Shown: piece after piece, positions 1 through 64,000 of the stretch
Layout of the letters: each line of letters starts with the position of its first letter
How positions within the stretch are numbered: position 1 is the stretch's first letter
From: Gloeothece verrucosa PCC 7822
GTDB lineage: Bacteria > Cyanobacteriota > Cyanobacteriia > Cyanobacteriales > Microcystaceae
Assembly: GCF_000147335.1 (NCBI RefSeq)
Contig: NC_014501.1
Span: 2,185,501-2,249,500, forward strand
Direction of reading: 5' to 3'
Length of the DNA stretch: 64,000 nucleotides
Translations under genes and position numbers: made by a program
Notes under the pieces: generated by a model
What the model saw: the letters and a program-made list of their open reading frames with translations, nothing else
Databases searched by the model: none
Told to the model about the DNA's origin: nothing

Positions 1-1045
1 CTTTTTTGACTGAAATGGGACTGGGAAGATCAAATGAATTTGCTCCCACTACAGGAGTTTTTAAATCACTTTTAGCAATTACAGACCAGGAATTTGCATT
101 TCGTCTGTAAATAATTAGTTGTACAGGTAAGGTATTCTTGGCCCAAACATTCCACTTTCTTATTTCTCCATCCACATTGATTGAATTATTGGTATCCACT
201 AAGTAGAGATTATTTTGTGAATCCGAGTAGGCTCTATTTAAGATAGTATTACCTCCTTGAATAGTGAGAGTCAGTCTCGCATTGACAAGATAAATGAAAT
301 TTCCAATTCTCGGACCGTATTCAAATGGTGCTTGTATCGCTGGCTGTTGTAATGCCGGAGGCAGTAAATAGAAGATTTTGCTGAAATCGACTTTAACGTT
401 TTTAGTAGCACCTGAAACTAAGAAACAATCTGACTTAGTTTTTTTCTTGCCTGTATCTTGGTCATAGAAAAGTTGTGAAAATGCCTTGATCGTCAAATCA
501 TCTACGGGAGAAACGTACACCAAATATCCTTTTCCATCTAATTCTTTAGCCTTTAATTCTGCATCTTTGACATTATCAAAGAAAGCAATTTCTGTGCTTT
601 GAATGTTCAGAGGGCATTGACTTTCAGGGAATCCAGCTACTACACTGTATATTCTGCCGTTCAAGGGAGCATTAATGGTGAAAAGTACGTTAGTTCCCGT
701 AGTTACAGCATTTGCAGCTTGGAAATCAAACCAACCTTCAGTAAATGAGCCATTAGTTCCGTTTTTCTTACGACCCTCTTCGAGAATTGGTCTATAAGCT
801 GCTGGAAAATCGCTTTGATTTTCAGGCAGTATCTGACTTAGGTCAGTATTGGGGATAGCTACATCATATTTCAATATATCTTGATATACTTTCACTCCTT
901 GTGCCTGTTGTTCTGGAGTGGCGTAAAAAGTGGTTATCCCTCGCGATGCCGGCTCAGGAAGTTGTTGAGCGAAAGCTGGATTTACTCCACCTAGACACAC
1001 AACAAAGCTAAGAATAACAGCCAGAAAGGAAGTTAACTTTTTCAC
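1..1045 (-). CDS. Secreted hypothetical protein, 3' end outside window
   Basis: The reading frame is open from a GTG at 1045 to the left edge (348 codons seen, no stop), so the gene is truncated by the window. The GTG is chosen because GAGGAG lies 5 nt upstream and the product then starts with a clean signal peptide (MKKLTSF, a hydrophobic core, then NPAFA-QQ as a likely cleavage site near residue 26). The mature part has no domain I recognise. Its last visible ~60 residues look like a beta-sandwich segment, which is inference only. It is probably exported to the periplasm or cell surface. No partner gene is visible because the next gene downstream lies outside the window. Confidence 0.7.
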   Translation of the reverse strand, partial: MKKLTSFLAVILSFVVCLGGVNPAFAQQLPEPASRGITTFYATPEQQAQGVKVYQDILKYDVAIPNTDLSQILPENQSDFPAAYRPILEEGRKKNGTNGSFTEGWFDFQAANAVTTGTNVLFTINAPLNGRIYSVVAGFPESQCPLNIQSTEIAFFDNVKDAELKAKELDGKGYLVYVSPVDDLTIKAFSQLFYDQDTGKKKTKSDCFLVSGATKNVKVDFSKIFYLLPPALQQPAIQAPFEYGPRIGNFIYLVNARLTLTIQGGNTILNRAYSDSQNNLYLVDTNNSINVDGEIRKWNVWAKNTLPVQLIIYRRNANSWSVIAKSDLKTPVVGANSFDLPSPISVKK

Positions 1046-1195
1046 AAATTCTCCTCAATGTTCTGTGTTTTTCAAGTTCTTTTAGGAAAGAAGTTTTCTC
1101 TTTCCACATCTTTTAGACGTTTCTCAAGACAAATTTGCGAATTTTTCGAGTTACAGGCAATTTTTCTGCCCCAAAATCCACCGCAAAACCTTATT

Positions 1196-1306
1196 AGGAC
1201 TTACGCACCGTAACCAAATGATAAGGGTTTGAGATTCTTCGTGATCCTTCGCAAGGCTCGCTTAGGACATAAAATCGTCGTTTTTAATCAGGAGTGCGTA
1301 ACTCCT
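1196..1306. mobile_element. MITE-like element with 13-bp terminal inverted repeats
   Basis: AGGACTTACGCAC at 1196-1208 faces GTGCGTAACTCCT at 1294-1306, so the 13-bp ends match at 12 positions when one is reverse complemented. The 111-bp interior has no coding potential. Ends of this ACTTACGCA type are common on small non-autonomous elements in cyanobacteria (general knowledge). I see no clear target-site duplication. It lies in the 632-bp gene-free stretch 1046-1677. Confidence 0.5.
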
Positions 1307-1369
1307 ACTTATAACCCTTTGTTCGGTTACCTTTGAGCCTCTGCAAACTCTTCTGAGCTTCTCCACCCG

Positions 1370-1492
1370 GATAAGCTAAGACGCATTTAAATTTAATATG
1401 CTCAAGTTAAAAAATAAACCTCTAACCCTTTGCCCACACCCTACCCCTTACCCCCTGTCGCCAAGAACAATTTAAATGCGTGACAGCTTATC
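1370..1492. mobile_element. Second MITE-like element with 24-bp terminal inverted repeats
   Basis: The 24 bp at 1370-1393 (beginning GATAAGCTAAGACGC) are the reverse complement of 1469-1492 at 21 of 24 positions. The 75-bp interior is pyrimidine-rich on the plus strand and non-coding. The ends are unrelated to those of the element at 1196-1306, so two element types sit 63 bp apart. The rest of the gap, 1493-1677, shows nothing else I can name. Confidence 0.5.
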
Positions 1493-1677
1493 ACAACTGC
1501 TGACTCAAAGCACGTTGATATGCTTGTAAGTAAGTACGTGGGCTTCCATTAAACGTAAAACAGAGAGGGGGAATAGGGAACATCGGCTCTGGAAATAGGT
1601 AACAGGGAAGGGATTGAGCCATTTTTAAGAGTTAATAAGAGTGTTAATTTATTTATGCCCAGCTACTTACCTGAACT

Positions 1678-3162
1678 TCAAAACCGACAAGAGCGGCGCT
1701 CATTTTCCAATTCCGGCTCTTGCCAAGAAAAGGAAAAATGACTAATGGCCTTAATTTGAGGAGCCGCCGCTTCAATAGCCCGCATTTGTTCTTCTAGAGA
1801 GGGACGTTTATCATAATCTCGTCCCCATAACCCGGCCAATGCAGGGACAATTTTTACCTGTCCAGAAGCCATACCCGTCACACGTTTAACCTGTTGAACA
1901 ATACAGCTAGGAGTTCCACAAACCCCATAAGACATGGGATGCCATTCGATCAAAGGGGGAAACTTATCCCAAGGTTGTAAGCGAGAATCAAACCCTTTTT
2001 GCCCAACTACTTGATTGCCATCCGGGAAAAATACCGCCCCGGCGACTATGCCTCGACGTTGTACCAAAGTCGCCGCCTGAGAGAGAAAATTAATCACCCC
2101 TTGGGCAGCATGAGCGACACTGAGATACCACAATTCATCTTTCAAGCGTTGAAAACGAGCATTAGCCGGTAGTTGCATTTCATTAGGGGGAGGGGTGCGC
2201 CCTTGCCAAAGCGGGGAACCTTCTTCAGGATACTGGTTATCCACCGTCACCAGATCATTAAGCGTAATATATCCTTGAGTCACATATCGCTCAATCAAGG
2301 CTCGTCCTTTATTATTGAGAGCGCGGTTATACAGGGCTTGTCGAGAGGCACTACCATAAATCCATAAATCTTTCACTTCCCCGGCAGCAGATTTATTGCC
2401 GGTCCCTCGAGGATAACGAACATAATCAAATAATACGCCGTCTGGTTCTCGTCTCAGCACAGCATTGAGTAATACCGTATAATCTTGTTGGGCTTGAGGA
2501 TGATAGGGATCAACAAATCCTTGAGACTGATCATGAACATAAGCAATACTGGTTTGTCCTGCCCCATTACGGGCTAATACATCCTGACGCTCTGGACGCT
2601 GAGCATAGACATAGCCAAAATTGAGGGTAAATAGCCAAGCATAGACTTTTAATCCCCGTTGATGTCCTTTTTTAATCGTTTCGGCTAATAAATCCACATT
2701 TTCCGCGCCTGGGGTTCTGACAATGGTATCCCATGAGGTAGGATTATCGTTAGGCGGCAGCAAAACTTGACTATCAGAAAACGTTTCGACATAAACCGTA
2801 TTGTAACCTCGATTGACAATGCGGTCTAAAATAGCGTCAATAGAACCTGCGCGAACATCACAAGGATATAATCTTAACCAAATTGCCTGTTGTTGGGGCC
2901 AAGTCTGGTTACGACAGCGACGTAATAATTCTGCATGTTTTCTGACTAGAGCATCGTAGTCTTTTTCGGCTTGTATATTTCCTTTTAAAGCAGTTTCCCG
3001 TAAATTCTCTTTGCTAGACGCTTCTTCTGGGGATAATTGACAGTAATAATTAGCCGCTTGACCCGGTAGAGGATATCCCGTCTCTACCATTAAACCACTC
3101 GCTGTCAGTAGTCCAGCCATTAGACTGCGGCAAACCCGATGACATAAAGCTGTTTTGTTCAC
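1678..3162 (-). CDS. Family 10-like (GHL10) glycoside hydrolase, exported
   Basis: A 494-residue protein that resembles the GHL10/DUF4015 group of putative glycosidases with a TIM-barrel fold. Residues 94-130 contain the first barrel strands (IWLRLYP, then NTVYVETFSD), and 241-252 hold DGVLFDYVRYPR, the characteristic strand that ends in a carboxylate/Arg cluster. The N-terminus is a weak signal peptide ending about residue 37. The start is GTG at 3162; an in-frame ATG at 3120 would remove part of the signal. The substrate is unknown, and a cell-wall or exopolysaccharide glycan is only a guess. It lies upstream of psb27 in reverse orientation but is separated from it by about 90 bp, so co-transcription is possible. 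Confidence 0.75.
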   Translation of the reverse strand: MNKTALCHRVCRSLMAGLLTASGLMVETGYPLPGQAANYYCQLSPEEASSKENLRETALKGNIQAEKDYDALVRKHAELLRRCRNQTWPQQQAIWLRLYPCDVRAGSIDAILDRIVNRGYNTVYVETFSDSQVLLPPNDNPTSWDTIVRTPGAENVDLLAETIKKGHQRGLKVYAWLFTLNFGYVYAQRPERQDVLARNGAGQTSIAYVHDQSQGFVDPYHPQAQQDYTVLLNAVLRREPDGVLFDYVRYPRGTGNKSAAGEVKDLWIYGSASRQALYNRALNNKGRALIERYVTQGYITLNDLVTVDNQYPEEGSPLWQGRTPPPNEMQLPANARFQRLKDELWYLSVAHAAQGVINFLSQAATLVQRRGIVAGAVFFPDGNQVVGQKGFDSRLQPWDKFPPLIEWHPMSYGVCGTPSCIVQQVKRVTGMASGQVKIVPALAGLWGRDYDKRPSLEEQMRAIEAAAPQIKAISHFSFSWQEPELENERRSCRF

Positions 3163-3253
3163 TGTTTTGCTTGAGTTTGCTTATCCTGTTCAACGATACA
3201 GCCCGCCATAAGCGGGCTTTGAGCAACAAAATCGATGGGCAAACACCAATGGC

Positions 3254-3658
3254 TTAGATGCCTTTTTCCAAAGCAAATTGGACTTGTTTAAATTCTTGTT
3301 TTAAACGATTTTTGAGCTTTTCGGGTAAAGGACGAGTACCGTAGCTAGTATAGTAGCCAGCTATCGCATTAAGAGCCGTTTGCATGGTGGTAAAAGAACG
3401 TAGTCCACCAGAGTTTTGATCGCGCCGATAACGAGAAATATAGTCATTAATTTCATCTCTGGCTTGAGATTGAATTTCTGCTTTGTTCTCCGCCTCTTTG
3501 GGCAGTTCGATCACCGCACTTAGAGTATCGATGAGTTTAAGAGTATCTTGAGTATAATTGCCACCCAGTCCTGTGGGGCTGCTAGAACACCCAACTAACC
3601 CAATAACCACCACCAGCATCAGCGCAAGTAACCGAGATAATAAAGATTTTATAGACAT
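3254..3658 (-). CDS. psb27: Photosystem II assembly lipoprotein Psb27
   Basis: A 134-residue lumenal lipoprotein that binds CP43 in PSII assembly and repair intermediates before the manganese cluster is made (known function of the family). The start is set at ATG 3658, which gives a type II signal peptide with lipobox LVGC and lipidated Cys24; a longer TTG-start frame to 3688 adds 10 residues that do not fit the family. The mature part has the family's four-helix sequence, including the IELPKEAENKAE and YTSYGTRPLPEKLK segments, and the total length equals the usual 130-135. It stands apart from other photosystem genes here. Confidence 0.93.
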   Translation of the reverse strand: MSIKSLLSRLLALMLVVVIGLVGCSSSPTGLGGNYTQDTLKLIDTLSAVIELPKEAENKAEIQSQARDEINDYISRYRRDQNSGGLRSFTTMQTALNAIAGYYTSYGTRPLPEKLKNRLKQEFKQVQFALEKGI

Positions 3659-3719
3659 GATTGAATCTGATAGAAAAGTTGATCCCAAGTTGACCTTATC
3701 CTATCAGGAATTGACCCCC

Positions 3720-3788
3720 TTAGTCATTAGTCATTGGTCAGTAGTCATTAGTCATTGGTCATTGGTCATTGGTCATTGGTCATTAGTC
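3720..3788. repeat. Heptanucleotide tandem repeat (TCATTGG/TCATTAG units)
   Basis: About ten imperfect copies of the 7-mer TCATTGG or TCATTAG run head to tail between the ends of ridA and psb27's upstream region. The same heptamer family, read on the other strand as TAATGAC, recurs at 50134-50185 and 58501-58545. These fit the short tandemly repeated repetitive sequences known from cyanobacteria. Confidence 0.8.
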
Positions 3789-3808
3789 CTTTTTCCTTTC
3801 CCCTGTTG

Positions 3809-4201
3809 CTATACCACCGCAATACATTCTATTTCTACCAAAACATCTTTAGGCAGACGGGAAACTTCTACACAAGCGCGGGCGGGTGCGGTTTCTTGTG
3901 GAAAATATTGAGCATAAATTTGATTCATGTCGGTAAAATTGTTTAAATCATTGAGAAAAACAGTTGTTTTGACTACTGATTCCCAACTGGCTCCGGCTGC
4001 TTTTAAAATCGCTTCAATATTACTCATTACCTGTTGTGTCTGTTTGGCGACGTTTCCCTCTCCGACAATTTCAGCCGTTTTCGGATCGAGGGGAATTTGT
4101 CCGGCCACAAAAATGATTTGACCACTAGCGGCTACGGCTTGATTATAAGGCCCCACCGGTGCGGGGGCTTCATCAGTACGAATGATTTGATGTTTGGTCA
4201 T
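3809..4201 (-). CDS. ridA: RidA family reactive intermediate deaminase
   Basis: A 130-residue protein of the YjgF/YER057c/UK114 (RidA) family, which hydrolyses reactive enamine/imine intermediates such as 2-aminoacrylate released by PLP enzymes and acts as a cytosolic homotrimer. Family signatures are visible: [12 protein letters not shown] near the N-terminus, GQIPLDP, and [20 protein letters not shown] near the C-terminus, where the Arg in PARAC corresponds to the substrate-carboxylate-binding Arg of E. coli RidA. Length is normal. The stop lies 9 bp from the yjbQ-like gene's 3' side, so yjbQ and ridA, both on the minus strand, are probably one transcript. Confidence 0.93.
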
Positions 4202-4210
4202 GAGTTAATT

Positions 4211-4630
4211 TTAGACTCCACTAATGTGAACAACGATTTCTCGATAATGACTCCGGTCTCGATGTTCCCATAAATAAATTCCTTGCCAAGTTCCTAACAC
4301 TAACCTTCCCTGAGTAATCGGAATTTGTTGAGAAGTTTGCGTCAGCACTGAGCGAATATGGGCGGGCATATCATCAGGACCTTCTGCGTCATGAATATAA
4401 CTTTTTGAATCTTCTGGGACTAATTTACTAAAAAAGTTTGATAAGTCTCTTAAAACATCGGGATCGGCGTTTTCTTGAATCACTAAAGAGGCAGAAGTAT
4501 GACGGATAAATAGGGTACATAACCCCATATTTATGCCCGACTCAGCCACAATTGATTTAATTTTAGCGGTGATATCGTGAAAAGATTTACCCGTCGTTTG
4601 AATTTTAATGTTTTTTTGATGATGGTTCAT
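4211..4630 (-). CDS. YjbQ / UPF0047 family protein
   Basis: A 139-residue protein of the UPF0047 (YjbQ) family. Family members form trimers, and some show weak thiamine-phosphate synthase activity in vitro, so the physiological role is unsettled. Visible signatures are CTLFIRHTSASLVIQENADPDV, HIRSVLTQTS and LGTWQGIYLWEHRD, with the conserved His residues expected to bind a metal. The ATG at 4630 is preferred over the GTG immediately before it. Only 9 bp separate it from ridA downstream, suggesting an operon of small conserved metabolic proteins. Confidence 0.88.
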   Translation of the reverse strand: MNHHQKNIKIQTTGKSFHDITAKIKSIVAESGINMGLCTLFIRHTSASLVIQENADPDVLRDLSNFFSKLVPEDSKSYIHDAEGPDDMPAHIRSVLTQTSQQIPITQGRLVLGTWQGIYLWEHRDRSHYREIVVHISGV

Positions 4631-4641
4631 CACTACTTTTA

Positions 4642-5052
4642 TTACTCTACCTCATCTATTTCAATATTATCCGCATGGGTTATAAGCTTTTCTTCTTCTA
4701 AATCCGAGGAAATCACACTAGATAATTCCTCGGGTTTTTCCTCAGTTTGTTCTGTGGCTTTTTGTTCAGAATCGGATTCTTCCCAGGGGGAGTCGTAGCG
4801 ATTCCAAGGTAAGATGGGTTTATTAGGGAGTTTATGAGTCAATACTGTGATGTTTTCTGCATCGGGTTCTGGTAGTTCAATACGAGTCGTCAGCTTATCC
4901 TCAGCTTCCTTTTCTTCTAGTGATTGTTCTGGTGCTAGGGTGACTTCTTCTTCCTCAGATAATAATTCTTCTACAGAATAGGAAGCTTCACCGGCCGAAA
5001 AATTGCCCGCATTGCTATCAGAATCCGTATTGGCAGGTTTAGAAGTCATCAT
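4642..5052 (-). CDS. Acidic hypothetical protein
   Basis: A 136-residue, strongly acidic protein with many Glu/Asp runs (ELLSEEEEVTLAPEQ, EKEAEDK) and no predicted membrane segment. I do not recognise a domain; most of the chain is likely disordered. The segment LPNKPILPWNRYDSPWEE is the only ordered-looking stretch and may be a short binding motif. The start is ATGATG at 5052/5049 with AAGG just upstream, so the second ATG is also possible. It lies 12 bp upstream of the yjbQ-like gene and about 30 bp downstream of the membrane protein, so it may belong to the same minus-strand transcript. Confidence 0.6.
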   Translation of the reverse strand: MMTSKPANTDSDSNAGNFSAGEASYSVEELLSEEEEVTLAPEQSLEEKEAEDKLTTRIELPEPDAENITVLTHKLPNKPILPWNRYDSPWEESDSEQKATEQTEEKPEELSSVISSDLEEEKLITHADNIEIDEVE

Positions 5053-5082
5053 AACCTTAAATCACTCCATCTATTTATTTTC

Positions 5083-5679
5083 TCATGTTGCTGACACAAA
5101 ATATGAGGATATCATGTGTAAGAACATCAATAAAGCAATTACCCAGGTTACATAAGCCGAATAGGTTAAGCTTTGTGACACATCATCAAGGCGTTGCTTG
5201 TTAGTATTATAAGTCGCTATTTGATTGGCCATCATCCGTAATTGGTATTCTTCTGGGGTTAAAGACAAATACCGTTCTAAAAATTTTTTGTCTTCTAGAT
5301 TTGGGCTGACTGCCACTTGACGCGGCAAAAAGGCATTAATCAGTAGCGTGAAATTCATTAAAAAACCGATTATTTCTCCAATACTAAAGGGACTAAGAAA
5401 GAAGATTAATCGAGAAATGGTTAAGCTTGTTAATAATGCACCATTGACCACGAATAAAATATTAAGTTTTGTTGTCAACAGATGACTCTGCTGCTTTTGT
5501 TGTTCCATGACATCCCGAACATCTTGGGCGGCTAAATCAATCGTAATACTCGAAGAAGTTTTTTGAGTATGATGACTCTCTTCAGATGAACGGGAATCTT
5601 CTACTTTTGGCGGTTCTTCTACTTTTTGTGCTGTTTCGACTTGTGCTAATTGTTCGGAGAGGATATTAATAGCAGTCAT
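5083..5679 (-). CDS. Hypothetical membrane protein, two to three TM segments
   Basis: A 198-residue protein I cannot assign. The first ~60 residues are polar and probably cytoplasmic. A hydrophobic region at about 72-120 (ILFVVNGALLTSLTISRLIFFL, then IIGFLMNFTLLINAFL) forms one or two membrane segments, and a third lies near 172-192 (YVTWVIALLMFLHMISSYFV). A soluble stretch with LTPEEYQLRMMANQIATYNTNKQRLDDVS lies between them and may be helical. It is the first gene of a minus-strand group with the acidic protein, the yjbQ-like gene and ridA. Confidence 0.6.
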   Translation of the reverse strand: MTAINILSEQLAQVETAQKVEEPPKVEDSRSSEESHHTQKTSSSITIDLAAQDVRDVMEQQKQQSHLLTTKLNILFVVNGALLTSLTISRLIFFLSPFSIGEIIGFLMNFTLLINAFLPRQVAVSPNLEDKKFLERYLSLTPEEYQLRMMANQIATYNTNKQRLDDVSQSLTYSAYVTWVIALLMFLHMISSYFVSAT

Positions 5680-5771
5680 AATTAGTAATTTCGTTCCCTC
5701 CCGCTACTCATCCCATAACAGGCTGATCGGATCTATTACTAGCTTACTGCTATTTCAATCCTTTAACTAGA

Positions 5772-6848
5772 TCAAAGTAAATAATTTAGCACTTCGCCAG
5801 CAATCACTTCTGCCCCATTTTTAGCGAGGGTGTTTTCTAAACGAGCCGGCACTAAAGATTGCTGCAAAAACTCCCAAGAATCCCCAAAGAATTCGGCGGG
5901 TGTGATAATTTGATGCTGGCTATATTTTTTCAGTCCTTCTAACAAAAAAGGCGTTTCCCCAAAATCCTCTCGAGTTAAGGTAACGATGGGAACATTTAAA
6001 CGCAATGCTTCGGCAAAGGTACTATATCCGGGTTTACAAACCACTCGCCCACAAAGCGGCATAAAATCTACAGGGCGATAGCGATGATCAGTGATTTTAA
6101 TTATATTCGCTAATTCGGGAGCATGACGATCAAAGGTGATGAATTGCCAATCCGTAAATTTATCTAATTGTTGATAGGGGATTTGCTGTAATCCCAGTCC
6201 TCCAAAGGTTAATAAAACGGTTTTCGAAGGAGGAGATTTTAAATTAAAAATATTTCTTAATTCGGTCTCACTCAAACGGGGTGTTCCTCCCGTTAATCCG
6301 ACATCAGTGATACTAGAAAAAGCGCTCATCGGTTCGCACAAAGGGAAACGAAATAAGCGATCACATTTTTGATAACATTCACTAATCCACTGGGAAATTT
6401 CTTGAAACTCTTCTCCCCATTGTCCATAAATAAAATCCCAGCCAAAATTACTCATCATCCAGCAAGGAATACCAGCCGCTTGAGCAAGAGGAGCGGCTAA
6501 GGGCGGAATATCGGCTAAAATTAGCTGAACCCGGTTAGTTTTCAGAAAGTTTACTTCGGCGGCTATAATAGAATTCTGTTTTCGACGTATTTGCTCTATT
6601 TTTTCTTTTGTCGCTTTTTTATCCATTTGGATGCTATCAGCTTGTATAACTCCCACATCAAAAGCGCGAGAACGATAAATAAAATCCTCTCCTAGATAAG
6701 ATTCGATTAACCAATGCGGCGTAGTGGTAGCTAATATCAGTAAAATATCTGGACAAAGTTGTTTTAGCTGTGCTGCAACACAAGAAATCCGTACAGCATG
6801 ACCAAAACCATGATTAGTAACCATTAGATAAACAATAGGTCGAGACAT
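5772..6848 (-). CDS. GT-B fold glycosyltransferase-like protein
   Basis: A 358-residue protein resembling MurG/UGT-type GT-B proteins and the N-terminal region of L-arabinokinase-type proteins. Residues 9-19 (TNHGFGHAVRI) form the glycine-rich acceptor-side loop typical of the first Rossmann domain. In the C-terminal half, LLTFGGLGLQ and CKPGYSTFAEALRLNVPIV form the usual nucleotide-sugar binding region with its conserved Gly and Glu. No signal peptide or membrane helix is visible, so it is cytosolic or peripheral. Donor and acceptor are unknown. It is transcribed divergently from the binding protein at 7007, with about 160 bp between. Confidence 0.75.
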   Translation of the reverse strand: MSRPIVYLMVTNHGFGHAVRISCVAAQLKQLCPDILLILATTTPHWLIESYLGEDFIYRSRAFDVGVIQADSIQMDKKATKEKIEQIRRKQNSIIAAEVNFLKTNRVQLILADIPPLAAPLAQAAGIPCWMMSNFGWDFIYGQWGEEFQEISQWISECYQKCDRLFRFPLCEPMSAFSSITDVGLTGGTPRLSETELRNIFNLKSPPSKTVLLTFGGLGLQQIPYQQLDKFTDWQFITFDRHAPELANIIKITDHRYRPVDFMPLCGRVVCKPGYSTFAEALRLNVPIVTLTREDFGETPFLLEGLKKYSQHQIITPAEFFGDSWEFLQQSLVPARLENTLAKNGAEVIAGEVLNYLL

Positions 6849-7006
6849 GATAATTGTAGATAACCACCAAAGTAAACAATCAACTAAGATTATAGGGTGA
6901 TTATTGCTGTATAATCCAAAAAATGTTTATTTATACTGAAAAAAAAGCAAAATTGAAGAAAGAGTCAGCCTAGATCGGGCATTTTCCTATCAACAAACAT
7001 TAGCTT

Positions 7007-8419
7007 ATGTCGAAAAAAAACGAAACAACGATTTTAATATTAGCTTTTTTAATTACGGCTGCGATATTAGGGGGTGGTGCTTGGTTATTGCGCGATACCA
7101 TCTCGAATTTGTTCTCTAAGGAACCAAATTCATTTAATCGGGTTTCCTCGAGTTCAGGAAAACGCAGCAGTCTAGGAGAAACTATTTTAGTCCAAGCAGA
7201 TACAACTCCTGAAAAACAAGCGGGTGTAGAAGCATTTGCTAAGGGAGATTTTGCCAGCGCCATCGCACAATTTCAGTCTTCTCGACAAATTCAACCCAAT
7301 GATCCAGAAACCTTAATTTATCTCAATAATGCTCAAGCCGCTACAAAAAACCCGATTAAAATAGCTGTGGTTGTTCCCATTGGCGGCAATTTAAATGTGG
7401 CTAAAGAAATCCTCCGAGGCGTAGCCCAAGGACAAAATGAAATCCATCAAAAAGGGGGAATTAACGGCAGAGGATTACAGATAGAAATTGTCAATGATGA
7501 TAATAACCCCGAAACGGCTAAACAAGTGGCACAAGAGCTAGTCAAAGACAATAGTATTTTAGCCGTCATAGGACATAACTCTAGTAATGCCACTATTGCC
7601 GCCGTACCCGAATATCAAAAAGGGGGTTTAGTGATGATCTCCTCCACCAGTACAGTAACAACTATTCCAGAAAGAGGAAATTTTATTTTTCGGACGGTTC
7701 CTACTATTCGATTCGAGGCTGATACTGTATCCCGCTACAGCATCAACATGGCTAAAAAAACCAATATTGCTGTTTGCTTTGACTCTACAGCCGCCAATAG
7801 TCAATCTTTAAAAGATGATTTTACTTCAGCGATTTACGCTGATGGCGGCAGAATTCTAGAAATTAGTTGTGATTTTGCTGCCCCAACTTTTAATGCTAAT
7901 GAGGCTGTTTCTAATGCCATTAGTAAAGGCGCAGATGGATTATTATTAGCCGCATCTGTGGAGAGAATAAATTTAGCGCTTGAGGTGGCAAAAGCCAATC
8001 AACAACGGTTATTTTTATTAGGAAGTTCTACCCTTTATGCTTACCAAACCCTCAAAGATGGACAACAAGCTGTCAACGGTATGGTATTAGTAGCCCCTTG
8101 GCATTCTGAGGCTTTTAAGGGTAATCCTTTTCCTGTGCAAGCTAAACAGTTATGGGGAGGAGATGTTAATTGGCGTAGTGCCCTATCTTATGATGCCCTA
8201 CAGGCAATTATTGCAGGATTTAAATCAGGAGACATCAGTCGTCAAGGGTTACAGGGTGTGCTATCGAGTCAGGGATTTTCTGCTCAGGGAGCCACAGGAA
8301 AAATTGAGTTTCTACCGTCAGGAGACCGCAATGGAGCGGCTATTTTAATTAAGATAGAAGCAAGGCAACCTTCCACATCGGGAACCGGTTTTGATTTTGT
8401 GCCTTTGCTGTCTAAATAA
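7007..8419 (+). CDS. ABC-type branched-chain amino-acid-like substrate-binding protein
   Basis: A 470-residue protein anchored by one N-terminal membrane segment (residues 9-28). A short TPR-like unit follows at about 68-110 (GVEAFAKGDFASAIAQFQSSRQIQPNDPET). The rest is a type I periplasmic binding fold (Peripla_BP_6, LivK-like), from KIAVVVPIGGNLNVAKEILRGVAQGQNEIHQKGGINGRGL to the C-terminus. The TPR plus binding domain on an anchor is a known cyanobacterial arrangement. No permease or ATPase lies nearby, so it may serve as a sensor or an orphan receptor; its ligand is not known. An ATG start at 7007 fits. Confidence 0.8.
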   Translation: MSKKNETTILILAFLITAAILGGGAWLLRDTISNLFSKEPNSFNRVSSSSGKRSSLGETILVQADTTPEKQAGVEAFAKGDFASAIAQFQSSRQIQPNDPETLIYLNNAQAATKNPIKIAVVVPIGGNLNVAKEILRGVAQGQNEIHQKGGINGRGLQIEIVNDDNNPETAKQVAQELVKDNSILAVIGHNSSNATIAAVPEYQKGGLVMISSTSTVTTIPERGNFIFRTVPTIRFEADTVSRYSINMAKKTNIAVCFDSTAANSQSLKDDFTSAIYADGGRILEISCDFAAPTFNANEAVSNAISKGADGLLLAASVERINLALEVAKANQQRLFLLGSSTLYAYQTLKDGQQAVNGMVLVAPWHSEAFKGNPFPVQAKQLWGGDVNWRSALSYDALQAIIAGFKSGDISRQGLQGVLSSQGFSAQGATGKIEFLPSGDRNGAAILIKIEARQPSTSGTGFDFVPLLSK

Positions 8420-8427
8420 CCCAATTT

Positions 8428-9087
8428 TTAAGAGGATTTTGCTATTGGCTTTTCCTCCTCGCTTGGAGCATTAATTTGGCTATTTAAGGCTTTTCTAGCA
8501 ATTTTCGTCACGTAAACTGTTACCACAACAGTAGCAATTAAGCCCATAATTCGGATTCCCCATTGAGCCAGATTTGTCTGTTCGCTTCCTGTGCCAAGCG
8601 TCGCTAAATTTTTGGCTAAAGAACCGATATAAACATAGGTGACGGTTCCCGGCATCATGCCTATCCAAGAGGCTAATACATAGTCTTTTAGAGTTACTTG
8701 GGTAATACCAAAGGCATAGTTTAAAAAGATAAAGGGAAAAAGCGGCGAAAGCCGAGTTAATCCTACTATTTTCCAACCTTCTTGGGCTACGGCGTTATCA
8801 ATGGCTTTAAATTTAGGATATTTTTCTATTTGTTTTTCTACCCATCCTCTCACTAAATAGCGCCCAATTAGAAAGGCAATGGTTGCTGCTAAGGTAGAGG
8901 CAATAGAGACAAGAATTGAGCCTTTTACTAGGCCGAAAATGGCTCCTGCTCCTAGGGTGAGAATTGCTCCGGGTATTAGCAATACGGTGGTTACTATATA
9001 GATAATAATGAAGATTAGTGTACCGCTAAATCCTAGCTGATTAATCCATTGTAATAGGTTTTCTAAGGTGGTGTTGATTGTTGGCAT
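8428..9087 (-). CDS. TVP38/TMEM64 (DedA-like) membrane protein of the arsenic block
   Basis: An integral membrane protein of about 219 residues with the VTT/SNARE-associated domain. The diagnostic motif RLSPLFPFIFLNYAFGI sits mid-protein, with re-entrant-loop glycines (LTLGAGAIFG) before it. The chosen start is the ATG at 9087, which leaves a 25-bp gap to arsS; an upstream frame to 9162 would overlap arsS by 50 bp and add a polar tail. The same order (methyltransferase, radical SAM protein, TVP38 protein) occurs in Synechocystis slr0303-slr0305 as I recall it, so a role in handling arsenosugar lipids or transport is likely but unproven. Confidence 0.8.
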   Translation of the reverse strand: MPTINTTLENLLQWINQLGFSGTLIFIIIYIVTTVLLIPGAILTLGAGAIFGLVKGSILVSIASTLAATIAFLIGRYLVRGWVEKQIEKYPKFKAIDNAVAQEGWKIVGLTRLSPLFPFIFLNYAFGITQVTLKDYVLASWIGMMPGTVTYVYIGSLAKNLATLGTGSEQTNLAQWGIRIMGLIATVVVTVYVTKIARKALNSQINAPSEEEKPIAKSS

Positions 9088-9112
9088 GGGTTTGATCTGT
9101 CGCGCAAAGAGT

Positions 9113-10108
9113 TTAGAGTAATGAACCTCCGCAACTTGAGCCGCTTCCGGCTGTACATCCATAGCAATAGTTGGCGGTTTTTATTTGTTTGATTAGGTCT
9201 AGGTTGGCGGCTTCTAAAAGTTTTGCTACCGTTATTTTTTCTCCTTTTGGTGTTGTTGCTGGTAGGTTGTCCATTTGGTTGAAGTCACAGTCATAAATGT
9301 TGCCTAAATAATCTATGGATAATTGGTTACGGCACATTACATGAGCTACTGTATTATCGTTGTGGTTAGTTTCTAGAAATTTTAGATAAGGGGTGTATAA
9401 TTGTTTATGATCTAAATAATGTTTGGTTCTGCCAATGGGTAGATTGGTGATGGTAAATAGGTGATTAAAAACAATATTGAAGTTTTCTTTTAAGTATTTT
9501 TTGTAGTCTTGTTCGAGTTGAGTTTGATGGGGGGTGAGAGAAAATTGCTCGTTTTTGGGGACTGGTGGGTTATACACTAAGTCTAATTGCAAGTTTTCGG
9601 AGCCATAACCTAATTCATTTAGCCTTTGTATGGCTTTTATTGAAGCGTTATAAACACCTGACCCTCTTTGTTTATCTACGTTGTCTTGTAAATAACAGGG
9701 AAGTGAGGCAATTACTCGTAATTGATGGGCGGTAAAATATTCGGGTAGGTCTTCAAATCCGGATTCAAAAAATAGGGTTAAGTTTGACCTAACAATCACT
9801 TCTTTTCCTTGTTTTTTGGCGGCTTCTACTAGGGGTTTAAAGCCATAATTCATTTCGGGTGCGCCACCGGTTAAGTCAACAGTTTCAATCTGAGGAAATC
9901 GGTTGATGAGTTCTATGAGTTGTTGACAAATTTCTGGGGTGAGTTCTTCGGTTCGTTTAGGACTGGCTTCCACATGGCAATGGTTACAGGCTAAGTTGCA
10001 TTTTCTGCCCAGGTTGATTTGTAAAATGGTGATTTTTTGTTTGGTTAGGGGTTGATTGAGTTTTTGATGAAAGGGGGTCAATGAGGGTTGTGAATTGATG
10101 GTTAACAT
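9113..10108 (-). CDS. arsS: Arsenosugar biosynthesis radical SAM protein ArsS
   Basis: A 331-residue radical SAM enzyme. The [4Fe-4S] motif CxxxCxxC is at C37-C41-C44 in the context GRKCNLACNHCHVEA, and the C-terminal part has the ArsS/DUF3641 pattern ending YCYGCTAGSGSSCGG, which supplies further Cys ligands. ArsS is known to use SAM-derived 5'-deoxyadenosyl chemistry on dimethylarsenite to start arsenosugar synthesis. It lies between arsM upstream and the TVP38 gene downstream on one strand, which supports the assignment. Length is normal and the start is ATG at 10108. A possible 110-bp leader separates it from arsM, so it may also have its own promoter. Confidence 0.92.
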   Translation of the reverse strand: MLTINSQPSLTPFHQKLNQPLTKQKITILQINLGRKCNLACNHCHVEASPKRTEELTPEICQQLIELINRFPQIETVDLTGGAPEMNYGFKPLVEAAKKQGKEVIVRSNLTLFFESGFEDLPEYFTAHQLRVIASLPCYLQDNVDKQRGSGVYNASIKAIQRLNELGYGSENLQLDLVYNPPVPKNEQFSLTPHQTQLEQDYKKYLKENFNIVFNHLFTITNLPIGRTKHYLDHKQLYTPYLKFLETNHNDNTVAHVMCRNQLSIDYLGNIYDCDFNQMDNLPATTPKGEKITVAKLLEAANLDLIKQIKTANYCYGCTAGSGSSCGGSLL

Positions 10109-10218
10109 AGCTATTTTTGAAGAGTTTTTTCCACAGATGAACTTTGCCCTGAAGCAAGTGAAGGGACAGATTAAAACAGATTTTCTTGTGCTGTATTTAT
10201 CTGTCTAGATAGACGGGA

Positions 10219-11430
10219 TTAACAACAGGTTCCAGGACTACAACAAGGTTCTTCTGGGTGGGTTGTTGTCAGTCGGTAGCCGCTTCCTTTGGTTTCTTTG
10301 GGATGACGAATGGCTTGATTTTTACAGTTATAGGGTTGGGCTTCTTCTAGGGGGATATCTTGATAGGGTGGGACGGGAATAATATCTTGGTGATAGGGAC
10401 TCTTGGGATTGGTTAAAATCTGATAGGTTTTGTCACAAACTGCCATGCGTTCGCCACGACAAAAAATGTGCCCATCATCGTCTTGGACTTGTTTCCAAGG
10501 GCCTTTATAGATAATAGATTGTTTTCTTTCTAAACAGGGACCGTCTTTTCCTTTGTAGGCACGAACGGTTAAAGAACGAAATTCTATTCCATCAATGATT
10601 TGCCAAGGTTGATCATCTCTTTTGAGGATTTCTATCCCATAAAATCCGGCTTTTTCAAACATTTTGAGAAAGTGATCTTCTCGAAAGGCTCCGGCAATAC
10701 AGCCACTCCATAATTGCGGATCATTGAGAATTTCTGGGGTGGGGTCTTCATCACAAACAATATCTGAAATGACGGCCCTTCCTCCTCGTTTTAAGACTCG
10801 GTATATTTCTTGAAATAATTGTTGTTTGTCTTGAGGACGGACTAGGTTTAAGACACAGTTAGAAATGACTAAATCAATGCTTTCATCCCTGATGAGCGGC
10901 GCGTCTTGACGCAGGCGATGGCACTGCGCTTCAAAGGCGGCTAATCCTTCCATTGAGGTGATGGGATTTTCCTGTAAAATTGTCTCTACTTTTTCTAAGT
11001 CTAACTTTAAATCTTGAATTTTTGCCTTGACAAATTGAGTGTTATAGTAGCCAATTTTATTGGCAATTTCTGGCTGATATTTTCGGGCTAATTGAAGCAT
11101 TTCATCATTGAAGTCAACGCCGATGACTTGACCATTGGCTCCGACTTTCTGAGCAATGATATAACAATTTTTGCCGGCACCGGAACCTAAATCTAATACG
11201 GTTTCTCCTTCGGATACATAGCGGGTGGGGTCGCCACAGCCATAGTCTTTGTCGATGATTTCTTGCGGTAAAATTTTTAGATAGTTGCCCTCGTATGGGG
11301 TGGGACAACAAAGACTCGGTTGTTGCTCTCTGGCACCTTGTTGGTAGCGGCTGATCACGACTTCTTCTATATCGTAAGCGGCATTCGAGGATAAATTAGG
11401 GTTTCCAGTTGAAGTATCTATTTGAGTCAC
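10219..11430 (-). CDS. arsM: Arsenite methyltransferase ArsM (arsenosugar type)
   Basis: A SAM-dependent methyltransferase of 403 residues that methylates arsenite, feeding ArsS. The SAM loop DLGSGAGKN is at about 80-88, and candidate arsenic-binding cysteines are C41-C42 (SLCCPTPY), DYGCGDP, ISNCVLNL and SGCIAGA. The C-terminus ends in CCSPGTCC, four cysteines in eight residues, a likely metalloid-binding tail. I place the start at GTG 11430, preceded by AAAGGAAA, rather than TTG at 11472. The enzyme is longer than bacterial ArsM of about 280 residues because of the cyanobacterial C-terminal extension. It is the first gene of the arsM-arsS-TVP38 set. Confidence 0.88.
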   Translation of the reverse strand: MTQIDTSTGNPNLSSNAAYDIEEVVISRYQQGAREQQPSLCCPTPYEGNYLKILPQEIIDKDYGCGDPTRYVSEGETVLDLGSGAGKNCYIIAQKVGANGQVIGVDFNDEMLQLARKYQPEIANKIGYYNTQFVKAKIQDLKLDLEKVETILQENPITSMEGLAAFEAQCHRLRQDAPLIRDESIDLVISNCVLNLVRPQDKQQLFQEIYRVLKRGGRAVISDIVCDEDPTPEILNDPQLWSGCIAGAFREDHFLKMFEKAGFYGIEILKRDDQPWQIIDGIEFRSLTVRAYKGKDGPCLERKQSIIYKGPWKQVQDDDGHIFCRGERMAVCDKTYQILTNPKSPYHQDIIPVPPYQDIPLEEAQPYNCKNQAIRHPKETKGSGYRLTTTHPEEPCCSPGTCC

Positions 11431-11523
11431 TGATGCTTTCCTTTTTGGTAGCCTATACAGGCAATATAGCAAAAGGCGGCTTTCTTGACTTAATCATATA
11501 AGATATTAAATTTTCGGCACTCA

Positions 11524-12435
11524 CTAAGGAGAAGCCGCCGGAGATTCTTTGGTCAAATTAATCTGAGGGTCTTGGGCCACCCATCCCACCGGAAACTTAT
11601 AACGTACCTCAAAATGTAGATGAGGACTTGGTAAATCCGGTTCTCCTGTGGTTCCCACAGCGCCGATTACATCCCCTGTATTGACCTGCTGCCCGATTTT
11701 AACGCTTACTCGACTCAGATGAGCATAGCGCGTTTGCCGCACATCACTATGATTAATCACGATTAAAATTCCATAACTTTCTTGCGGTCCGACATAAACT
11801 ACAGTTCCTGCACCTGCGGCTAAGACTGGAGTCCCCACCGGCGCTAGTAAATCTATTCCACTATGAAATAAGCGTCTTTTATTGATGGGATTTTCTTGCC
11901 AACCATACTCTAAACCCACTTGAGCTAAAAAGGGTAAAGGATAACCACTTAATCCGGTATAATCATTAGTTTTTTTATTTCTGGCCGTCCAACTCACGCC
12001 CGGAATAAACACCACTGAGGGTTTCATTTGACAGCCATTCACCTCAAATAAAACATCAGCCCTCACCCCATAAACATCCTCTAAATCTTTCCAAGTTGCC
12101 CCGGGGCGGACTTCTACTCGAATGCCATTAAAGGGGGGAATCAGAATCACTTGTCCCACTGCTACTGTACCCTTTTCTAAACCTGGATTAAATCGGATCA
12201 ACGTTTCTGAGGTCAGATTATAATAACGAGCAATGATGGGAATTGTTTCTCCTTCTCTAACCTGATGATGTTTTACTCGAGATAAGGCAGGAGGCGGACA
12301 ACTGGGAGTTTGAGTATTAGGCTTTTTGATAATATCCACTTGAGCAAAGACCGGCATCACTTCGCCCACAGAGAATATTAACAATAGCCATGTCAAGAGT
12401 AACCGAGAAGAACCTATAGGATCAATCAAAGTCAA
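11524..12435 (-). CDS. Exported M23 peptidase with LysM domain
   Basis: A secreted peptidoglycan endopeptidase or amidase activator. After a signal peptide come a LysM repeat (HQVREGETIPIIARYYNLTSETL, ending LIPP) and a second LysM-like segment. The C-terminal M23 domain has its zinc ligands visible: HSGIDLLAPVG (His, Asp) and SPHLHFEVR (HxH), plus the conserved YAHLSR. All catalytic positions are present, so it should be an active metallopeptidase. The start is uncertain: no ATG exists, and TTG at 12435 gives a good signal peptide, while TTGs at 12459 and 12519 would overlap the end of hom. It follows hom closely on the same strand. Confidence 0.8.
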   Translation of the reverse strand: MTLIDPIGSSRLLLTWLLLIFSVGEVMPVFAQVDIIKKPNTQTPSCPPPALSRVKHHQVREGETIPIIARYYNLTSETLIRFNPGLEKGTVAVGQVILIPPFNGIRVEVRPGATWKDLEDVYGVRADVLFEVNGCQMKPSVVFIPGVSWTARNKKTNDYTGLSGYPLPFLAQVGLEYGWQENPINKRRLFHSGIDLLAPVGTPVLAAGAGTVVYVGPQESYGILIVINHSDVRQTRYAHLSRVSVKIGQQVNTGDVIGAVGTTGEPDLPSPHLHFEVRYKFPVGWVAQDPQINLTKESPAASP

Positions 12436-12466
12436 TACACCACCGAACCATTCTTTCAAGAGAAGA

Positions 12467-13768
12467 CTAAAGCACTCGCAGGACGCTAGGAATGCTATTA
12501 ATCGCTTGAGATTGCTCAATTTCAGCTAAGGCTTGCCGAAAATTGCCTTCTCGTACATCATGAGTGACCACGACGATTTCTGCTAACTGTCCCTGAAATC
12601 CAATTTGAACGACGGATTCTAGACTAACATGGTGCTGACCAAAACAAGTTCCTAAATGCCCAATCACCCCAGGGACATCTTCACAGAGAAAGCGGGCATA
12701 AAAGCGAGTTTTTAAATCTTCAATTGGGGTCAGACTACAATAATGTTGATGGGTGACGTTCAATAAAGGATCTAAAGATTGTGCTTGTCCTCCACTGCTT
12801 TGCAGAATGCCGACGATATTCATAATATCTGAAACGACTGCACTGGCGGTTGGACCTGCCCCCGCACCGGGTCCAAAAAACATCACTTGTCCTAACGGTT
12901 CTCCCTTGACCAAAATGGCGTTATAAACCCCATTAATACTGGCTAGTGGATGATCTTTGGCTATTAAAGTGGGATGTACTCGCACTTGTAAGGTTTCTGA
13001 ATCATCTCCTTTAGAACCTTGGGCAATGGCTAATAATTTAATCACAAATCCGAGTTTATCAGCATAAGTAATATCGGCGGCACTGACTTGACGAATGCCC
13101 TCACAATAAATCTCTTCGCGTTTTACCCGTCCGGCAAAACCGATGGAGGCCAAAATAGCAATTTTATCGGCTGCATCTAATCCGTCTACATCTGCCGTCG
13201 GATCGGCTTCAGCATAGCCTAATTTTTGGGCTTCTGCTAATACCTCGCCAAAATCGGCTCCCTCAGAGGTCATTTGGCTGAGGATATAATTGGTCGTTCC
13301 GTTAATAATGCCAATAATATTACTAATCCGATTGGCCCCTAATGATTGTTTGAGGGGTTTAATCACTGGAATTCCCCCCCCCACAGCCGCTTCTAATAAC
13401 ACATAAACGCCGGCTGCATTGGCCGCTTCATAAATTTCATCCCCATAACGAGCGATCACTGCCTTATTGGCCGTGACAATGTGCTTTTTATGGGCAATGG
13501 CCTTCATGATGAGTGACTTGGCTGGTTCTAGTCCTCCGAGCAGTTCTACGACAATATCAATCTCTGGATCAATGACAATACTTTCTAGATCTGTTGTAAT
13601 CACGGCGGGAGGGAGTTGAACTTGACGGGGTTTGTCAAGAGAGCGCACTCCTGCCCGTTTAATCTCGATATCTTTTAAGATAGGATTACGTCCCCAGGGA
13701 TCGAGTAGAATTTGTGCTGTCCCCGTTCCCACAGTTCCCAAGCCTAATAAACCTATTTTAAATGCCAC
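12467..13768 (-). CDS. hom: Homoserine dehydrogenase
   Basis: A 433-residue cytosolic enzyme reducing aspartate semialdehyde to homoserine for threonine and methionine synthesis. Domains in order: NAD(P)-binding Rossmann region with GLGTVGTG at 9-16, the dimerisation/catalytic domain with TANKAVIA and the GGGIPVIKPL segment, and a C-terminal ACT domain from about 355 (FLCEDVPGVIGHLGTCFGQ) that usually senses threonine. The start is GTG at 13768 with AGGA 9 nt upstream. Length is normal for the monofunctional enzyme. The M23 peptidase gene begins just before or after its stop, depending on the start chosen. Confidence 0.95.
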   Translation of the reverse strand: MAFKIGLLGLGTVGTGTAQILLDPWGRNPILKDIEIKRAGVRSLDKPRQVQLPPAVITTDLESIVIDPEIDIVVELLGGLEPAKSLIMKAIAHKKHIVTANKAVIARYGDEIYEAANAAGVYVLLEAAVGGGIPVIKPLKQSLGANRISNIIGIINGTTNYILSQMTSEGADFGEVLAEAQKLGYAEADPTADVDGLDAADKIAILASIGFAGRVKREEIYCEGIRQVSAADITYADKLGFVIKLLAIAQGSKGDDSETLQVRVHPTLIAKDHPLASINGVYNAILVKGEPLGQVMFFGPGAGAGPTASAVVSDIMNIVGILQSSGGQAQSLDPLLNVTHQHYCSLTPIEDLKTRFYARFLCEDVPGVIGHLGTCFGQHHVSLESVVQIGFQGQLAEIVVVTHDVREGNFRQALAEIEQSQAINSIPSVLRVL

Positions 13769-13944
13769 TGCTGTTATCCTCGCTTCTACTCCTTATCTAG
13801 ATTAGCATTCCCCATTCCTCTTTCCCATTCTCCATTCCCCCTTCTCAGTTGGAAAATTTAGTTAACCAGAATACAAAGTTGGTAACCTTTTAAGGTAAAA
13901 TAATGATTTTGAGTTAGTGAGTCTATATAGATATATAACAATAA

Positions 13945-14172
13945 ATGACTAGCCAATTAATTTCTCGAGAGTCTCGCCAAAACCATTCCTTAGAATCTCT
14001 AGTTCACACCTCTAAGACAACCTTCGGCGAAGACCCGCATTTAACAAAAGTGATGCAATCTTACCAAGCAGCCCAACAAGTAGAATATCTACATTTGCAA
14101 GCAGAGATAGAAGTTCTATTACAGCAATTACAAACTTTAAAACAAAAACGCTCAAGGAAAAAAGTTAGTTAG
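13945..14172 (+). CDS. Small conserved-type hypothetical protein
   Basis: A 75-residue protein with no recognised domain. Residues 32-75 form a probable amphipathic coiled coil (VMQSYQAAQQVEYLHLQAEIEVLLQQLQTLKQKR) ending in a basic KRSRKK tail, which could bind nucleic acid or a membrane; that is inference. The first 30 residues are polar and probably disordered. It begins with ATG, stands alone between hom (divergent) and ycf23, and has about 200 bp of non-coding DNA behind it. Confidence 0.6.
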   Translation: MTSQLISRESRQNHSLESLVHTSKTTFGEDPHLTKVMQSYQAAQQVEYLHLQAEIEVLLQQLQTLKQKRSRKKVS

Positions 14173-14371
14173 CTTGCACCTGCTCTAAAGCCATAAAAAT
14201 GAAAATTTAAACGGCAGTTGATTCATAGCTCATTAGGGTGATGAATCAATGATTTCCTATAGAGAGTTAAGGCAGAAGAACTCTAAAATTAAGGTTAAAT
14301 GCCTGAGTTTTTAGCATCTCCAGCCATCAAAAAATGAGACAATATTTATAAGTTGGTAGTCAATTAAAAAC

Positions 14372-15118
14372 ATGACCATACATCCTCAATTACAAAAGGC
14401 CTTTTCTACCCGCAGAGCTTTAAAAGTGATTAGCGGCTTAAATAATTTTGATCTCTCAAAAGTAGCAGCAGTAGTCAAAGCCGCCGAAGCGGGTGGTGCA
14501 ACCTTCGTGGATATCGCCGCCGATGAGAATTTAGTCCGTCAAGTTCGTCAATTAATCGATTTACCCATTTGTGTATCGGCTGTAGAACCAGAATTATTGG
14601 TTTTAGCCGTAAAAGCTGGAGCAGATTTAATTGAAATTGGGAATTTTGATAGTTTCTATGCTCAAGGACGACGCTTTGAAGCACCTGAAGTTCTCGCTTT
14701 AACTCAACAAACCCGCCAACTGTTGCCAAATATTACTCTTTCGGTAACGGTTCCTCATATTCTGCCGCTTGATGAACAAGTTCAACTCGCAGAGGCTTTA
14801 GTGGTAGCCGGAGCAGATATTATTCAAACCGAAGGCGGAACCAGTAGCCGCCCCACTCATGCGGGGATTATGGGTTTAATTGAAAAAGCTACCCCCACTC
14901 TAGCGGCGGCTTATAGCATCTCCCAAGCTGTACCGGTGCCGGTTTTATGTGCCTCTGGGTTATCTAGCGTCACTGTACCGATGGCTATTGCTGCCGGTGC
15001 GGCGGGTGTTGGGGTTGGTTCAGCCATTAATCAACTCAATGATGAAGTCGCTATGGTGGCGGCTGTCCGCAGTTTGGTAGAAGCTTTAGAAACAAACCCT
15101 ATTCAAGTTCAGATCTAA
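14372..15118 (+). CDS. ycf23: Ycf23 / DUF561 TIM-barrel protein
   Basis: A 248-residue protein of the DUF561 family, called Ycf23 in algal plastids and kept in cyanobacteria. The sequence reads as a small-molecule TIM barrel: VISGLNNFDL, GGATFVDIAAD, LPICVSAVEP, AGADLIEIGNFD, and the late phosphate-binding-type loop VLCASGLSSVTVPMAIAAGAAGVGVGSAIN. Function is not established; the fold suggests binding of a phosphorylated metabolite. A clear terminator follows at 15157. No operon partner is present. Confidence 0.9.
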   Translation: MTIHPQLQKAFSTRRALKVISGLNNFDLSKVAAVVKAAEAGGATFVDIAADENLVRQVRQLIDLPICVSAVEPELLVLAVKAGADLIEIGNFDSFYAQGRRFEAPEVLALTQQTRQLLPNITLSVTVPHILPLDEQVQLAEALVVAGADIIQTEGGTSSRPTHAGIMGLIEKATPTLAAAYSISQAVPVPVLCASGLSSVTVPMAIAAGAAGVGVGSAINQLNDEVAMVAAVRSLVEALETNPIQVQI

Positions 15119-15156
15119 ACTGTTCGACATGAATATAATGATTTAATATCTTTGCA

Positions 15157-15191
15157 GGTGGGTTATATAACTCACCTTTAATTTTTTTTAT
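15157..15191 (+). terminator. Rho-independent terminator of ycf23
   Basis: GGTGGGTTAT at 15157-15166 pairs with ATAACTCACC at 15167-15176 (one G-T wobble) and is followed by TTTAATTTTTTTT. It lies 38 bp after the ycf23 stop. Confidence 0.85.
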
Positions 15192-15258
15192 CTAAATCTT
15201 AACCTGATCATGAGATCATATCTTTTTATAAAACTGTTGTATTAACTTAGACAAAACA

Positions 15259-15768
15259 ATGAGCAGAAAAATAATCGGCTATCTAATCATAACCACCTTA
15301 GTAGGAGCCATAACCCTTTGTGGGCAAAAAGCTAATGCTCTTACCTTTAACTTTACTCAACAAGGATGGACTCAAGGAGGAATACTAAGCGGCAGTTTTA
15401 GTGGAGAAGACCTCAACAATGATAATTTAATTGAAAAAACAGAGGTAACTGATTTTTCTTTTGCTTGGTCGGGAAATTCGTCAGTCCCTTCTTTTAAACA
15501 TGATTTTTCTAATTTATTTAATTGGGAATTTTCTCTTTCAGATTACCGTTTAATTAATGGGTCGAGCAGTAGAGGAACTACCTTTTGGTCTTATGACGAT
15601 AAGATTAAAAAAGGAGAGATAGGGATAGTCGCTTTTGTGAGTACCCTATCCGATACCACTGTCGAACCGCCAAACTTTTCACAGGTGCCAGAACCTTTGA
15701 CGATTTTAGGGACAGGCACAGCCCTATTATTCGGCGCAGTTTTTAAAGGGAAATTAAGCGAAAAATAG
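15259..15768 (+). CDS. PEP-CTERM sorting domain protein
   Basis: A 169-residue exported protein. It has a signal peptide at the N-terminus (hydrophobic core to about residue 27, GQKANA). A middle region of about 110 residues has no recognised domain but is rich in Ser, Asn and aromatic residues, as many surface proteins are. The C-terminus is the exosortase recognition tag: VPEPLTILGTG, a hydrophobic stretch and the basic end KGKLSEK. The exosortase at 52698 is the obvious processing enzyme, though 37 kb away. Function of the mature part is unknown. Confidence 0.85.
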   Translation: MSRKIIGYLIITTLVGAITLCGQKANALTFNFTQQGWTQGGILSGSFSGEDLNNDNLIEKTEVTDFSFAWSGNSSVPSFKHDFSNLFNWEFSLSDYRLINGSSSRGTTFWSYDDKIKKGEIGIVAFVSTLSDTTVEPPNFSQVPEPLTILGTGTALLFGAVFKGKLSEK

Positions 15769-15815
15769 CGATAAAATTGGCTTTTCTTCGGGGGCAATGC
15801 CGACTCGAACCCCGA

Positions 15816-16955
15816 TTAGCTCAAGCAATCTTTTAAAGAATAAGCGACTTGCTCTTGTTCTTCAAAAGTCAGGTCAGGAAACATCGGTAAAGACAATACT
15901 TCCTGACAAGCTTGTTCTGATCGCGGCAATTGTCCTTGCTGATAACCTAAATATTGATAAACGGGTTGCAAATGCAAAGGCAGAGGATAATAAACCATTG
16001 ATATTACCCCCATTTGTTGCAATTGTTCCCGCACTTGATTTCTATATAATTGTTCACCTTGTTGGTGCTCCGGTAGGCGAATGGTATATTGATTCCAAAC
16101 GTGTTTCCCACCGGCTAACGCTTGAGGTAACTGAATCTTTCCGATAGGGGAAAGCAGATGTTGATAGCGTTCGGCCACCAGAGAACGTTGTTCATTCCAA
16201 TGATCTAAATAACGGAGTTTAACTTGTAAAATAGCCGCTTGAAGGCTATCAAGACGACTATTGACCCCGATGGCTTCATGATAATAACGTACTCGGCTGC
16301 CATGTTCAGAAAGCATTTTCAGGGTAGCGGCGATCTCTGGATCATTAGTCGTCACCGCCCCACCATCCCCACAGGCCCCTAAGTTTTTCGTGGGAAAGAA
16401 GCTAAAAGCCCCGATATGGCCGATGCTACCGACTTTTTTTCCGTCCCATTCGGCCCCTGTTGCTTGGGCGCAATCTTCAATCACAAATAGATGATACTGT
16501 TGGGCAATTTCCATCACTTTTGTCATATTGACGGCTTGACCAAACAGATGTACTGGAATAATGGCTTTTGTCTTGCTGGTAATAGCGGCTTCAATCTGAT
16601 CCACATCCAGATTAAAAGTATGCGGCTCAATATCCACAAATACAGGAGTCGCCCCCACCAAATTAATGACCTCGGCAGTGGCAATAAAAGTAAAAGGACT
16701 CGTGATTACTTCGTCTCCCTTGCCGATATTTAAGGCCCTTAAAGCGAGATAAAGAGCATCTGTACCGGAATTACAAGAGACACATTCACTTACATTAATA
16801 TAATGGGCAAATTGTTTTTCAAAGTCAGTGACAACAGTACCACCAATGTAACGACCAGAACTTAATATTTCTAGAACCGCTAAGTCGGTTTCGGTACTAA
16901 TTAATTTATACTGACGTGCCAGATCAACAGGAGGTATATTATTCACTCGTTTCAA
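15816..16955 (-). CDS. DegT/DnrJ/EryC1/StrS family aminotransferase
   Basis: A 379-residue PLP-dependent sugar aminotransferase of the kind that makes amino sugars for lipopolysaccharide O-antigen or exopolysaccharide. The PLP lysine is K190 in FFPTKNLGACGDGG; the phosphate-binding region CNSGTDALYLALRA (61-74) and the Asp of VIEDCAQATGA (161) are in place. Length is normal. The frame begins at TTG 16955; a GTG at 16946 is an alternative, and neither has a convincing ribosome site. No other nucleotide-sugar genes lie next to it, so the exact sugar cannot be named. Confidence 0.9.
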   Translation of the reverse strand: MKRVNNIPPVDLARQYKLISTETDLAVLEILSSGRYIGGTVVTDFEKQFAHYINVSECVSCNSGTDALYLALRALNIGKGDEVITSPFTFIATAEVINLVGATPVFVDIEPHTFNLDVDQIEAAITSKTKAIIPVHLFGQAVNMTKVMEIAQQYHLFVIEDCAQATGAEWDGKKVGSIGHIGAFSFFPTKNLGACGDGGAVTTNDPEIAATLKMLSEHGSRVRYYHEAIGVNSRLDSLQAAILQVKLRYLDHWNEQRSLVAERYQHLLSPIGKIQLPQALAGGKHVWNQYTIRLPEHQQGEQLYRNQVREQLQQMGVISMVYYPLPLHLQPVYQYLGYQQGQLPRSEQACQEVLSLPMFPDLTFEEQEQVAYSLKDCLS

Positions 16956-17072
16956 CAGGAGAGTTTTTAATTATGAAAGCAAATTTTGCACGAAAAGGAA
17001 AGAGTTCATAAATTGCTAAGTCAGTGGTTGAGGCTGATTAGTTCCTGAGTTGATGGAGGAGGTAAGAATATT

Positions 17073-17852
17073 GTGCATGATTTAGTCGAACTTAACCCTG
17101 GTGACTTGGGATGGGCACTAGGGATCATGATCGCAGCGATCGCGCTCTCGAATTGGCAAAAGCTGAAGTTAGAAGGGCAGTTATTGCTGGCTACCGGGCG
17201 CTCTCTGCTACAACTGTTAGTCGTGGGTTATGTGCTGGTGGCGATTTTTGCCTTACATAATCCTCTGGCGGTGTTAGCGATTTTAGGGATTATGTTAACT
17301 ATTGCTGCGGTGGTTTCCCGTAACCGTATTGGTAAAAAAATTGGGGGGTTGTTGCCGGTGGTTTGGGGTTCGTTATTGGCCAGTAACGCTTTAACACTCG
17401 GCTATGTGATCGCGTTTATTATTCAACCGGAGAACTGGTACGACCCCCAATATATTATCCCTTTGACGGGGATGGTTTTGGGAAATGCCATGAATAGCGC
17501 TTCTTTGGCGGGGGAAAGGTTGGCGAGTTTAATTATTCAGAACCGTTTAGAAGTGGAAACCTATCTCTGTTTAGGGGCTACGCCAACAGAGGCTATTTCT
17601 GCTTATCGAACTGAAGCGATTCGAGTGAGTTTAATTCCGACAATTAATCAAATGATGGTGGTAGGATTAGTCAGTTTACCGGGAATGTTTACCGGACAAG
17701 TTTTAGCCGGTAGTGATCCCCTTAATGCGGCTTCTTATCAGATTTTAATTTTGTTTATGATTGCTTTTGCTAATTTGATGACGGCAATTTTGGTGACTCA
17801 AGGCGTTGCTCAAGGTTTTTTTAATAAAAATGCTCAATTAACTTTGCCTTGA
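17073..17852 (+). CDS. FetB/UPF0014 family ABC-type permease
   Basis: A 259-residue protein with seven predicted membrane segments, of the UPF0014 family that includes E. coli FetB (YbbM), a permease of an iron exporter. Recognisable family stretches are ATGRSLLQLLVVGY, PLTGMVLGNAMNSASLAGERL, LGATPTEA and PTINQMMVVGLVSLPGMFTGQVLAG. The start is GTG 17073 with GGAGGAGG 10 nt upstream. The matching ATPase (FetA) is not adjacent here, so it must be elsewhere or the protein works with another ATPase. Metal specificity is inferred from the family only. Confidence 0.85.
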   Translation: MHDLVELNPGDLGWALGIMIAAIALSNWQKLKLEGQLLLATGRSLLQLLVVGYVLVAIFALHNPLAVLAILGIMLTIAAVVSRNRIGKKIGGLLPVVWGSLLASNALTLGYVIAFIIQPENWYDPQYIIPLTGMVLGNAMNSASLAGERLASLIIQNRLEVETYLCLGATPTEAISAYRTEAIRVSLIPTINQMMVVGLVSLPGMFTGQVLAGSDPLNAASYQILILFMIAFANLMTAILVTQGVAQGFFNKNAQLTLP

Positions 17853-17879
17853 TTTATGCAAGAGGTCTAATAATTTAAA

Positions 17880-17905
17880 GGTGGACATAATCCACCCTCT
17901 TTTTC
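17880..17905 (+). terminator. Rho-independent terminator after the FetB-like gene
   Basis: GGTGGA (17880-17885) and TCCACC (17891-17896) form a perfect 6-bp stem with a 5-nt loop, followed by CTCTTTTT. It lies about 27 bp after the stop. Confidence 0.85.
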
Positions 17906-17929
17906 TCAAAAACCCGCCTTAAAGACAAA

Positions 17930-19081
17930 TTATTTCTCCATTTGAGTCAATACAGCATTCTGATAATAATGAGTCAAAATGCGGTCATAACTAACCCCTT
18001 GTTCGGCTAAATATTGACTTCCCCATTGACTCAACCCAAGACCATGACCAAATCCTCGACCATTAATATCAAATTTGCCATTATCAGCAGACACCACAAA
18101 AAGGGTACTCCGCAGGTCAAGAACTTTGCGTAACTGGCTACCACTAATGCGTTTAGATCCGCCAGTCCCCAAGACTTTCATCGTAACCACTCGTCCCTGG
18201 GGAGTGGTTTGTTCAGGAATCATCGATTTAATCATCCCAACACCACCGATCAGACTACTCAGTTGGCCGCTACTATAAGTCTTAGTCCACTGAAATACCG
18301 GTGCCAGTTGGTCATAGTCCACCACTCCTCGCAAATAGGGTAAAGGATAACTCCACACATCTTCCACGTTTTCGGTATGACCGCCAGAAGAAGAGTGAAA
18401 AGCGGCTAAAATCACCTGACCGTTATAGGTCATTACCTGGCCTTTGGTTTCCTCTACTGCTTCATGGGTACTGAGAAATTCAGTTTCTAGACCTTTATAC
18501 ACTTGGGTTTTAGTGGTGGTATCCAAATCGTAGAAGCGGTTGCCGGTGGTAGAAGTGGTATAAAGGGCATAAGTTCGCGCTGCTACTGCCTGTGCTTTGA
18601 GGGCTTCTAAAGACCAACTGGGAATCGCTTCCGCCCCCACTACACTATAAAGATATTGCTCTAAACCCACTTGATTAATGGCTGTTACCCCACCTCCTGT
18701 ACGCATCAGACGAACCCGTCCCCGATACCAGCGATCGCCGATCCAAATAAATCCGTCGTCTTTGGGTTCAATTAAAATTTGGCTCGATCTCCACTGAGAC
18801 ACAGACACGCCGCTACCACTGGGAACAGCCGAGATGGCATCCATTTCTTGAATTTCTCCTAAAGTTCGTCCGGCTCCGTCTTTTACTAGGGCCGGGGTCG
18901 AGCTTCCTACTTTAATTTGAGAAATATTCTTTTTGATCGCTATCCGTAGTTCTGTAGCGGCTTGGGCTGGACCGATGATCAAGACCCACAGGAATAGAGC
19001 AACTAACCAAGATTTTCGAGCTATGGGCCTTAAAAGCCGCCAAAGCGAGACTAAGCAGGCTAAATCCTCTTTAATATTCAT
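17930..19081 (-). CDS. SpoIID/LytB domain protein, exported
   Basis: A 383-residue protein with an N-terminal signal/anchor (SWLVALFLWVLIIGPAQAA) and the SpoIID/LytB domain, known in Bacillus as a lytic transglycosylase that cuts glycan strands. Family landmarks are NQVGLEQYLYSVVGAEAIPSW, LKAQAVAARTYALY, HSSSGGHTENVEDVW and GRGFGHGLGLSQWGSQYLAEQG. The acidic residue in VVGAE corresponds to the proposed catalytic Glu. The ATG at 19081 is chosen over GTG at 19099 because GAGGAGAGGAAA precedes it. In cyanobacteria, which do not sporulate, a role in wall remodelling is likely. Confidence 0.88.
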   Translation of the reverse strand: MNIKEDLACLVSLWRLLRPIARKSWLVALFLWVLIIGPAQAATELRIAIKKNISQIKVGSSTPALVKDGAGRTLGEIQEMDAISAVPSGSGVSVSQWRSSQILIEPKDDGFIWIGDRWYRGRVRLMRTGGGVTAINQVGLEQYLYSVVGAEAIPSWSLEALKAQAVAARTYALYTTSTTGNRFYDLDTTTKTQVYKGLETEFLSTHEAVEETKGQVMTYNGQVILAAFHSSSGGHTENVEDVWSYPLPYLRGVVDYDQLAPVFQWTKTYSSGQLSSLIGGVGMIKSMIPEQTTPQGRVVTMKVLGTGGSKRISGSQLRKVLDLRSTLFVVSADNGKFDINGRGFGHGLGLSQWGSQYLAEQGVSYDRILTHYYQNAVLTQMEK

Positions 19082-19334
19082 TTGATTTCCTCTCCTCACA
19101 CAATCATCTTTAAAATTTTAGACGGTTTACAGAATAATCGCGTCAAGATTTGTTAATACTTTAGTGATAGCAAATTAGGGTTAACTATATCATTGATCGG
19201 TACTGTTGACTGTTGCAAGAGATGACATGATGATATTTCTCGTCAAGATTTATTTTAAAGAAAATTTAACTTTTTCCCTCAAGACGAATAATCGTATAAG
19301 GAAGTCCGGAGGCTGTTAAATTCAAAGCGATTAT

Positions 19335-19724
19335 TTATAACATATATGACGATTTTTTATAAGTACATCCAGAAGTACAAGTTTCTCGAATCTCCACAGC
19401 ATACAACCCCGGCAAGCCTGCCGCTTCTAATTTCTCATAAACCCACTTAGCGATCGCTTCACTGGTAGGATTTTCTAGACCGGTGGTTTCATTAAGATAA
19501 TAATGATCGAGATAATTATCTAAAATCGGCTTCATATATTGTTTAACATCAGCATAATCTATAATCATGCCTTGTTTTGGGCCCTCAGCCATCAGTTCAT
19601 ATCCTTTTACATAAACTCGTCCCACCCAACTATGTCCATGAAGACGACGGCATTTTCCATCATGATGAGGTAAGGTATGAGCCGCTTCAAAACGAAACTC
19701 TTTATAAATGATCCATTCTTCCAT
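19335..19724 (-). CDS. queD: 6-pyruvoyl-tetrahydropterin synthase / QueD family enzyme
   Basis: A 129-residue enzyme of the QueD/PTPS family; QueD makes 6-carboxytetrahydropterin for the queuosine precursor preQ0. The zinc ligands are H16 (FEAAHTL) and H29/H31 (LHGHSW), and the catalytic Cys is C25 in DGKCRRLHGH. The C-terminus has the ETCTSGCTYK segment, where the conserved Glu binds the pterin. Length is normal. Cyanobacteria also use related enzymes for pterin glycosides, so the substrate could be dihydroneopterin triphosphate without queuosine use. Start is ATG; no queC/E/F neighbours are present. Confidence 0.85.
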   Translation of the reverse strand: MEEWIIYKEFRFEAAHTLPHHDGKCRRLHGHSWVGRVYVKGYELMAEGPKQGMIIDYADVKQYMKPILDNYLDHYYLNETTGLENPTSEAIAKWVYEKLEAAGLPGLYAVEIRETCTSGCTYKKSSYML

Positions 19725-19838
19725 TCTCAGTTAGGGTTTATTCTCGGTGAACCATCAACCATCTATCATCAACCATCAAAAGCAACGATTAAAAATTATA
19801 AACTAATAATTACAGATTACACGAGATAATAATAGATC

Positions 19839-21089
19839 GTGACTATTGTAGCCCATTCAAAAACAGCATCAATGGCAAACCCACCCGAAAACTTAGATTG
19901 GCTATGGCGAGGAACTAGCGAAATTTTCCCGAATCAGCCAGAATCAGATAATCCCCAAGAAAACCTAACTCAACTGTTAGCCAAAATTGATCGCCCTTTA
20001 CGGGTTAAACTCGGCATTGATCCCACCGGAACCGAGATCCATTTAGGCCATAGTATCCCCTTTCGCAAATTACGGGCTTTTCAAGATGCCGGTCATACCG
20101 CCGTCGTCATTATTGGCGATTTTACCGCCCAAATCGGCGATCCCACCGGTAAATCAGAAGTTCGTAAGCAACTGACGGCTGAACAAGTGAGGGAAAATGC
20201 CCATGATTATTTAAAACAATTACGTCCTATTTTAGACTTCGATACTCCAGGACGTTTAGAAATTCGCTATAACTCTGAGTGGTTAGGTAAGCTCGATTTA
20301 TCAGATATTATTAAATTACTCTCCACCATGACAGTAGGGCAAATGCTCGCTAAAGAGGGGTTTGCTGAACGTTATGAGAAAGAAACTCCTATCTATCTTC
20401 ATGAGTTTCTCTATCCTTTGATGCAAGGTTATGATTCAGTGGCGATTGATGCCGATGTAGAATTAGGCGGCACGGATCAAAAGTTTAATATTGCTGTAGG
20501 ACGGGATTTACAACGTTATTTTGGCAAAAAACCCCAGTTTGGTTTATTACTGCCGATTATTCTCGGGACGGATGGCGTACAAAAAATGTCCAAATCTCTA
20601 AATAATTATGTAGGGCTACGAGAAGATGCCTTATCGATGTATTCTAAATTAGAAAAAATTCCCGATGCCGTCATTAAAGATTATTTTGAATTATTGACTA
20701 ATTTATCTTTACAAGAACTGCCCTCAAATCCTAGGGAATGTCAAAAATTGTTGGCAACAGAGATAGTTTCTCAATATCATAGTGTTGAAGCCGCCGCAGA
20801 AGCTCAAAAAGCTGCTATTGCTCTGGTGCAGGGAGGGGGGACAACTTCAACTGATGCTGTACCCGAATATTCTTTATCTGGGATAGAATTCCCGGCTAAA
20901 TTATTTTATATTCTTAGTGCGACTCGGTTATGTTCTAGTAGTGGAGAAGGGAGAAGGCAGATTCAAGGGGGGGCTGTTCGTTTAGATGGTGAACGCATTA
21001 GCGAAGTCGATTTGACGTTTGATAGTCCTCAACAACTCCAAGGAAAAGTTTTACAGGTAGGTAAAAAGAAATTTGTGCGATTAGTTTAA
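19839..21089 (+). CDS. tyrS: Tyrosyl-tRNA synthetase
   Basis: A 416-residue class I aminoacyl-tRNA synthetase charging tRNA-Tyr. The HIGH-type motif is HLGH at 68-71, the KMSKS motif is at 249-253, and a C-terminal S4-type RNA-binding domain ([19 protein letters not shown]) occupies about 350-416. Length is normal for the TyrZ-like form. The start is GTG at 19839; an in-frame ATG at 19872 is possible, and neither has a strong ribosome site. It is followed 22 bp later by the large glycosyltransferase gene on the same strand, which may share its transcript. Confidence 0.95.
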
Positions 21090-21111
21090 CAAAAATTAGC
21101 TTAGAAAAAAT

Positions 21112-24100
21112 ATGAATGTATCAGTCATTATTCCTGCTTACAATGCCGTCGAAACGTTAGAAGAAACGATCAAATCTCTACAAGCGCAAACTTTGCCGCA
21201 TTGGGAAGCCATTATCATTGATGACGGTTCTCAAGATGAAACAGCAGCACTCGCTACCCAATTAGCCCTAGAAGATAATCGCCTTCGCGTTATTACTCAA
21301 GCTAATAGTGGAGTTTCTGCGGCTCGTAATCGTGGCATTGAGGAGGCTCATTTTGACTGGTTACTGTTTCTCGATGCTGATGATTGGATTGCCCCAGAGT
21401 ATTTAGAGAAAATGACGGGCGCACTCACCACAGATCCGAGTTTAGATATTATTCATTGTGGTTGGACTTTTGTAGCTCCCGATGGCACATTGATGGGAGA
21501 AAAATATACTCCCGACTTAATCGATTTATTTCCTCTATTAAGTTATTCTTCTACCTTTATTATTCATTCTTGTATTGTTCGTAAAGCTTTAGTAATTGCA
21601 GCAGGAGGATTTGATCGCTCTTTGGCTGTCTGTGAAGATTGGGACTTTTGGCAAAGAATCGCTCGAACAGGAAGTCGTTTTGGAGCAGTAAAAGAAATCT
21701 TAGCATTTTATCGAATGCGTCCGAAATCTTTATCGAGAAATGCTCAACAATTTTTGACAGATGCGATGAAAGTCTTAAATCAGGGACATTCGGCTGATGC
21801 TCGCGTTTTAAATCCGGCTCCTCGTTACGCTCAAGGACAACCACAAGCCAAACTTCCCTTGTTCAAATTGTCTTGGATTAGTTGGTTAGCAGGTTTATTT
21901 ATAGGACAACAAGAAGATGCTAGACCGCTTTTAAGTATTGTTAAAGATGACAATGCTCCTGATTTAGGTCCTGATGTAATTGCTAAAAATATTTTTGAGT
22001 CGGTTCTTTTACAAAACTGTTCACGCTTGGACCAGTGGTATATCCTTTGGCCAAAAATTGAAAAAGTTCTTTTAAATTTTCTCGACGCTTTAGAAAGTCA
22101 ATCTCAAGCTTTTAAGTTAGCCAGCCAAACTCGTAAAATTTTAGAAATACTCATTTTAGAAAAAACTCCAATTCTTGAGCCTGTGCAGATTGGGACAACT
22201 TATGGCATTAATTTAGAAATCACAGAACCTATTGCCGATATTTTGACTTCAGAAAACTGTGATCGCCTCTACTGTTCGCTTACACTGGAAGGAAAAAAAT
22301 TAGGAAATTTAGAACTTCCTATTATTGAGGGTCAAGTGAGTTCTTGGGTACTAAAAGATGCCATTGCCGATCAATTTGCTTGGCCAATTTTGGGTAAATT
22401 CTTTGAACATACAGTTTATACACCTGAACAAGTCCAAGAACATGATAGCCTAGGTTGGACAGTGTTTTTACAACAACTTTGGGGGAAACAAAATTGGACA
22501 GCAGATAACTTTTATGACCCCAATTTCACCGAAGGAGAAACAACGGTAAAAACGTTAAATAATGCGGCACAATTAGTCATTGAAGTTAGTCAAGAATTAT
22601 TTGATATTTCTGTGCTAAACTCGTTCCGCACCCCAGTCAATATACCGGAAATCGATGTACTTTTAACTGTAGGGGGTGTAGCAATAAGCAATATTTCTCT
22701 ACCCGTTTCCGAAAATTTAATGACGGCTCAAGCGTTACGAGTAGCCTTAACCTTAGAAAGTGGATTTGAATTGTGCCGAGTTTGTGTGCGAGAAGCGTTA
22801 GTTGGGCAATCTTTAAAAGATTCTACTCCATTGCGTTTACGTTTAGCTAAATTGGCTCAAAATCAAGTTTCTCAAGGATACATTTATCCTCAATCGAGTT
22901 TAAGTAGCAGTGAACTTTGGTCTCGACAAAGTGTTATCTTAGGTCGTCAATTAGGAACCATTAATAGTAGTGTTTCTCGACGAGTCATATTTCCTAAAAC
23001 CCTCGCTCCTGAATTGATCAGAATGGCTCAAGTGAGTCAAATACCTCTGATGCAAATTCCCCCAGTAGGTGAATCGGTGACACAAATCATTTATGCTCCT
23101 GATGTGATAGGAAATACTCAATTTTTAAGTTCAACTGCTGTTAATATTATTGCCAATCGTGCTAAAAACTTTTACACCCGGGAACATTTTGAAAGCCTAT
23201 TTTCCAGTAAAGCAGACCCTTGGAAATATACCAGTTCTTACGAACAAGTGAAATATGAACAAACTCTCTCTTTAGTGCCGAAAAAGCCAATTAAAAAAGC
23301 CTTAGAGTTAGCTTGTGCAGAAGGACATTTTACGGTTCAGCTTGCGCCCCTTGTGGATGATTTACTGGCGGCTGATATTTCTCAAGTTGCCCTAGATAGA
23401 ACGGCTGAACGTTGTGCAAGTTTTGAGCATATTCACTATCAACAAATGGACCTTATTAAAGATCCGTTACCTGGGCAATTTGATCTCATTGTTTGTAGTG
23501 AAGTTTTATACTATGTTGGAAGTTTAGAAAGCCTGCAAACTGTGGCGCAAAAAATCGCTGATGCCTTAGAACCGGGGGGCTATTTTTTAACAGCACACGC
23601 CCATCAAATTATTGATGAACCTGACAAACCGGGGTTTGATTGGGGATTGCCTTTTGGCGCAAAAACCATTGGTGAAACCTTTGCGAGCATCCCATCTTTG
23701 TATTTAGCAAAAGCGATTCAAACTCCTCTTTATCGCGTGCAGTTATTCCGCCGTTATCCATCAATTCGTCTGCCTTGGCAGCAATTTAAACCCGAGATGA
23801 CAATTTTAGAAAAACAACCCACTGACCTACCGCCACAAGTAGAAGCTAGGGTAAAATGGCAAGGGGGAGAACCTTCACAATGGGGTCAGTTAGAAACAAT
23901 TGTCACTGCAAAATTACCCATCCTTATGTATCATCGAGTTGCCCCTAGTGGTTCAGAAAAAATGGCAACTTATCGAGTTACGCCTGAAGCTTTTGAAGAG
24001 CAGTTACGCTATCTTAAAGATGCAAGTTTTTATAGTGTTTCTTGGGAACAATGGCAATTAGCGCAATGGCAACGCCGGCCTTTACCGGGTCGAGGTGTTA

Positions 24101-24600
24101 TCATAACCTTTGATGATGGTTATCTCGACTTTTTTGAATATGCTTGGCCACTGCTCAAAAAGTATGGGTTTAGTGCGACTGTCTTTTTAGTGGCTGATCT
24201 CATAGGTCAGTCTAACCGTTGGGATCAAGCTTTTGGCGAAGAAATTCCTTTAATGGGATGGTCAGAAATTCAACAACTACAAGCAGAAGGGGTAGAATTT
24301 GGCTCTCATTCGGCTACTCATCAGCCGCTAACTGCTCTAACTCATGACGAGCTAATACGGGAATTAGCCAGATCGCGTACTATTTTAGAACGAGGTTTGA
24401 AAACTTATATTCGGACCATTGCCTATCCTTGGGGGTATTTTAACCCGATTGTGGAACATTTTACTGGAGGCTGTGGTTATACTTTTGGTGTAACTTGTCG
24501 TTCTCGGTTAAGTCAATTTAACGACCGCTTATTGGCTTTACCTCGAATTGAAGTCAAGGGAAATTATACTTTACAAGAATTTGTTAATTGTTTAAAGTGA
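21112..24600 (+). CDS. Three-domain glycosyltransferase-methyltransferase-polysaccharide deacetylase
   Basis: A 1162-residue cytosolic-looking protein without signal peptide. Residues 1 to ~230 are a GT2 glycosyltransferase (VSVIIPAYNA, DDGSQD, and the metal-binding LFLDADDW at 86-92). About 230-680 has no domain I can name. From ~690 to 860 lies a SAM methyltransferase of NodS-like type with motif I ALELACAEGHF at 730. From ~915 to the end is a NodB/PgaB-type deacetylase with TFDDGY at 999-1004, GSHSATHQPL and the AYPWG motif. This resembles the set of activities found in separate proteins for N-acetylated glycans. The deacetylase is cytoplasmic here, which is unusual. The substrate is unknown. 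Confidence 0.85.
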   Translation: MNVSVIIPAYNAVETLEETIKSLQAQTLPHWEAIIIDDGSQDETAALATQLALEDNRLRVITQANSGVSAARNRGIEEAHFDWLLFLDADDWIAPEYLEKMTGALTTDPSLDIIHCGWTFVAPDGTLMGEKYTPDLIDLFPLLSYSSTFIIHSCIVRKALVIAAGGFDRSLAVCEDWDFWQRIARTGSRFGAVKEILAFYRMRPKSLSRNAQQFLTDAMKVLNQGHSADARVLNPAPRYAQGQPQAKLPLFKLSWISWLAGLFIGQQEDARPLLSIVKDDNAPDLGPDVIAKNIFESVLLQNCSRLDQWYILWPKIEKVLLNFLDALESQSQAFKLASQTRKILEILILEKTPILEPVQIGTTYGINLEITEPIADILTSENCDRLYCSLTLEGKKLGNLELPIIEGQVSSWVLKDAIADQFAWPILGKFFEHTVYTPEQVQEHDSLGWTVFLQQLWGKQNWTADNFYDPNFTEGETTVKTLNNAAQLVIEVSQELFDISVLNSFRTPVNIPEIDVLLTVGGVAISNISLPVSENLMTAQALRVALTLESGFELCRVCVREALVGQSLKDSTPLRLRLAKLAQNQVSQGYIYPQSSLSSSELWSRQSVILGRQLGTINSSVSRRVIFPKTLAPELIRMAQVSQIPLMQIPPVGESVTQIIYAPDVIGNTQFLSSTAVNIIANRAKNFYTREHFESLFSSKADPWKYTSSYEQVKYEQTLSLVPKKPIKKALELACAEGHFTVQLAPLVDDLLAADISQVALDRTAERCASFEHIHYQQMDLIKDPLPGQFDLIVCSEVLYYVGSLESLQTVAQKIADALEPGGYFLTAHAHQIIDEPDKPGFDWGLPFGAKTIGETFASIPSLYLAKAIQTPLYRVQLFRRYPSIRLPWQQFKPEMTILEKQPTDLPPQVEARVKWQGGEPSQWGQLETIVTAKLPILMYHRVAPSGSEKMATYRVTPEAFEEQLRYLKDASFYSVSWEQWQLAQWQRRPLPGRGVIITFDDGYLDFFEYAWPLLKKYGFSATVFLVADLIGQSNRWDQAFGEEIPLMGWSEIQQLQAEGVEFGSHSATHQPLTALTHDELIRELARSRTILERGLKTYIRTIAYPWGYFNPIVEHFTGGCGYTFGVTCRSRLSQFNDRLLALPRIEVKGNYTLQEFVNCLK

Positions 24601-24602
24601 AC

Positions 24603-24638
24603 GGGTAATAGACAGGAAAGCTTGTGGCGCTATTACCC
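24603..24638. terminator. Hairpin between convergent genes
   Basis: GGGTAATAG at 24603-24611 is the exact reverse complement of CTATTACCC at 24630-24638 (18-nt loop). It sits between the ends of two convergent genes, as a bidirectional terminator would, but lacks a U-run on either strand. Confidence 0.55.
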
Positions 24639-24650
24639 ATTACTTAAGAT

Positions 24651-25262
24651 TTAATTGTCATAGATCCGAGCTTCTAGCGCTTCAGGATTTTCTTGACAGT
24701 ATTCCTCAAAATAAGTTTTTTGGGGCTTTTTAGCGCGTTGATGAGCCAGTTCAGCTTGTAGTTCTTCAACCACATCCCAAGCCGCCGCACATTCAGAAGA
24801 AGAGGCTCCTTTTTCGGCACATACAGCGCGAGCATTGGCTCTAGCTTTTTCAATTTCGTCTTCAAGTTCGAGAGATTTAGGTTGTTCGACAAAATTACTT
24901 TTATGTAAAATATCGTTGACCGAGATCACCCCAAGCAAGCTATCTTTGATCACAGGCGCAAAACGAATGCCTGTATTAGCAAACAACCGCGCCACATATT
25001 CTACACTCAAGTCCGGATTAATCACGATACAGGGTTTACTCATAATTTCATAAACCCGGACTTTTTTGGGGTCTTCTCCATAAGCGGTTACTTTATAAAC
25101 AATATCCGTCTCAGTCACAATGCCATAAGCATCTTGTTCATGGCGACGTTCAACAATGAGAGTTCGTAGTCCTTTCTGTTTCATTAGTGTAACGGCTTGA
25201 GCGACTGTAGCTGAACCCCGAATAGTAACGACCTCTTTGGTCATAATTTCTGATGCTTTCAT
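24651..25262 (-). CDS. CBS domain pair fused to a CP12 domain
   Basis: A 203-residue protein. Residues 1-125 hold two CBS repeats (EIMTKEVVTI...TDIVYKVTA and EIMSKPCIVINP...VNDILHK) that would bind adenine nucleotides. Residues ~132-203 are a CP12 module: C148 and C158 in VCAEKGASSSECAAAWD, the AWDVVEEL core, and a tail with C189 in EEYCQENPEALEARIYDN. Free CP12 forms redox-controlled complexes with GAPDH and phosphoribulokinase; CBS-CP12 fusions are known in cyanobacteria. The position of the usual last Cys is an Ala, so the C-terminal disulfide of canonical CP12 cannot form. The start is ATG with AGAGGT upstream. Confidence 0.92.
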   Translation of the reverse strand: MKASEIMTKEVVTIRGSATVAQAVTLMKQKGLRTLIVERRHEQDAYGIVTETDIVYKVTAYGEDPKKVRVYEIMSKPCIVINPDLSVEYVARLFANTGIRFAPVIKDSLLGVISVNDILHKSNFVEQPKSLELEDEIEKARANARAVCAEKGASSSECAAAWDVVEELQAELAHQRAKKPQKTYFEEYCQENPEALEARIYDN

Positions 25263-25461
25263 CGGATATACCTCTAGATTTTTGTCTTAAATGAAGCCAG
25301 TCGTATATAGCTTTTGCTATTTGATTGATAAACCAGTTAGTATAGAGCGTTGTCAGGGTAAGATAGCTCACAAATCCTACGCGAAACGCTATATATATTG
25401 TATAAGTATTCTTGCTCCTCTTTTTCCTAAAAAATGTTTAAGGGTTTTGAGGCTAGTAGAA

Positions 25462-25782
25462 ATGTCAAATAGCCAACAAAATTTTACAAAGCGGAAAAAC
25501 TTCTCGAGGGTTATGTTATGTTTTAATAACTTTTGCTCAAAATTTTTGCTTATTGTGATCGTTTTTACTTTAAGTGGGGCAATTAAAGCAGAAGCTATCA
25601 CCCGCTATAGCAGAGATTTCGCCAATTTTGATAGGGATGACTTTCCGAGTATATTCCTGCCCCAATTCCGGTTGAGCCTTTTATTTTCATCAATATTTAA
25701 AGCTTTGCTTTGTTATAGATTATCCGTTACTATTACAGTAAGAGCGTCTCTAACTTTGTCTCCTTTGTATTACATTTCTTAA
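25462..25782 (+). CDS. Doubtful short secreted protein, possibly a gene remnant
   Basis: From an ATG at 25462 the frame encodes 106 residues: a polar, basic start, then a convincing signal-peptide-like segment (FLLIVIVFTLSGAIKAEA) followed by ITRYSRDFANFDRDDFPSIF and a second hydrophobic stretch. Nothing is recognised. A signal peptide with only a short, degenerate mature part would fit the 5' remnant of an exported (for example PEP-CTERM) protein. The frame extends upstream to 25291 without a sensible start. The rest of the 25263-25988 gap shows nothing else I can name. Confidence 0.3.
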   Translation: MSNSQQNFTKRKNFSRVMLCFNNFCSKFLLIVIVFTLSGAIKAEAITRYSRDFANFDRDDFPSIFLPQFRLSLLFSSIFKALLCYRLSVTITVRASLTLSPLYYIS

Positions 25783-25988
25783 TATTTTGATAAAGCACTC
25801 CCACAGGAGCGTCGTATATTTACCTAAAAATTTAGGTCAAAACGAATTTACGATCTTTAGCTTAAGATATGTTGCCTGAATTTAGGAGAGCGACCAAGAG
25901 TAGAAAAGGGTTAGTGTCGTGTGAGGGGAAAGTTAATTATTAACTTAGATGGTTGTTGTCATCTCTATTTGTTGTAGGGGAATCCTTA

Positions 25989-26342
25989 ATGTCCGAGCAA
26001 AACTTTTCCCAAAAAGATTCGCCTGGAGACTCATCATTTTCATCAATTAACTGGGTTAGTTTATGGCAGGCAAGTGGTAATGATTGGAGTTGGATGATCA
26101 AACAAAGTTGTTTATCCAGTTCTAGTTCATCTCTAAAAAGAAAAGAGTCTCTAAACCAACGAAAAGTAATCTTTATAGAGATTATTTTAACGATTGCTCT
26201 TTTGCTTTTAGCCAGATTTGTCGAATCTTATCGCCCAGTTATGGTTAATTCAGCCCAGGAGAATAAATTTTTTGAAAGCACCATTATCCCCAGTAACTCT
26301 CATGTTCAAGATAACTCATTATTCCCAGCAAAAGACCCCTAA
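25989..26342 (+). CDS. Hypothetical single-pass membrane protein
   Basis: A 117-residue protein. ATG 25989 is chosen because AGGGGA lies 7 nt upstream; the longer frame to 25953 lacks such a site. The first 57 residues are Ser-rich and polar with tryptophans (INWVSLWQASGNDWSWM). One membrane helix follows (VIFIEIILTIALLLLARFV, about residues 62-80), and the last 37 residues are polar. With basic residues just before the helix, the N-terminus is probably cytoplasmic. No family is recognised and neighbours give no hint. Confidence 0.55.
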   Translation: MSEQNFSQKDSPGDSSFSSINWVSLWQASGNDWSWMIKQSCLSSSSSSLKRKESLNQRKVIFIEIILTIALLLLARFVESYRPVMVNSAQENKFFESTIIPSNSHVQDNSLFPAKDP

Positions 26343-26510
26343 AAAAGCGGGACAATGGCGATAAAACATAGGCATTTCTGAATTGTTGATTAATGCTTAA
26401 CCATGAACCCTAAAGGCAAAAAGCAATACTAATTATTTAGACTTGAAGTTTTAGTCTCGTTTCCTAACGGTAACCAGGAAACGAGCATGACAACTTGTGC
26501 TGATATTGAA

Positions 26511-26732
26511 TCATTGCTCAAAATCTTCAACAGTACGTTCTAGGAGATTTTCCTGTAAATGTTGATTGTGCTGTCTATCTTGAGTGAGTAATTCTCTAGC
26601 TCGTTCTTCAGTTTCATGATTAGTATTAGCCGCCATCTCCTGCACAGCACGACTAGAAAGATTATCTTGAAGATGCTCGCGTTCGTGTCGTTCCTCAACC
26701 ATTAATTGACGGGCGTATTCTTCGGTATTCAT
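26511..26732 (-). CDS. Small protein built from two copies of a helical unit
   Basis: A 73-residue, highly charged protein with an internal duplication. EEYARQLMVEERHEREHLQDNL (about 4-25) aligns with EERARELLTQDRQHNQHLQENL (about 42-63), and each unit ends in (S/E)RAVQEM or ERTVEDF. Each is probably an amphipathic helix. It is unassigned. It lies downstream of gyrA on the same strand but about 220 bp away, with no visible ribosome site before the ATG. Confidence 0.55.
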   Translation of the reverse strand: MNTEEYARQLMVEERHEREHLQDNLSSRAVQEMAANTNHETEERARELLTQDRQHNQHLQENLLERTVEDFEQ

Positions 26733-26956
26733 AATAATTTTTTTATTATTGTTACTCTTATACTGTAACCTGAATTTGCACCTTTTTTTAAAAAAATGTA
26801 TCTTCCGATACAGAAAAATTCATAAATAGTAATAAAACTTTGTCGAGTCAGAGAAGTGTTGAAAAAAAAAGAGTCAGGAGCTACGCTAAATAAGCTTCCT
26901 AACCTCTTTAATCCTTTATTTAATACCAATTGCGCTGATCGGCTTAGCCCGAAAAC

Positions 26957-29515
26957 CTATTCTTCAGACTCATCATCTTCTCCGGCAGGAGGAACCAAAG
27001 CCACAGCCGCGATCGCATCATCATCATCCAAGCGTTGTACTCTAATCCCTGTAGCCATACGAGACTGAGGAGAAATGGCATCTACGGCCTGACGAATAAT
27101 AATTCCTCGGCTAGTAACAATCATCATTTCGTCTTCTTGGTTGACAATATGGATAGCCGCTAACTGATCTTGAGCATTTTTAAACCTAATAGCCTTAACA
27201 CCCATACCAGCACGGTTTTGCAGACGAAATTGATTAACCGGAACTCGTTTACCATATCCTCCTGTAGTAATGGCTAAAACCCAAGGACCGACATGGGTTT
27301 CTTCATTAACCAATTCTTCGCTTTCGAGATTTTCATCTTCGATCTCATCCTCAGAAGTTCCGATATTAGCCACCACTTGACCCGGTAAAATATCGACGCT
27401 AATAATCTCATCTGTGCCTTTGAGTTTCATAGAGCGAACGCCGCGAGCGGTGCGTCCTATAGGGCGAAGTTGTTCGTTATCGGCTTTAAAATGGATAGCC
27501 ATCCCCTGACGAGTACCAATGATAATGCTATCTTCTTCTTTTGCCAGCCGCACCCAACGCAGTTGATCGCCTTCTGAGAGAGTAATGGCAATCAACCCGT
27601 TAGCGCGAATATTAGCATAAGCAGAAAGGGCTGTTTTTTTAATGTAACCTTGACGAGTGAGCATCACCAGATATTGATCTTCTGTAAACTCGCTGACAGC
27701 TACCATAGAGGTAATTTTTTCATCTTTCGGGATGGGTAACATTTGCACGATGGGAACCCCTCGCGCGGTGCGGGAACTACTAGGAATTTGATAGGCGCTG
27801 ATCACATAGACCACACCGCGATCGCTAAAGAAGAGGATCTGATCATGATCGCAGCAACTTAAAAAGTGTTCTACCCCATCATCTTCTTTAATTTTGGCCC
27901 CGGATTTTCCTCGGGTAGCGCGACTTTGCTGTCCAAAGGTGTTAACTGGCATTCGTTTAATATAACCCTGTTCAGTTAACAAGATAACGGCCTGTTCATT
28001 AGCAATTAAGTCGATATCAACAATTCCCCCTTCTTCCTCGACTATTTGGGTTCTGCGGGGGGTTGCATGAGTGCTTTTGAGTTGAGTCAATTCTTCTTGA
28101 ATGATTTGGTCAACCCGTTCGCGCCTTTGTAAGATATCGGTTAAATCAGCGATTTTCCGTTGTAACTCTTGATGTTCAGCCTGAATTTTTTCGGATTCTA
28201 GGGCAGTCAAGCGGCGCAGTTGCATTTGCAGGATAGCATCCGCTTGAACCTCACTCAGTCCAAATTGTTCGACTAATTCTCTTTTAGCGCTACTGGTATC
28301 AGCCGCCTGTCGAATGAGTTGAATGATCGGATCTAAGTTAGCTAAAGCCACTAATAACCCTTGCAAAATATGGTCTCGTTCTTCAGCTTTTCGCAATTCA
28401 TAGGTAGTGCGGCGAATGATGACTTGGACGCGAAACTCAAGGAATACCCCTAAAAAGTCTTTAAGATTGAGAATTTGCGGTTCTCCATTCACCAGCGCCA
28501 ACATATTTGCGCCAAAGTTAGCCTGTATAGGGGTTTGCTTATAGAGGTTGTTAAGAACGACCCTGGCATAAGCATCTCGTTTAAGTTCAATGACGATTCG
28601 CATTCCGTCGCGGTCACTTTCATCACGAATATCAGCGATCCCGTCAATACGTTTATCATTAACTAATTCAGCAATTTTTTCAATTAAAGCGGCTTTATTC
28701 GTTTGATAGGGAAGTTCAGTGACGATAATGGCATCTCGGTCCGGACGGCCTCTGTGTTGGATCGTTTCTATTTCAGCCACACCGCGCATGGTAATTGAAC
28801 CCCGTCCGCTTATATAAGCATCCTTGATGCCGGAACGTCCTAAGATTTGTCCGCCGGTGGGAAAGTCGGGTCCGGGGATATATTTCATTAATTCGATATT
28901 GGTAATTTCTGGGTTATGGATCATCGCGATCGCCCCATCCACTAATTCTCCTAAATTATGGGGGGGGATATTGGTGGCCATTCCCACAGCGATTCCAGAA
29001 GAACCATTGAGGAGTAATTGAGGCAGTCTAGCAGGCAGTACCACAGGTTCTTGTTGAGAACCATCAAAGGTATCGATAAAGTCTACGGTTTCTGCTTCGA
29101 TATCTCTGAGGAGGGCGTTAACCGAGAGGTTTTGTAGCCGACATTCAGTATAACGCATGGCGGCGGGGGGATCATTATCGATGGAGCCAAAGTTTCCATG
29201 GCCTTCTATTAGGGGATCGCGCATGGAGAAATTTTGCGCCATCCGCACCAAAGCGTCATAAACTGCTGTATCCCCGTGAGGGTGATATTTTCCCAATACT
29301 TCTCCCACTACCCTAGCGCACTTTCTAAAGGGACGATCAGGGGTTAGTCCGAGTTCATACATGGCGTAGAGTATACGGCGATGCACAGGTTTTAGACCAT
29401 CCCTCGCATCAGGAAGCGCCCGTCCTACGATCACGCTCATGGCGTATTCTAGGTAAGATTGGGACATTTCGCTGCTGAGATCTGTGGGAATTATCCGCTC
29501 CGGCTGGGTGGTCAT
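26957..29515 (-). CDS. gyrA: DNA gyrase subunit A
   Basis: An 852-residue type IIA topoisomerase subunit. The catalytic Tyr is Y122 in [10 protein letters not shown], and the quinolone region reads [17 protein letters not shown], with Thr83 at the position of E. coli Ser83. The breakage-reunion domain is followed by the C-terminal beta-pinwheel. The GyrA box, QRRGGKG in E. coli, aligns without gaps to QSRATRG at 530-536, so its central Gly-Gly is Ala-Thr. The context [14 protein letters not shown] and overall length favour GyrA over ParC. Start is ATG at 29515. A hairpin with a U-run lies in the leader at 29561-29593. Confidence 0.93.
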
Positions 29516-29560
29516 AGGGTAAAAATCTCCGTTTTCGTGAGCTTAAACTAATAATTTTGG

Positions 29561-29593
29561 TAAAAATAAGGATAAGTTCGGGTTTCTTATCCT
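29561..29593 (-). promoter_or_regulatory. Hairpin with U-run in the gyrA leader
   Basis: On the minus strand AGGATAAG pairs with CTTATCCT (8 bp, 9-nt loop) and is followed by TATTTTTA, 46 bp before the gyrA ATG. It looks like a weak intrinsic terminator inside the leader, or the end of an upstream short transcript. Confidence 0.4.
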
Positions 29594-30037
29594 AAAATCT
29601 CGGAAATATTACAAGTTTTTTCTTTATTTTAACACGCGACAGTGGGCTTAGGAGAGTGCTTACCCTCGTTTGCGACTCCTGAGTTCCGATTCTCGATTCC
29701 TAAGCTTACAGTTAACTGCTGTTGTCGGTGATACTTATTGTCAATTTGTCAATGCTTTTTTTAACTTTTGTTTTAATCGAAGCTTATCACGGTAAATTTG
29801 GGCAAATTAAAGATTTTTTTTTCTATAAATTGAACGAACAATGGATGATTTTATGTATAATTTCATGTATAAGAAGACACTTTAATGTCTAAAAATTTTT
29901 CCAAAATCACTACTTAGATAGATGTTCAAATTCCCCCGTTATGCGAACTCCATAAGCTATCTAGTCAACTGATTGTTTTAAAAAATTTCTGCTAGTATGG
30001 GAAGAATTATTACTATCTGTATTGTTGAGCTTAATTT
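29594..30037. other. Gene-free stretch upstream of gyrA and the GT4 gene
   Basis: An AT-rich region between divergent genes. It must contain the promoters of gyrA and the GT4 gene. I see no open frame, RNA gene or strong repeat; the near-duplicated ATGTATAAT-like words at 29852-29872 are the only local feature. Confidence 0.5.
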
Positions 30038-31444
30038 ATGCTTCAAGAGAATCTTCGCATACTAATTGTGGCTGAAAATGCTTCTCTCAATTTTGGTGGG
30101 GAAGCCGCTCTTCCTTTACATTACTTTCGGGTTCTGCGTCAGCGAGGTTATGAAGTATGGATGCTGGTACATGAACGCACTCGTCAAGAGCTTAAAGCCA
30201 AATTTCCGCAAGATTTTGAGCGAATTTACTTTATTCCGGATACATTTTTGCATCGGTTCTTACACAAATTTAATAAACCTTTACCTGATCGACTGTATTG
30301 GTTCACCTTCGGATTAATGATGCGATTGCTGACTCAAATTCTTCAATACAGCATCATCAAAAAATTAATTCGAGAGAAAAAAATTAATGTTATTCATCAG
30401 CCGATACCCGTGTCTCCTAAAGAGCCATCGCTAATTTTTGGTTTAGGTGTACCAGTGATTATCGGTCCAATGAACGGCGGGATGAATTTCCCTCCAGCTT
30501 TTGAAAAAAAAGAGAATTTGCTAAAAACTCAGGCAGTCAAGATAGCTCGTTGGTTTTCTGACTTAGCCAATATTTTAATCCCTGGTAAATACCTAGCGAC
30601 AACTTTATTAGTTGCTAATTCCCGCACTCGAGAAGCGTTACCATCAATTCTACACTCGAAAAAAATTGTTGAATTGGTAGAAAATGGGGTTGATTTATCA
30701 GTTTGGCAGCAAAAATTGTTAAATCAGTACGGAAATCGTTCGGTCCCCCAATCTTGGTCAGAAAATACACTGATCACAGAAGACTCTGCACAGTTCAACG
30801 CCCAAACCGAACCTATCACCAAGTTTGTTTATTTAGGCAGGTTAGTGGACTGGAAAGCTCTTGATTTATTGCTGATGGCTACCAAGCGTGTTTTGGAACA
30901 AATACCCATTAAGCTAGAAATAATCGGCACTGGGAATCAAAAATCTAAGCTGGAAAAGCTGGCACAAGAATTAGGGCTAATGAGTGATCCCTCAACCGAA
31001 AAAATCATAGATACAGATGTGGTTCACTTTGCGGGATGGTTGAGTCAAGCTGATTGTGCCAAAAAACTAGAATTGACGGATGCCTTAATCCTACCCAGTT
31101 TATATGAATGCGGTGGAGCAGTGGTATTAGAAGCGATGGCAATGAGCAAACCGGTGATTGCCACTAATTGGGGAGGCCCTGCTGATTATATTACAGAAAA
31201 TTGTGGTATTTTAGTTGATCCTATTTCAAAAGAGTCATTTATTCAAGGTTTAGCCGATGCTATGATTAAATTTGCTAAAAATCCAGAAATGCGCCAACAA
31301 ATGGGCGAAGCGGGAAGACAACGAGTGGTTAATCATTTTGATTGGGAAAAAAAAGTCGATTTTATCTTACGGATCTATCAACAAGAGCTTGAGAGCCATC
31401 AGCAAAAAGAGCTTAAAGTTAAAGGAGAAGAAGTCTTTTCTTAG
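30038..31444 (+). CDS. GT4 family glycosyltransferase
   Basis: A 468-residue GT-B enzyme of family GT4. The N-terminal domain starts ILIVAENASLNFGGEAALPLHYFRVLRQRGYEV; the C-terminal domain has FVYLGRLVDWKALDLLL, LPSLYECGGAVVLEAMAMSKPVIATNWGGP (the EX7E region) and LVDPISKESF. It is cytosolic with no signal peptide, and probably transfers sugar to a lipid-linked or exopolysaccharide intermediate. The insertion around 230-260 between the domains is longer than usual. A terminator-like hairpin follows at 31463. The divergent neighbour is gyrA, so no pathway is implied by context. Confidence 0.88.
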   Translation: MLQENLRILIVAENASLNFGGEAALPLHYFRVLRQRGYEVWMLVHERTRQELKAKFPQDFERIYFIPDTFLHRFLHKFNKPLPDRLYWFTFGLMMRLLTQILQYSIIKKLIREKKINVIHQPIPVSPKEPSLIFGLGVPVIIGPMNGGMNFPPAFEKKENLLKTQAVKIARWFSDLANILIPGKYLATTLLVANSRTREALPSILHSKKIVELVENGVDLSVWQQKLLNQYGNRSVPQSWSENTLITEDSAQFNAQTEPITKFVYLGRLVDWKALDLLLMATKRVLEQIPIKLEIIGTGNQKSKLEKLAQELGLMSDPSTEKIIDTDVVHFAGWLSQADCAKKLELTDALILPSLYECGGAVVLEAMAMSKPVIATNWGGPADYITENCGILVDPISKESFIQGLADAMIKFAKNPEMRQQMGEAGRQRVVNHFDWEKKVDFILRIYQQELESHQQKELKVKGEEVFS

Positions 31445-31462
31445 AGTGACTTAAACTTCACA

Positions 31463-31489
31463 GGAGGATGGGTACATAAAGCATCCTCC
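31463..31489 (+). terminator. Hairpin after the GT4 gene
   Basis: GGAGGATG (31463-31470) and CATCCTCC (31482-31489) form a perfect 8-bp stem with an 11-nt loop, 18 bp after the stop. The following bases (CTTGCATTT) are a poor U-tract, so termination strength is uncertain. Confidence 0.6.
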
Positions 31490-31542
31490 CTTGCATTTAG
31501 AATACTTGATGCTCATTTTATTTACAATTTTTAAGGGAAAAT

Positions 31543-31908
31543 TCAACCCAAATTTCCTAAATTACTATCTAGTGAATCAAGGTATTCAATGCCAAGGCGA
31601 AAAATATTGTTCTCTATTTCTTGTACCCAAGCAATTCTAACTTTTATTGGCCTGAGTCCATAAGTTCTCAACCAACAAATTTGATTAGCCTGGAATTCTT
31701 TATTCGTCGCTACTATTAATCCACAGCCTCCTAATGAATCATTGATAATCAAACCTTTTATACTATTGATAAACACTTGTTTTTTAGGCTGGTAATCAAT
31801 TTCAACTACAGTCCCTAAATTATTGGTATAACGAGTATATTGTCTGTAGTCTGAGGAGGAAATTACATAATCAATCGCTTTTTGAGAAGAGGTAAAATTT
31901 TTTAACAT
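31543..31908 (-). CDS. PilZ-like domain protein
   Basis: A 121-residue protein that looks like a single PilZ domain. PilZ proteins bind cyclic di-GMP through an N-terminal RxxxR and a (D/N)xSxxG motif. Here NDSLGGCG is a good second motif, and the final strand reads FRLGIEYLD, as is usual in PilZ folds. The N-terminal arginines (YRQYTRY) do not match RxxxR exactly, so ligand binding is uncertain. It starts with ATG and faces the GT4 gene tail to tail. A link to polysaccharide production or pili is plausible but not shown. Confidence 0.65.
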   Translation of the reverse strand: MLKNFTSSQKAIDYVISSSDYRQYTRYTNNLGTVVEIDYQPKKQVFINSIKGLIINDSLGGCGLIVATNKEFQANQICWLRTYGLRPIKVRIAWVQEIENNIFRLGIEYLDSLDSNLGNLG

Positions 31909-32130
31909 CGAACCGGGTTTGAAAAATAATATAGTTTAGGGAAATTAAAAAATAAAAGCCACTCAGTCAGCTTGTTGTTGTATAAGCAATGCCCAAACTT
32001 ATATACAGGGATAGAAAGGTTTTATAAAAAGCACTAACTGAAACACAGGACTATATAATAGCTCATGAGTTCGTCTGTTACAAGTAGATTGAAGAATCAT
32101 TAAGTGTTGAGCGAGTATTTGCCTCAAAAA

Positions 32131-32841
32131 TCAACAATGAACAATCAACAGAGAAAAATAAGACAAATTCAACTGGGGTTGCTCCTTAAGGTTTCGATAA
32201 ATCATCTGATCCGGAAAAGTTGCCCGTTCTATTAACCAACAGTTGTCTAATAAATTACGTTTTTCTAAGAGTTGCCAAACCGACTGATAAACTGAAGCAA
32301 CTTTCATCAACACCACCACCTCAGCCCAATCTAACACCTTTTCTAACTCATCAAGGCTATAAATCGCAGGTAGGATCACAAGACGTTGACTCCTAAGCGT
32401 TAAGGGTATCCCCAAAGCCGAAGCCGCCGCCATCGGAGAACAAACCCCTGGTACAGTTTGAATCTCGACTTCTGGATGCTGTTCCACTAAAGTTTGAGCT
32501 AAATAAGTAAAAGTGCTATAAAAACTCACGTCACCTTCACAGACAAACGCCACATCTTCACCGGCTTTTAAATATTGCCATACTTGAGTTGCGGCTTGTT
32601 GCCAAGCTTTTTTTAAAACTTGTTCATCTTGGACATACGGAAACGACAAAGCTAGTTTATGCTGTTTGTCTAATAGCCAGGGAAAAACGATTTGCTCGGC
32701 TATCCCCCGTTGACCTCTTACCCCAGAGGGAAACGCAACAACAGACGCTCTTTGCAACAACCTTAACCCTTTAACTGTAATTAATTCTGGGTCTCCTGTC
32801 CCCAAACTAATGCCGTATAAAACACCGACTTGTTTATTCAT
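32131..32841 (-). CDS. cobI: Precorrin-2 C20-methyltransferase
   Basis: A 236-residue SAM-dependent tetrapyrrole methylase of the cobalamin pathway (CobI/CbiL). The N-terminal GISLGTGDPELITVKGLRLLQ is the family's SAM-binding region; CEGDVSFYSTF and the PGVCSPMAAASALGIPLT segment are further conserved loops. Length is normal. Start is ATG at 32841. No other cob genes lie nearby, which is typical of cyanobacteria where the pathway is scattered. I see no cobalamin riboswitch upstream in the 58-bp divergent region. Confidence 0.93.
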   Translation of the reverse strand: MNKQVGVLYGISLGTGDPELITVKGLRLLQRASVVAFPSGVRGQRGIAEQIVFPWLLDKQHKLALSFPYVQDEQVLKKAWQQAATQVWQYLKAGEDVAFVCEGDVSFYSTFTYLAQTLVEQHPEVEIQTVPGVCSPMAAASALGIPLTLRSQRLVILPAIYSLDELEKVLDWAEVVVLMKVASVYQSVWQLLEKRNLLDNCWLIERATFPDQMIYRNLKEQPQLNLSYFSLLIVHC

Positions 32842-32899
32842 TTTTGGCTTTTGGTTAAGATCAATAATGAATGACCAATGACATAAATTTCAGTGACGA

Positions 32900-33604
32900 A
32901 TGACTATTCCTTCGGTTATTTTACCCGGTTACTTTGCTCGTTCGATCGAATACCGTCAATTCGAAGATAGCTTGAATAACTCGGGAATTCCGACTGTAAC
33001 TGTTCCTATCACTAAAAAGGACTGGATACCGACTATTGGCGGCCGTTCAGTTGTACCTATTCTACGGTTAATTGACCGCACCGTAAAACAGACGCTCTTA
33101 AAATATAATGCCTCCCAAGTCAATTTAATTGGCCATTCTGCTGGAGGCTGGATCGCGAGAATTTATCTCGGGGAAAAACCTTATAATGTACATGGCGATC
33201 TACTAGATTTAGCGGTAACTTGGAATGCTCATGGCTTCGTTAATACCCTAGTTACTCTGGGAACGCCCCATATTAGTCAAGAACGTTGGACAAAGCGCAA
33301 TCTAGATTTTGTCAAATATAACTATCCAGGTGCTTTTTATCCCGATGTGCGTTATGTATGTATAGCCGGAAAAGCCGTCTATGGACAACGACGTTTAGGC
33401 AGTTGGTTAGCCTATAATAGTTATTTGTTAACCTGTGGTAAGGGAAACTGTTGGGGTGATGGGATTATTCCAGTAGAAGCCGCTCATTTAGACGGAGCCA
33501 TTAATCTAACCTTAGAAGGCGTGATGCACTCTCCTATGTCGTCCGGACTTTGGTATGGTTCACCAACAGTTTTAACCAATTGGATCAATTACCTAAAAAC
33601 TTAA
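32900..33604 (+). CDS. Alpha/beta hydrolase, lipase-like
   Basis: A 234-residue alpha/beta hydrolase. The nucleophile elbow is GHSAGG (in VNLIGHSAGGWIAR), the oxyanion region is the N-terminal LPGYFARS, and the likely acid and His are in WGDGIIPVEAAH and LEGVMHSP. The TLGTPH segment after the elbow is common in PGAP1/lipase-type enzymes. There is no signal peptide, so it is cytosolic or peripheral. The substrate, probably a lipid ester, is inferred from the family. Start is ATG; it is divergent from cobI. Confidence 0.85.
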   Translation: MTIPSVILPGYFARSIEYRQFEDSLNNSGIPTVTVPITKKDWIPTIGGRSVVPILRLIDRTVKQTLLKYNASQVNLIGHSAGGWIARIYLGEKPYNVHGDLLDLAVTWNAHGFVNTLVTLGTPHISQERWTKRNLDFVKYNYPGAFYPDVRYVCIAGKAVYGQRRLGSWLAYNSYLLTCGKGNCWGDGIIPVEAAHLDGAINLTLEGVMHSPMSSGLWYGSPTVLTNWINYLKT

Positions 33605-33704
33605 AAAAGTAGTTTGATAAACAGATTTATATAAACCTTAATGTTAGGGAAGCCTATAGCAGTCTATCATTAAGGCTAGTAAAACTCCATTTACTTTTAA
33701 GGTT

Positions 33705-34211
33705 ATGAGGCAGCATTTACGCAGATTTTTAACCGTTTTTGTCTTAGCCGCTTTACTGCTAATCACCTCTTGCGCTTCTCAACCCCCTTCGCGCTTTGAG
33801 CAAGCACAACAACAAAGTACCCAACGGGGAGCTAGTGCAGTCGTTAAAGAGTCAACTAGCGGCGGAAGTTTTAATAAATTCTTTCCACAAGGGGGAAATG
33901 GCTATCAGCGAGTCTATACACAAGAGAAAAAAGGATTTGCTGAGGCAAAATTAAAGAAAGATGGCAAAGAAGTTGCTGTGATGGCCATTTCTGATACCCT
34001 TAATAATCCTACAGCGATTAAAAAATTTGAGCAAAGTACAGAAAAAATAGCCGGCTATCCCGCCGTACAACAAGGGAGTCAGGCAACGGCCATTTTAGTG
34101 AATAATCGTTATCAGGTAAAAGTTTTATCAAGAGATCCGTCTTTTACGAGGGAAGATCGTCAAGATTGGCTAGAAAAATTCAATCTGAATGGTTTAGCCC
34201 AATTAAAATAA
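33705..34211 (+). CDS. Hypothetical lipoprotein
   Basis: A 168-residue protein with a type II signal peptide: basic start MRQHLRR, hydrophobic core, and lipobox LITSC with Cys at about 23. The mature part has a Gln/Ser-rich linker, then a compact domain from about 55 to the end (FNKFFPQGGNGYQRVYTQEKKGFAEAKL...FEQSTEKIAGYPAV...YQVKVLSRDPSF) that I do not recognise. The ATG has AAGG just upstream. It lies 19 bp before the next gene on the same strand, so the two are likely co-transcribed and may function together. Confidence 0.7.
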   Translation: MRQHLRRFLTVFVLAALLLITSCASQPPSRFEQAQQQSTQRGASAVVKESTSGGSFNKFFPQGGNGYQRVYTQEKKGFAEAKLKKDGKEVAVMAISDTLNNPTAIKKFEQSTEKIAGYPAVQQGSQATAILVNNRYQVKVLSRDPSFTREDRQDWLEKFNLNGLAQLK

Positions 34212-34230
34212 TTAAGCCGAGAAAAGAGTC

Positions 34231-35118
34231 ATGAGTAAATCCATTTTTGAATTAGTTGACGAACTGCCGACAGATAATATCACAACAAAAGTTTTACACT
34301 CTCTTGATTTTGTTGTACCCGGAGAGTGGAATAACCTAGTCGGTTTTGAAAATACTATCCGCACCGTAACTGGAGAAAGCGATCAGGAAATGATCCAACA
34401 AATCGGCGATCGCGCTGTCTGGTTATTTAATGATAAGTCTCAAGGATATCAAACCGCCCTTTGGTTATATCAAACCGTAGACCGTACTGATGTGGCTTTG
34501 GCCAGTGGTGCTTTAGCTAATAAGGTAACAGGAAAAATTCCTTTGTTAGGGTTTATTAAAAACCTTACCCCTGAACCTGATCACGCTCAAGCGATTGATT
34601 TAGGGATAAAATTAGTGGTGGAATTAGTGGCTTTTTGTCAAATTAACGGAATTCCAGGCGATAGTATTGGGGATTTTGTGGCTTCTTTGGGTGAGTATAG
34701 CGGCGAGTCTTTAATGCGGATGGCGGCTTTAGTTTGTATCGATGGGTTAATTCCTCTCGGACCTGATTTTATCCTCAAGGTTCAATCTATTTTGGGCAAT
34801 CTTTCTCCTAAAGAGTTAGATGAAAATCCGACTTTTGGTCAGGTTAAACAAGCTATTCCTGGCGGTAGTTCTGGCGGAAAATTAGATTTTATTAATCAGA
34901 GTTTTGATTCGGTTAAAGGATGGATGAGTAATTTTGTTACTCAACGAAATTTGAGTCCACAAAAAGTTTTTGGTCATCTCCAAAATTTTATTGAATTTTC
35001 TGATAATCAATTAGATTATGTAGCGGCTTTTCTGGATCTGACTACTAATTATTATGAACATACAGGTACTCAAACTTTAGCTAAACGACTGATTGAACGA
35101 GCCGTTGCTGAAATTTGA
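34231..35118 (+). CDS. Conserved-type hypothetical protein
   Basis: A 295-residue soluble protein, mostly alpha-helical by composition, without signal peptide or membrane helices. I do not recognise the family. Repeated helical segments (IQQIGDRAVWLFNDKSQGYQTALWLYQTVDRTDVALASGALANKV and similar) may form a helical bundle. The GGSSGG stretch near residue 210 looks like a flexible linker between two halves. The ATG has GAAAAGAG upstream. It follows the lipoprotein gene by 19 bp, suggesting an operon; the function of neither is known. Confidence 0.65.
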   Translation: MSKSIFELVDELPTDNITTKVLHSLDFVVPGEWNNLVGFENTIRTVTGESDQEMIQQIGDRAVWLFNDKSQGYQTALWLYQTVDRTDVALASGALANKVTGKIPLLGFIKNLTPEPDHAQAIDLGIKLVVELVAFCQINGIPGDSIGDFVASLGEYSGESLMRMAALVCIDGLIPLGPDFILKVQSILGNLSPKELDENPTFGQVKQAIPGGSSGGKLDFINQSFDSVKGWMSNFVTQRNLSPQKVFGHLQNFIEFSDNQLDYVAAFLDLTTNYYEHTGTQTLAKRLIERAVAEI

Positions 35119-35158
35119 TTATGATTAAATGATTAATTCTTTTTGGGGGGTTCAAGGA

Positions 35159-35626
35159 TTAATTCTTGGAGATTTTTTTTCTCATTATTAAACAATTTTG
35201 CTGATTAGAAAGACGAATATAATCCAATTCATCAGTAAAACCTTGCATAAAAATTAGTCCGCGATCCCCTTCTTTTTGTAAGGGATCTTCTGAGCTTTCT
35301 TTTAACTCCTTAAGTTTTTTGTGTAAATCAAAAGGTTTTCCTCTATCCCATATTTTCATTTCTAAATAAGTAGAATAAATGAGAATTTCTAAATCAATGG
35401 GAGTTTCTTTAGGTAAATTTTCATGAGCATAGCGAACCGTATTGGTAAAGCCTTCAGCTAAAGCAACTTTAGCTTGCCACAGAGTCGTTTCGGGTAAAAT
35501 CAATTCGGTACTATTTTCAAACCATTTTAAAACCGGAATCAATTCTTGTAATTCTGTTCCGACTCTCAGACGAAATAGGTGTTCAATTTCCTGCTCATTA
35601 ATGTGATAATTATTAGTAAGCTCCAC
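35159..35626 (-). CDS. RsbW-like anti-sigma ATP-binding protein
   Basis: A protein of about 155 residues with a GHKL ATPase domain of RsbW/SpoIIAB type, which phosphorylates STAS proteins or holds partners. The N-box is ALAEGFTNTVRYAHENL, the G1-type loop is IWDRGKPFD, and a later loop is DRGLIFMQGFTDELDY. The GTG at 35626 is chosen over TTG at 35644; both overlap the end of the STAS-sugar transferase gene, by 14 or 32 bp, so translation is probably coupled. The neighbour's N-terminal STAS domain is the obvious phosphorylation or binding partner. Confidence 0.82.
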   Translation of the reverse strand: MELTNNYHINEQEIEHLFRLRVGTELQELIPVLKWFENSTELILPETTLWQAKVALAEGFTNTVRYAHENLPKETPIDLEILIYSTYLEMKIWDRGKPFDLHKKLKELKESSEDPLQKEGDRGLIFMQGFTDELDYIRLSNQQNCLIMRKKISKN

Positions 35627-36611
35627 TATTTTTCTGAAAGACAATTAATATTGTTTTAAAAATTAGCTTTAAATCATAACTTAAACTCCAATTTTTTTGG
35701 TAGCGTAAATCGAGTTCAATGACTTCCTCAAAATTGCGTACCTGAGAGCGTCCATTGACTTGCCATTCTCCTGTCATGCCGGGCTTAACATTAAGTCTGC
35801 GCCATTGAGGAACATCATAGCGATCAACTTCATCGGGTGTAGGGGGCCGAGTGCCTACTAAACTCATTTCTCCTCTCAAAACATTCCAAAATTGCGGTAA
35901 TTCATCTAAACTGGTACGGCGTAAAAAACGCCCAACTCTAGTCACTCTAGGATCATTTTGATTCTTAAAAATCGCCCCACTGGCTTGATTAGGAATCTTA
36001 TTTTTCAGGTTTTCCGCATTGATACACATCGAGCGAAACTTAACTATTTTAAACTGTTTTCCTAACCAACCACAGCGAGTTTGACTAAAAAAAATCGGAC
36101 CAGGACTATCCCATTTAATCGCGATAGCAATGGGGATAAATAACACTCCAGTAATGGCTAATCCAACGATACTCCCTACAATATCCATTAAACGTTTTAC
36201 TGAACAAGAAACTGAAGGATGAGTTTGGGGTAAACATAAATCAGAATTAGAGGGTAACTGAGACTTACTAGAGATAAGGGTATTTTCGATGGTCAATAGA
36301 CTATCTAACCCAGTCAAGCATAAAACACCCATAACGGGCGGATTTACATTATTGAGCAACAGTTCGACTTTTTTAGAAGCGGCAGCTTTTAGATTATGAA
36401 CTAAGGCTCCTATTCCACTACTATCAATGAATTGTGTCTCAGTGAAATCTAGAATAATTTTCGCCGGAGGAGAGTCTTGATCAAGTAACTGATGACAGGT
36501 GTGCTTAAATGCCACTGCTTCTAATACGGTGAGACGATCAGGAATTACGATAACAGGATAGTCATCATCAGCAACAATTAGAAAATCTTGTGGTGGTAGT
36601 GGAGTAGCCAT
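35613..36611 (-). CDS. STAS domain fused to a polyprenyl-phosphate sugar transferase
   Basis: A 332-residue fusion. Residues 1-~115 are a STAS (anti-anti-sigma-like) domain with [16 protein letters not shown], whose DSSG Ser is the site phosphorylated in SpoIIAA-type proteins. From about 135 comes a bacterial sugar transferase (WbaP/PssY-like) with one membrane helix ([22 protein letters not shown]), then [32 protein letters not shown] and [13 protein letters not shown]. These enzymes start exopolysaccharide repeat units on undecaprenyl phosphate. The fusion suggests that sugar loading is switched by the RsbW-like kinase encoded by the overlapping next gene. Confidence 0.9.
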
Positions 36612-36676
36612 CAGTTATCAGTTTTTATTGCTTGATTGTTATTGATGAGTCAGTTTTAGCATCAGGAGGTAGGGGT

Positions 36677-36705
36677 GCTATGAAGTAGAAATTGGACTTC
36701 ATAGC
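36677..36705 (+). repeat. Perfect 10-bp inverted repeat
   Basis: GCTATGAAGT (36677-36686) and ACTTCATAGC (36696-36705), loop 9 nt, followed by CGCTTTTT on the plus strand. It has the shape of a plus-strand terminator but no plus-strand gene precedes it, so it may end an unannotated RNA or be part of the element relic just to its right. Confidence 0.55.
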
Positions 36706-36786
36706 CGCTTTTTGAGCCTAATAAATAAACAACTGTAGAATCCGTAAGAGTCAGTTAAGGATTTTTCAGTGTTCACCTAAAGAAAT

Positions 36787-36890
36787 ACGGGAGCCCGGAA
36801 GCCTCGTCAATTTATTGGGAGGGGGAAGCGCGACTCGCTGGTTTTAACCCGCGTCTAAATTTAGATTCTCTTTAGAGCGGGGTGCTGACT
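36787..36890. mobile_element. Possible IS200/IS605-type transposon end relic
   Basis: A GC-richer structured segment with ACGGGAGCCCGGAAGCCTCG near the left and GCGGGGTGCTGAC near the right, in otherwise AT-rich DNA. The first words remind me of right ends of cyanobacterial IS200/IS605 elements, where TnpB guide RNAs end. No transposase frame is nearby. This is pattern memory, not proof. Confidence 0.3.
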
Positions 36891-36927
36891 ATCTGCTATT
36901 TCCCATTAACTCTTAACTATTATTACT

Positions 36928-37566
36928 TTATAAAGGACGTTCTTGTTTCATTTGTCCTTTAGCTTTAGAAGCGCTCTTTCTCAGGGCTTGTAAACGAGTT
37001 TCATAACGTTTGCGGTCTTTACGGTTGGGAGTTTGTTCTATTAAAGTTTTAAAAGCACTACCAAGACTTTTATAGGCATTAGGGAGAGAATAACCGAAGC
37101 GGGTCGCTAAGGCAATGGCTCTTTCATCAGCTTCAATGGCTTCTTTAAGGGTTTTTTGTCCGTTATTTTTTTGCCAAAGGCGATAACCGGAAATGCCGCA
37201 GAGCGCAACAGCCAAAAGTAACAATAATCCATCTTGTACCCACAATTCACCCACAGCACCCCCTAAGCCTATAGCGAGGGCTGCCATTTCCCAGCCTTCT
37301 TTGGGAATGGTATCATTTTGAATGCGGGCTACTTCGTGCCAAAATAGGAGATTGCGTTGGTCAATGGCCAAATTTTCCCATTTAGCGAGGTCAATTTGAA
37401 TTTCGATTTCGTCTCGGCCAATTTCTTCGCTGCGAATTAGGGGCGGGTTAATTTCGGTACTGCCTTCTACCATCACCCAACTTTGTAATTCAGGTGGCAG
37501 TAAGGTTTTTAACCGCCGTAGTTCACTCATTTCCGCTCTTGCAGAAGAGGTTGCATAAGAAGTCAT
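36928..37566 (-). CDS. DUF3318 family membrane-associated protein
   Basis: A 212-residue protein of what I recognise as the cyanobacterial DUF3318 group. The N-terminal half is soluble and starts with ELRRLKTLLPPELQSWVMVEGS; the central region contains two hydrophobic segments (MAALAIGLGGAVGELWV, LLLLLAVALCGISGYRLW) that probably form a hairpin in the membrane; the C-terminal 70 residues are polar and basic. The segment FWHEVARIQND resembles an HExxx metalloprotease-like pattern but lacks the second His, so I do not claim activity. Function is unknown. The start is ATG. Confidence 0.7.
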   Translation of the reverse strand: MTSYATSSARAEMSELRRLKTLLPPELQSWVMVEGSTEINPPLIRSEEIGRDEIEIQIDLAKWENLAIDQRNLLFWHEVARIQNDTIPKEGWEMAALAIGLGGAVGELWVQDGLLLLLAVALCGISGYRLWQKNNGQKTLKEAIEADERAIALATRFGYSLPNAYKSLGSAFKTLIEQTPNRKDRKRYETRLQALRKSASKAKGQMKQERPL

Positions 37567-37678
37567 ATAACGTTTACCCAGTTCAATTTAATGGTCAACA
37601 GATCTATTTTGGCTTAAGCGCAGTCTTTTTTTGAGACTACAACGATATATTTGTTTATTACTATACCAGCAATAGAAT

Positions 37679-38083
37679 ATGGAACGTGGTCTTTTGTGGT
37701 TACCTTTGTTAGGGGTCTTTTTTTGGTTGGCTTGGAATGGTTGGAATGAGTATCAGAAGGTTGAGTCTTATCGCCTTTGGGCTGAACAATTTGATAATGC
37801 TAAGTATGATATTTATTCGGTGATCGGCTATAAGGATAAACAAATTACCTGGGGAAAACCCACCCGTCAGGGTCCTGTTAATGTTCAAACCTTTTCGTTA
37901 ACTGATATTCAAGCCATTCGCCTTCTGGTTAATGATCAACCGGTAGAAGGTGGAACTTTACCCTCAAAAGGTTCGGCGACACTCGAGTTTGTCTCGGGAA
38001 ATGGGGATACTTCTATTATAATTCCCTTTACAGAAATTCCCTTGGCGGCCAAATGGGCGCAATTTCTACAGCAGTTTACTTGA
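37679..38083 (+). CDS. Hypothetical protein with N-terminal membrane anchor
   Basis: A 134-residue protein with one N-terminal hydrophobic helix (LLWLPLLGVFFWLAWNGW), then a soluble part of about 105 residues that looks like a small beta-rich domain (YSVIGYKDKQITWGKPTRQGPVNVQTFSLTDIQAI). I do not recognise it. It is divergent from the DUF3318 gene and ends 25 bp before the restriction nuclease gene. The short gap suggests possible co-transcription with that nuclease, but it is more likely a resident chromosomal gene beside an inserted RM block. Confidence 0.55.
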   Translation: MERGLLWLPLLGVFFWLAWNGWNEYQKVESYRLWAEQFDNAKYDIYSVIGYKDKQITWGKPTRQGPVNVQTFSLTDIQAIRLLVNDQPVEGGTLPSKGSATLEFVSGNGDTSIIIPFTEIPLAAKWAQFLQQFT

Positions 38084-38108
38084 GTTTGAGTACAAAGTAG
38101 CCAGAGCC

Positions 38109-38702
38109 ATGAAAATTGTTAAAGAAATTTCTCTGATCAGTGTGGGAAATTTTGAGGAATCAAGGGATTGGTCTATTATTCGTTCAGAGATTCGTCGTGC
38201 TATTGCTTTAATTGTGCATCCTCGGGGTGAATCTAGTTTTATCATTAATCCTACAAGACATGGTAATGGCGTGAAACCCATAAAAGAAGCTTGTATGATT
38301 GCTCTTAGAGATCAATTTGGTTGGCGGCTTGAAACCCGGGTCAACTATGCCACAAAATCACCCGGAAAAGTAGATGCTACCAAAGTAATTGACGATTATC
38401 TTTTTGCTCTTGAATGGGAAACGGGCAATATCTCCTCAAGTCATCGAGCAGTTAATAAATTAGTTCTCGGGTTGCTTCGGGGTGTTTTCCTGGGTGCGGC
38501 TTTGGTACTTCCTAGTAGAAAACTTTATGCTTATCTAACTGATAGAATTGGAAACTATGAAGAATTAGAACCCTATTTTGACATTTGGAAAGCGGTTAAA
38601 ATTGAGGAGGGATTTTTGGGAATTTTTGTCATCGAACATGATCAGATAGACCAAAACGTACCAACAATTACTAAAGGAACAGATGGTCGTGCGCTAGTCT
38701 AA
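38109..38702 (+). CDS. Type II restriction endonuclease, BamHI/BglII/BstYI-like
   Basis: A 197-residue protein with features of the BamHI/BglII nuclease fold. The likely catalytic set is D95/D96 followed by E102 and E104 in DDYLFALEWETGN, the D-x(6-7)-ExE arrangement that replaces the usual PD-(D/E)xK Lys in this group. The following SHRAVNKLVLGLLRG and LTDRIGNYEELEPYF fit a helix plus dimerisation part. Enzymes of this group cut sites centred on GATC, but the recognition sequence here cannot be read from sequence. The convergent methyltransferase ends 13 bp away and is presumably the protecting partner. Confidence 0.7.
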   Translation: MKIVKEISLISVGNFEESRDWSIIRSEIRRAIALIVHPRGESSFIINPTRHGNGVKPIKEACMIALRDQFGWRLETRVNYATKSPGKVDATKVIDDYLFALEWETGNISSSHRAVNKLVLGLLRGVFLGAALVLPSRKLYAYLTDRIGNYEELEPYFDIWKAVKIEEGFLGIFVIEHDQIDQNVPTITKGTDGRALV

Positions 38703-38715
38703 AAACTTTTTAAGA

Positions 38716-39642
38716 TTACTGTGTAAATAAAGGGAGCGAGAGTTGTGATGCAGTTGTTTTCTGTTGTTTCGATTTCTTGCTTCCTCTTGCTGATTCCCAT
38801 TGTTCTATTAATCCATTAGCTAAATTATTAAGACGTTCTCTTGCTGGTTCTGTATCTCCAATTTCTGAGCCAATCCAATAACGCTGTAATTTTTCAGCCG
38901 CATAAAAAGTTGTCCCCGATCCGCCAAAAGGATCAATAATAATTTGCCCTGGATTAGATGCCATTGCAATAATACGCTCTAGCATAATTGGAGCAAGTTC
39001 ATTGGGCATTCTTTTTTTATGTTGTCGATGTCGGACGGGTGGAATATCAGCCCACATTTCTTCAGTTAGCGTCCATAAAATTTCATCAGCATCAGCTTCA
39101 GTCGCGTCTTCCCAAACATCTTCAGGCGCGTCCCAAACGTCCATCAAGTTAATGCCTTTCTCATTGAGTTTTTTTCGATGTCCTCCATAATCTCGAATTT
39201 CACCACCGCAATGTCGGCAAACTTGGATAGGTGTATAAATCTTATTAAAAACAGTAGGTTCTCCCTTGGTGTAGTAGAGTAGTCCATAGTGAGCAGGAGA
39301 CATTCTTTTTCCTCTAGGAAAGTTTTTGGGCATTCTACAGGCGATCCAATGCCTAAACCACATTCCTTGTCGATTAAGATATGCCCCGTATTCTATACAC
39401 CATCTAGGCAGATTAAATACAAATAAACTTCCACCGGATTTAAGCACTCGAATACTCTCATTAAGCCATTCCTGTGACCAAGAAATGTATTTATCGACTG
39501 CCATCTGATCGCTGACTCCCTCACCGTACTGCTTACCCAGATTAAAAGGCGGATCGGCAAATACCAGATCTACTGATTCGTCTGGTAATGCTGAGAGAAA
39601 TTTAAGGCAGTCTCCTTGATAAAGAATACCGTAGTCACTCAT
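38716..39642 (-). CDS. Site-specific DNA methyltransferase, beta class (N4-cytosine or N6-adenine)
   Basis: A protein of 308 residues with motif order DPPF (30-33) then DPFGGSGTT (238-246), the beta-class arrangement of N4C/N6A methyltransferases. An insert at about 142-145 carries CRHC, a possible half zinc site (HCGGEIRDYGGH follows). The ATG at 39642 has ACAGG upstream and starts right before the first catalytic region; a frame to 39705 adds 21 residues. It is convergent with the BglII-like nuclease gene. DPPF alone does not decide between N4-cytosine and N6-adenine. An HTH gene lies upstream on the same strand. Confidence 0.85.
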   Translation of the reverse strand: MSDYGILYQGDCLKFLSALPDESVDLVFADPPFNLGKQYGEGVSDQMAVDKYISWSQEWLNESIRVLKSGGSLFVFNLPRWCIEYGAYLNRQGMWFRHWIACRMPKNFPRGKRMSPAHYGLLYYTKGEPTVFNKIYTPIQVCRHCGGEIRDYGGHRKKLNEKGINLMDVWDAPEDVWEDATEADADEILWTLTEEMWADIPPVRHRQHKKRMPNELAPIMLERIIAMASNPGQIIIDPFGGSGTTFYAAEKLQRYWIGSEIGDTEPARERLNNLANGLIEQWESARGSKKSKQQKTTASQLSLPLFTQ

Positions 39643-39749
39643 GTAAACCTGTTCTAGTCCTTGTTGGGTAGCAACTGAGGTTGCGATCAGTTGAAATGGA
39701 AGCATTGAGTTAACTTTTAGTACGTTAGTATAGTTTGAGTCTACAAATT

Positions 39750-39998
39750 CTATTTACAGTTGTCAATAGAGTTTTTTTGAGAAGCTGTACTACGGGGTTG
39801 ATAAGGCTTACCAGTAGGTTGATTTTGATATTTTTTGATCTCTGTAGCCTCGATATAGTAGTAACGTCCAAGTTGACGAGCAACAATCTGACCATTTTTG
39901 ATTAAGTCGTGTACTCGCTGACGAGTTATACCCAGTAAGCTGGCCGCTTGAGTTACGGAAAATAGTTCAGAATTATCTTTGGAAGAAAAGTCTGTCAT
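39750..39998 (-). CDS. Excisionase-family helix-turn-helix protein
   Basis: An 82-residue DNA-binding protein with an HTH_17 (excisionase/MerR-like) motif: FSVTQAASLLGITRQRVHDLIKNGQIVARQLGRYYYIEATEIKKY. The C-terminal 20 residues are polar. Located 108 bp upstream of the methyltransferase on the same strand, it could act as a controller protein of the restriction-modification genes, though this family differs from classical C proteins. It could instead be a leftover of a mobile element that brought the RM block. Start is ATG. Confidence 0.75.
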   Translation of the reverse strand: MTDFSSKDNSELFSVTQAASLLGITRQRVHDLIKNGQIVARQLGRYYYIEATEIKKYQNQPTGKPYQPRSTASQKNSIDNCK

Positions 39999-40107
39999 AC
40001 GTTAAGCCCAGAGAAGGCGATGATCTCAAAGAGCAATTTTAATTTAATATTTCATTCTTAAGCTTCACTCAAAGCGTCGCCCTGTCAGGTTTTCATCATA
40101 TTTTTTT

Positions 40108-40407
40108 TTATGTAAACCTATAAGCGGGAGGATTATTGTCGCTAAATTGACCATGAAAAGAGTCATTAATTCCAATTTCGACAGGGTTTCCCACAATTTT
40201 CCATTTTTTACCTAAATCTTGCGAAATAACAGTTTCATAATCCCCAGGTTTTATTGGATGATAATTGATTTCTCGACAAGTTATTTCCATATAACCATCA
40301 AAAGTTACAGGATCAACATTTAAGTAACAATTGACACGAATTTTATTGTTATTTTTTGTTTCAATTTCAACTTCTCTTTTCTTTGAGATGTTTTGCATTG
40401 TAGACAT
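40108..40407 (-). CDS. Hypothetical protein
   Basis: A 99-residue protein with no recognised domain. The first 25 residues are charged (KKREVEIETKNNNKIRV); the remainder alternates hydrophobic residues as a small beta-domain would (NCYLNVDPVTFDGYMEITCREINYHPIKPGDYE). Two Cys are present. There are two possible ATGs, 40407 and 40398. It lies between the RM block and the Ro60 gene; its low GC content is similar to the RM genes. Confidence 0.45.
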   Translation of the reverse strand: MSTMQNISKKREVEIETKNNNKIRVNCYLNVDPVTFDGYMEITCREINYHPIKPGDYETVISQDLGKKWKIVGNPVEIGINDSFHGQFSDNNPPAYRFT

Positions 40408-40617
40408 AATTAAAAATGAGGTAAAAAAAATATCCTTTTATTATAAATATAATAGCATGAGTAGCGAGTGAGTGTGACAAACCCTCAACCTCAAAACCTC
40501 ATAAAAGAAAAGAATGCTACAAATCATGTAAATAAAGCATTAGTGTTACTTTTTCACAAACATTTGTAGCAAACTTTAACATAATTGGGGTTAGCAGGGA
40601 AGCAAGAAAATCAATAA

Positions 40618-42222
40618 CTAAATATCCCCATTAGCTAACATTTGAATCAACCTTGGTGTACCTGGATCAAACCCTCCTAAATCCCAAGAAAGGGGATCTT
40701 TTGGATCAACTAAAGTAATCCGGTAAGGTGCTAAAGTCACATACACCGCCTTAACATCAGGGTTGACTTTTTTGCGATATCGTGCTAATGCTTCTGTGGG
40801 ATGATGATAACCTGCCCAACTTTCGCTATCTGTCCAGAAACAAATAACATCCGCTTTAAAGCGCTCTTTGATCATCCAATCATAAGCAACAGAAGCATCC
40901 GTTCCCCCAAAGTTATTATCCCTAGCTTTACGAAGGGCAGAACTAAAACTATCTCGCCCAGTAATTCCCAAGTCTTTAAACTGGGTAGAAAACCCGCGAA
41001 TCATATAGTTTTTTTCCGCTTTGGCGGTTACCAGAGCCATCGCTGTCGCAATTTCGCAGCAGGTTAAACCCACAGAAGACACGACGCTGCCAGACATCGA
41101 ACCCGAAACGTCTACCGCGTGCATAAACACTTTACCCGTCGGTTCAGCCGCATCAAACGCCAACTCAACGGCCTTTTCTAAAATAGAGACAATACGCTCT
41201 ACCGGATTCCAGGTTTTTTGAGAGCGTCCTAATTTCCCCCCAGATTGATAGGTTTTTAAGGCTTTTAAGACATCTATCGGGTGAATCCGTCCCTTACGCA
41301 ACCGCTCTTTATTATTAAGAACCGATTCCACTCGATCTAAGTTAGCTCTTTCATCCCCTCGTAAAATGCCAATCTCGGTTAAAGACCCCAAATTCCGCAG
41401 CAATGCACCGATGGGCATTTCATTAAAGAGCAATTGCCAAGCGGCTTGATCCATTTTACCCACAGGGGCAGCCATTTCATGGGTTAAATGCCCTTGGGTG
41501 ATAGCTTCATGAGTCTTATCGGGATGCCGCTTAAGCCATTCATACCACCACACCTGAGCTAAAGCCGGTGAAGGAATTTCTTCGGGTAAGTCTTCCCATC
41601 CTTTAACCACCCATTGAAACAGTCGGTTATGGTCTTCGGTAGGTGGGTTAACATGAAACAGCCGCAAAGCATCACGATGAGAAAACCCTTGACGTTGTTG
41701 ATATTTCAGCAGTTGATAGGCTAACCCTTTCACGTCTTCTCGAGATAACCACTGTCTGCCGGCATCTCGAATTACCTTACCAAAGCCGCGCATCGATTTA
41801 GTATAAGCTAACCATTCGTAGAAGTGCGAACCCGTCCGAACTACTTGGGGAAAGACTTCACAAAAGGCTTTTTTCGCTTCGGCGGTTTTACCCATCGACA
41901 GCAAAACCAGAGCTAACAGAGGAGCGCTGTTATTGATAGCGCGTCCATCACTAGCATAAAGGATTTCTGAAGCTACCCGCGTCGGGTCAGTAAGAACAGC
42001 TTGTTGAACAACTTTAACAAAATCGTCGGTTAATTCGTGTTTATCGGCATAATAAGTGCTTTGGGCGGTTCCAATTAATAGACAACGCCGCAACATATTC
42101 CACAGGCCAGTATCAAACATCCATCCCCCGGAGCGGCCTTGGATCATTTCTTTTTCTCGGCCAGGGATAGGTTGAGATTGGGGTGTACCTGTTTTCTTTT
42201 TGTGATAAAATTTGTAATTCAT
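40618..42222 (-). CDS. TROVE domain protein, bacterial Ro60 (Rsr)
   Basis: A 534-residue orthologue of the Ro60 autoantigen. The N-terminal part (about 25-345) is the TROVE domain, a HEAT-repeat ring that binds Y RNAs and misfolded RNA. The C-terminal part is a von Willebrand A domain whose metal site starts DVSGSMSG at 371-378, with a Thr loop in NNFGGTDAS and FWTDSESW. ATG 42222 is preferred to TTG 42249 because GAGGAAAA precedes it. In Deinococcus, Ro60 works with Y RNA and polynucleotide phosphorylase in RNA decay. Three Y-RNA-like genes lie 80 bp upstream on the same strand, so RNA and protein may be produced together. Confidence 0.95.
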   Translation of the reverse strand: MNYKFYHKKKTGTPQSQPIPGREKEMIQGRSGGWMFDTGLWNMLRRCLLIGTAQSTYYADKHELTDDFVKVVQQAVLTDPTRVASEILYASDGRAINNSAPLLALVLLSMGKTAEAKKAFCEVFPQVVRTGSHFYEWLAYTKSMRGFGKVIRDAGRQWLSREDVKGLAYQLLKYQQRQGFSHRDALRLFHVNPPTEDHNRLFQWVVKGWEDLPEEIPSPALAQVWWYEWLKRHPDKTHEAITQGHLTHEMAAPVGKMDQAAWQLLFNEMPIGALLRNLGSLTEIGILRGDERANLDRVESVLNNKERLRKGRIHPIDVLKALKTYQSGGKLGRSQKTWNPVERIVSILEKAVELAFDAAEPTGKVFMHAVDVSGSMSGSVVSSVGLTCCEIATAMALVTAKAEKNYMIRGFSTQFKDLGITGRDSFSSALRKARDNNFGGTDASVAYDWMIKERFKADVICFWTDSESWAGYHHPTEALARYRKKVNPDVKAVYVTLAPYRITLVDPKDPLSWDLGGFDPGTPRLIQMLANGDI

Positions 42223-42302
42223 GCTATTTTCCTCGTCCCTGACGGGCAAAAAATCCCTTTTCAGTGGTCAGAATTGATCCCTGGTAACTGTTAAAAAAGG
42301 GA

Positions 42303-42432
42303 GGGCGAAGGCGGGATTTGAACCCGCGACACTCGTTTATGTAATCGATAACCCTCATTCTTCGGCCTAGTTAGGCAAGGGATAAATAAGGTAGCTCAAT
42401 TGCGATGCTCTACCAAACTGAGCTACTCCGCC
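42303..42432 (-). ncRNA. tRNA-shaped Y RNA, copy 1
   Basis: A 130-nt RNA gene 80 bp upstream of Ro60. Outer stem GGCGGAG/CTTCGCC (7 bp, one G-U) and T-arm GCGGG-TTCAAAT-CCCGC are tRNA-like. The D-region GCTC...GAGC could alternatively pair TAGCTCA with TGAGCTA to give a longer arm. No normal anticodon arm exists. At that place CTTATTTAT pairs with ATAAACGAG (one mismatch), leading to the hairpin at 42352-42381: CCC-CTT-GCC loop GGC-(CG)-AAG...GGG-type helix-bulge-helix with GGCCGAAG. That is the Ro60-binding pattern of Y RNAs (GNCGAA-N-G). A T6 run lies just downstream (42292-42297). It is only 25 nt after copy 2, so probably on the same transcript. Confidence 0.75.
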
Positions 42433-42457
42433 ATACAAACTGTTAAATAAATAGAGG

Positions 42458-42577
42458 TGGCAGGAGTGGGAGTCGAACCCACCTATATCCGATAATCAAT
42501 CGATAACCCTCATTCTTCGGCCGAGTTAGGCAAGGGGTGAACAAGGATGTAGTGTTTTACCGCTAAACTATCCTGCC
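42458..42577 (-). ncRNA. tRNA-shaped Y RNA, copy 2
   Basis: A 120-nt RNA gene. Outer stem GGCAGGA/TCCTGCC is perfect, D-arm GTTT-AGCGGTA-AAAC and T-arm GTGGG-TTCGACT-CCCAC are canonical. The anticodon position holds CTACATCC paired with GGATATAG (7 of 8), capped by the hairpin at 42507-42536 with CTT-GCC against GGC-CG-AAG, flanked by CCC/GGG. The two unpaired bases CG are where Y RNAs have their conserved bulge. A local alternative folds ATCGATTGATTATCG as a small stem-loop. It has its own TTGACA promoter at 42600-42628. A tRNA finder may call it a tRNA with an intron. Confidence 0.78.
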
Positions 42578-42599
42578 ATTCATTCGCTTTTGTATTACA

Positions 42600-42628
42600 A
42601 ATATATTACATAACGGGTAAGATGTCAA
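42600..42628 (-). promoter_or_regulatory. Promoter of Y RNA copies 2 and 1
   Basis: On the minus strand TTGACA (42628-42623), 17-nt spacer, TATATT (42605-42600). The -10 box is 23 bp from the first base of the mature-type acceptor stem, leaving a short 5' leader. The block around the -35 (ACTACAAAC then CTTGACATCTT) is shared with the promoter of copy 3. Confidence 0.75.
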
Positions 42629-42683
42629 GAGTTTGTAGTATGTAAAAAGAAGCTGAACATAAGTAACTGTTAAATAAAAAAGA

Positions 42684-42808
42684 GGGCGGGGACGGGATTC
42701 GAACCCGCGTTTCTCGCGTTGAAGGCGATAACCCTCATTCTTCGGCCTAATCAGGCAAGGGGTGAACAAGGATGTTTTAAGTGTTCTAGGCCGCTAAACT
42801 ACCCCGCC
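42684..42808 (-). ncRNA. tRNA-shaped Y RNA, copy 3
   Basis: A 125-nt RNA gene. Outer stem GGCGGGG/CCCCGCC is perfect; T-arm GCGGG-TTCGAAT-CCCGT has one G-U. The D-region can pair as GTTT/GAAC or, with a larger loop, GTTT/AAAC. The Ro-type hairpin is at 42732-42762, again with CTTGCC facing GGCCGAAG; its terminal loop differs (TGATTA instead of TAACTA/C), so bases GCCT/AGGC still pair. After the shared GGGTTATCG the segment TCGC-CTTCAAC-GCGA forms a 7-nt loop. A TCTTTTTTATTT run directly downstream may terminate it. Its own consensus promoter is at 42821-42848. Confidence 0.78.
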
Positions 42809-42820
42809 ATTCATATTACG

Positions 42821-42848
42821 ATCATAATACATAAACCGAAGATGTCAA
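42821..42848 (-). promoter_or_regulatory. Promoter of Y RNA copy 3
   Basis: On the minus strand TTGACA (42848-42843), 16-nt spacer, TATGAT (42826-42821). The -10 box ends 12 bp before the first base of the acceptor stem. The -35 neighbourhood is nearly identical to that of the copy 2 promoter. Confidence 0.78.
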
Positions 42849-42873
42849 GGGTTTGTAGTATAACTTGGCCATA

Positions 42874-43368
42874 TCAATGAGACAGAGGCACAGAACTAAC
42901 GATAATCCCATCTAAATCTGCATAAAGCCATTCCCCAGGAGTAAAGGTCACCTCAGCAAAACGGACGGCAATATTTTTATCGCCTAACCCTCGTTTTAAG
43001 CTTTTGAGGGGGTAAGTATTGAGTGCTTTAACTCCCAAAGGAAGCTTGGCAATTTCGGCAGCATCTCGAATGGCCCCATAAATTACCAGTCCTGACCATC
43101 GATTTTTAACCGCGATAGCGCCCAGTTGATCCCCCAAAAGGGCACAACGGAGGGAACCCCCGCCATCTATGACTAAAATACGACCCTCTCCGGGTTCGCC
43201 AAGCATCTCGCGGACTAAAGTATTATCTTCAAAAATCTTGAGCGTAGAAATTACGCCGCTAAACTGTGTATTACCGCCGTAGTCTCGAAACAGGGGGGCA
43301 ACAATACGCAGCTTACCCTGATTAAATAGTGCTTCATTGGCATCCAATAGATCAGTAGTATTTAGCAT
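42874..43368 (-). CDS. rraA: RraA family protein
   Basis: A 164-residue protein of the RraA family (formerly MenG). E. coli RraA binds and inhibits RNase E; other relatives are 4-hydroxy-4-methyl-2-oxoglutarate aldolases, and both share the fold. Visible conserved stretches are [39 protein letters not shown] and [15 protein letters not shown]. The Arg-Asp pair after GAI, used with a metal in the aldolases, is kept, so enzymatic activity cannot be excluded. It lies directly upstream of the Y RNA genes on the same strand; the Y RNA promoter begins right after its start of 3' flank. Confidence 0.88.
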
Positions 43369-43407
43369 GATGTTCAGGAGAGGGGAAAACAGATGGTTTT
43401 TTCGCGA

Positions 43408-44769
43408 TTAAACCCAAATATCTGAGGTAACATCACCTCCAGGATACCGTATTTCATGAGCGCGGGCAGGACCGTTGGGTTCTTGGCCAAAATCAACGCA
43501 GAAATTTTCATTAATTTCCATGCCGCCATTTTCTGAATCACAGTCAATCAGAAAAAGAGTAGAACCGGACGATGCTAAATCCGGATAAAATTGGTTATCC
43601 CAGCTACTAAACAAAGAGTCAGTGACATACAAGCGTTTACCATCTAAACTCAACTGTAACATCTGAGGCCCCCCGGCAATTTTACGCCCTTTAATGGTTT
43701 CTCCTCGACCCAATAACCCGCCACACCAGACTTGTGCAGTTAATTTTGGATGTTTCGGATCGCTGATATCGTATTGACAAATATTGCCATGTAGCCAGTT
43801 AGAAAAATAGAGATATTTATCATTCAAAGAAATCAGTAAATCGGTAATCAAAGAAGGTACCGGTATCGGCCATCCTTCAACATTTACTGAAGGAATATCA
43901 ATAATTTTTTCCACTGTCCAATGACCATTATTTTTCCACCAATGCCAAATATTACTACTTAAAGCCGCGCCCACAAAACCCTCGGTACTATCGGGGTTAT
44001 GATGAAAACGAACTTCTAGAGGAATTAAACCTTCTTCTCCGAGATCTACACTTTGCAAAATCGAATGAGTTGACCAGTCCCAAAAATGAAGTTTTCTGCC
44101 ATAATTACCGGCTTTGACATCTTCAAGATCAAACCCAGGATAATAAGTTTTAGGAGCGCCCCATTCACTACTGACCATGATATTATGACGCGGCTGATAC
44201 CAAAAGTCATAGTTAAAACTCATTCCCTCAGCATTTTTTTCCCAGTGTCCAACAAGATCAAAGTTTTCATCCAGCAACAAAAAACCCCCAGGTCCGTTAC
44301 CAACGCTATCTCCTAACATAGAAATCATGACTGTACCATTAGCTAAACAATGGACGGTGTGAGGGGCGCTTAAATTCGTTTTGGCTTTGATTTCTTCGGG
44401 TTCGATAATTTTATGAATTTTTGGAGCGCGTTGCTCTTGGGTATCAATAATATAAATGCGCGTCGAACGTTGACCCGGAATAATTAAAAAACGTCTCGAT
44501 TTACTCGCATCTCCATGACAAGAACTACAAGCATTCCAGCCAAAATGATGTAATTCATCACCTATATAAGGCATCTGAAGACGATGAATCACTTGGGAAT
44601 AAGTCGGCGAGTTGGGATCGACATCTATCGTCGCTAAATAATCGGGTGCTTCTATGGATGTTCCTGTATAGAGAGCCACTGTATAAATAATTTTTTCTCG
44701 GTCTGCTTTCATAGCGGCTTCTACAGAAGCATAACCCGGTCCACAGCAGGAGTGATGGTCTTGACTCAT
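43408..44769 (-). CDS. Selenium-binding protein / methanethiol oxidase family
   Basis: A 453-residue SBP56 family protein. The family forms a beta-propeller; human SELENBP1 and bacterial MtoX oxidise methanethiol to formaldehyde, hydrogen peroxide and sulfide with a metal centre. Landmarks: HHSCCGPGYASVEAAMKADREKI at the start, HHFGWNACSSCHGD (containing the Cys that binds selenium in family members), LSAPHTVHCLANG, and the C-terminal PNGPARAHEIRYPGGDVTSDIWV. No signal peptide, unlike MtoX, so it is probably cytosolic. It lies 40 bp upstream of rraA on the same strand. Confidence 0.92.
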   Translation of the reverse strand: MSQDHHSCCGPGYASVEAAMKADREKIIYTVALYTGTSIEAPDYLATIDVDPNSPTYSQVIHRLQMPYIGDELHHFGWNACSSCHGDASKSRRFLIIPGQRSTRIYIIDTQEQRAPKIHKIIEPEEIKAKTNLSAPHTVHCLANGTVMISMLGDSVGNGPGGFLLLDENFDLVGHWEKNAEGMSFNYDFWYQPRHNIMVSSEWGAPKTYYPGFDLEDVKAGNYGRKLHFWDWSTHSILQSVDLGEEGLIPLEVRFHHNPDSTEGFVGAALSSNIWHWWKNNGHWTVEKIIDIPSVNVEGWPIPVPSLITDLLISLNDKYLYFSNWLHGNICQYDISDPKHPKLTAQVWCGGLLGRGETIKGRKIAGGPQMLQLSLDGKRLYVTDSLFSSWDNQFYPDLASSGSTLFLIDCDSENGGMEINENFCVDFGQEPNGPARAHEIRYPGGDVTSDIWV

Positions 44770-45013
44770 AAATACTGATGAACGTAATGATATAAAGTTA
44801 ATTATATAATGTTGAACACTGGAGCATTATATATAAAAACCTTGTTTATAGGATAAATTTATTACTAGAGTTGATTGACTATTTAATCAAGAAAAATTAT
44901 TTTAATTAAAAGCTGAATTATCTCTGTTGGTGGCTCGATTAAACGCAGCCGAGCCAAGCACAGCGATCAATTTTTCCCCCTTAAAATGCTTCCTAGTAAC
45001 TCGGTTATCTTCT

Positions 45014-46357
45014 ATGCCAGAATCCATTTATAAAAAAGCGGCTCTACCAGTCATTATCATTAGCGTGATCATGGTGATCATTTCCTCTGTGCGATGGTTT
45101 GACCACAAAAATAAAGTTAATACTGTAATTTTGGCAACAGCGAGTCAAAAGGGGCAATATTACGCCTTTGGAAAAGCTTTATCCAAGGTAGTCAAAAAAC
45201 ATAATCCCAAGATTAACATCGAAGTTATTCCCAGTGAAGGGTCACAGCAAAATGAGCAATGGTTACAGCAGCAAAAAGTGCAATTAGCCCTCCTTCAAAG
45301 TAATACCCCTCTGAGTGCCTCTCTTGACGTGGTGAGTTTTTTGTTTCCTGAAGTGTTTCATTTAGTAGTCCGTTCTGATGCGGAAATTAAGCGTGTTAGT
45401 GATTTAAAAGGGAAAAGAATAGCTTTGATGCGGCCAGGAAGTGGTTCTTATAGTTTATTTTGGGTATTGAGTCATCATTACGGCTTACAGGCATCAGATT
45501 TTACGGCTTTACCGATGTCCTCACAGGAAGCATTTCAAGCCCTAGAAACGGGGAAAGTAGACGCGATGTTTCAGGTGATAGCACTGGGTAACTCACAGAT
45601 GACCAAACTGCTACGAAATCCCAAAATTAAGCTAGTGCCTATTGATCAGGGAGCCGCCTTACAACTATCAGTACCGGCTCTAGAAAATACCAAAATTCCC
45701 AAAGGAGCTTATAACGGGGCAATTCCTATTCCTCAGACAGATTTATCAACAGTTAGTGTCAGGGCGATTTTAGTAAGCCATAATCAAGTTGATTCGAATT
45801 TAATCTATGAGATAACTCGCATTTTATACGAATCTCGTAATGAATTAGTCAAAGAAAATGTACAAGCGGCTATGATTGCCGCAGCGAATTCTAACAATCA
45901 GATGGGTTTTGCCTTTCACCCTGGGGCACAAGCTTATTTTGATCAAGATCAACCCAGTTTTATCGTTGAATACGCCGAACCCATTAGCTTAGGACTTTCT
46001 GTCGTCCTACTCTGTGTGTCAGGATTATTGCAATTGCGGGTGTGGATACAGGGAAAACAAAAAAATCGCGCCGATGTTTACAACTTACAACTAATTGAGT
46101 TAATTGAAAAAGTTAATCAGGCAAAAAATATTAAAGAACTAAAAGAAATTCAAAAACAATTATGGGATATCTTTGAAAAAGTCATTGTGGATCTAGATTG
46201 TGATCGCATTTCGCCAGAATCGTTTCAATCCTTTACCTTTCCTTGGGATGTTGCCCTAAAGACAATTCATCATCGAGAAACCCTCTTAAGCACAGGAATC
46301 ACAAATGGCTCTTTTTCTGACTCTCAATTGTCGAAAATTGCAGAAAAAGATAGTTAA
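45014..46357 (+). CDS. TAXI family TRAP-type solute-binding protein, membrane-anchored
   Basis: A 447-residue protein of the TAXI (TRAP-associated extracytoplasmic immunogenic) family. An N-terminal hydrophobic segment (PVIIISVIMVIISSV) anchors it, then the binding domain from ILATASQKGQYYAFGKALSKVV to about residue 320, with VSDLKGKRIALMRPGSGSY. A second membrane segment follows (ISLGLSVVLLCVSGLLQLRVWI) and a C-terminal cytoplasmic helical part (~100 residues) after it. ATG 45014 is taken as start; the frame extends to TTG 44927. No TRAP permease genes are adjacent, so it may be a sensor. The ligand is unknown. Confidence 0.82.
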   Translation: MPESIYKKAALPVIIISVIMVIISSVRWFDHKNKVNTVILATASQKGQYYAFGKALSKVVKKHNPKINIEVIPSEGSQQNEQWLQQQKVQLALLQSNTPLSASLDVVSFLFPEVFHLVVRSDAEIKRVSDLKGKRIALMRPGSGSYSLFWVLSHHYGLQASDFTALPMSSQEAFQALETGKVDAMFQVIALGNSQMTKLLRNPKIKLVPIDQGAALQLSVPALENTKIPKGAYNGAIPIPQTDLSTVSVRAILVSHNQVDSNLIYEITRILYESRNELVKENVQAAMIAAANSNNQMGFAFHPGAQAYFDQDQPSFIVEYAEPISLGLSVVLLCVSGLLQLRVWIQGKQKNRADVYNLQLIELIEKVNQAKNIKELKEIQKQLWDIFEKVIVDLDCDRISPESFQSFTFPWDVALKTIHHRETLLSTGITNGSFSDSQLSKIAEKDS

Positions 46358-46381
46358 GCCCTATAAAGACTGCGTATCAGC

Positions 46382-47788
46382 TTAAGAGCATTTTTGTTCT
46401 TCTTTGGAGAATTTGAAAAGCTTTAAAACCTCAGACAAAGAGTGACTCTTTTCCTCATCAACAAAAAACAGAGGCAACAAAGCCGCTAATCTTACCAGAG
46501 TCGATAAAATAAACAAGCCTAGAAAGCCACCCCCAACATGGCTCTGGGCCATAAAACCCCCTACAGTAGTTCCTAAAGCCCCTGTAACACCAGCAACCGC
46601 CGCCGCCGTACCAAAATAAAGAGCATAATTTTCCACTCGAACAATGCCCAACTGTAAATTATTGAGGCATAAATCAATGGCAATTCCCGACCCACTCATC
46701 AAAATATGTAACAAAGGCAGCCACAGCACCAGGGATAAAGTATCACTCCCCACCCCTAACCACAAAAGCGGGATAAGAGCAACAACAACACCAACTAACA
46801 ATAAAATCGGACGATTACCAATTCTATCAGCCTGCTTTCCCCACCAGGCCAACACCAGCAAATTCGTAGCCGCCACTAAACTATTGTAAAGCGTTACCGA
46901 AGTAACATTGATCTTCAAAGAATCGAGCATATAAATATTAAAAAAAGGATTACTGAGGTTGATTGCAAACATCCAGACGCTAAAATAACACAGGAAGATC
47001 AAAAAGTTTTTATCCTGTAATAAATTAACTCCATTCCCATGAGAATCAGCCCCATTTTCATCAATATTTTGTGCTTTTTCCTTAAGCTCTTGCGGGTTCA
47101 CATCGGTCATAAAATACTGATATCCCGAACTGATCACACCAGCGAAGATGCCCACCATCAAAAAAACGCCATAGCCTTGAATGCTTCCCCCCGGCCAATG
47201 GGTGATTCCTAAGCCCATGATCGGAACACAAATCATACCGGTTAAATTGCCTGTGCGATTGCGAAAAGCAAAATACCGCCCCCGTAGCTGTCGCGGGACT
47301 AAAGACCCTATCCAACTTAACCAAGAAGCACTGCCAAAAGCCCCTAAAAAATTGCTCAGTAGAACGATCGCCAGCACTAAACGGATGAGAAAATGGGGGT
47401 CTGTATGTTGCCAATTGGCCCAGATAATTGCCGCTACCACCACCAGCCAACACAAGCGGGCGGGTAAATAGACCAAAGCATTGTACTTAAATCGGCTCTT
47501 GGTTCGGTCTGCTAGATAAGCCCCCAAAGGTTGCAGCAAATTCACGAACATGGGGATTGAAGCTAACATTCCCATTTCAATTGCAGTGGCTTTAAGCTCC
47601 ACTAAAAAGTTCGTTAATAAAACACCTGCGCTGACGCTGGTAAAAATAGTAGCGTAGACCGCGTCTAAGGTAGAAGCTTCGAGACTGGTTCGTATTTCCT
47701 CCTTAGTAATTTTTGAAGAGAAAGTAGTAGTTAGAGCCTTTTCTGTTTCGTTCAGGGTTAGGGATTGTGATAATGTCTCAATCTCCAT
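46382..47788 (-). CDS. Major facilitator superfamily transporter
   Basis: A 468-residue protein with about twelve membrane segments typical of MFS carriers. The loop after the second helix reads LADRTKSRFKYN, a variant of the MFS motif GxxxDRxxRR, and the symmetrical position has WWGKQADRIGNRP. A polar stretch between helices 6 and 7 (ELKEKAQNIDENGADSHGNGVN) is the central loop. Substrate cannot be inferred. It is convergent with the TAXI gene (24 bp gap), and starts with ATG at 47788. Confidence 0.85.
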   Translation of the reverse strand: MEIETLSQSLTLNETEKALTTTFSSKITKEEIRTSLEASTLDAVYATIFTSVSAGVLLTNFLVELKATAIEMGMLASIPMFVNLLQPLGAYLADRTKSRFKYNALVYLPARLCWLVVVAAIIWANWQHTDPHFLIRLVLAIVLLSNFLGAFGSASWLSWIGSLVPRQLRGRYFAFRNRTGNLTGMICVPIMGLGITHWPGGSIQGYGVFLMVGIFAGVISSGYQYFMTDVNPQELKEKAQNIDENGADSHGNGVNLLQDKNFLIFLCYFSVWMFAINLSNPFFNIYMLDSLKINVTSVTLYNSLVAATNLLVLAWWGKQADRIGNRPILLLVGVVVALIPLLWLGVGSDTLSLVLWLPLLHILMSGSGIAIDLCLNNLQLGIVRVENYALYFGTAAAVAGVTGALGTTVGGFMAQSHVGGGFLGLFILSTLVRLAALLPLFFVDEEKSHSLSEVLKLFKFSKEEQKCS

Positions 47789-48250
47789 CAGAGAAGGGGG
47801 ATGTTCAATGGCGACACAATCATTGTTTTGGATACTCAGATTTAGACCTCCTTTTTATATCTTTTTAAGCATGAAAAACGGCTAGATATAATTATTTTGG
47901 CTATATTTTTTTCTTTTAAGCAAGCTGAACAATAATCAAAAAAACATCTATCATGAAAAATTTGATTTTTTAATATTATAAATTTTTCTACCATCAGTGT
48001 CGTCAACAAAAATACGGATTCTTGTTTTCTTCGCTAGGATTTTGACGGCTTAGGCATCTATCTATTTAATTAATTTTGCTCATTCGCTAGGTTAATGTTG
48101 AGTCTCCTTAAAACTCCATGAGCTTACGGTTGTTTTTCAGGGTTAGCAGCTATTCGCAAACTAGCTAGATTAAATAAAACTTAAATTTATTGCTCTCTAA
48201 ATTGTTCAGAAAAAAACTATTTTATTAATTATTTCTTGTTTTTAAATTCG
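47789..48250. other. Gene-free stretch upstream of a PEP-CTERM remnant
   Basis: About 460 bp of AT-rich DNA. It holds the promoter region of the MFS gene and, probably, the degenerate 5' part of the PEP-CTERM gene whose C-terminus is at 48251-48496. I could not find a signal-peptide frame, an RNA gene or a clear repeat in it. Confidence 0.45.
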
Positions 48251-48496
48251 ATGGGATTACCCAAGCTATATAATAATATGGCGGCTAACGGACAGAAAAC
48301 CGTTCTCAATTATTGGGATGTGGTTGATAGCAATGGTAAGGTTCATCGCTACTATGATGTGGCAGGGTTTCCTGGCGGTAGTGTGGGATTGCAACCTGTT
48401 CCCGAACCCCTGACTTTTCTGGGTGCAGGTGCGGCTCTGAGTTTTGGGAGTTACTTTAAGCAAAAACTCTCACAAAAGCAGAAAAAAACTCGTTAA
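48251..48496 (+). pseudogene. PEP-CTERM protein remnant (C-terminal end only)
   Basis: About 81 codons remain. The end is a typical sorting tag (VPEPLTFLGAGAALSFGSYFKQKLSQK), and the preceding ~45 residues (VVDSNGKVHRYYDVAGFPGG) look like the end of an exported domain, but no signal peptide precedes them. A PEP-CTERM tag without a signal peptide cannot be exported, so this is most likely a 5'-truncated gene. The frame can be extended to TTG 48236, which does not help. Confidence 0.65.
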
Positions 48497-48548
48497 AAGC
48501 TGAAATAATCACGTTTTTCGACTTTTATGCTCTAATAAGTAAGATTTT

Positions 48549-48576
48549 GGGGGGTTACGCTGTGGCTAACCCACCC
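48549..48576. repeat. Interspersed palindrome-like repeat
   Basis: GGGGGGTTA and TAACCCACCC pair with one bulged base around CGCTGTGGC. The pattern (GGGTTACGCT...TAACCCACCCTAC) is a common intergenic palindrome type in cyanobacteria as I recall; a degenerate relative lies at 55112-55146. Confidence 0.55.
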
Positions 48577-48627
48577 TACAATTGAGCTATGAATGTCCGA
48601 ATTTAAGCGTAAATTCTGAACTCTATA

Positions 48628-50109
48628 ATGAATCAGTCCCTATATCCGTCTCTTTATCAAATTAATACCCGTCTCTGGTTTAATCGCTTATCTCGTGAAT
48701 TGGGTCACCCGATGACCCTTGATGATATTCCGGATAAAGAACTGGATAGACTAGCCGCATTAGGATTTGAATGGATTTACTTTCTCAGCGTATGGCAAAT
48801 AGGAGAAGCAGGACGGAACATTTCTCGTACTAAACCCGAATGGTTAGCCGAATATCGCGAAGTTTTACCCGATTTACAAGTAGAAGATATTTGTGGTTCG
48901 GGATTTGCTATTACCGGTTATACTCTCAATTCTAAATTAGGAGACTCAAACGCTTTAGGACGATTGCGGGACCGCCTGCATCAACGAGGATTAAAATTGA
49001 TCTTAGATTTTGTTCCCAATCATACCGCCCTTGATCATCCTTGGGTTGAGGAACATTTAGATTATTATATTGCTGGTACCCCCTCTCAACTGGCCCAAAA
49101 GCCCAATAATTATATCAAACTAGATTTATCTGGAGGTTCCGAGATTCTCGCATTCGGTCGAGACCCCTACTTTGATGGATGGCCGGACACGCTACAATTA
49201 AACTACGGCAACCCCTCACTCCAAGCCGCCAGAATCGAAGAATTATTACACATAGCCCAATGGTGTGATGGTTTACGTTGTGACATGGCCATGCTCATTT
49301 TACCCGATATTTTTCAAAAAACTTGGGGAATTGAGATGGAACCCTTTTGGAGTAAAGCTATCCAAAAAGTGCATCAGCAATATCCCGCATTTGTTTTCAT
49401 GGCAGAAGTTTATTGGGATATGGAGTGGAGATTACAACAAGAGGGATTTGATTACACCTATGATAAACGACTTTATGACCACCTACGTTATGGAGTCCCT
49501 CGTCCTGTTCGAGAGCATTTCTGGGCGAATTTAGATTATCAACCTAAATCCGTGCGATTTTTGGAAAACCATGATGAACCAAGGACCGCAAAAACCTTTG
49601 CGCCGGATGTACATCAAGCCGCAGCCATCATCAGTTTTCTTTGTCCGGGTTTGCGCTTCTTGCATCAGGGACAATTAGAAGGTTGGCAGACCAAAGTCAC
49701 TGTTCACCTCTGTCGAGGTCCAGAAGAAGAAACCGACCCAACTTTAGAAACCTTTTACTCTCAGTTGTTAGCCTGTCTGCGCTTAGATATATTTAGGAAT
49801 GGAACTTGGCAATTGCTCGAATGCCAACCCGCATGGGAAACTAATTGGACTTGGGATTGTTTTATTGCTTTTGCTTGGACAGCACAAAATGGACAACGGG
49901 CGATGGTGGTGGTGAATTATGCGGCTAATCAGAGTCAGTGTTATGTTAAGCTACCTTGGTCAGATCTTGCTGGTAAAAGGTTCGAGTTAAAAGATTTAAT
50001 GAATCCGGTTAGTTACGATGTCTATGGGGATAATTTACTCTCCACAGGATTCTATTTAGATTTATCAGCTTGGGGCTACCATGTTTTTCAAATTGTAGAG
50101 AGTATTTAA
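48628..50109 (+). CDS. GH13 alpha-amylase family enzyme
   Basis: A 493-residue cytosolic GH13 glycosidase. The (beta/alpha)8 barrel residues are visible: nucleophile D219 in GLRCDMA, acid/base E260 in FMAEVYW, and the stabilising Asp D316 in ENHDEPR; the early DFVPNHTALDHPW is also conserved. The C-terminal ~100 residues form the usual beta-sandwich. The absence of a signal peptide suggests action on internal glycogen, maltooligosaccharide or a related alpha-glucan. The precise activity (amylase, phosphorylase or transferase) is not clear. Start ATG; no glg or tre genes nearby. Confidence 0.88.
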   Translation: MNQSLYPSLYQINTRLWFNRLSRELGHPMTLDDIPDKELDRLAALGFEWIYFLSVWQIGEAGRNISRTKPEWLAEYREVLPDLQVEDICGSGFAITGYTLNSKLGDSNALGRLRDRLHQRGLKLILDFVPNHTALDHPWVEEHLDYYIAGTPSQLAQKPNNYIKLDLSGGSEILAFGRDPYFDGWPDTLQLNYGNPSLQAARIEELLHIAQWCDGLRCDMAMLILPDIFQKTWGIEMEPFWSKAIQKVHQQYPAFVFMAEVYWDMEWRLQQEGFDYTYDKRLYDHLRYGVPRPVREHFWANLDYQPKSVRFLENHDEPRTAKTFAPDVHQAAAIISFLCPGLRFLHQGQLEGWQTKVTVHLCRGPEEETDPTLETFYSQLLACLRLDIFRNGTWQLLECQPAWETNWTWDCFIAFAWTAQNGQRAMVVVNYAANQSQCYVKLPWSDLAGKRFELKDLMNPVSYDVYGDNLLSTGFYLDLSAWGYHVFQIVESI

Positions 50110-50133
50110 GAGTTGACCGAGAAAGGAGAGAAA

Positions 50134-50185
50134 CTAATGACTAATGACTAATGACTAATGACTAATAACTAATAACTAATGACTA
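50134..50185. repeat. Heptanucleotide tandem repeat (TAATGAC/TAATAAC)
   Basis: About seven copies of TAATGAC or TAATAAC, the reverse complement of the units at 3720-3788. The array touches the stop codon of the small minus-strand gene that ends at 50186. Confidence 0.8.
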
Positions 50186-50446
50186 CTAACTATTCAGTTG
50201 CCAGCATTGTATTAACCAGTTTTCTAGCATTTCTCTAGGAGCTAAAAATTGATGGAGAACACTTTGTAGTTGAATAGCGGCATAAGCGTTATCTACCCTC
50301 ACCCAAAATTTTCCTTCAGGTGTCCAACCACAAGAGATAGCAAGGGACTGTAATCTTTTAAATATTCGACTATTTATTTGAGGAGGAACATCAATTAAAA
50401 CTTTGGTTTGTGGAGATAGATGTGTCTGATTTAAGGGTGTAAACAT
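50186..50446 (-). CDS. Small hypothetical protein
   Basis: An 86-residue protein, soluble, with a mixed alpha/beta pattern (TKVLIDVPPQINSRIFKRLQSLAISCGW, then FWVRVDNAYAAIQLQSVLHQFL). I do not recognise it. Its stop TAG lies at the edge of a heptamer repeat array. It has an ATG start and stands alone, convergent with the GH13 gene. Confidence 0.55.
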   Translation of the reverse strand: MFTPLNQTHLSPQTKVLIDVPPQINSRIFKRLQSLAISCGWTPEGKFWVRVDNAYAAIQLQSVLHQFLAPREMLENWLIQCWQLNS

Positions 50447-50892
50447 TGCAAGCCTCGTAATGATTTCAGGGTTGGCTATTCGTTTTCTTGCTCACCAAGG
50501 GAGTTTATTTTCATTATCTACTTATTTATATCGATAACCGATCTAATTTCTTAAAAATGATAGTTTTGATACACTATTCAAGAATTGTAATAAAACTATA
50601 TTTTTAGCTGGTAAAACAACCTAAAAGTTGTTTTAGTTCGGCGATAGTAAATAAATATTATTTTTGAATTTAAGCAGCTTATTATAATAGAGCGATAGTC
50701 ATGCGACTAAGGACAGAGTTTTCTAGCTTTAGGTAACAGTAAATAAGTTAGGTATATTACACTAAAATATATATAAATGTATGAGAACCTTTCCTGTTAC
50801 TAAATAAATCTTCATGGCCGCCAAAGTCAATAAATCAGCTATAGTTTAATTAAAAAAGCTCATAATATAAATATTTAGTGGGATTGAACATT
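50447..50892. other. Gene-free AT-rich stretch before the lipid kinase gene
   Basis: About 446 bp without open frame, RNA gene or strong inverted repeat. It presumably carries the promoters of the small minus-strand gene and the lipid kinase gene. Confidence 0.5.
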
Positions 50893-51786
50893 ATGACTAA
50901 ACGGGCACTTTTAATGGTTAACCGCTATGCTCGCAAGGGACAGAAAAGCCTAGCGCAGGCAGTTGATGCTTTAAATGAACTAGATTTTGAGTTAATTACT
51001 GTACCCATCAAGAGTTGCCAAGAACTTGCAGAATCAGTTCATAAGTATGGGCCCCACGTAGATACAATAATTGTGGGAGGGGGAGATGGTACCCTTAACT
51101 CAGTAGTAGATAGTTTACTGGAACAGCAACTGCCTTTAGGAATATTACCACTAGGTACAGCTAATGATTTAGCCCGTACTCTTTCTATTCCTCTATCTAT
51201 CCCCGAAGCTTGTAAAGTAATTGCACAAGGCCAAACAAAATTAATTGATCTCGGTTGGGTAAATGGGAAATATTTTTTTAATGTCGCTAGTATGGGACTC
51301 AGTGTAGACATTACTGAAAAATTAACCAAGGGAGCAAAACGGCGTTGGGGAATTTTAGCCTATGGATTTACTGCGCTACAGGTACTAAGTCAAACTCGTT
51401 CTTTTTCTGCCGAAATTCGTCTCAATGGAGAAAATTTTCCGGTCAAAACTATTCAAATAGCCGTCGGTAACGGGCGTTATTATGGAGGAGGGATGACGAT
51501 AGCCCAAGAGGCCACTATTGATGACCAAAAACTAGATTTATATAGTCTAGAACTTAAATCTTGGTGGCAAATTTTTCCTTTATTATGGAGTTTTCCTCAA
51601 GGACAGCATGGGTTACTGCCTTGGGTACGAACTCTCAGAGGAGAAGAAATCGAGATTAATACTCGTAAATCTCTGTCCATTAATACTGATGGAGAATTGA
51701 CCGCTTCTACGCCTGCTAAGTTTCGAGTCATTCCTAAAGCCTTGTCGGTTTTTGTGCCAAATATAGCTGAAGCCGCTACGGATTAA
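50893..51786 (+). CDS. Lipid kinase of the YegS/DgkB (diacylglycerol kinase-like) family
   Basis: A protein of 297 residues with the diacylglycerol kinase catalytic domain. The nucleotide loop GGGDGTLNSVVDSL starts at about 62; PLGTANDLARTL and the late VGNGRYYGGGMTIAQEATIDD are further conserved motifs, and DGEL near the end is the family signature. The likely reaction is ATP-dependent phosphorylation of a lipid such as diacylglycerol. ATG 50893 is preferred; a GTG at 50878 gives five more residues. A terminator after it is not clear, but one for the convergent gene lies at 51823. Confidence 0.9.
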   Translation: MTKRALLMVNRYARKGQKSLAQAVDALNELDFELITVPIKSCQELAESVHKYGPHVDTIIVGGGDGTLNSVVDSLLEQQLPLGILPLGTANDLARTLSIPLSIPEACKVIAQGQTKLIDLGWVNGKYFFNVASMGLSVDITEKLTKGAKRRWGILAYGFTALQVLSQTRSFSAEIRLNGENFPVKTIQIAVGNGRYYGGGMTIAQEATIDDQKLDLYSLELKSWWQIFPLLWSFPQGQHGLLPWVRTLRGEEIEINTRKSLSINTDGELTASTPAKFRVIPKALSVFVPNIAEAATD

Positions 51787-51822
51787 TGATTTGTCTTTTG
51801 GATGAGAGCATGAGTGCTATAT

Positions 51823-51853
51823 AAAAAATTCCCTCCCCAATATAGGGAGGAAT
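51823..51853 (-). terminator. Rho-independent terminator of the DUF2808 gene
   Basis: On the minus strand TTCCTCCC pairs with GGGAGG-type bases (stem CCTCCC/GGGAGG plus a bulge) and is followed by AATTTTTTAT. It lies about 78 bp after the stop at 51931. Confidence 0.75.
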
Positions 51854-51930
51854 GAAGTTAAGCGAATTAAATCCAACGCTGTATCAAATTTTCAACCAAT
51901 GAGTTTTCTATCTCTATTTTCTGTCTCGAA

Positions 51931-52419
51931 TTAATTTGCGTCAGTCTGAATTCTGACTGTACCAATTGGGAGATTTCCTACCTGTGGATCAATCACTTTA
52001 CCCGATACTTGATAAAGCCAAATATTGTTCCATTGATCAATATGAACATCTTTCAGCTTTACTGATAACGTCGTTGAGGTTTCTACCGGTTTAGCAAAAG
52101 TGACAACGGCTTCTTTCGTTTTAGTGTCGATCAAGGCATGGGTTTCAATTGGTTTACCGAATTCATCCTTAACTTGGATATCTTGAATGTTATCTATTCC
52201 ATCAGGAAGTGTAATCAAAAGCTGGCTTAATGCTCGTCCTTCGACGCGCAACTTAAAGTAATGATTAGCTCCTTGAACTCTTCCAAGACTTGGGTAAGCT
52301 ACGCTATTAGTGATGTAAATCCCGTTGTCTGTTGGTAGAGAAATGGAATTGATAGCACTAGCGGCACTTGCTAGAGTCAAAATTCCAGATAACACCGTTA
52401 ATCCGAGCAGTTGTTTCAT
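51931..52419 (-). CDS. DUF2808-type exported protein
   Basis: A 162-residue secreted protein with a signal peptide (MKQLLGLTVLSGILTLASAASA). The mature part matches what I know of DUF2808, a small beta-rich cyanobacterial family: HYFKLRVEGRALSQLLITLPDGID, then DIQVKDEFGKPI and VTFAKPVETSTTLSVKLKDV. Periplasmic or outer-membrane-associated location is likely; function is unknown. It is followed by a good terminator at 51823-51853, so it is transcribed alone. Confidence 0.75.
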   Translation of the reverse strand: MKQLLGLTVLSGILTLASAASAINSISLPTDNGIYITNSVAYPSLGRVQGANHYFKLRVEGRALSQLLITLPDGIDNIQDIQVKDEFGKPIETHALIDTKTKEAVVTFAKPVETSTTLSVKLKDVHIDQWNNIWLYQVSGKVIDPQVGNLPIGTVRIQTDAN

Positions 52420-52697
52420 TGGTTTTTTTGGGGGTTTAGTCTCGTCCTATTTCTAATAATAACAATATTTAATATAGAGCGATCACAAATGTTATTTATA
52501 CTTATCAAAAATGTTACAAGATGATGATATTTAACGAGTTTAGCTTTAGGATCAAATAGTTTACATTACAGCTTAAATAGTGATTTACTGAGCATAATTT
52601 CTTAGACAATCAAGTAAATATTCACTGATAAATTCTCTTAGCTTCTAAGCTGTAGCAAAAGGCACAAATTTTCCGAAAGACTTTTCAGCTAAAGCGG

Positions 52698-53549
52698 CTA
52701 ATTAGGTTGAGGCTTTGAAAATCGAATTAGCAAGAAGTAAAATCCTATAAAAATGACAACGGCAAGCATACCAAAGATTAATGAACCTTCTCCTTCATGC
52801 CAGTAGTCAAAGGCATCAAGTTGATCTGATGCAACCAGAATGGCCATAAGAGCAACTCGAACTGCGTTAACGACAAATCCTACAATAACGGCTACAATCG
52901 GCACAAAAAGATTGTAAATCCGTCGAAGGGGAAACAAGGTTAGAACGATAGCGGCTATACCTAACAGATAAGCCATTGCTTCTAATCCAGAACAGCCTTT
53001 AACAACTGTTACTCCTCCTGTAGGCAAATTAATATGAATTCCTTGGAGGGAAACATCATAATTTAAGCACTCAAGGATAAAAGCGGAAAACTTAGCAGTT
53101 ATTTCTGATGGATTGGTTAGGGAGGACAAGATTAAACTTGGGATACCCAGGAAAAAGAGGATAATTAATTCTCGCCAATATTGTTTTAATCCCCGAACTC
53201 CAGAAGCGATCAAACTTAAACCTAAACCGAACATAAACGGTGAAATTCTTAAATAAGGGTTTAAATCTGTTTTATGGGGTGACAAGGGAAGTTTGAATAG
53301 GAGCAAACCAATTATCAATACACCTAGAAGTTTAGATAGGATATGACTTTCTAATTTTAGGCTGTGACGTTTTTCCCAGATTAAAGAGCCAACAACCAAT
53401 AAAAATAAGCCGCTCATCCCTAAATGAGCAGTGTCTCCTGCTTTCGACAAAAGAGTCATGTAAATAACAACTAAACTTGTTGCTAGGGTTAAAAGCCAAA
53501 AGTAAGAAGTTTTGATGAGTTTGACTGGTAAATCGTGATAATTGTTCAT
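52698..53549 (-). CDS. Exosortase (cyanobacterial type)
   Basis: A 283-residue integral membrane protease/transpeptidase of the exosortase family, which processes proteins carrying PEP-CTERM tags. About eight membrane segments are visible. The catalytic triad is C186 in VVKGCSGLEAM, R231 in NAVRVALMA and H251 in YWHEGEGSLIF, all in their usual places. It fits the cyanoexosortase groups, but I cannot choose between A, B and C without a search. Two PEP-CTERM genes lie immediately upstream on the same strand (53607, 54123), which suggests dedicated substrates. Start is ATG. Confidence 0.9.
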   Translation of the reverse strand: MNNYHDLPVKLIKTSYFWLLTLATSLVVIYMTLLSKAGDTAHLGMSGLFLLVVGSLIWEKRHSLKLESHILSKLLGVLIIGLLLFKLPLSPHKTDLNPYLRISPFMFGLGLSLIASGVRGLKQYWRELIILFFLGIPSLILSSLTNPSEITAKFSAFILECLNYDVSLQGIHINLPTGGVTVVKGCSGLEAMAYLLGIAAIVLTLFPLRRIYNLFVPIVAVIVGFVVNAVRVALMAILVASDQLDAFDYWHEGEGSLIFGMLAVVIFIGFYFLLIRFSKPQPN

Positions 53550-53606
53550 GTCTATTGCTTGATTGGATATTTTGAAGGGGATGTAATCAGCCGAACAAGT
53601 ACAAAA

Positions 53607-53996
53607 TTAGGTTTTCTCTTTGTTTGATTTCTTTCGTTTTGAATACTCTTTTTTGAAAACGGGCAAAGAACCAAGAACTGTTATTGTTCCGAGAATAGTT
53701 AAAGGTTCAGGAACTTGTTGATTACCCTGGTTATTGGGTGGATCAGGTATAGGTGGTTGCGGTGGCACGAATGGTAAAGGTACTGGGTCAGGTAATGAGC
53801 TTGGTGGCGATGGTTCTGGGTTAGGTAAAGGTACTGGGTCAGGTACTGGGTTTGGCCATGGTAAAGGTTCCGGTTGAGGTTGTCCTCCTCCTTCGTTTTT
53901 TATATATAGAGCGTAAGCAGGGGAATTGATTAAGTTACTAAATGAGAATAAAGCAATGATAGTAATGAATAAAGTTTTGATCAGCTTAGTTTTCAT
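53607..53996 (-). CDS. Proline-rich PEP-CTERM protein
   Basis: A 129-residue exported protein: signal peptide to about residue 29, then a Pro-rich segment of about 65 residues (LPWPNPVPDPVPLPNPEPSP and related), then the sorting tag VPEPLTILGTITVLGSLPVFKKEYSKRKK. The Pro-rich part has no globular domain and may span the cell wall or bind a glycan. Its tag is nearly identical to that of the next gene, unlike other PEP-CTERM genes in the window. It is 57 bp upstream of the exosortase gene. Confidence 0.85.
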   Translation of the reverse strand: MKTKLIKTLFITIIALFSFSNLINSPAYALYIKNEGGGQPQPEPLPWPNPVPDPVPLPNPEPSPPSSLPDPVPLPFVPPQPPIPDPPNNQGNQQVPEPLTILGTITVLGSLPVFKKEYSKRKKSNKEKT

Positions 53997-54122
53997 GAAT
54001 TTGTCTAATCTTAAGTAAATGACCTAATAACTCTATAAGCAACCAGAACAATAGAGAAGTTTTGAGATCAATCCCTTTTTCAATAAATTTAAGGGATTAA
54101 TCTCAGTGTTTATGACCTCAAG

Positions 54123-54629
54123 TTATGACTTATCTTTGCCTTGCTTTTTTCGTTTGGAATATTCTTTCTTGAGAGTGGGTAAGGAACCTAGGGCTGTTAC
54201 TGTGCCAAGGATAGTAAGAGGTTCGGGAGTTTTTGTGTTGCCATTACCGTTGTTGTTACCGTTATTGTTGCCGTTGCCGTTGCCGTTGCCGTTGTTCTTA
54301 CCGTTGTTGTTACCGTTGTTGTTATTATTACTAAATGGGCTACAAATGGTAATTGGACAATTAATTGTAATTGTAGTTCCGCCTCCACTACCTCCACTAT
54401 TTCCATTCCCTGAATTTCCACTCGTCTGAGTAGTTCCGCCTCCACTACCTCCACTATTTCCATTCCCTGAATTTCCACTCGTCTGAGTAGTTCCGCCTCC
54501 ACTACCTCCACTATTTCCATTCCCTGAATTTCCACTCGTTTGAGCAGAAGCAGGAGCTTGAGAAACCACGCTAGACGACACAAATAAAATCGTAGAAAGA
54601 GCTAACGATTCTAAAAATTTAACTTTCAT
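54123..54629 (-). CDS. Gly/Asn-rich repeat PEP-CTERM protein
   Basis: A 168-residue exported protein. After the signal peptide (to about residue 29, APASA) it has three near-identical 19-residue units beginning QTSGNSGNGNSGG and ending GGGTT, then an NG/NN-rich tract, then the sorting tag TPEPLTILGTVTALGSLPTLKKEYSKRKK. TPEP replaces the usual VPEP. The low-complexity body resembles adhesin or sheath structural proteins. The unit is encoded by a 57-bp tandem repeat, so its length may vary among strains. Confidence 0.85.
   Translation of the reverse strand: MKVKFLESLALSTILFVSSSVVSQAPASAQTSGNSGNGNSGGSGGGTTQTSGNSGNGNSGGSGGGTTQTSGNSGNGNSGGSGGGTTITINCPITICSPFSNNNNNGNNNGKNNGNGNGNGNNNGNNNGNGNTKTPEPLTILGTVTALGSLPTLKKEYSKRKKQGKDKS
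54372..54542. repeat. Three 57-bp coding tandem repeats
   Basis: The 57-bp unit is repeated three times almost without change inside the PEP-CTERM gene; it encodes the 19-residue QTSGNSGNGNSGGSGGGTT unit. Near identity at silent sites indicates recent duplication. Confidence 0.9.
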
Positions 54630-55184
54630 GAAATAAACCTCAATGTTTTCAGCGTAGCAATTGTGTTGATTACATCATTCGCTATAGCAGCCTTACCCAT
54701 TTCCCTCAACTAAATTTAAATTAGTCAAAAGAAGATAGGCCGAAAGAGATCGATCTCTCTAACTTTCCCAAAACTGCTATTAAATGTGGTATATTGATCA
54801 ACAAGATGAATTAAAAAGTGGCTCGTTCATAATTTGTGATCGAGCTTACTTTATTTTTACTGAGAGTTTTTTAAAGAAACTACTCGTGAAACCCCTTAAT
54901 ACAGTAAATTTTCTTAAGAGTCAATGTAATTAAAACATGATTTTTAGCCAAGAAAAGGCAGATTTAATATTTTTTAATATTTTTTCGATGATATATAGCA
55001 TCAACTATAGCAAAAATTAAACTAGCCTCAGTAAATTCAAAACAATTATTTTTTCTCATAAATTTAGATATAAGTAATTAGTTAGGTTTTGATTAAACAT
55101 AAAACCGAAAGCGGTGCGTTACGCTTCGCGCTTCACACCCTACGGTTCTACGGTTCGAGATTCTAATTTATATGCGACTATTTT
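54630..55184. other. Gene-free stretch between the exosortase locus and the chemotaxis operon
   Basis: About 555 bp, AT-rich. At 55112-55146 lies CGGTGCGTTACGCTTCGC followed by TTCACACCCTACGG, a degenerate copy of the palindromic repeat type at 48549. It probably contains the promoter of the PEP-CTERM gene 54629. No other gene is visible. Confidence 0.5.
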
Positions 55185-58100
55185 TTATGAATGAGATGTC
55201 AAACTATTGACTTTATTAATCAATTCATTAGTAGAAAAACCTTTGGTCAAGAAACCATCAGCCCCTAAGCGCTGTGCTTCTCGGTTCCATTCTTCGGATA
55301 GACGAGAAGAAATCACCAGAATTGGCATAGTTACCCCATCATTTCTCAGGCGCTGAATCAGAGTAAACCCATCCATATTCGGCATTTCCAAATCCGTAAT
55401 CATCAATGCAGGAGTCGGATTATACTGTAACCAGTTCCAAGCCTCCAACCCATCAGCACAAGTTTGTACAGGATGCCCATAAGCGGTTAAAGTAGCTTCA
55501 ATCCGTCTTCTCATCAAAGCCGCATCATCCACCACCAAAATCATCTGAGTGGTTTCAGTTTCCAACTCGGTAATGGTAGCCGCACCGGCTTTAGAAAGGT
55601 TGTATTTCGCGTCTGTGCTGTGCAACGACTCAGCCAGAGTGGCCCCATCAATAACGGGAATTAAAGCCCCATTAATCTGTAAACTCACTCCCAACAACCC
55701 CAAAGGAGACACCAACGGAGACGGTAAAGGATTAATTAAAAAGTCCACCTGTTCGCCCAAATCATCCGCCAGTAACCAGATCCCCTCACGGTCCGAACCG
55801 GCTCCCACACAAATTCCGATCGCCGTCTCGGAAATAGGATACTGAGAAGAACGACCTAACCAATATTCCAATAAATCTACACCCGGCACGGTAAACGAAC
55901 CATTCGAGACATTCATAGAATAAGGAAGACTCGGATCTGTGGGTTCTACACTTAAACTACTCCACAAACTAGACCTGATGACGCATTCAACCGGAATGGC
56001 AAAAGTCCTATCACTGCGGTGCAGTAAAACACAGGGAACCAACAACCGAGGCGTAGGAAACTGAATCTTAAATTGACTTCCTAACCCCAACTGAGTCTCT
56101 AACATCATCTTGCCATTTAAACTATTGACCTGTGTGGCCACCACATCCATTCCCACACCGCGCCCAGATAATTCGCTCACCGTTTCCTTAGAACTAAAAC
56201 CCGGCTGAGATAAAACCGCCAGCAACCCAGCAGAGGTATCAGTATTGGTCAAAGGTAATCCCGCCGCCTTAGCCTTAAAAGACACTTTATGAGGGTCTAT
56301 GCCGCTACCATCATCACAAATGCTCAATAAATATTGATTTCCCCGCCTTTGCAGGGTGAGTGTAATGGTACCCTTCTCGGGCTTTCCTTTTTGAACACGC
56401 TCAGGGGTATCTTCCAAACCATGATCATAAGCATTACGGATTAAATGTAACAACGCTGGTTCTAAAAGAGACACAATAGCGGCATCCAGTTCAATATCTT
56501 CCCCTTTTACGACTAATTGAGCCGGTTTGCCGTAGCGGTTTGTCAAATCTCTAACAATAGCTCTCGCTTTAAAAGCCAATGTTTTAAAAGGAATCACCCG
56601 GGTGGCTTCTATACTTTGTTCTAAATTAAGAATATTACGCTCTAAAGATTGAAAACTTTCATTAGTAGTAGTGGTAATTTTGCTCGCTTCAGCGCCAAGC
56701 TCAGATAAGCGTAATGAAATTTCTAAAAGTCGATTAATCGTTGTATAACCCTGTCTATATCTTTCTAGAGCAATGCCGCTAGAGTCTCTCGAATTACTCA
56801 GGTCATTCATCAAAGCATAATCATCTTGAATTTGCCGAAGCCTCGTAATATAATTAACGCTTTCTCTAGCAATAGAAAATAACTTCATTAATTGACCAGA
56901 AAGACTATGATAAAGCCCGCTTGCCATACGAGCAGATAGTAAAACTTCTACTAAATGCTGAGAGGTTTGATTGGCTCGACTTAAGGATACAGGAATTTGA
57001 ATATTCGCCTCAGTTTCCGGCTGTTTTTGCTCTTTATGAACCACTTCAACCGGAGCCGAGATTGCCTCTACAGGAGTTAGCGGTAAAGTTGGCAAAGCCT
57101 CTTTAATCTCATCAACACCGAAATCTAATTCCTCTTGTTCCGGCAGTAAAGAAACAGTTTCTTTTTCTTCTATCGCTTCTATTATCGAGTGGATGTTTTC
57201 TAAATCAACGCCTAATAAACTTTCTTCTTGTTTTAACTGTTCTAAACTTTCAACTAGGGAACCTAATCCGTCTAAAGTCTCACTAACTAAAGAAATATCT
57301 CCTAAATTTACGGTAAGATCGGGTTCGATTTCCGGAGGCGGTAAAGAGGTTACAGGCAACGTTTCTATATCCAGATCCAAAAGAGAGGAAGGCATTAACG
57401 TCTCTATAGCCTCAGTCAACCCTTGTAGATCAAAACTCCCAGGAACTTCAAAATTCATCTCGCTCTCAACGGGCAATATTTCTTCTTTTAAAGCCTCTTC
57501 CTCCAGAGATATATCAGTCACAAAATCTAGTGAGGCATCAGTTAATTCATCCTGAACGGGGTTAACTTCTTCTGTTGGTTCAACCGCAACAATTTTTCCA
57601 CTATTAATAGCACAAGCCTTCAGTTTTTTAAAATATGCAGGCCATTGAGATATCCAAGTGCCAGAATCTTCATTACTCAATAAAACTTTACAGTCTGCTA
57701 ATAACTGACTCCAGCCGGTAGCTAACTTAATATTTCTGCCAATTTCTCGCAACTGATTCAAAGTTAGCTCGGCAGTTTCAAACAAATTTGCTGGAATAGG
57801 TTGTCCTGGCTGTAAATTTTCCACTCCCATTTCCAATTCTAAAACCACCAAATCAAAACCCTGTTGAGCAAATTCCTGATGTATAATTGTTTGAGAATTC
57901 CACTCGGGTAAATATTGCTTTTGAATCAGAGAACGTAGTTGTTCTATACGCGACAAGGTGGGAAAAACAGCTTCTTTAGCCGCTTCTCCAGTAGCACTAA
58001 TAGAAAGGGTACTGGTTAATAGTTCTCCGGCTTCGGTTAAATATTGGCCCAATTGACCATCTTCTAGAGGAGGTGCTACTTCTAAATAACGCAAATCGGC

Positions 58101-58334
58101 TAACAAATCTTCTAGCGCAATCGCCACATAAAGAATCGCATCAGCCCCAACAGTAACCGCACCACCTTTAATAGTATGAATTGCCCGATAAATTTCTTGA
58201 ATATCGGTTTTCCAGTTGGGCGGATTTAATTGTAAAACTTTAGTAATATAATTTTCTAGATAAGTTTGAGTATCAACCTCAAACATTTGGCGCAGTTCTT
58301 CTTGTAATTGTAATTCAAATAGATCGTCTGTCAT
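55185..58334 (-). CDS. pilL: CheA/PilL-type hybrid histidine kinase
   Basis: A 1049-residue kinase of type IV pilus motility or phototaxis. Domains: an HPt with phospho-acceptor H53 (IHTIKGGAV), a long acidic linker (~240-440), the dimerisation helices, the HATPase (N-box HLIRNAYDHGLE, G1 DDGSGIDP, GRGVGMDVV), a CheW-like domain (from ~750) and a receiver domain at the end with Asp981 in MITDLEMP. Only one HPt is present. It is the last gene of the operon and would phosphorylate the PilG and PilH receivers. The genes match the Synechocystis pil/tax3 set in kind. Confidence 0.92.
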   Translation of the reverse strand: MTDDLFELQLQEELRQMFEVDTQTYLENYITKVLQLNPPNWKTDIQEIYRAIHTIKGGAVTVGADAILYVAIALEDLLADLRYLEVAPPLEDGQLGQYLTEAGELLTSTLSISATGEAAKEAVFPTLSRIEQLRSLIQKQYLPEWNSQTIIHQEFAQQGFDLVVLELEMGVENLQPGQPIPANLFETAELTLNQLREIGRNIKLATGWSQLLADCKVLLSNEDSGTWISQWPAYFKKLKACAINSGKIVAVEPTEEVNPVQDELTDASLDFVTDISLEEEALKEEILPVESEMNFEVPGSFDLQGLTEAIETLMPSSLLDLDIETLPVTSLPPPEIEPDLTVNLGDISLVSETLDGLGSLVESLEQLKQEESLLGVDLENIHSIIEAIEEKETVSLLPEQEELDFGVDEIKEALPTLPLTPVEAISAPVEVVHKEQKQPETEANIQIPVSLSRANQTSQHLVEVLLSARMASGLYHSLSGQLMKLFSIARESVNYITRLRQIQDDYALMNDLSNSRDSSGIALERYRQGYTTINRLLEISLRLSELGAEASKITTTTNESFQSLERNILNLEQSIEATRVIPFKTLAFKARAIVRDLTNRYGKPAQLVVKGEDIELDAAIVSLLEPALLHLIRNAYDHGLEDTPERVQKGKPEKGTITLTLQRRGNQYLLSICDDGSGIDPHKVSFKAKAAGLPLTNTDTSAGLLAVLSQPGFSSKETVSELSGRGVGMDVVATQVNSLNGKMMLETQLGLGSQFKIQFPTPRLLVPCVLLHRSDRTFAIPVECVIRSSLWSSLSVEPTDPSLPYSMNVSNGSFTVPGVDLLEYWLGRSSQYPISETAIGICVGAGSDREGIWLLADDLGEQVDFLINPLPSPLVSPLGLLGVSLQINGALIPVIDGATLAESLHSTDAKYNLSKAGAATITELETETTQMILVVDDAALMRRRIEATLTAYGHPVQTCADGLEAWNWLQYNPTPALMITDLEMPNMDGFTLIQRLRNDGVTMPILVISSRLSEEWNREAQRLGADGFLTKGFSTNELINKVNSLTSHS

Positions 58335-58500
58335 ATCTGTTCCCCGTTATTAGTTATTAGCCAGTAGTCAGTATGGCACTCTTTTTTTTGCCTATTGTCA
58401 TTCGTCGTCGTTATTAGTCATTAGTTATAAATTTTGAGAGATTAATCCTAGTTTATTAGCTATTATTTATTAATGATTACTTAATTTTTTTATTCTAGAC

Positions 58501-58545
58501 TAATGACCATTGACTAATGACTAATGACTAATAACTAATGACTAG
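58501..58545. repeat. Heptanucleotide tandem repeat (TAATGAC family)
   Basis: Six copies of TAATGAC, TAATAAC or TGACCAT-like units between pilL and the receptor gene; the receptor's stop codon TAG (58542-58544) lies inside the array. Scattered further copies occur at about 58341-58431. Confidence 0.75.
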
Positions 58546-60347
58546 GTTCTAAAGAACTTCACTCTTTCTAAAAGTTGGTTCGCTAATTGTCCTAGAGTTC
58601 CCGATTGATGACGAGTAACAGAAGCAGATTGTTGGGTTTCATTAGCCTTCAAGGCAATATCAGTTACAGCGCTTAAGGTGGTTTGTGCCGCTTCAGTAAT
58701 AGAACTAGCCGAATTCGCAACTTTTTGCTCAACTTCTAGAAGTTTCTCAGTGACTGATTTAATATTGTCAAAAATCTGAGTAGACTGATTGACTTCTGTG
58801 GTAAAGTTATTGACCAACTGGTTAATATCTTGAACATCTTGATTCAACCCAGAAGTGACAATCTTTAATTGGTCGGTACGCTGTTGCAAAACTTGTAAAC
58901 CTTGGTTAGTTTCTTTCGCCAAACCATTAATTTGATTAGCAATAATTTCAAACTCCTTAACCACCATCGTAAACTGTTCAGGGTCTTGCTGTCCGGCAGC
59001 CTTAGAGGCAATAGTAGAAGCATTAAAAGCCAGAACCCTCGTTAAAGCCGCCACCCGTTTTTGGTCTCGCACAAATTCTGAAGCCAATTCCACATAATCT
59101 GATAGCGTTTCTGCTCGTTTAATAATCTGTTCCCGTCCCTGCTGCAATGCTCTAATACCCTCACTCATAACCATCATAGAAGATTGCCCCACCCGGACAA
59201 TTTCTGCGGTTTGCTGCACGGTTTCGCCGTTTTCAAGCACTTGAGCGGCTGTTTCTACTGAAAGCAGGTTAACATTATTCATCAGATTTTCTACGGATAA
59301 AACCGACTGACTTTGAGTTTGCGCCCTAGCGGCTGTTTCTACAGCCAAACGTTCTAACTCAGCAGTCCCCAAAGTCACTTGTTGAGCCGTTTCCAACACC
59401 TGAACAATAATCCGGGTTAACTCTTCAATTAAACGATTAAGCGTATCAGCCACTAATCCTGTCGCTCGTTCATTAACTTCAGCTTCAACCCCTAGCTGAC
59501 CTTCTTCGAGGGCAGAAACCACATCCAGAAGATTTCCCACATCTCCTTGTAGCAAGTCATTTTCTTCTTGAATGAGCTTTTCTTTTTGTTGTAGTTCAGT
59601 AGTTTTAAATTCTAAATCCTGATTAAGTTTTTGCAGAATCCGTTGAGACTCTTCACGTTCTTTAATATCATTTCTAACCTGAATACCAATCCCTGTCCAA
59701 GAGCCAATCAAAATGGGAAAACTAATACCCGCAAAACACAGCGACCAAAATAAGCGATCACTATAAAGTTTAATCTGATGATTCGTTTGCTCGTGAATTT
59801 CCGCCAGAGCTTGTTCTAGCCCCTTAGAGTAAATATTTTTTTGAATTTCATATTCTGAACCCATTAACAAACTAAGAGCCAACTTTTGTTGTCCTAAACG
59901 CACTGAATCAAAAGCTTGATTCTCTAACTTGACTAATTTGTCATTAGCGTCCTTGGTCTTCTCAGTTTCGTCAGCAAAATCCGGTGCGAGTTTCTCTATA
60001 TTTGTAATAGTCTGATCCAAAATCGGCTCATTCTTGCGATAGCGATTTTCCCATTGAGTGTCTCCCGTACTAGCGGCCATCCGAGCGGACATGGTGAGAA
60101 CTTCATCGAGTCGAGCGATTTCGCCGCTAAGAGTCTCAAGTTTAAACTGCTTAGCAATATTATCTTTAAATCCTCGGTAAGCCGACCAAATATTCCAAGC
60201 CGAGCCGCCTAGCAAGACTAAACTAACAGCCACCGAGACAGCGATAGTCTCAACCAAATGTTGGCTTATCAAATTGGTCAGTGGATGACGAGTTTTTGTA
60301 GGCACTGAATCAGGAGCAGACAAATCTGGGTAACTTGCGGTAATCAT
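58542..60347 (-). CDS. pilJ: Methyl-accepting chemotaxis protein, PilJ-like, second copy
   Basis: A 601-residue membrane receptor. A first membrane helix at ~32-52 (TIAVSVAVSLVLLGGSAWNIWS) is followed by a CHASE3-like periplasmic helical domain (~55-200, with MSARMAASTGDTQWENRY), a second helix, a HAMP-like region and a signalling domain (VLAFNASTIASKAAGQQDPEQFTMVVKEFEIIANQINGLAKETNQG). The tip motif is degenerate compared with enteric MCPs. It is about 40-50 percent alike to the next gene upstream by eye, so the two are tandem paralogues. Signals sensed are unknown; a pilus-motility receptor role is inferred from the operon. Confidence 0.88.
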   Translation of the reverse strand: MITASYPDLSAPDSVPTKTRHPLTNLISQHLVETIAVSVAVSLVLLGGSAWNIWSAYRGFKDNIAKQFKLETLSGEIARLDEVLTMSARMAASTGDTQWENRYRKNEPILDQTITNIEKLAPDFADETEKTKDANDKLVKLENQAFDSVRLGQQKLALSLLMGSEYEIQKNIYSKGLEQALAEIHEQTNHQIKLYSDRLFWSLCFAGISFPILIGSWTGIGIQVRNDIKEREESQRILQKLNQDLEFKTTELQQKEKLIQEENDLLQGDVGNLLDVVSALEEGQLGVEAEVNERATGLVADTLNRLIEELTRIIVQVLETAQQVTLGTAELERLAVETAARAQTQSQSVLSVENLMNNVNLLSVETAAQVLENGETVQQTAEIVRVGQSSMMVMSEGIRALQQGREQIIKRAETLSDYVELASEFVRDQKRVAALTRVLAFNASTIASKAAGQQDPEQFTMVVKEFEIIANQINGLAKETNQGLQVLQQRTDQLKIVTSGLNQDVQDINQLVNNFTTEVNQSTQIFDNIKSVTEKLLEVEQKVANSASSITEAAQTTLSAVTDIALKANETQQSASVTRHQSGTLGQLANQLLERVKFFRT

Positions 60348-60440
60348 AAGCTTCTCTTCTTCTGGCTTTTTTTAAATGAACAATTGAGTGGTAGGATATG
60401 AGTTAAAAACCGCCTGGGATGCGGAATTCCCAAAGTGTGA

Positions 60441-62327
60441 CTAAACAGCTTCTTTGGTGACATCAGCCATCAAAAGTGCATCCTCATGGGATGGGGCTTC
60501 AGGCAATTGGAAAAATTGAATCGTAGCCAGCATTTGGGCAGACAAATTTTTCATCACCTCTGATTGAACCAAGCTATTTTGAGCCAAAGAAGCCGTAGTT
60601 TGGGCTAAACCGGCAATATTTTCCATCGCTTTTACAGTTCTAGCGGTAGCGACCACAATCTGATGATTGGCATCTGTAATGGCATTACCTGCGCCCATAG
60701 CCTTTTCTGTGACGACTTCTACCTGTTCAAATAGAGCGTTAGATTCTTGTACCCCTTCTCTAAAACCGCCTACCAAACTTCCCAAATTTTGTACCTCAGC
60801 ATCCACAGAAGACACAACCGTATGAATTTGTCGAGTGCGTTGTTCTAGGACACTCAAGCCTTCAGAAGAACTAACCGCCAACTGACTGACCTGTTCGGCA
60901 ATTCCTTCAAACTCTCGAGCTACCCCAACCAAAGCTGTAGAACTCTGTTGTCCTGCGGCTCTAGCCGCCACCAAAGAAGCATTCAGAGCTAAAACTTGGG
61001 TTTGTTGAGCAATTTCGCTTTGTTCAGCCACAAACTGATCCGCTAACCCTACGAATTCCCCCAGAGTCTTCATCTGTTGGATAATACGCTCACTTCCACT
61101 CTGAAGCACTTCGATCCCTTGTCTTAATTGTGAGATCGCATCGGTTCCACTATTGACGACTTGTTTTAACGTGCTTAAAGAATCCAATGCCAGTTGAACT
61201 TGTGCAGAAGAAGCCCCCAAAGCGGTTTGAATATTTTCTGATAATTGCAAAATTTGGCTAACCGAACTCGACTGTACCTCTGCTCCATCGGCTACTTGTT
61301 GAGCAATTTGTTCACTCACAGAGGCTTTTTCCGTCACTTGCATCGCAGTGGACAATACCTGTATCAACACCTTAGCCAACTCTTCAATCAAGCGGTTAAA
61401 GGTATCACAGACAAGACCCGTTAAGCGGTCATTAACTTCTGCTTGAACGGTTAACTCACCCTGTTCTACGGCCGACACGATATCTAATAAATGAGCAATA
61501 TCATTTTGTAGCACTTCGTTTTCCTGGCGGGTCGCTTGTTCAGCCGATTCTAGGAGTTGTCCTTTTTCTTCTAAGTCTTGGTTGAGTTCGAGCAAAGCAT
61601 TTTGAGATTGCAGTAAGCCTTTTTGAGCGGTATCCCGTTCTCGGATATAGGATTTTACTGCCCAAATGACTGCACCCCAAGAGATGAGCAAAGTGGGACC
61701 GCTAAAGCCGGTAAAGATTAACGCTAATAGTAAATTCTGCCCATACTCAAGACGTTTTTGTTTAACTTGGGCTTGAATTTTGTTAACAACTCCATCAATC
61801 CCTTCTTTATAAATGGCTTTGTTGGTATCGTATTCAGCAGAGAGCAAGACTTGAAGAGCCTGTTGTTGTTTTTGCTCTCGAACTAGGTCAAAAGATTGGC
61901 TTTCTAAGGCGATTAATTTTTGGTTAGCTTGGTCGGTTGTGGCAATATCGGCTTTATAATTGGGAGCAAGCTCGATGACTTCTTTAATGGCTTGGTCTAG
62001 CGGCTGTACGTTGTCGTTATAGCGTTTTTCCCATTTCGAATTGCCGGTGCTGGCAGCCATCCGGGCGGACATGGTTAGCACTTCATCTAAGTGAACAATC
62101 TGATCGCTGAGAGATTGCAGTTCAAACTGTTTAACGATGACGCTGTTGAAATTTTGGTAAGCATTCCTGGTATTCCAGGCAGAGACTCCAAATAAGGCTA
62201 AACTTACCGTCGCGGCTCCTCCCAAAAGGACGACTAAGTTTTTATCTACCCAAGCTTTGAGGGGGTTGGGAGGCTTGGATAACGTGTCAGAGACACCTAA
62301 TTGAGCGGTGGATTCGGTGATACCCAT
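60441..62327 (-). CDS. pilJ: Methyl-accepting chemotaxis protein, PilJ-like
   Basis: A 628-residue receptor with the same layout as its downstream paralogue: transmembrane helix near 34-52, a CHASE3-like domain (LDEVLTMSARMAASTGNSKWEKRY), a second helix near 205-225, a HAMP-like linker, and the signalling coiled coil with QTQVLALNASLVAARAAGQQ and VAREFEGIAEQVSQLAVSSSEG, closer to a canonical MCP tip. It would transmit signals to PilL through the CheW-like PilI encoded next. Cyanobacterial relatives are needed for type IV pilus biogenesis or phototaxis. ATG start. Confidence 0.9.
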   Translation of the reverse strand: MGITESTAQLGVSDTLSKPPNPLKAWVDKNLVVLLGGAATVSLALFGVSAWNTRNAYQNFNSVIVKQFELQSLSDQIVHLDEVLTMSARMAASTGNSKWEKRYNDNVQPLDQAIKEVIELAPNYKADIATTDQANQKLIALESQSFDLVREQKQQQALQVLLSAEYDTNKAIYKEGIDGVVNKIQAQVKQKRLEYGQNLLLALIFTGFSGPTLLISWGAVIWAVKSYIRERDTAQKGLLQSQNALLELNQDLEEKGQLLESAEQATRQENEVLQNDIAHLLDIVSAVEQGELTVQAEVNDRLTGLVCDTFNRLIEELAKVLIQVLSTAMQVTEKASVSEQIAQQVADGAEVQSSSVSQILQLSENIQTALGASSAQVQLALDSLSTLKQVVNSGTDAISQLRQGIEVLQSGSERIIQQMKTLGEFVGLADQFVAEQSEIAQQTQVLALNASLVAARAAGQQSSTALVGVAREFEGIAEQVSQLAVSSSEGLSVLEQRTRQIHTVVSSVDAEVQNLGSLVGGFREGVQESNALFEQVEVVTEKAMGAGNAITDANHQIVVATARTVKAMENIAGLAQTTASLAQNSLVQSEVMKNLSAQMLATIQFFQLPEAPSHEDALLMADVTKEAV

Positions 62328-62608
62328 GATTCGTTTCTGTAAAAGTTAGCAGTATAGCAAGAGGCTAGAGGCTCTCATGTAAATCTTTGCTGTTACTCGG
62401 TTTTAGTGTTTAAAGCGGCTCTTTTGGGCCAAGGCGGTTGGTATACCATTGCCGAATAAGGCCGACAGATAAGAAAAATGAATGCTTATCAGCAATAGTC
62501 TGATGGGGTCGTATATAGACAAGGATTTTAATAATGCTTAGGTTCAGAGCTTATGCTAGGTGGCTTCAACAGCAATGATACAGGCTCCAAAACCTAAGAC
62601 TAATCAAG

Positions 62609-63100
62609 TTAGCTTACGCTCAATTGCCAGTGTTGAGGTTGCCACAGTTCTTCGGAGAGGACTAAGGGTTGAAAAAGCCACATTTTTTCTTGATTAACGG
62701 TTATGGGTGAGTGATTAGGGAGATTACCAGTCTTTTTTAACTCTGGTGGAATTTGATCACTCCCTTGACTCCCTAGCAATTGATCAACTACTATCCCAAT
62801 CCCTTTTAAGTTGCCCGTATTTTGACTTAAACGCACAACTTTTAACTTTTCTTTACCTAAACGAGGTTTCCCTAAGAGTAAATGAGACAAAGACACTAAG
62901 GGAATGATTTGCCCTCGATGCTGAATACAGCCTAAAATTCCCTGGGGATAAAAGGGCAAGGGCAGTAGTTGTGATGTTTCAATAATAAGAATTTCTGTGA
63001 CTAAGTTTGAGGGGAAGAACAGGGTCACCTCTTCCAACTTGGCCAAAATAAAACGCTCTTGACCCTGATTTGTCTTGATTGGAGAGGATAAAACAGACAT
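62609..63100 (-). CDS. pilI: CheW-like adaptor PilI
   Basis: A 163-residue CheW-domain protein linking receptors to the PilL kinase. The domain runs from LAKLEEVTLFFPSNLVTEILI to the end, with LPFYPQGILGCIQHRGQIIPLVSLSHLL as the typical CheW core (usual GxxxxRGxxxPVxDL pattern). No extra domain is present and length is normal. It lies between the receiver pilH (31 bp) and the receptor gene (281 bp), so a promoter or regulatory region for the receptor could be in that gap; I see no specific site. Confidence 0.9.
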   Translation of the reverse strand: MSVLSSPIKTNQGQERFILAKLEEVTLFFPSNLVTEILIIETSQLLPLPFYPQGILGCIQHRGQIIPLVSLSHLLLGKPRLGKEKLKVVRLSQNTGNLKGIGIVVDQLLGSQGSDQIPPELKKTGNLPNHSPITVNQEKMWLFQPLVLSEELWQPQHWQLSVS

Positions 63101-63131
63101 ATAATCTTGACTGATGAATTGGTCTATGACT

Positions 63132-63497
63132 TTAAGCGAGAGGGACTTTTTGCAACACTTCGGTGAGCGTTTCTTTGGTGACCGGTTTGACTAAATATTC
63201 GTCGGCTCCGGCTCTTTTAATTCCGTAATTAATTTCTAAAACGGTTTTTTTAGAAGAGCAAAAGATGACATGTTGTTTGGCTGTGGAATCATTAGAACGT
63301 AAGGCTCTTAAAAATTTATAGCCATCTTGATTGGGCATAACAATGTCTAAGAAGAGAGCGTTATATTGCCCTTGAGATAGCTTATCGATCACGCCTTCGG
63401 TATCGCTACAAACTTCGGTCTCATGACCTAATTCATGTAACAAAGAAGATAATAAATGACGGTCAACATTACTATCATCTACGATCAGAAATTTCAT
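63132..63497 (-). CDS. pilH: CheY-like response regulator PilH
   Basis: A 121-residue single receiver domain. The phosphorylation site is D51 in FLDIVMP, the acidic pair D7-D8 is in FLIVDDSN, and the conserved Lys is K103 in EYLVKPVT, with Ser/Thr in FCSSKK at the switch position. All key residues are present, so it should be phosphorylated by PilL. It follows the PilG gene by 36 bp and precedes pilI by 31 bp, one operon. Length is normal. In the Pil systems PilH usually opposes PilG output on pilus retraction. Confidence 0.92.
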   Translation of the reverse strand: MKFLIVDDSNVDRHLLSSLLHELGHETEVCSDTEGVIDKLSQGQYNALFLDIVMPNQDGYKFLRALRSNDSTAKQHVIFCSSKKTVLEINYGIKRAGADEYLVKPVTKETLTEVLQKVPLA

Positions 63498-63533
63498 GGT
63501 TTTTCCTCTTAATAAAGAATAAGTTTAGGGGGG

Positions 63534-64000
63534 TTAGACCTCAGTTTCATCAGTAGCATTGCTCAAGTTGGGCAACAGCTTTTTTAAATCGTTTTTAAAC
63601 TGAGTAATTTCTTCTCGACTACGAGGTTTTGCTAAAAACTGGCAATTAGCCCATTGCGCTCGCCATTGATTGGTCATAGAGTTTTCAGCCGTTAACAAGA
63701 CTAAAGGAATTGAAGCTAATTCTGATTGACGGCGAATCTGTTTAATTAGATCAAATCCTGACAGTCCAGGCATATTAATATCTACAAAAATCATTGACGC
63801 TTTACAACGCAACAATTGCTCAACTGCCACTAGGGGGTTTTGGCAAGTAAGCACTCGATATCCCCAACTACTAACTAAATTTTTAAATTGTTTGATAATT
63901 AAGGGTGAATCATCCACAATAAAAATTTCTGGGTTGGCAGTGGGAAGAAGCTCGAGACACACCATCCCATTGCTAACTAGCTTTAAAAAAACTTTAGCAA
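63534..64000 (-). CDS. pilG: PilG-like response regulator, 5' part outside window
   Basis: The visible end is a receiver domain: IFIVDDSPLIIKQF, phosphorylation Asp in MIFVDINMPGL (codon 63782-63780), and a Lys near FLAKPRSREE. An ATG at 63965 exists, but the frame stays open to the edge (AKVFLKLVSN before it), so the true start is probably upstream, as in cyanobacterial PilG/PatA proteins that have an N-terminal PATAN domain. It is the first seen gene of the chemotaxis operon. Confidence 0.82.
   Translation of the reverse strand, partial: AKVFLKLVSNGMVCLELLPTANPEIFIVDDSPLIIKQFKNLVSSWGYRVLTCQNPLVAVEQLLRCKASMIFVDINMPGLSGFDLIKQIRRQSELASIPLVLLTAENSMTNQWRAQWANCQFLAKPRSREEITQFKNDLKKLLPNLSNATDETEV

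What the first reader, a model, noticed from the sequence alone, without database searches (positions are those of the whole stretch)
42303..42808. Three tRNA-shaped Y RNAs next to Ro60: a candidate undescribed Y RNA topology
Seen: three loci (42303-42432, 42458-42577, 42684-42808) on the same strand as and directly upstream of a TROVE/Ro60 gene. Each has a complete 7-bp acceptor stem and tRNA T-arm, and where the anticodon would be it carries the same hairpin with GGCCGAAG. Known: bacterial Y RNAs are usually encoded beside Ro60, carry the motif GNCGAA-N-G, and some (YrlA) contain a tRNA-like domain. Inferred: here the RNA's two ends make the tRNA acceptor stem while the Ro-binding stem is a closed hairpin at the far end, so relative to usual Y RNAs, whose ends form the Ro-binding stem, the order of parts is permuted. 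I do not know of a description of this layout.
Basis: partly seen in the sequence, partly recalled or inferred. Interest (0 to 1): 0.92.

Follow-up and report, generated by a model that had tools for sequence, protein, structure and literature searches.

The report
tRNA-shaped Y RNAs beside Ro60
Beside the gene for the RNA-quality-control protein Ro60, cyanobacteria carry small RNA genes that look like tRNAs with a probable Ro60-docking hairpin built into the anticodon arm, which is the layout of the known bacterial Y RNA cut at a different point of the same circle.

Summary
Three tRNA-shaped loci lie directly upstream of a TROVE/Ro60 gene, each with the same Y hairpin. A covariance model built without them finds just these three in the window (95-117 bits). 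They belong to a cyanobacterial family: 187 distinct copies upstream of 78 of 81 Ro60 genes. Each of the seven helices, the split anticodon stem included, has pairs with two-sided changes. In 292 genomes of the phylum, all 23 with a match of 70 bits or more have Ro60. The layout is a circular permutation of YrlA: there the Y stem holds the RNA ends and the acceptor is capped; here the acceptor holds the ends and the Y stem is capped. One relative's Ro60 locus (L148) appears to carry both forms. Splicing to a working tRNA is disfavoured, not excluded. Best reading: Ro60-docking tRNA mimics, a new topological variant of bacterial Y RNA. Binding, processing and expression are untested, and the main 2014 survey of bacterial Y RNAs was not held.

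The parts
42685..42808 (-). Y-tRNA copy 3 (first in the transcription direction): 7-bp acceptor, D arm, Y hairpin in 5' strand of anticodon stem, 7-nt anticodon loop CUUCAAC, T arm
   Evidence: R2 116.5 bits with the window left out of training
42731..42773 (-). Y (probable Ro60-docking) hairpin of copy 3, cap GAUU; GGCCGAAG at 42747-42740, UUAUCG at 42731-42726
   Evidence: covariation
42459..42577 (-). Y-tRNA copy 2; 8-bp acceptor possible (T-1:A73); loop UUGAUUA
   Evidence: RF00005 42.0 bits; R2 108.2 bits
42506..42548 (-). Y hairpin of copy 2
42304..42432 (-). Y-tRNA copy 1 (nearest Ro60); anticodon arm degenerate
   Evidence: RF00005 45.3 bits; R2 94.8 bits
42351..42393 (-). Y hairpin of copy 1
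40618..42249 (-). Ro60/Rsr protein, 543 aa
   Evidence: PF25045, PF05731; D. radiodurans Rsr 2nvo E 9e-76 and Ro60 1yvp E 3e-67
42821..42848 (-). sigma-70-like promoter TTGACA-16-TATGAT before copy 3
   Evidence: consensus match 11 of 12; not proof of function
42600..42628 (-). sigma-70-like promoter TTGACA-17-TATATT before copies 2 and 1
   Evidence: consensus match 11 of 12

Best explanation
These are bacterial Y RNAs in a circularly permuted, tRNA-ordered form. Each is transcribed just upstream of, and probably partly together with, Ro60 (inferred from gene order and promoter-like sites). It folds as a tRNA with acceptor, D and T arms (supported by covariation). Its anticodon stem is interrupted by a capped hairpin that carries both strands of the Y RNA Ro60-docking site (sequence and covariation). 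[quoted passage not shown] Several copies per genome with different tRNA bodies would give one Ro60 several adaptors (inferred). Use in translational or RNA-damage stress is suggested by published induction of a cyanobacterial TROVE gene by erythromycin.
For: 187 distinct copies upstream of 78 of 81 Ro60 loci; a model recovers one more locus, L091. RNAalifold with no structure given finds acceptor, D, T and Y stems, 21 of 28 pairs with two-sided changes. With the anticodon stem, 24 of 33 pairs (shuffles 15.3 on average) and 177 cells (shuffles 48), 0 of 500 shuffles as high. Of 292 genomes, 23 have an R1 match of 70 bits or more and all 23 have Ro60; none of the 263 without Ro60 over cut-off has one. 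Short canonical Y RNAs just upstream of Ro60 in L150 carry GGGCCGGAG..UGGGUUAUC first and (U)UUUGCCC last, the same two strands in the opposite order. L148 seems to hold both permutations. Erythromycin strongly raised a TROVE gene in Chlorogloeopsis PCC 9212 (PMC6424891, one passage).
Against: No expression, binding or processing data. The anticodon loops that most copies keep are not needed for Ro60 docking and are not explained by this reading. The window copies lack the GNRA cap and two of three lack the eighth acceptor pair. The L148 examples of both orders fold no better than shuffles (89 and 67 of 200 as good) and its genome is flagged 7% contaminated. At least one tRNA-like body without Y hairpin lies in such an array (L096:744-817). 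I did not show that the erythromycin-induced gene is the orthologue with Y-tRNAs.
Confidence: 0.8

Rival explanations
1. The Y hairpin is an intron: it is cut out and the halves are joined to give working tRNAs, the excised hairpin perhaps serving as a mini Y RNA.
For: 137 of 187 copies allow a perfect 5-bp anticodon stem and 7-nt loop after removal of the insert, against 44% of 1843 swapped halves; in 276 close pairs U33 never differs.
Against: The breakpoint shifts between 28/29 and 29/30 (my reading), other copies seem to have the hairpin in the anticodon loop or D loop, and type D would need two excisions (inference). Position 34 is A in 28 of 137, though 23 of these are one AGG group; in 30 own-genome loci of 45 ordinary tRNA matches, ARAGORN reports A34 only for Arg-ACG, besides one odd four-base call. 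Copy 3 would read UGA. 173 of 187 allow an eighth acceptor pair. Pairs around the insert are equally expected in an unspliced three-way junction.
Confidence: 0.08
2. They are stress baits: the tRNA body with a varied anticodon loop attracts anticodon nucleases or tRNA-binding factors and hands them or the damage products to Ro60.
For: In 276 close (not independent) pairs U33 is constant while nt 34 and 32 differ in 0.37 and 0.45, above every region average (at most 0.17); YrlA was proposed as competitive inhibitor of an anticodon nuclease (PMC7790460 passages); Ro60 beside or inside ordinary tRNA arrays in two relatives.
Against: The Rfam YrlA model shows no anticodon arm; some copies, window copy 1 included, lost the loop; no nuclease identified.
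Confidence: 0.1
3. Dead tRNA genes hit by a spreading Y cassette, without function.
For: Varied tRNA bodies, several insert positions, imperfect anticodon arms in window copies 1 and 2; a tRNA gene split by an unrelated insert exists in a cyanobacterium without Ro60 (L144).
Against: Two-sided changes in every helix, link to Ro60, spread over Nostoc, Crocosphaera, Pseudanabaena and PCC 7002.
Confidence: 0.02

Closest known systems
YrlA, bacterial Y RNA with tRNA-like domain (Rfam RF02553; PDB 6CU1)
   Same: Encoded beside Ro60; Y stem strands; D arm, T arm and acceptor; the ARTEMIS paper notes a circularly permuted match of 6CU1 to tRNAs (PMC11472068 passages).
   Different: YrlA starts and ends in the Y stem, T arm precedes D arm, acceptor is capped. 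Here acceptor ends are free, D precedes T, Y stem is capped, and an anticodon arm is usually present.
tRNA (RF00005)
   Same: Cloverleaf, D and T loops, acceptor; two of three copies pass the Rfam gathering score.
   Different: Y hairpin of about 43 nt in the anticodon stem; eighth acceptor pair possible in 173 of 187 homologues; anticodons such as UCA and AGG.
Nematode stem-bulge RNA / animal Y RNA
   Same: GGGUUAUC after the upper stem; UUAUC is conserved in sbRNAs and vertebrate Y RNAs (PMC4450293, PMC4726728 passages).
   Different: No tRNA module, RNA ends at the lower stem. Window copies do not match RF01656; Y RNAs of the relative G041 do at 37.4 and 31.3 bits (cut-off 38).
D. radiodurans Y RNA / RYPER
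   Same: Ro60 plus Y RNA; Y RNA tethers Rsr to PNPase (passages).
   Different: Different topology; PNPase link not tested here.

Membership tests
Bacterial Y RNA (functional class) | Gene beside a Ro60 orthologue | tested here: met
   Window; 78 of 81 loci; 23 of 23 genomes with strong hits
Bacterial Y RNA (functional class) | GNCGAANG strand opposite a CUUG-type strand in an interrupted stem | tested here: inconclusive
   GNCGAAN with CUUGCC opposite in all three, 7 of 8 letters; last G is A. Motif taken from the finding, not from a call
Bacterial Y RNA (functional class) | Binds Ro60 | not testable with these tools
   -
YrlA (RF02553) | RNA ends form the Ro60-binding stem | tested here: not met
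   Ends form the acceptor stem, 7 of 7 pairs with two-sided changes
YrlA (RF02553) | T arm 5' of D arm, acceptor capped | tested here: not met
   D precedes T; YrlA order seen alignment
YrlA (RF02553) | Rfam gathering score 69 | tested here: not met
   Only a match across the copy 2/copy 1 junction, 32.2 bits
tRNA | Rfam gathering score 29 | tested here: inconclusive
   2 of 3 copies pass
tRNA | Continuous anticodon arm, callable tRNA | tested here: not met
   ARAGORN finds none; arm interrupted
tRNA | Aminoacylated and decoding | not testable with these tools
   -
Nematode sbRNA (RF01656) | Rfam gathering score 38 | tested here: not met
   Window copies no hit; relative L150 37.4 and 31.3 bits

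The most novel reading that the evidence does not exclude
Cyanobacteria use a previously undescribed class of Y RNAs that are whole tRNAs with a Ro60-docking hairpin in the anticodon stem. Canonical YrlA and this class are two cuts of one circle, interchangeable through tandem arrays, so YrlA's tRNA mimicry descends from real tRNAs in Ro60-linked tRNA arrays. The shared GGGUUAUC core suggests bacterial and animal Y RNAs may be homologous.
Probability: 0.4. Interest if true: 0.92.

Novelty: new variant of a known kind. Interest (0 to 1): 0.82.

Why it matters
It would be a natural circular permutation of a functional RNA, apparently with both forms at one locus, and a concrete route for how bacterial Y RNAs came to mimic tRNA. 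It also names culturable cyanobacteria (for example PCC 7002) in which Ro60 function and tRNA mimicry can be tested. If the UUAUC core is homologous, it bears on the origin of animal Y RNAs, which a review calls not homologous with bacterial ones (PMC4726728 passage).

Tried and rejected
YrlA junction hits as proof of permutation: the window junction scores 32.2 bits, L083 40.5, L085 37.9, L096 31.7 and 27.3, L036 28.9, L046 27.5. Ordinary tandem tRNAs in L148 score 24.6-28.2; two ordinary pairs in L010 and L015 gave no hit at E 0.5. Most junction hits are thus not decisive, and the canonical readings in L151 (26.4, 25.5 bits) rest on the eye.

Phage or plasmid origin: an exact pattern scan of viral contigs found 0; the one Gordonia phage stretch I read has a canonical-order YrlA pair; four Picosynechococcus plasmids carry the Ro60, and in the two fetched permuted Y-tRNAs are upstream. 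Antiphage class: no PADLOC hit for Ro60. Invariance of UUAUCG is not claimed, since my parsers asked for it; the register choice also rewards U33 (122 of 137 have it). Insert-type counts (131 A, 16 D, 29 other, 11 unclassified of 187) come from a rough rule. My body scan needed TTC or TGC in the T loop and so missed L096:744-817.

On re-check I found that two 164-nt R1 matches in genomes without Ro60 (G109 54.0, G145 51.9 bits) were unexplained; G109 (L144) is a tRNA split by an insert without Y core, G145 was not read.

Literature: nine full-text searches showed no title or abstract on cyanobacterial or tRNA-ordered Y RNAs. I saw listings only, cut (20 of 36; 10 of 1,005; 10 of 11). Four papers on bacterial Y RNAs were asked for and not held, so prior description is not excluded.

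Full report
WHAT IS THERE. On the minus strand, three tRNA-shaped loci (42808-42685, 42577-42459, 42432-42304) precede the Ro60 ORF 42249-40618. The protein matches D. radiodurans Rsr (2nvo, E 9e-76) and Ro60 of 1yvp (E 3e-67) along most of its length. Each locus has acceptor, D arm and T arm, and between D and T a hairpin with CCUU..CUUGCC on one side and GGCCGAAGAAUGAGGGUUAUCG on the other. The bodies differ more than the hairpin. Two TTGACA promoter-like sites lie before copy 3 and copy 2 (4 sites found on both strands, 1.4 expected); no terminator-like site was found.

FAMILY. A scan of named genomes with the Ro60 protein gave 80 cyanobacterial loci (109 relatives found, best 80 kept). 75 of 80 carry the motif within 5 substitutions, none on the other strand. 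A search for tRNA-like bodies upstream of Ro60 that did not ask for the hairpin, but asked for a TTC or TGC T loop, found 200 places in 81 loci (window included). 193 are flagged with the Y hairpin; of the other seven, one is a shortened Y form and six look spurious. It missed one tRNA-like body without Y hairpin, L096:744-817 (RF00005 51.2 bits; read). Without duplicates 187 Y copies remain in 78 loci. Of the three loci without, L091 has one at 110.6 bits, L080 only weak matches (26 and 20 bits), L072 none. The 78 loci hold 1 to 5 copies; the last copy ends a median 35 bases before the Ro60 match, under 300 in 73 of 78.

STRUCTURE. From 122 of 187 copies whose parse gave an anticodon arm I took 37 under 88% identity, the window copies kept in any case. 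RNAalifold, given no structure, returned acceptor, D, T and a two-part Y stem; 21 of 28 pairs show two-sided changes. With the anticodon stem added, 24 of 33 pairs do, with 177 such cells against 48 in shuffles (0 of 500), and 96% of cells paired against at most 51% when slid. The two pairs that close the anticodon stem across the insert show two-sided changes (90.5% of cells paired); the three pairs next to the anticodon loop are weaker (82.9%). So the hairpin branches from the 5' strand of the anticodon stem. In 137 of 187 copies removal of the insert leaves a perfect 5-bp stem, versus 44% for swapped halves. In 276 close pairs of 110 parsed copies U33 never differs, while nt 34 differs in 37% and nt 32 in 45%; these pairs are not independent. 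An eighth acceptor pair (-1:73) is possible in 173 of 187, shuffles reaching at most 131, and in 9 of 30 ordinary tRNAs of the own genome; in the window only copy 2 has it. 84 of 187 have CCA one or two bases after the 7-bp acceptor strand; 0 of 30 ordinary ones have it after the discriminator. 153 of 187 cap the Y stem with a GNRA tetraloop by my pattern; the window copies do not.

PERMUTATION. The Rfam YrlA alignment shows its order: Y 5' strand, T arm, acceptor, D arm, Y 3' strand. The window order is acceptor 5' strand, D arm, Y 3' strand, cap, Y 5' strand, T arm, acceptor 3' strand: the same circle cut elsewhere. RNAs in the other order exist beside Ro60 elsewhere. L148 (genome G044, same phylum, 95% complete, 7% contaminated) has a YrlA match at 4420-4521 (38.4 bits), which I read as having an acceptor CGGGCCC-GCAA-GGGUACCCG, and permuted copies at 2299-2419 (70.4 bits) and probably 3131-3256 (40.8 bits). 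Folding gives no support for the first two beyond shuffles. L151 seems to have canonical copies (26.4 and 25.5 bits, no better than ordinary junctions), one with a CUUAUAA loop between Y strand and T arm. A Gordonia phage has a canonical tandem pair (one at 42.2 bits). L150 has two 66-nt stem-bulge Y RNAs with UGGGUUAUC just upstream of Ro60, which fold far better than shuffles (0 of 200) and match the nematode sbRNA family RF01656 at 37.4 and 31.3 bits, cut-off 38. A minority of cyanobacterial copies show a further arrangement in which the partner strand of the upper Y stem lies downstream (type D, for example L036:3345-3466, folded), and a few seem to carry the hairpin in the anticodon loop or D loop.

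DISTRIBUTION. Over 292 genomes of the phylum, 23 have R1 matches of 70 bits or more; the best 71-nt, ordinary-tRNA-sized matches have 55.3 bits. All 23 have PF25045; 29 genomes have it over cut-off, and 1 of 14 control genomes rings below it. Of the 24 Ro60 genomes in the same class, 22 have a strong match, G078 a weaker one beside Ro60 (52.9 bits). G127, with a more divergent Ro60 inside an ordinary tRNA array, has none. The remaining five Ro60 genomes are outside the class; of these only G044 has a strong match. Two matches of 164 nt at 54.0 and 51.9 bits lie in genomes without Ro60; the one I read (L144) is a tRNA split by an insert without Y core. R1 included the window copies; R2 did not and still finds them. 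R1 also finds three in the laboratory strain PCC 7002, not used in training (96.3, 60.5 and 47.2 bits; the last is in the range of ordinary tRNAs). In the own genome R1 finds only these three above 52 bits, besides 45 ordinary tRNA matches.

HOW IT WORKS. Supported: structure, order, link to Ro60. Inferred: Ro60 docks on the capped hairpin; the tRNA body is the effector module and is processed as tRNA. From passages of reviews: YrlA's tRNA-like domain is a substrate of tRNA-modifying enzymes and Y RNA tethers Rsr to PNPase (PMC8394870; PMC4726728). A stress role is suggested by strong induction of a TROVE gene by erythromycin in Chlorogloeopsis PCC 9212 (PMC6424891, one passage); PCC 6912 of the same genus (L032) has Y-tRNAs upstream of Ro60. 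That an 8-bp acceptor stem hinders normal translation is recalled knowledge of selenocysteine tRNA, not tested.

NOVELTY. The class is known (bacterial Y RNAs with tRNA-like parts). The tRNA-ordered topology did not appear in the listings of nine searches of the open library, but the 2014 survey and the 2018 and 2020 papers were not held. I rate it a new variant of a known kind.

Noticed in passing
L150:6031-6096 and 6171-6236 (-): Two stem-bulge RNAs upstream of a bacterial Ro60 resemble the nematode sbRNA family RF01656 (37.4 and 31.3 bits, cut-off 38), with UGGGUUAUC; the genome is flagged 7% contaminated. Possible homology of bacterial and animal Y RNAs.
   Followed up: partly
L148:776-4817 and L151:2372-6982: Ro60 lies beside or inside long ordinary tRNA arrays (25 and 17 ARAGORN genes) in two relatives.
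   Followed up: partly
L036:3345-3466, L098:1035-1154, L155:3343-3465: Third arrangement (type D): lower and upper Y stems are separate hairpins and an anticodon-like loop seems to cap the upper stem.
   Followed up: partly
L096 at -866 and L083 at -424 from Ro60: Y hairpin apparently in the D loop of a tRNA body.
   Followed up: no
L096:744-817: tRNA-like body without Y hairpin and with an unusual T loop in a Y-tRNA array.
   Followed up: partly
L144:1501-1665: A tRNA body split by an insert of about 95 nt with repeated pieces and no Y core, in a genome without Ro60.
   Followed up: partly
G000:C1:3140865-3140970 (-): A 106-nt R1 match of 43.5 bits in the own genome that is not in the tRNA list.
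   Followed up: no
L049:5661-5767, L057:5620-5766: Further Y-tRNA-like matches just downstream of Ro60 in some Nostoc (48.0 and 51.8 bits).
   Followed up: no
window 38716-39705 and 39750-39998: N4/N6 DNA methyltransferase with a small HTH_17 protein downstream of Ro60; I did not look for a restriction partner.
   Followed up: no
window 42874-44769: RraA-like protein and a selenium-binding protein SBP56 gene directly upstream of the RNA array.
   Followed up: no
L015:1425-1498: ARAGORN reports an own-genome tRNA with a four-base anticodon (atgc), next to a tRNA read as Arg-gcg.
   Followed up: no
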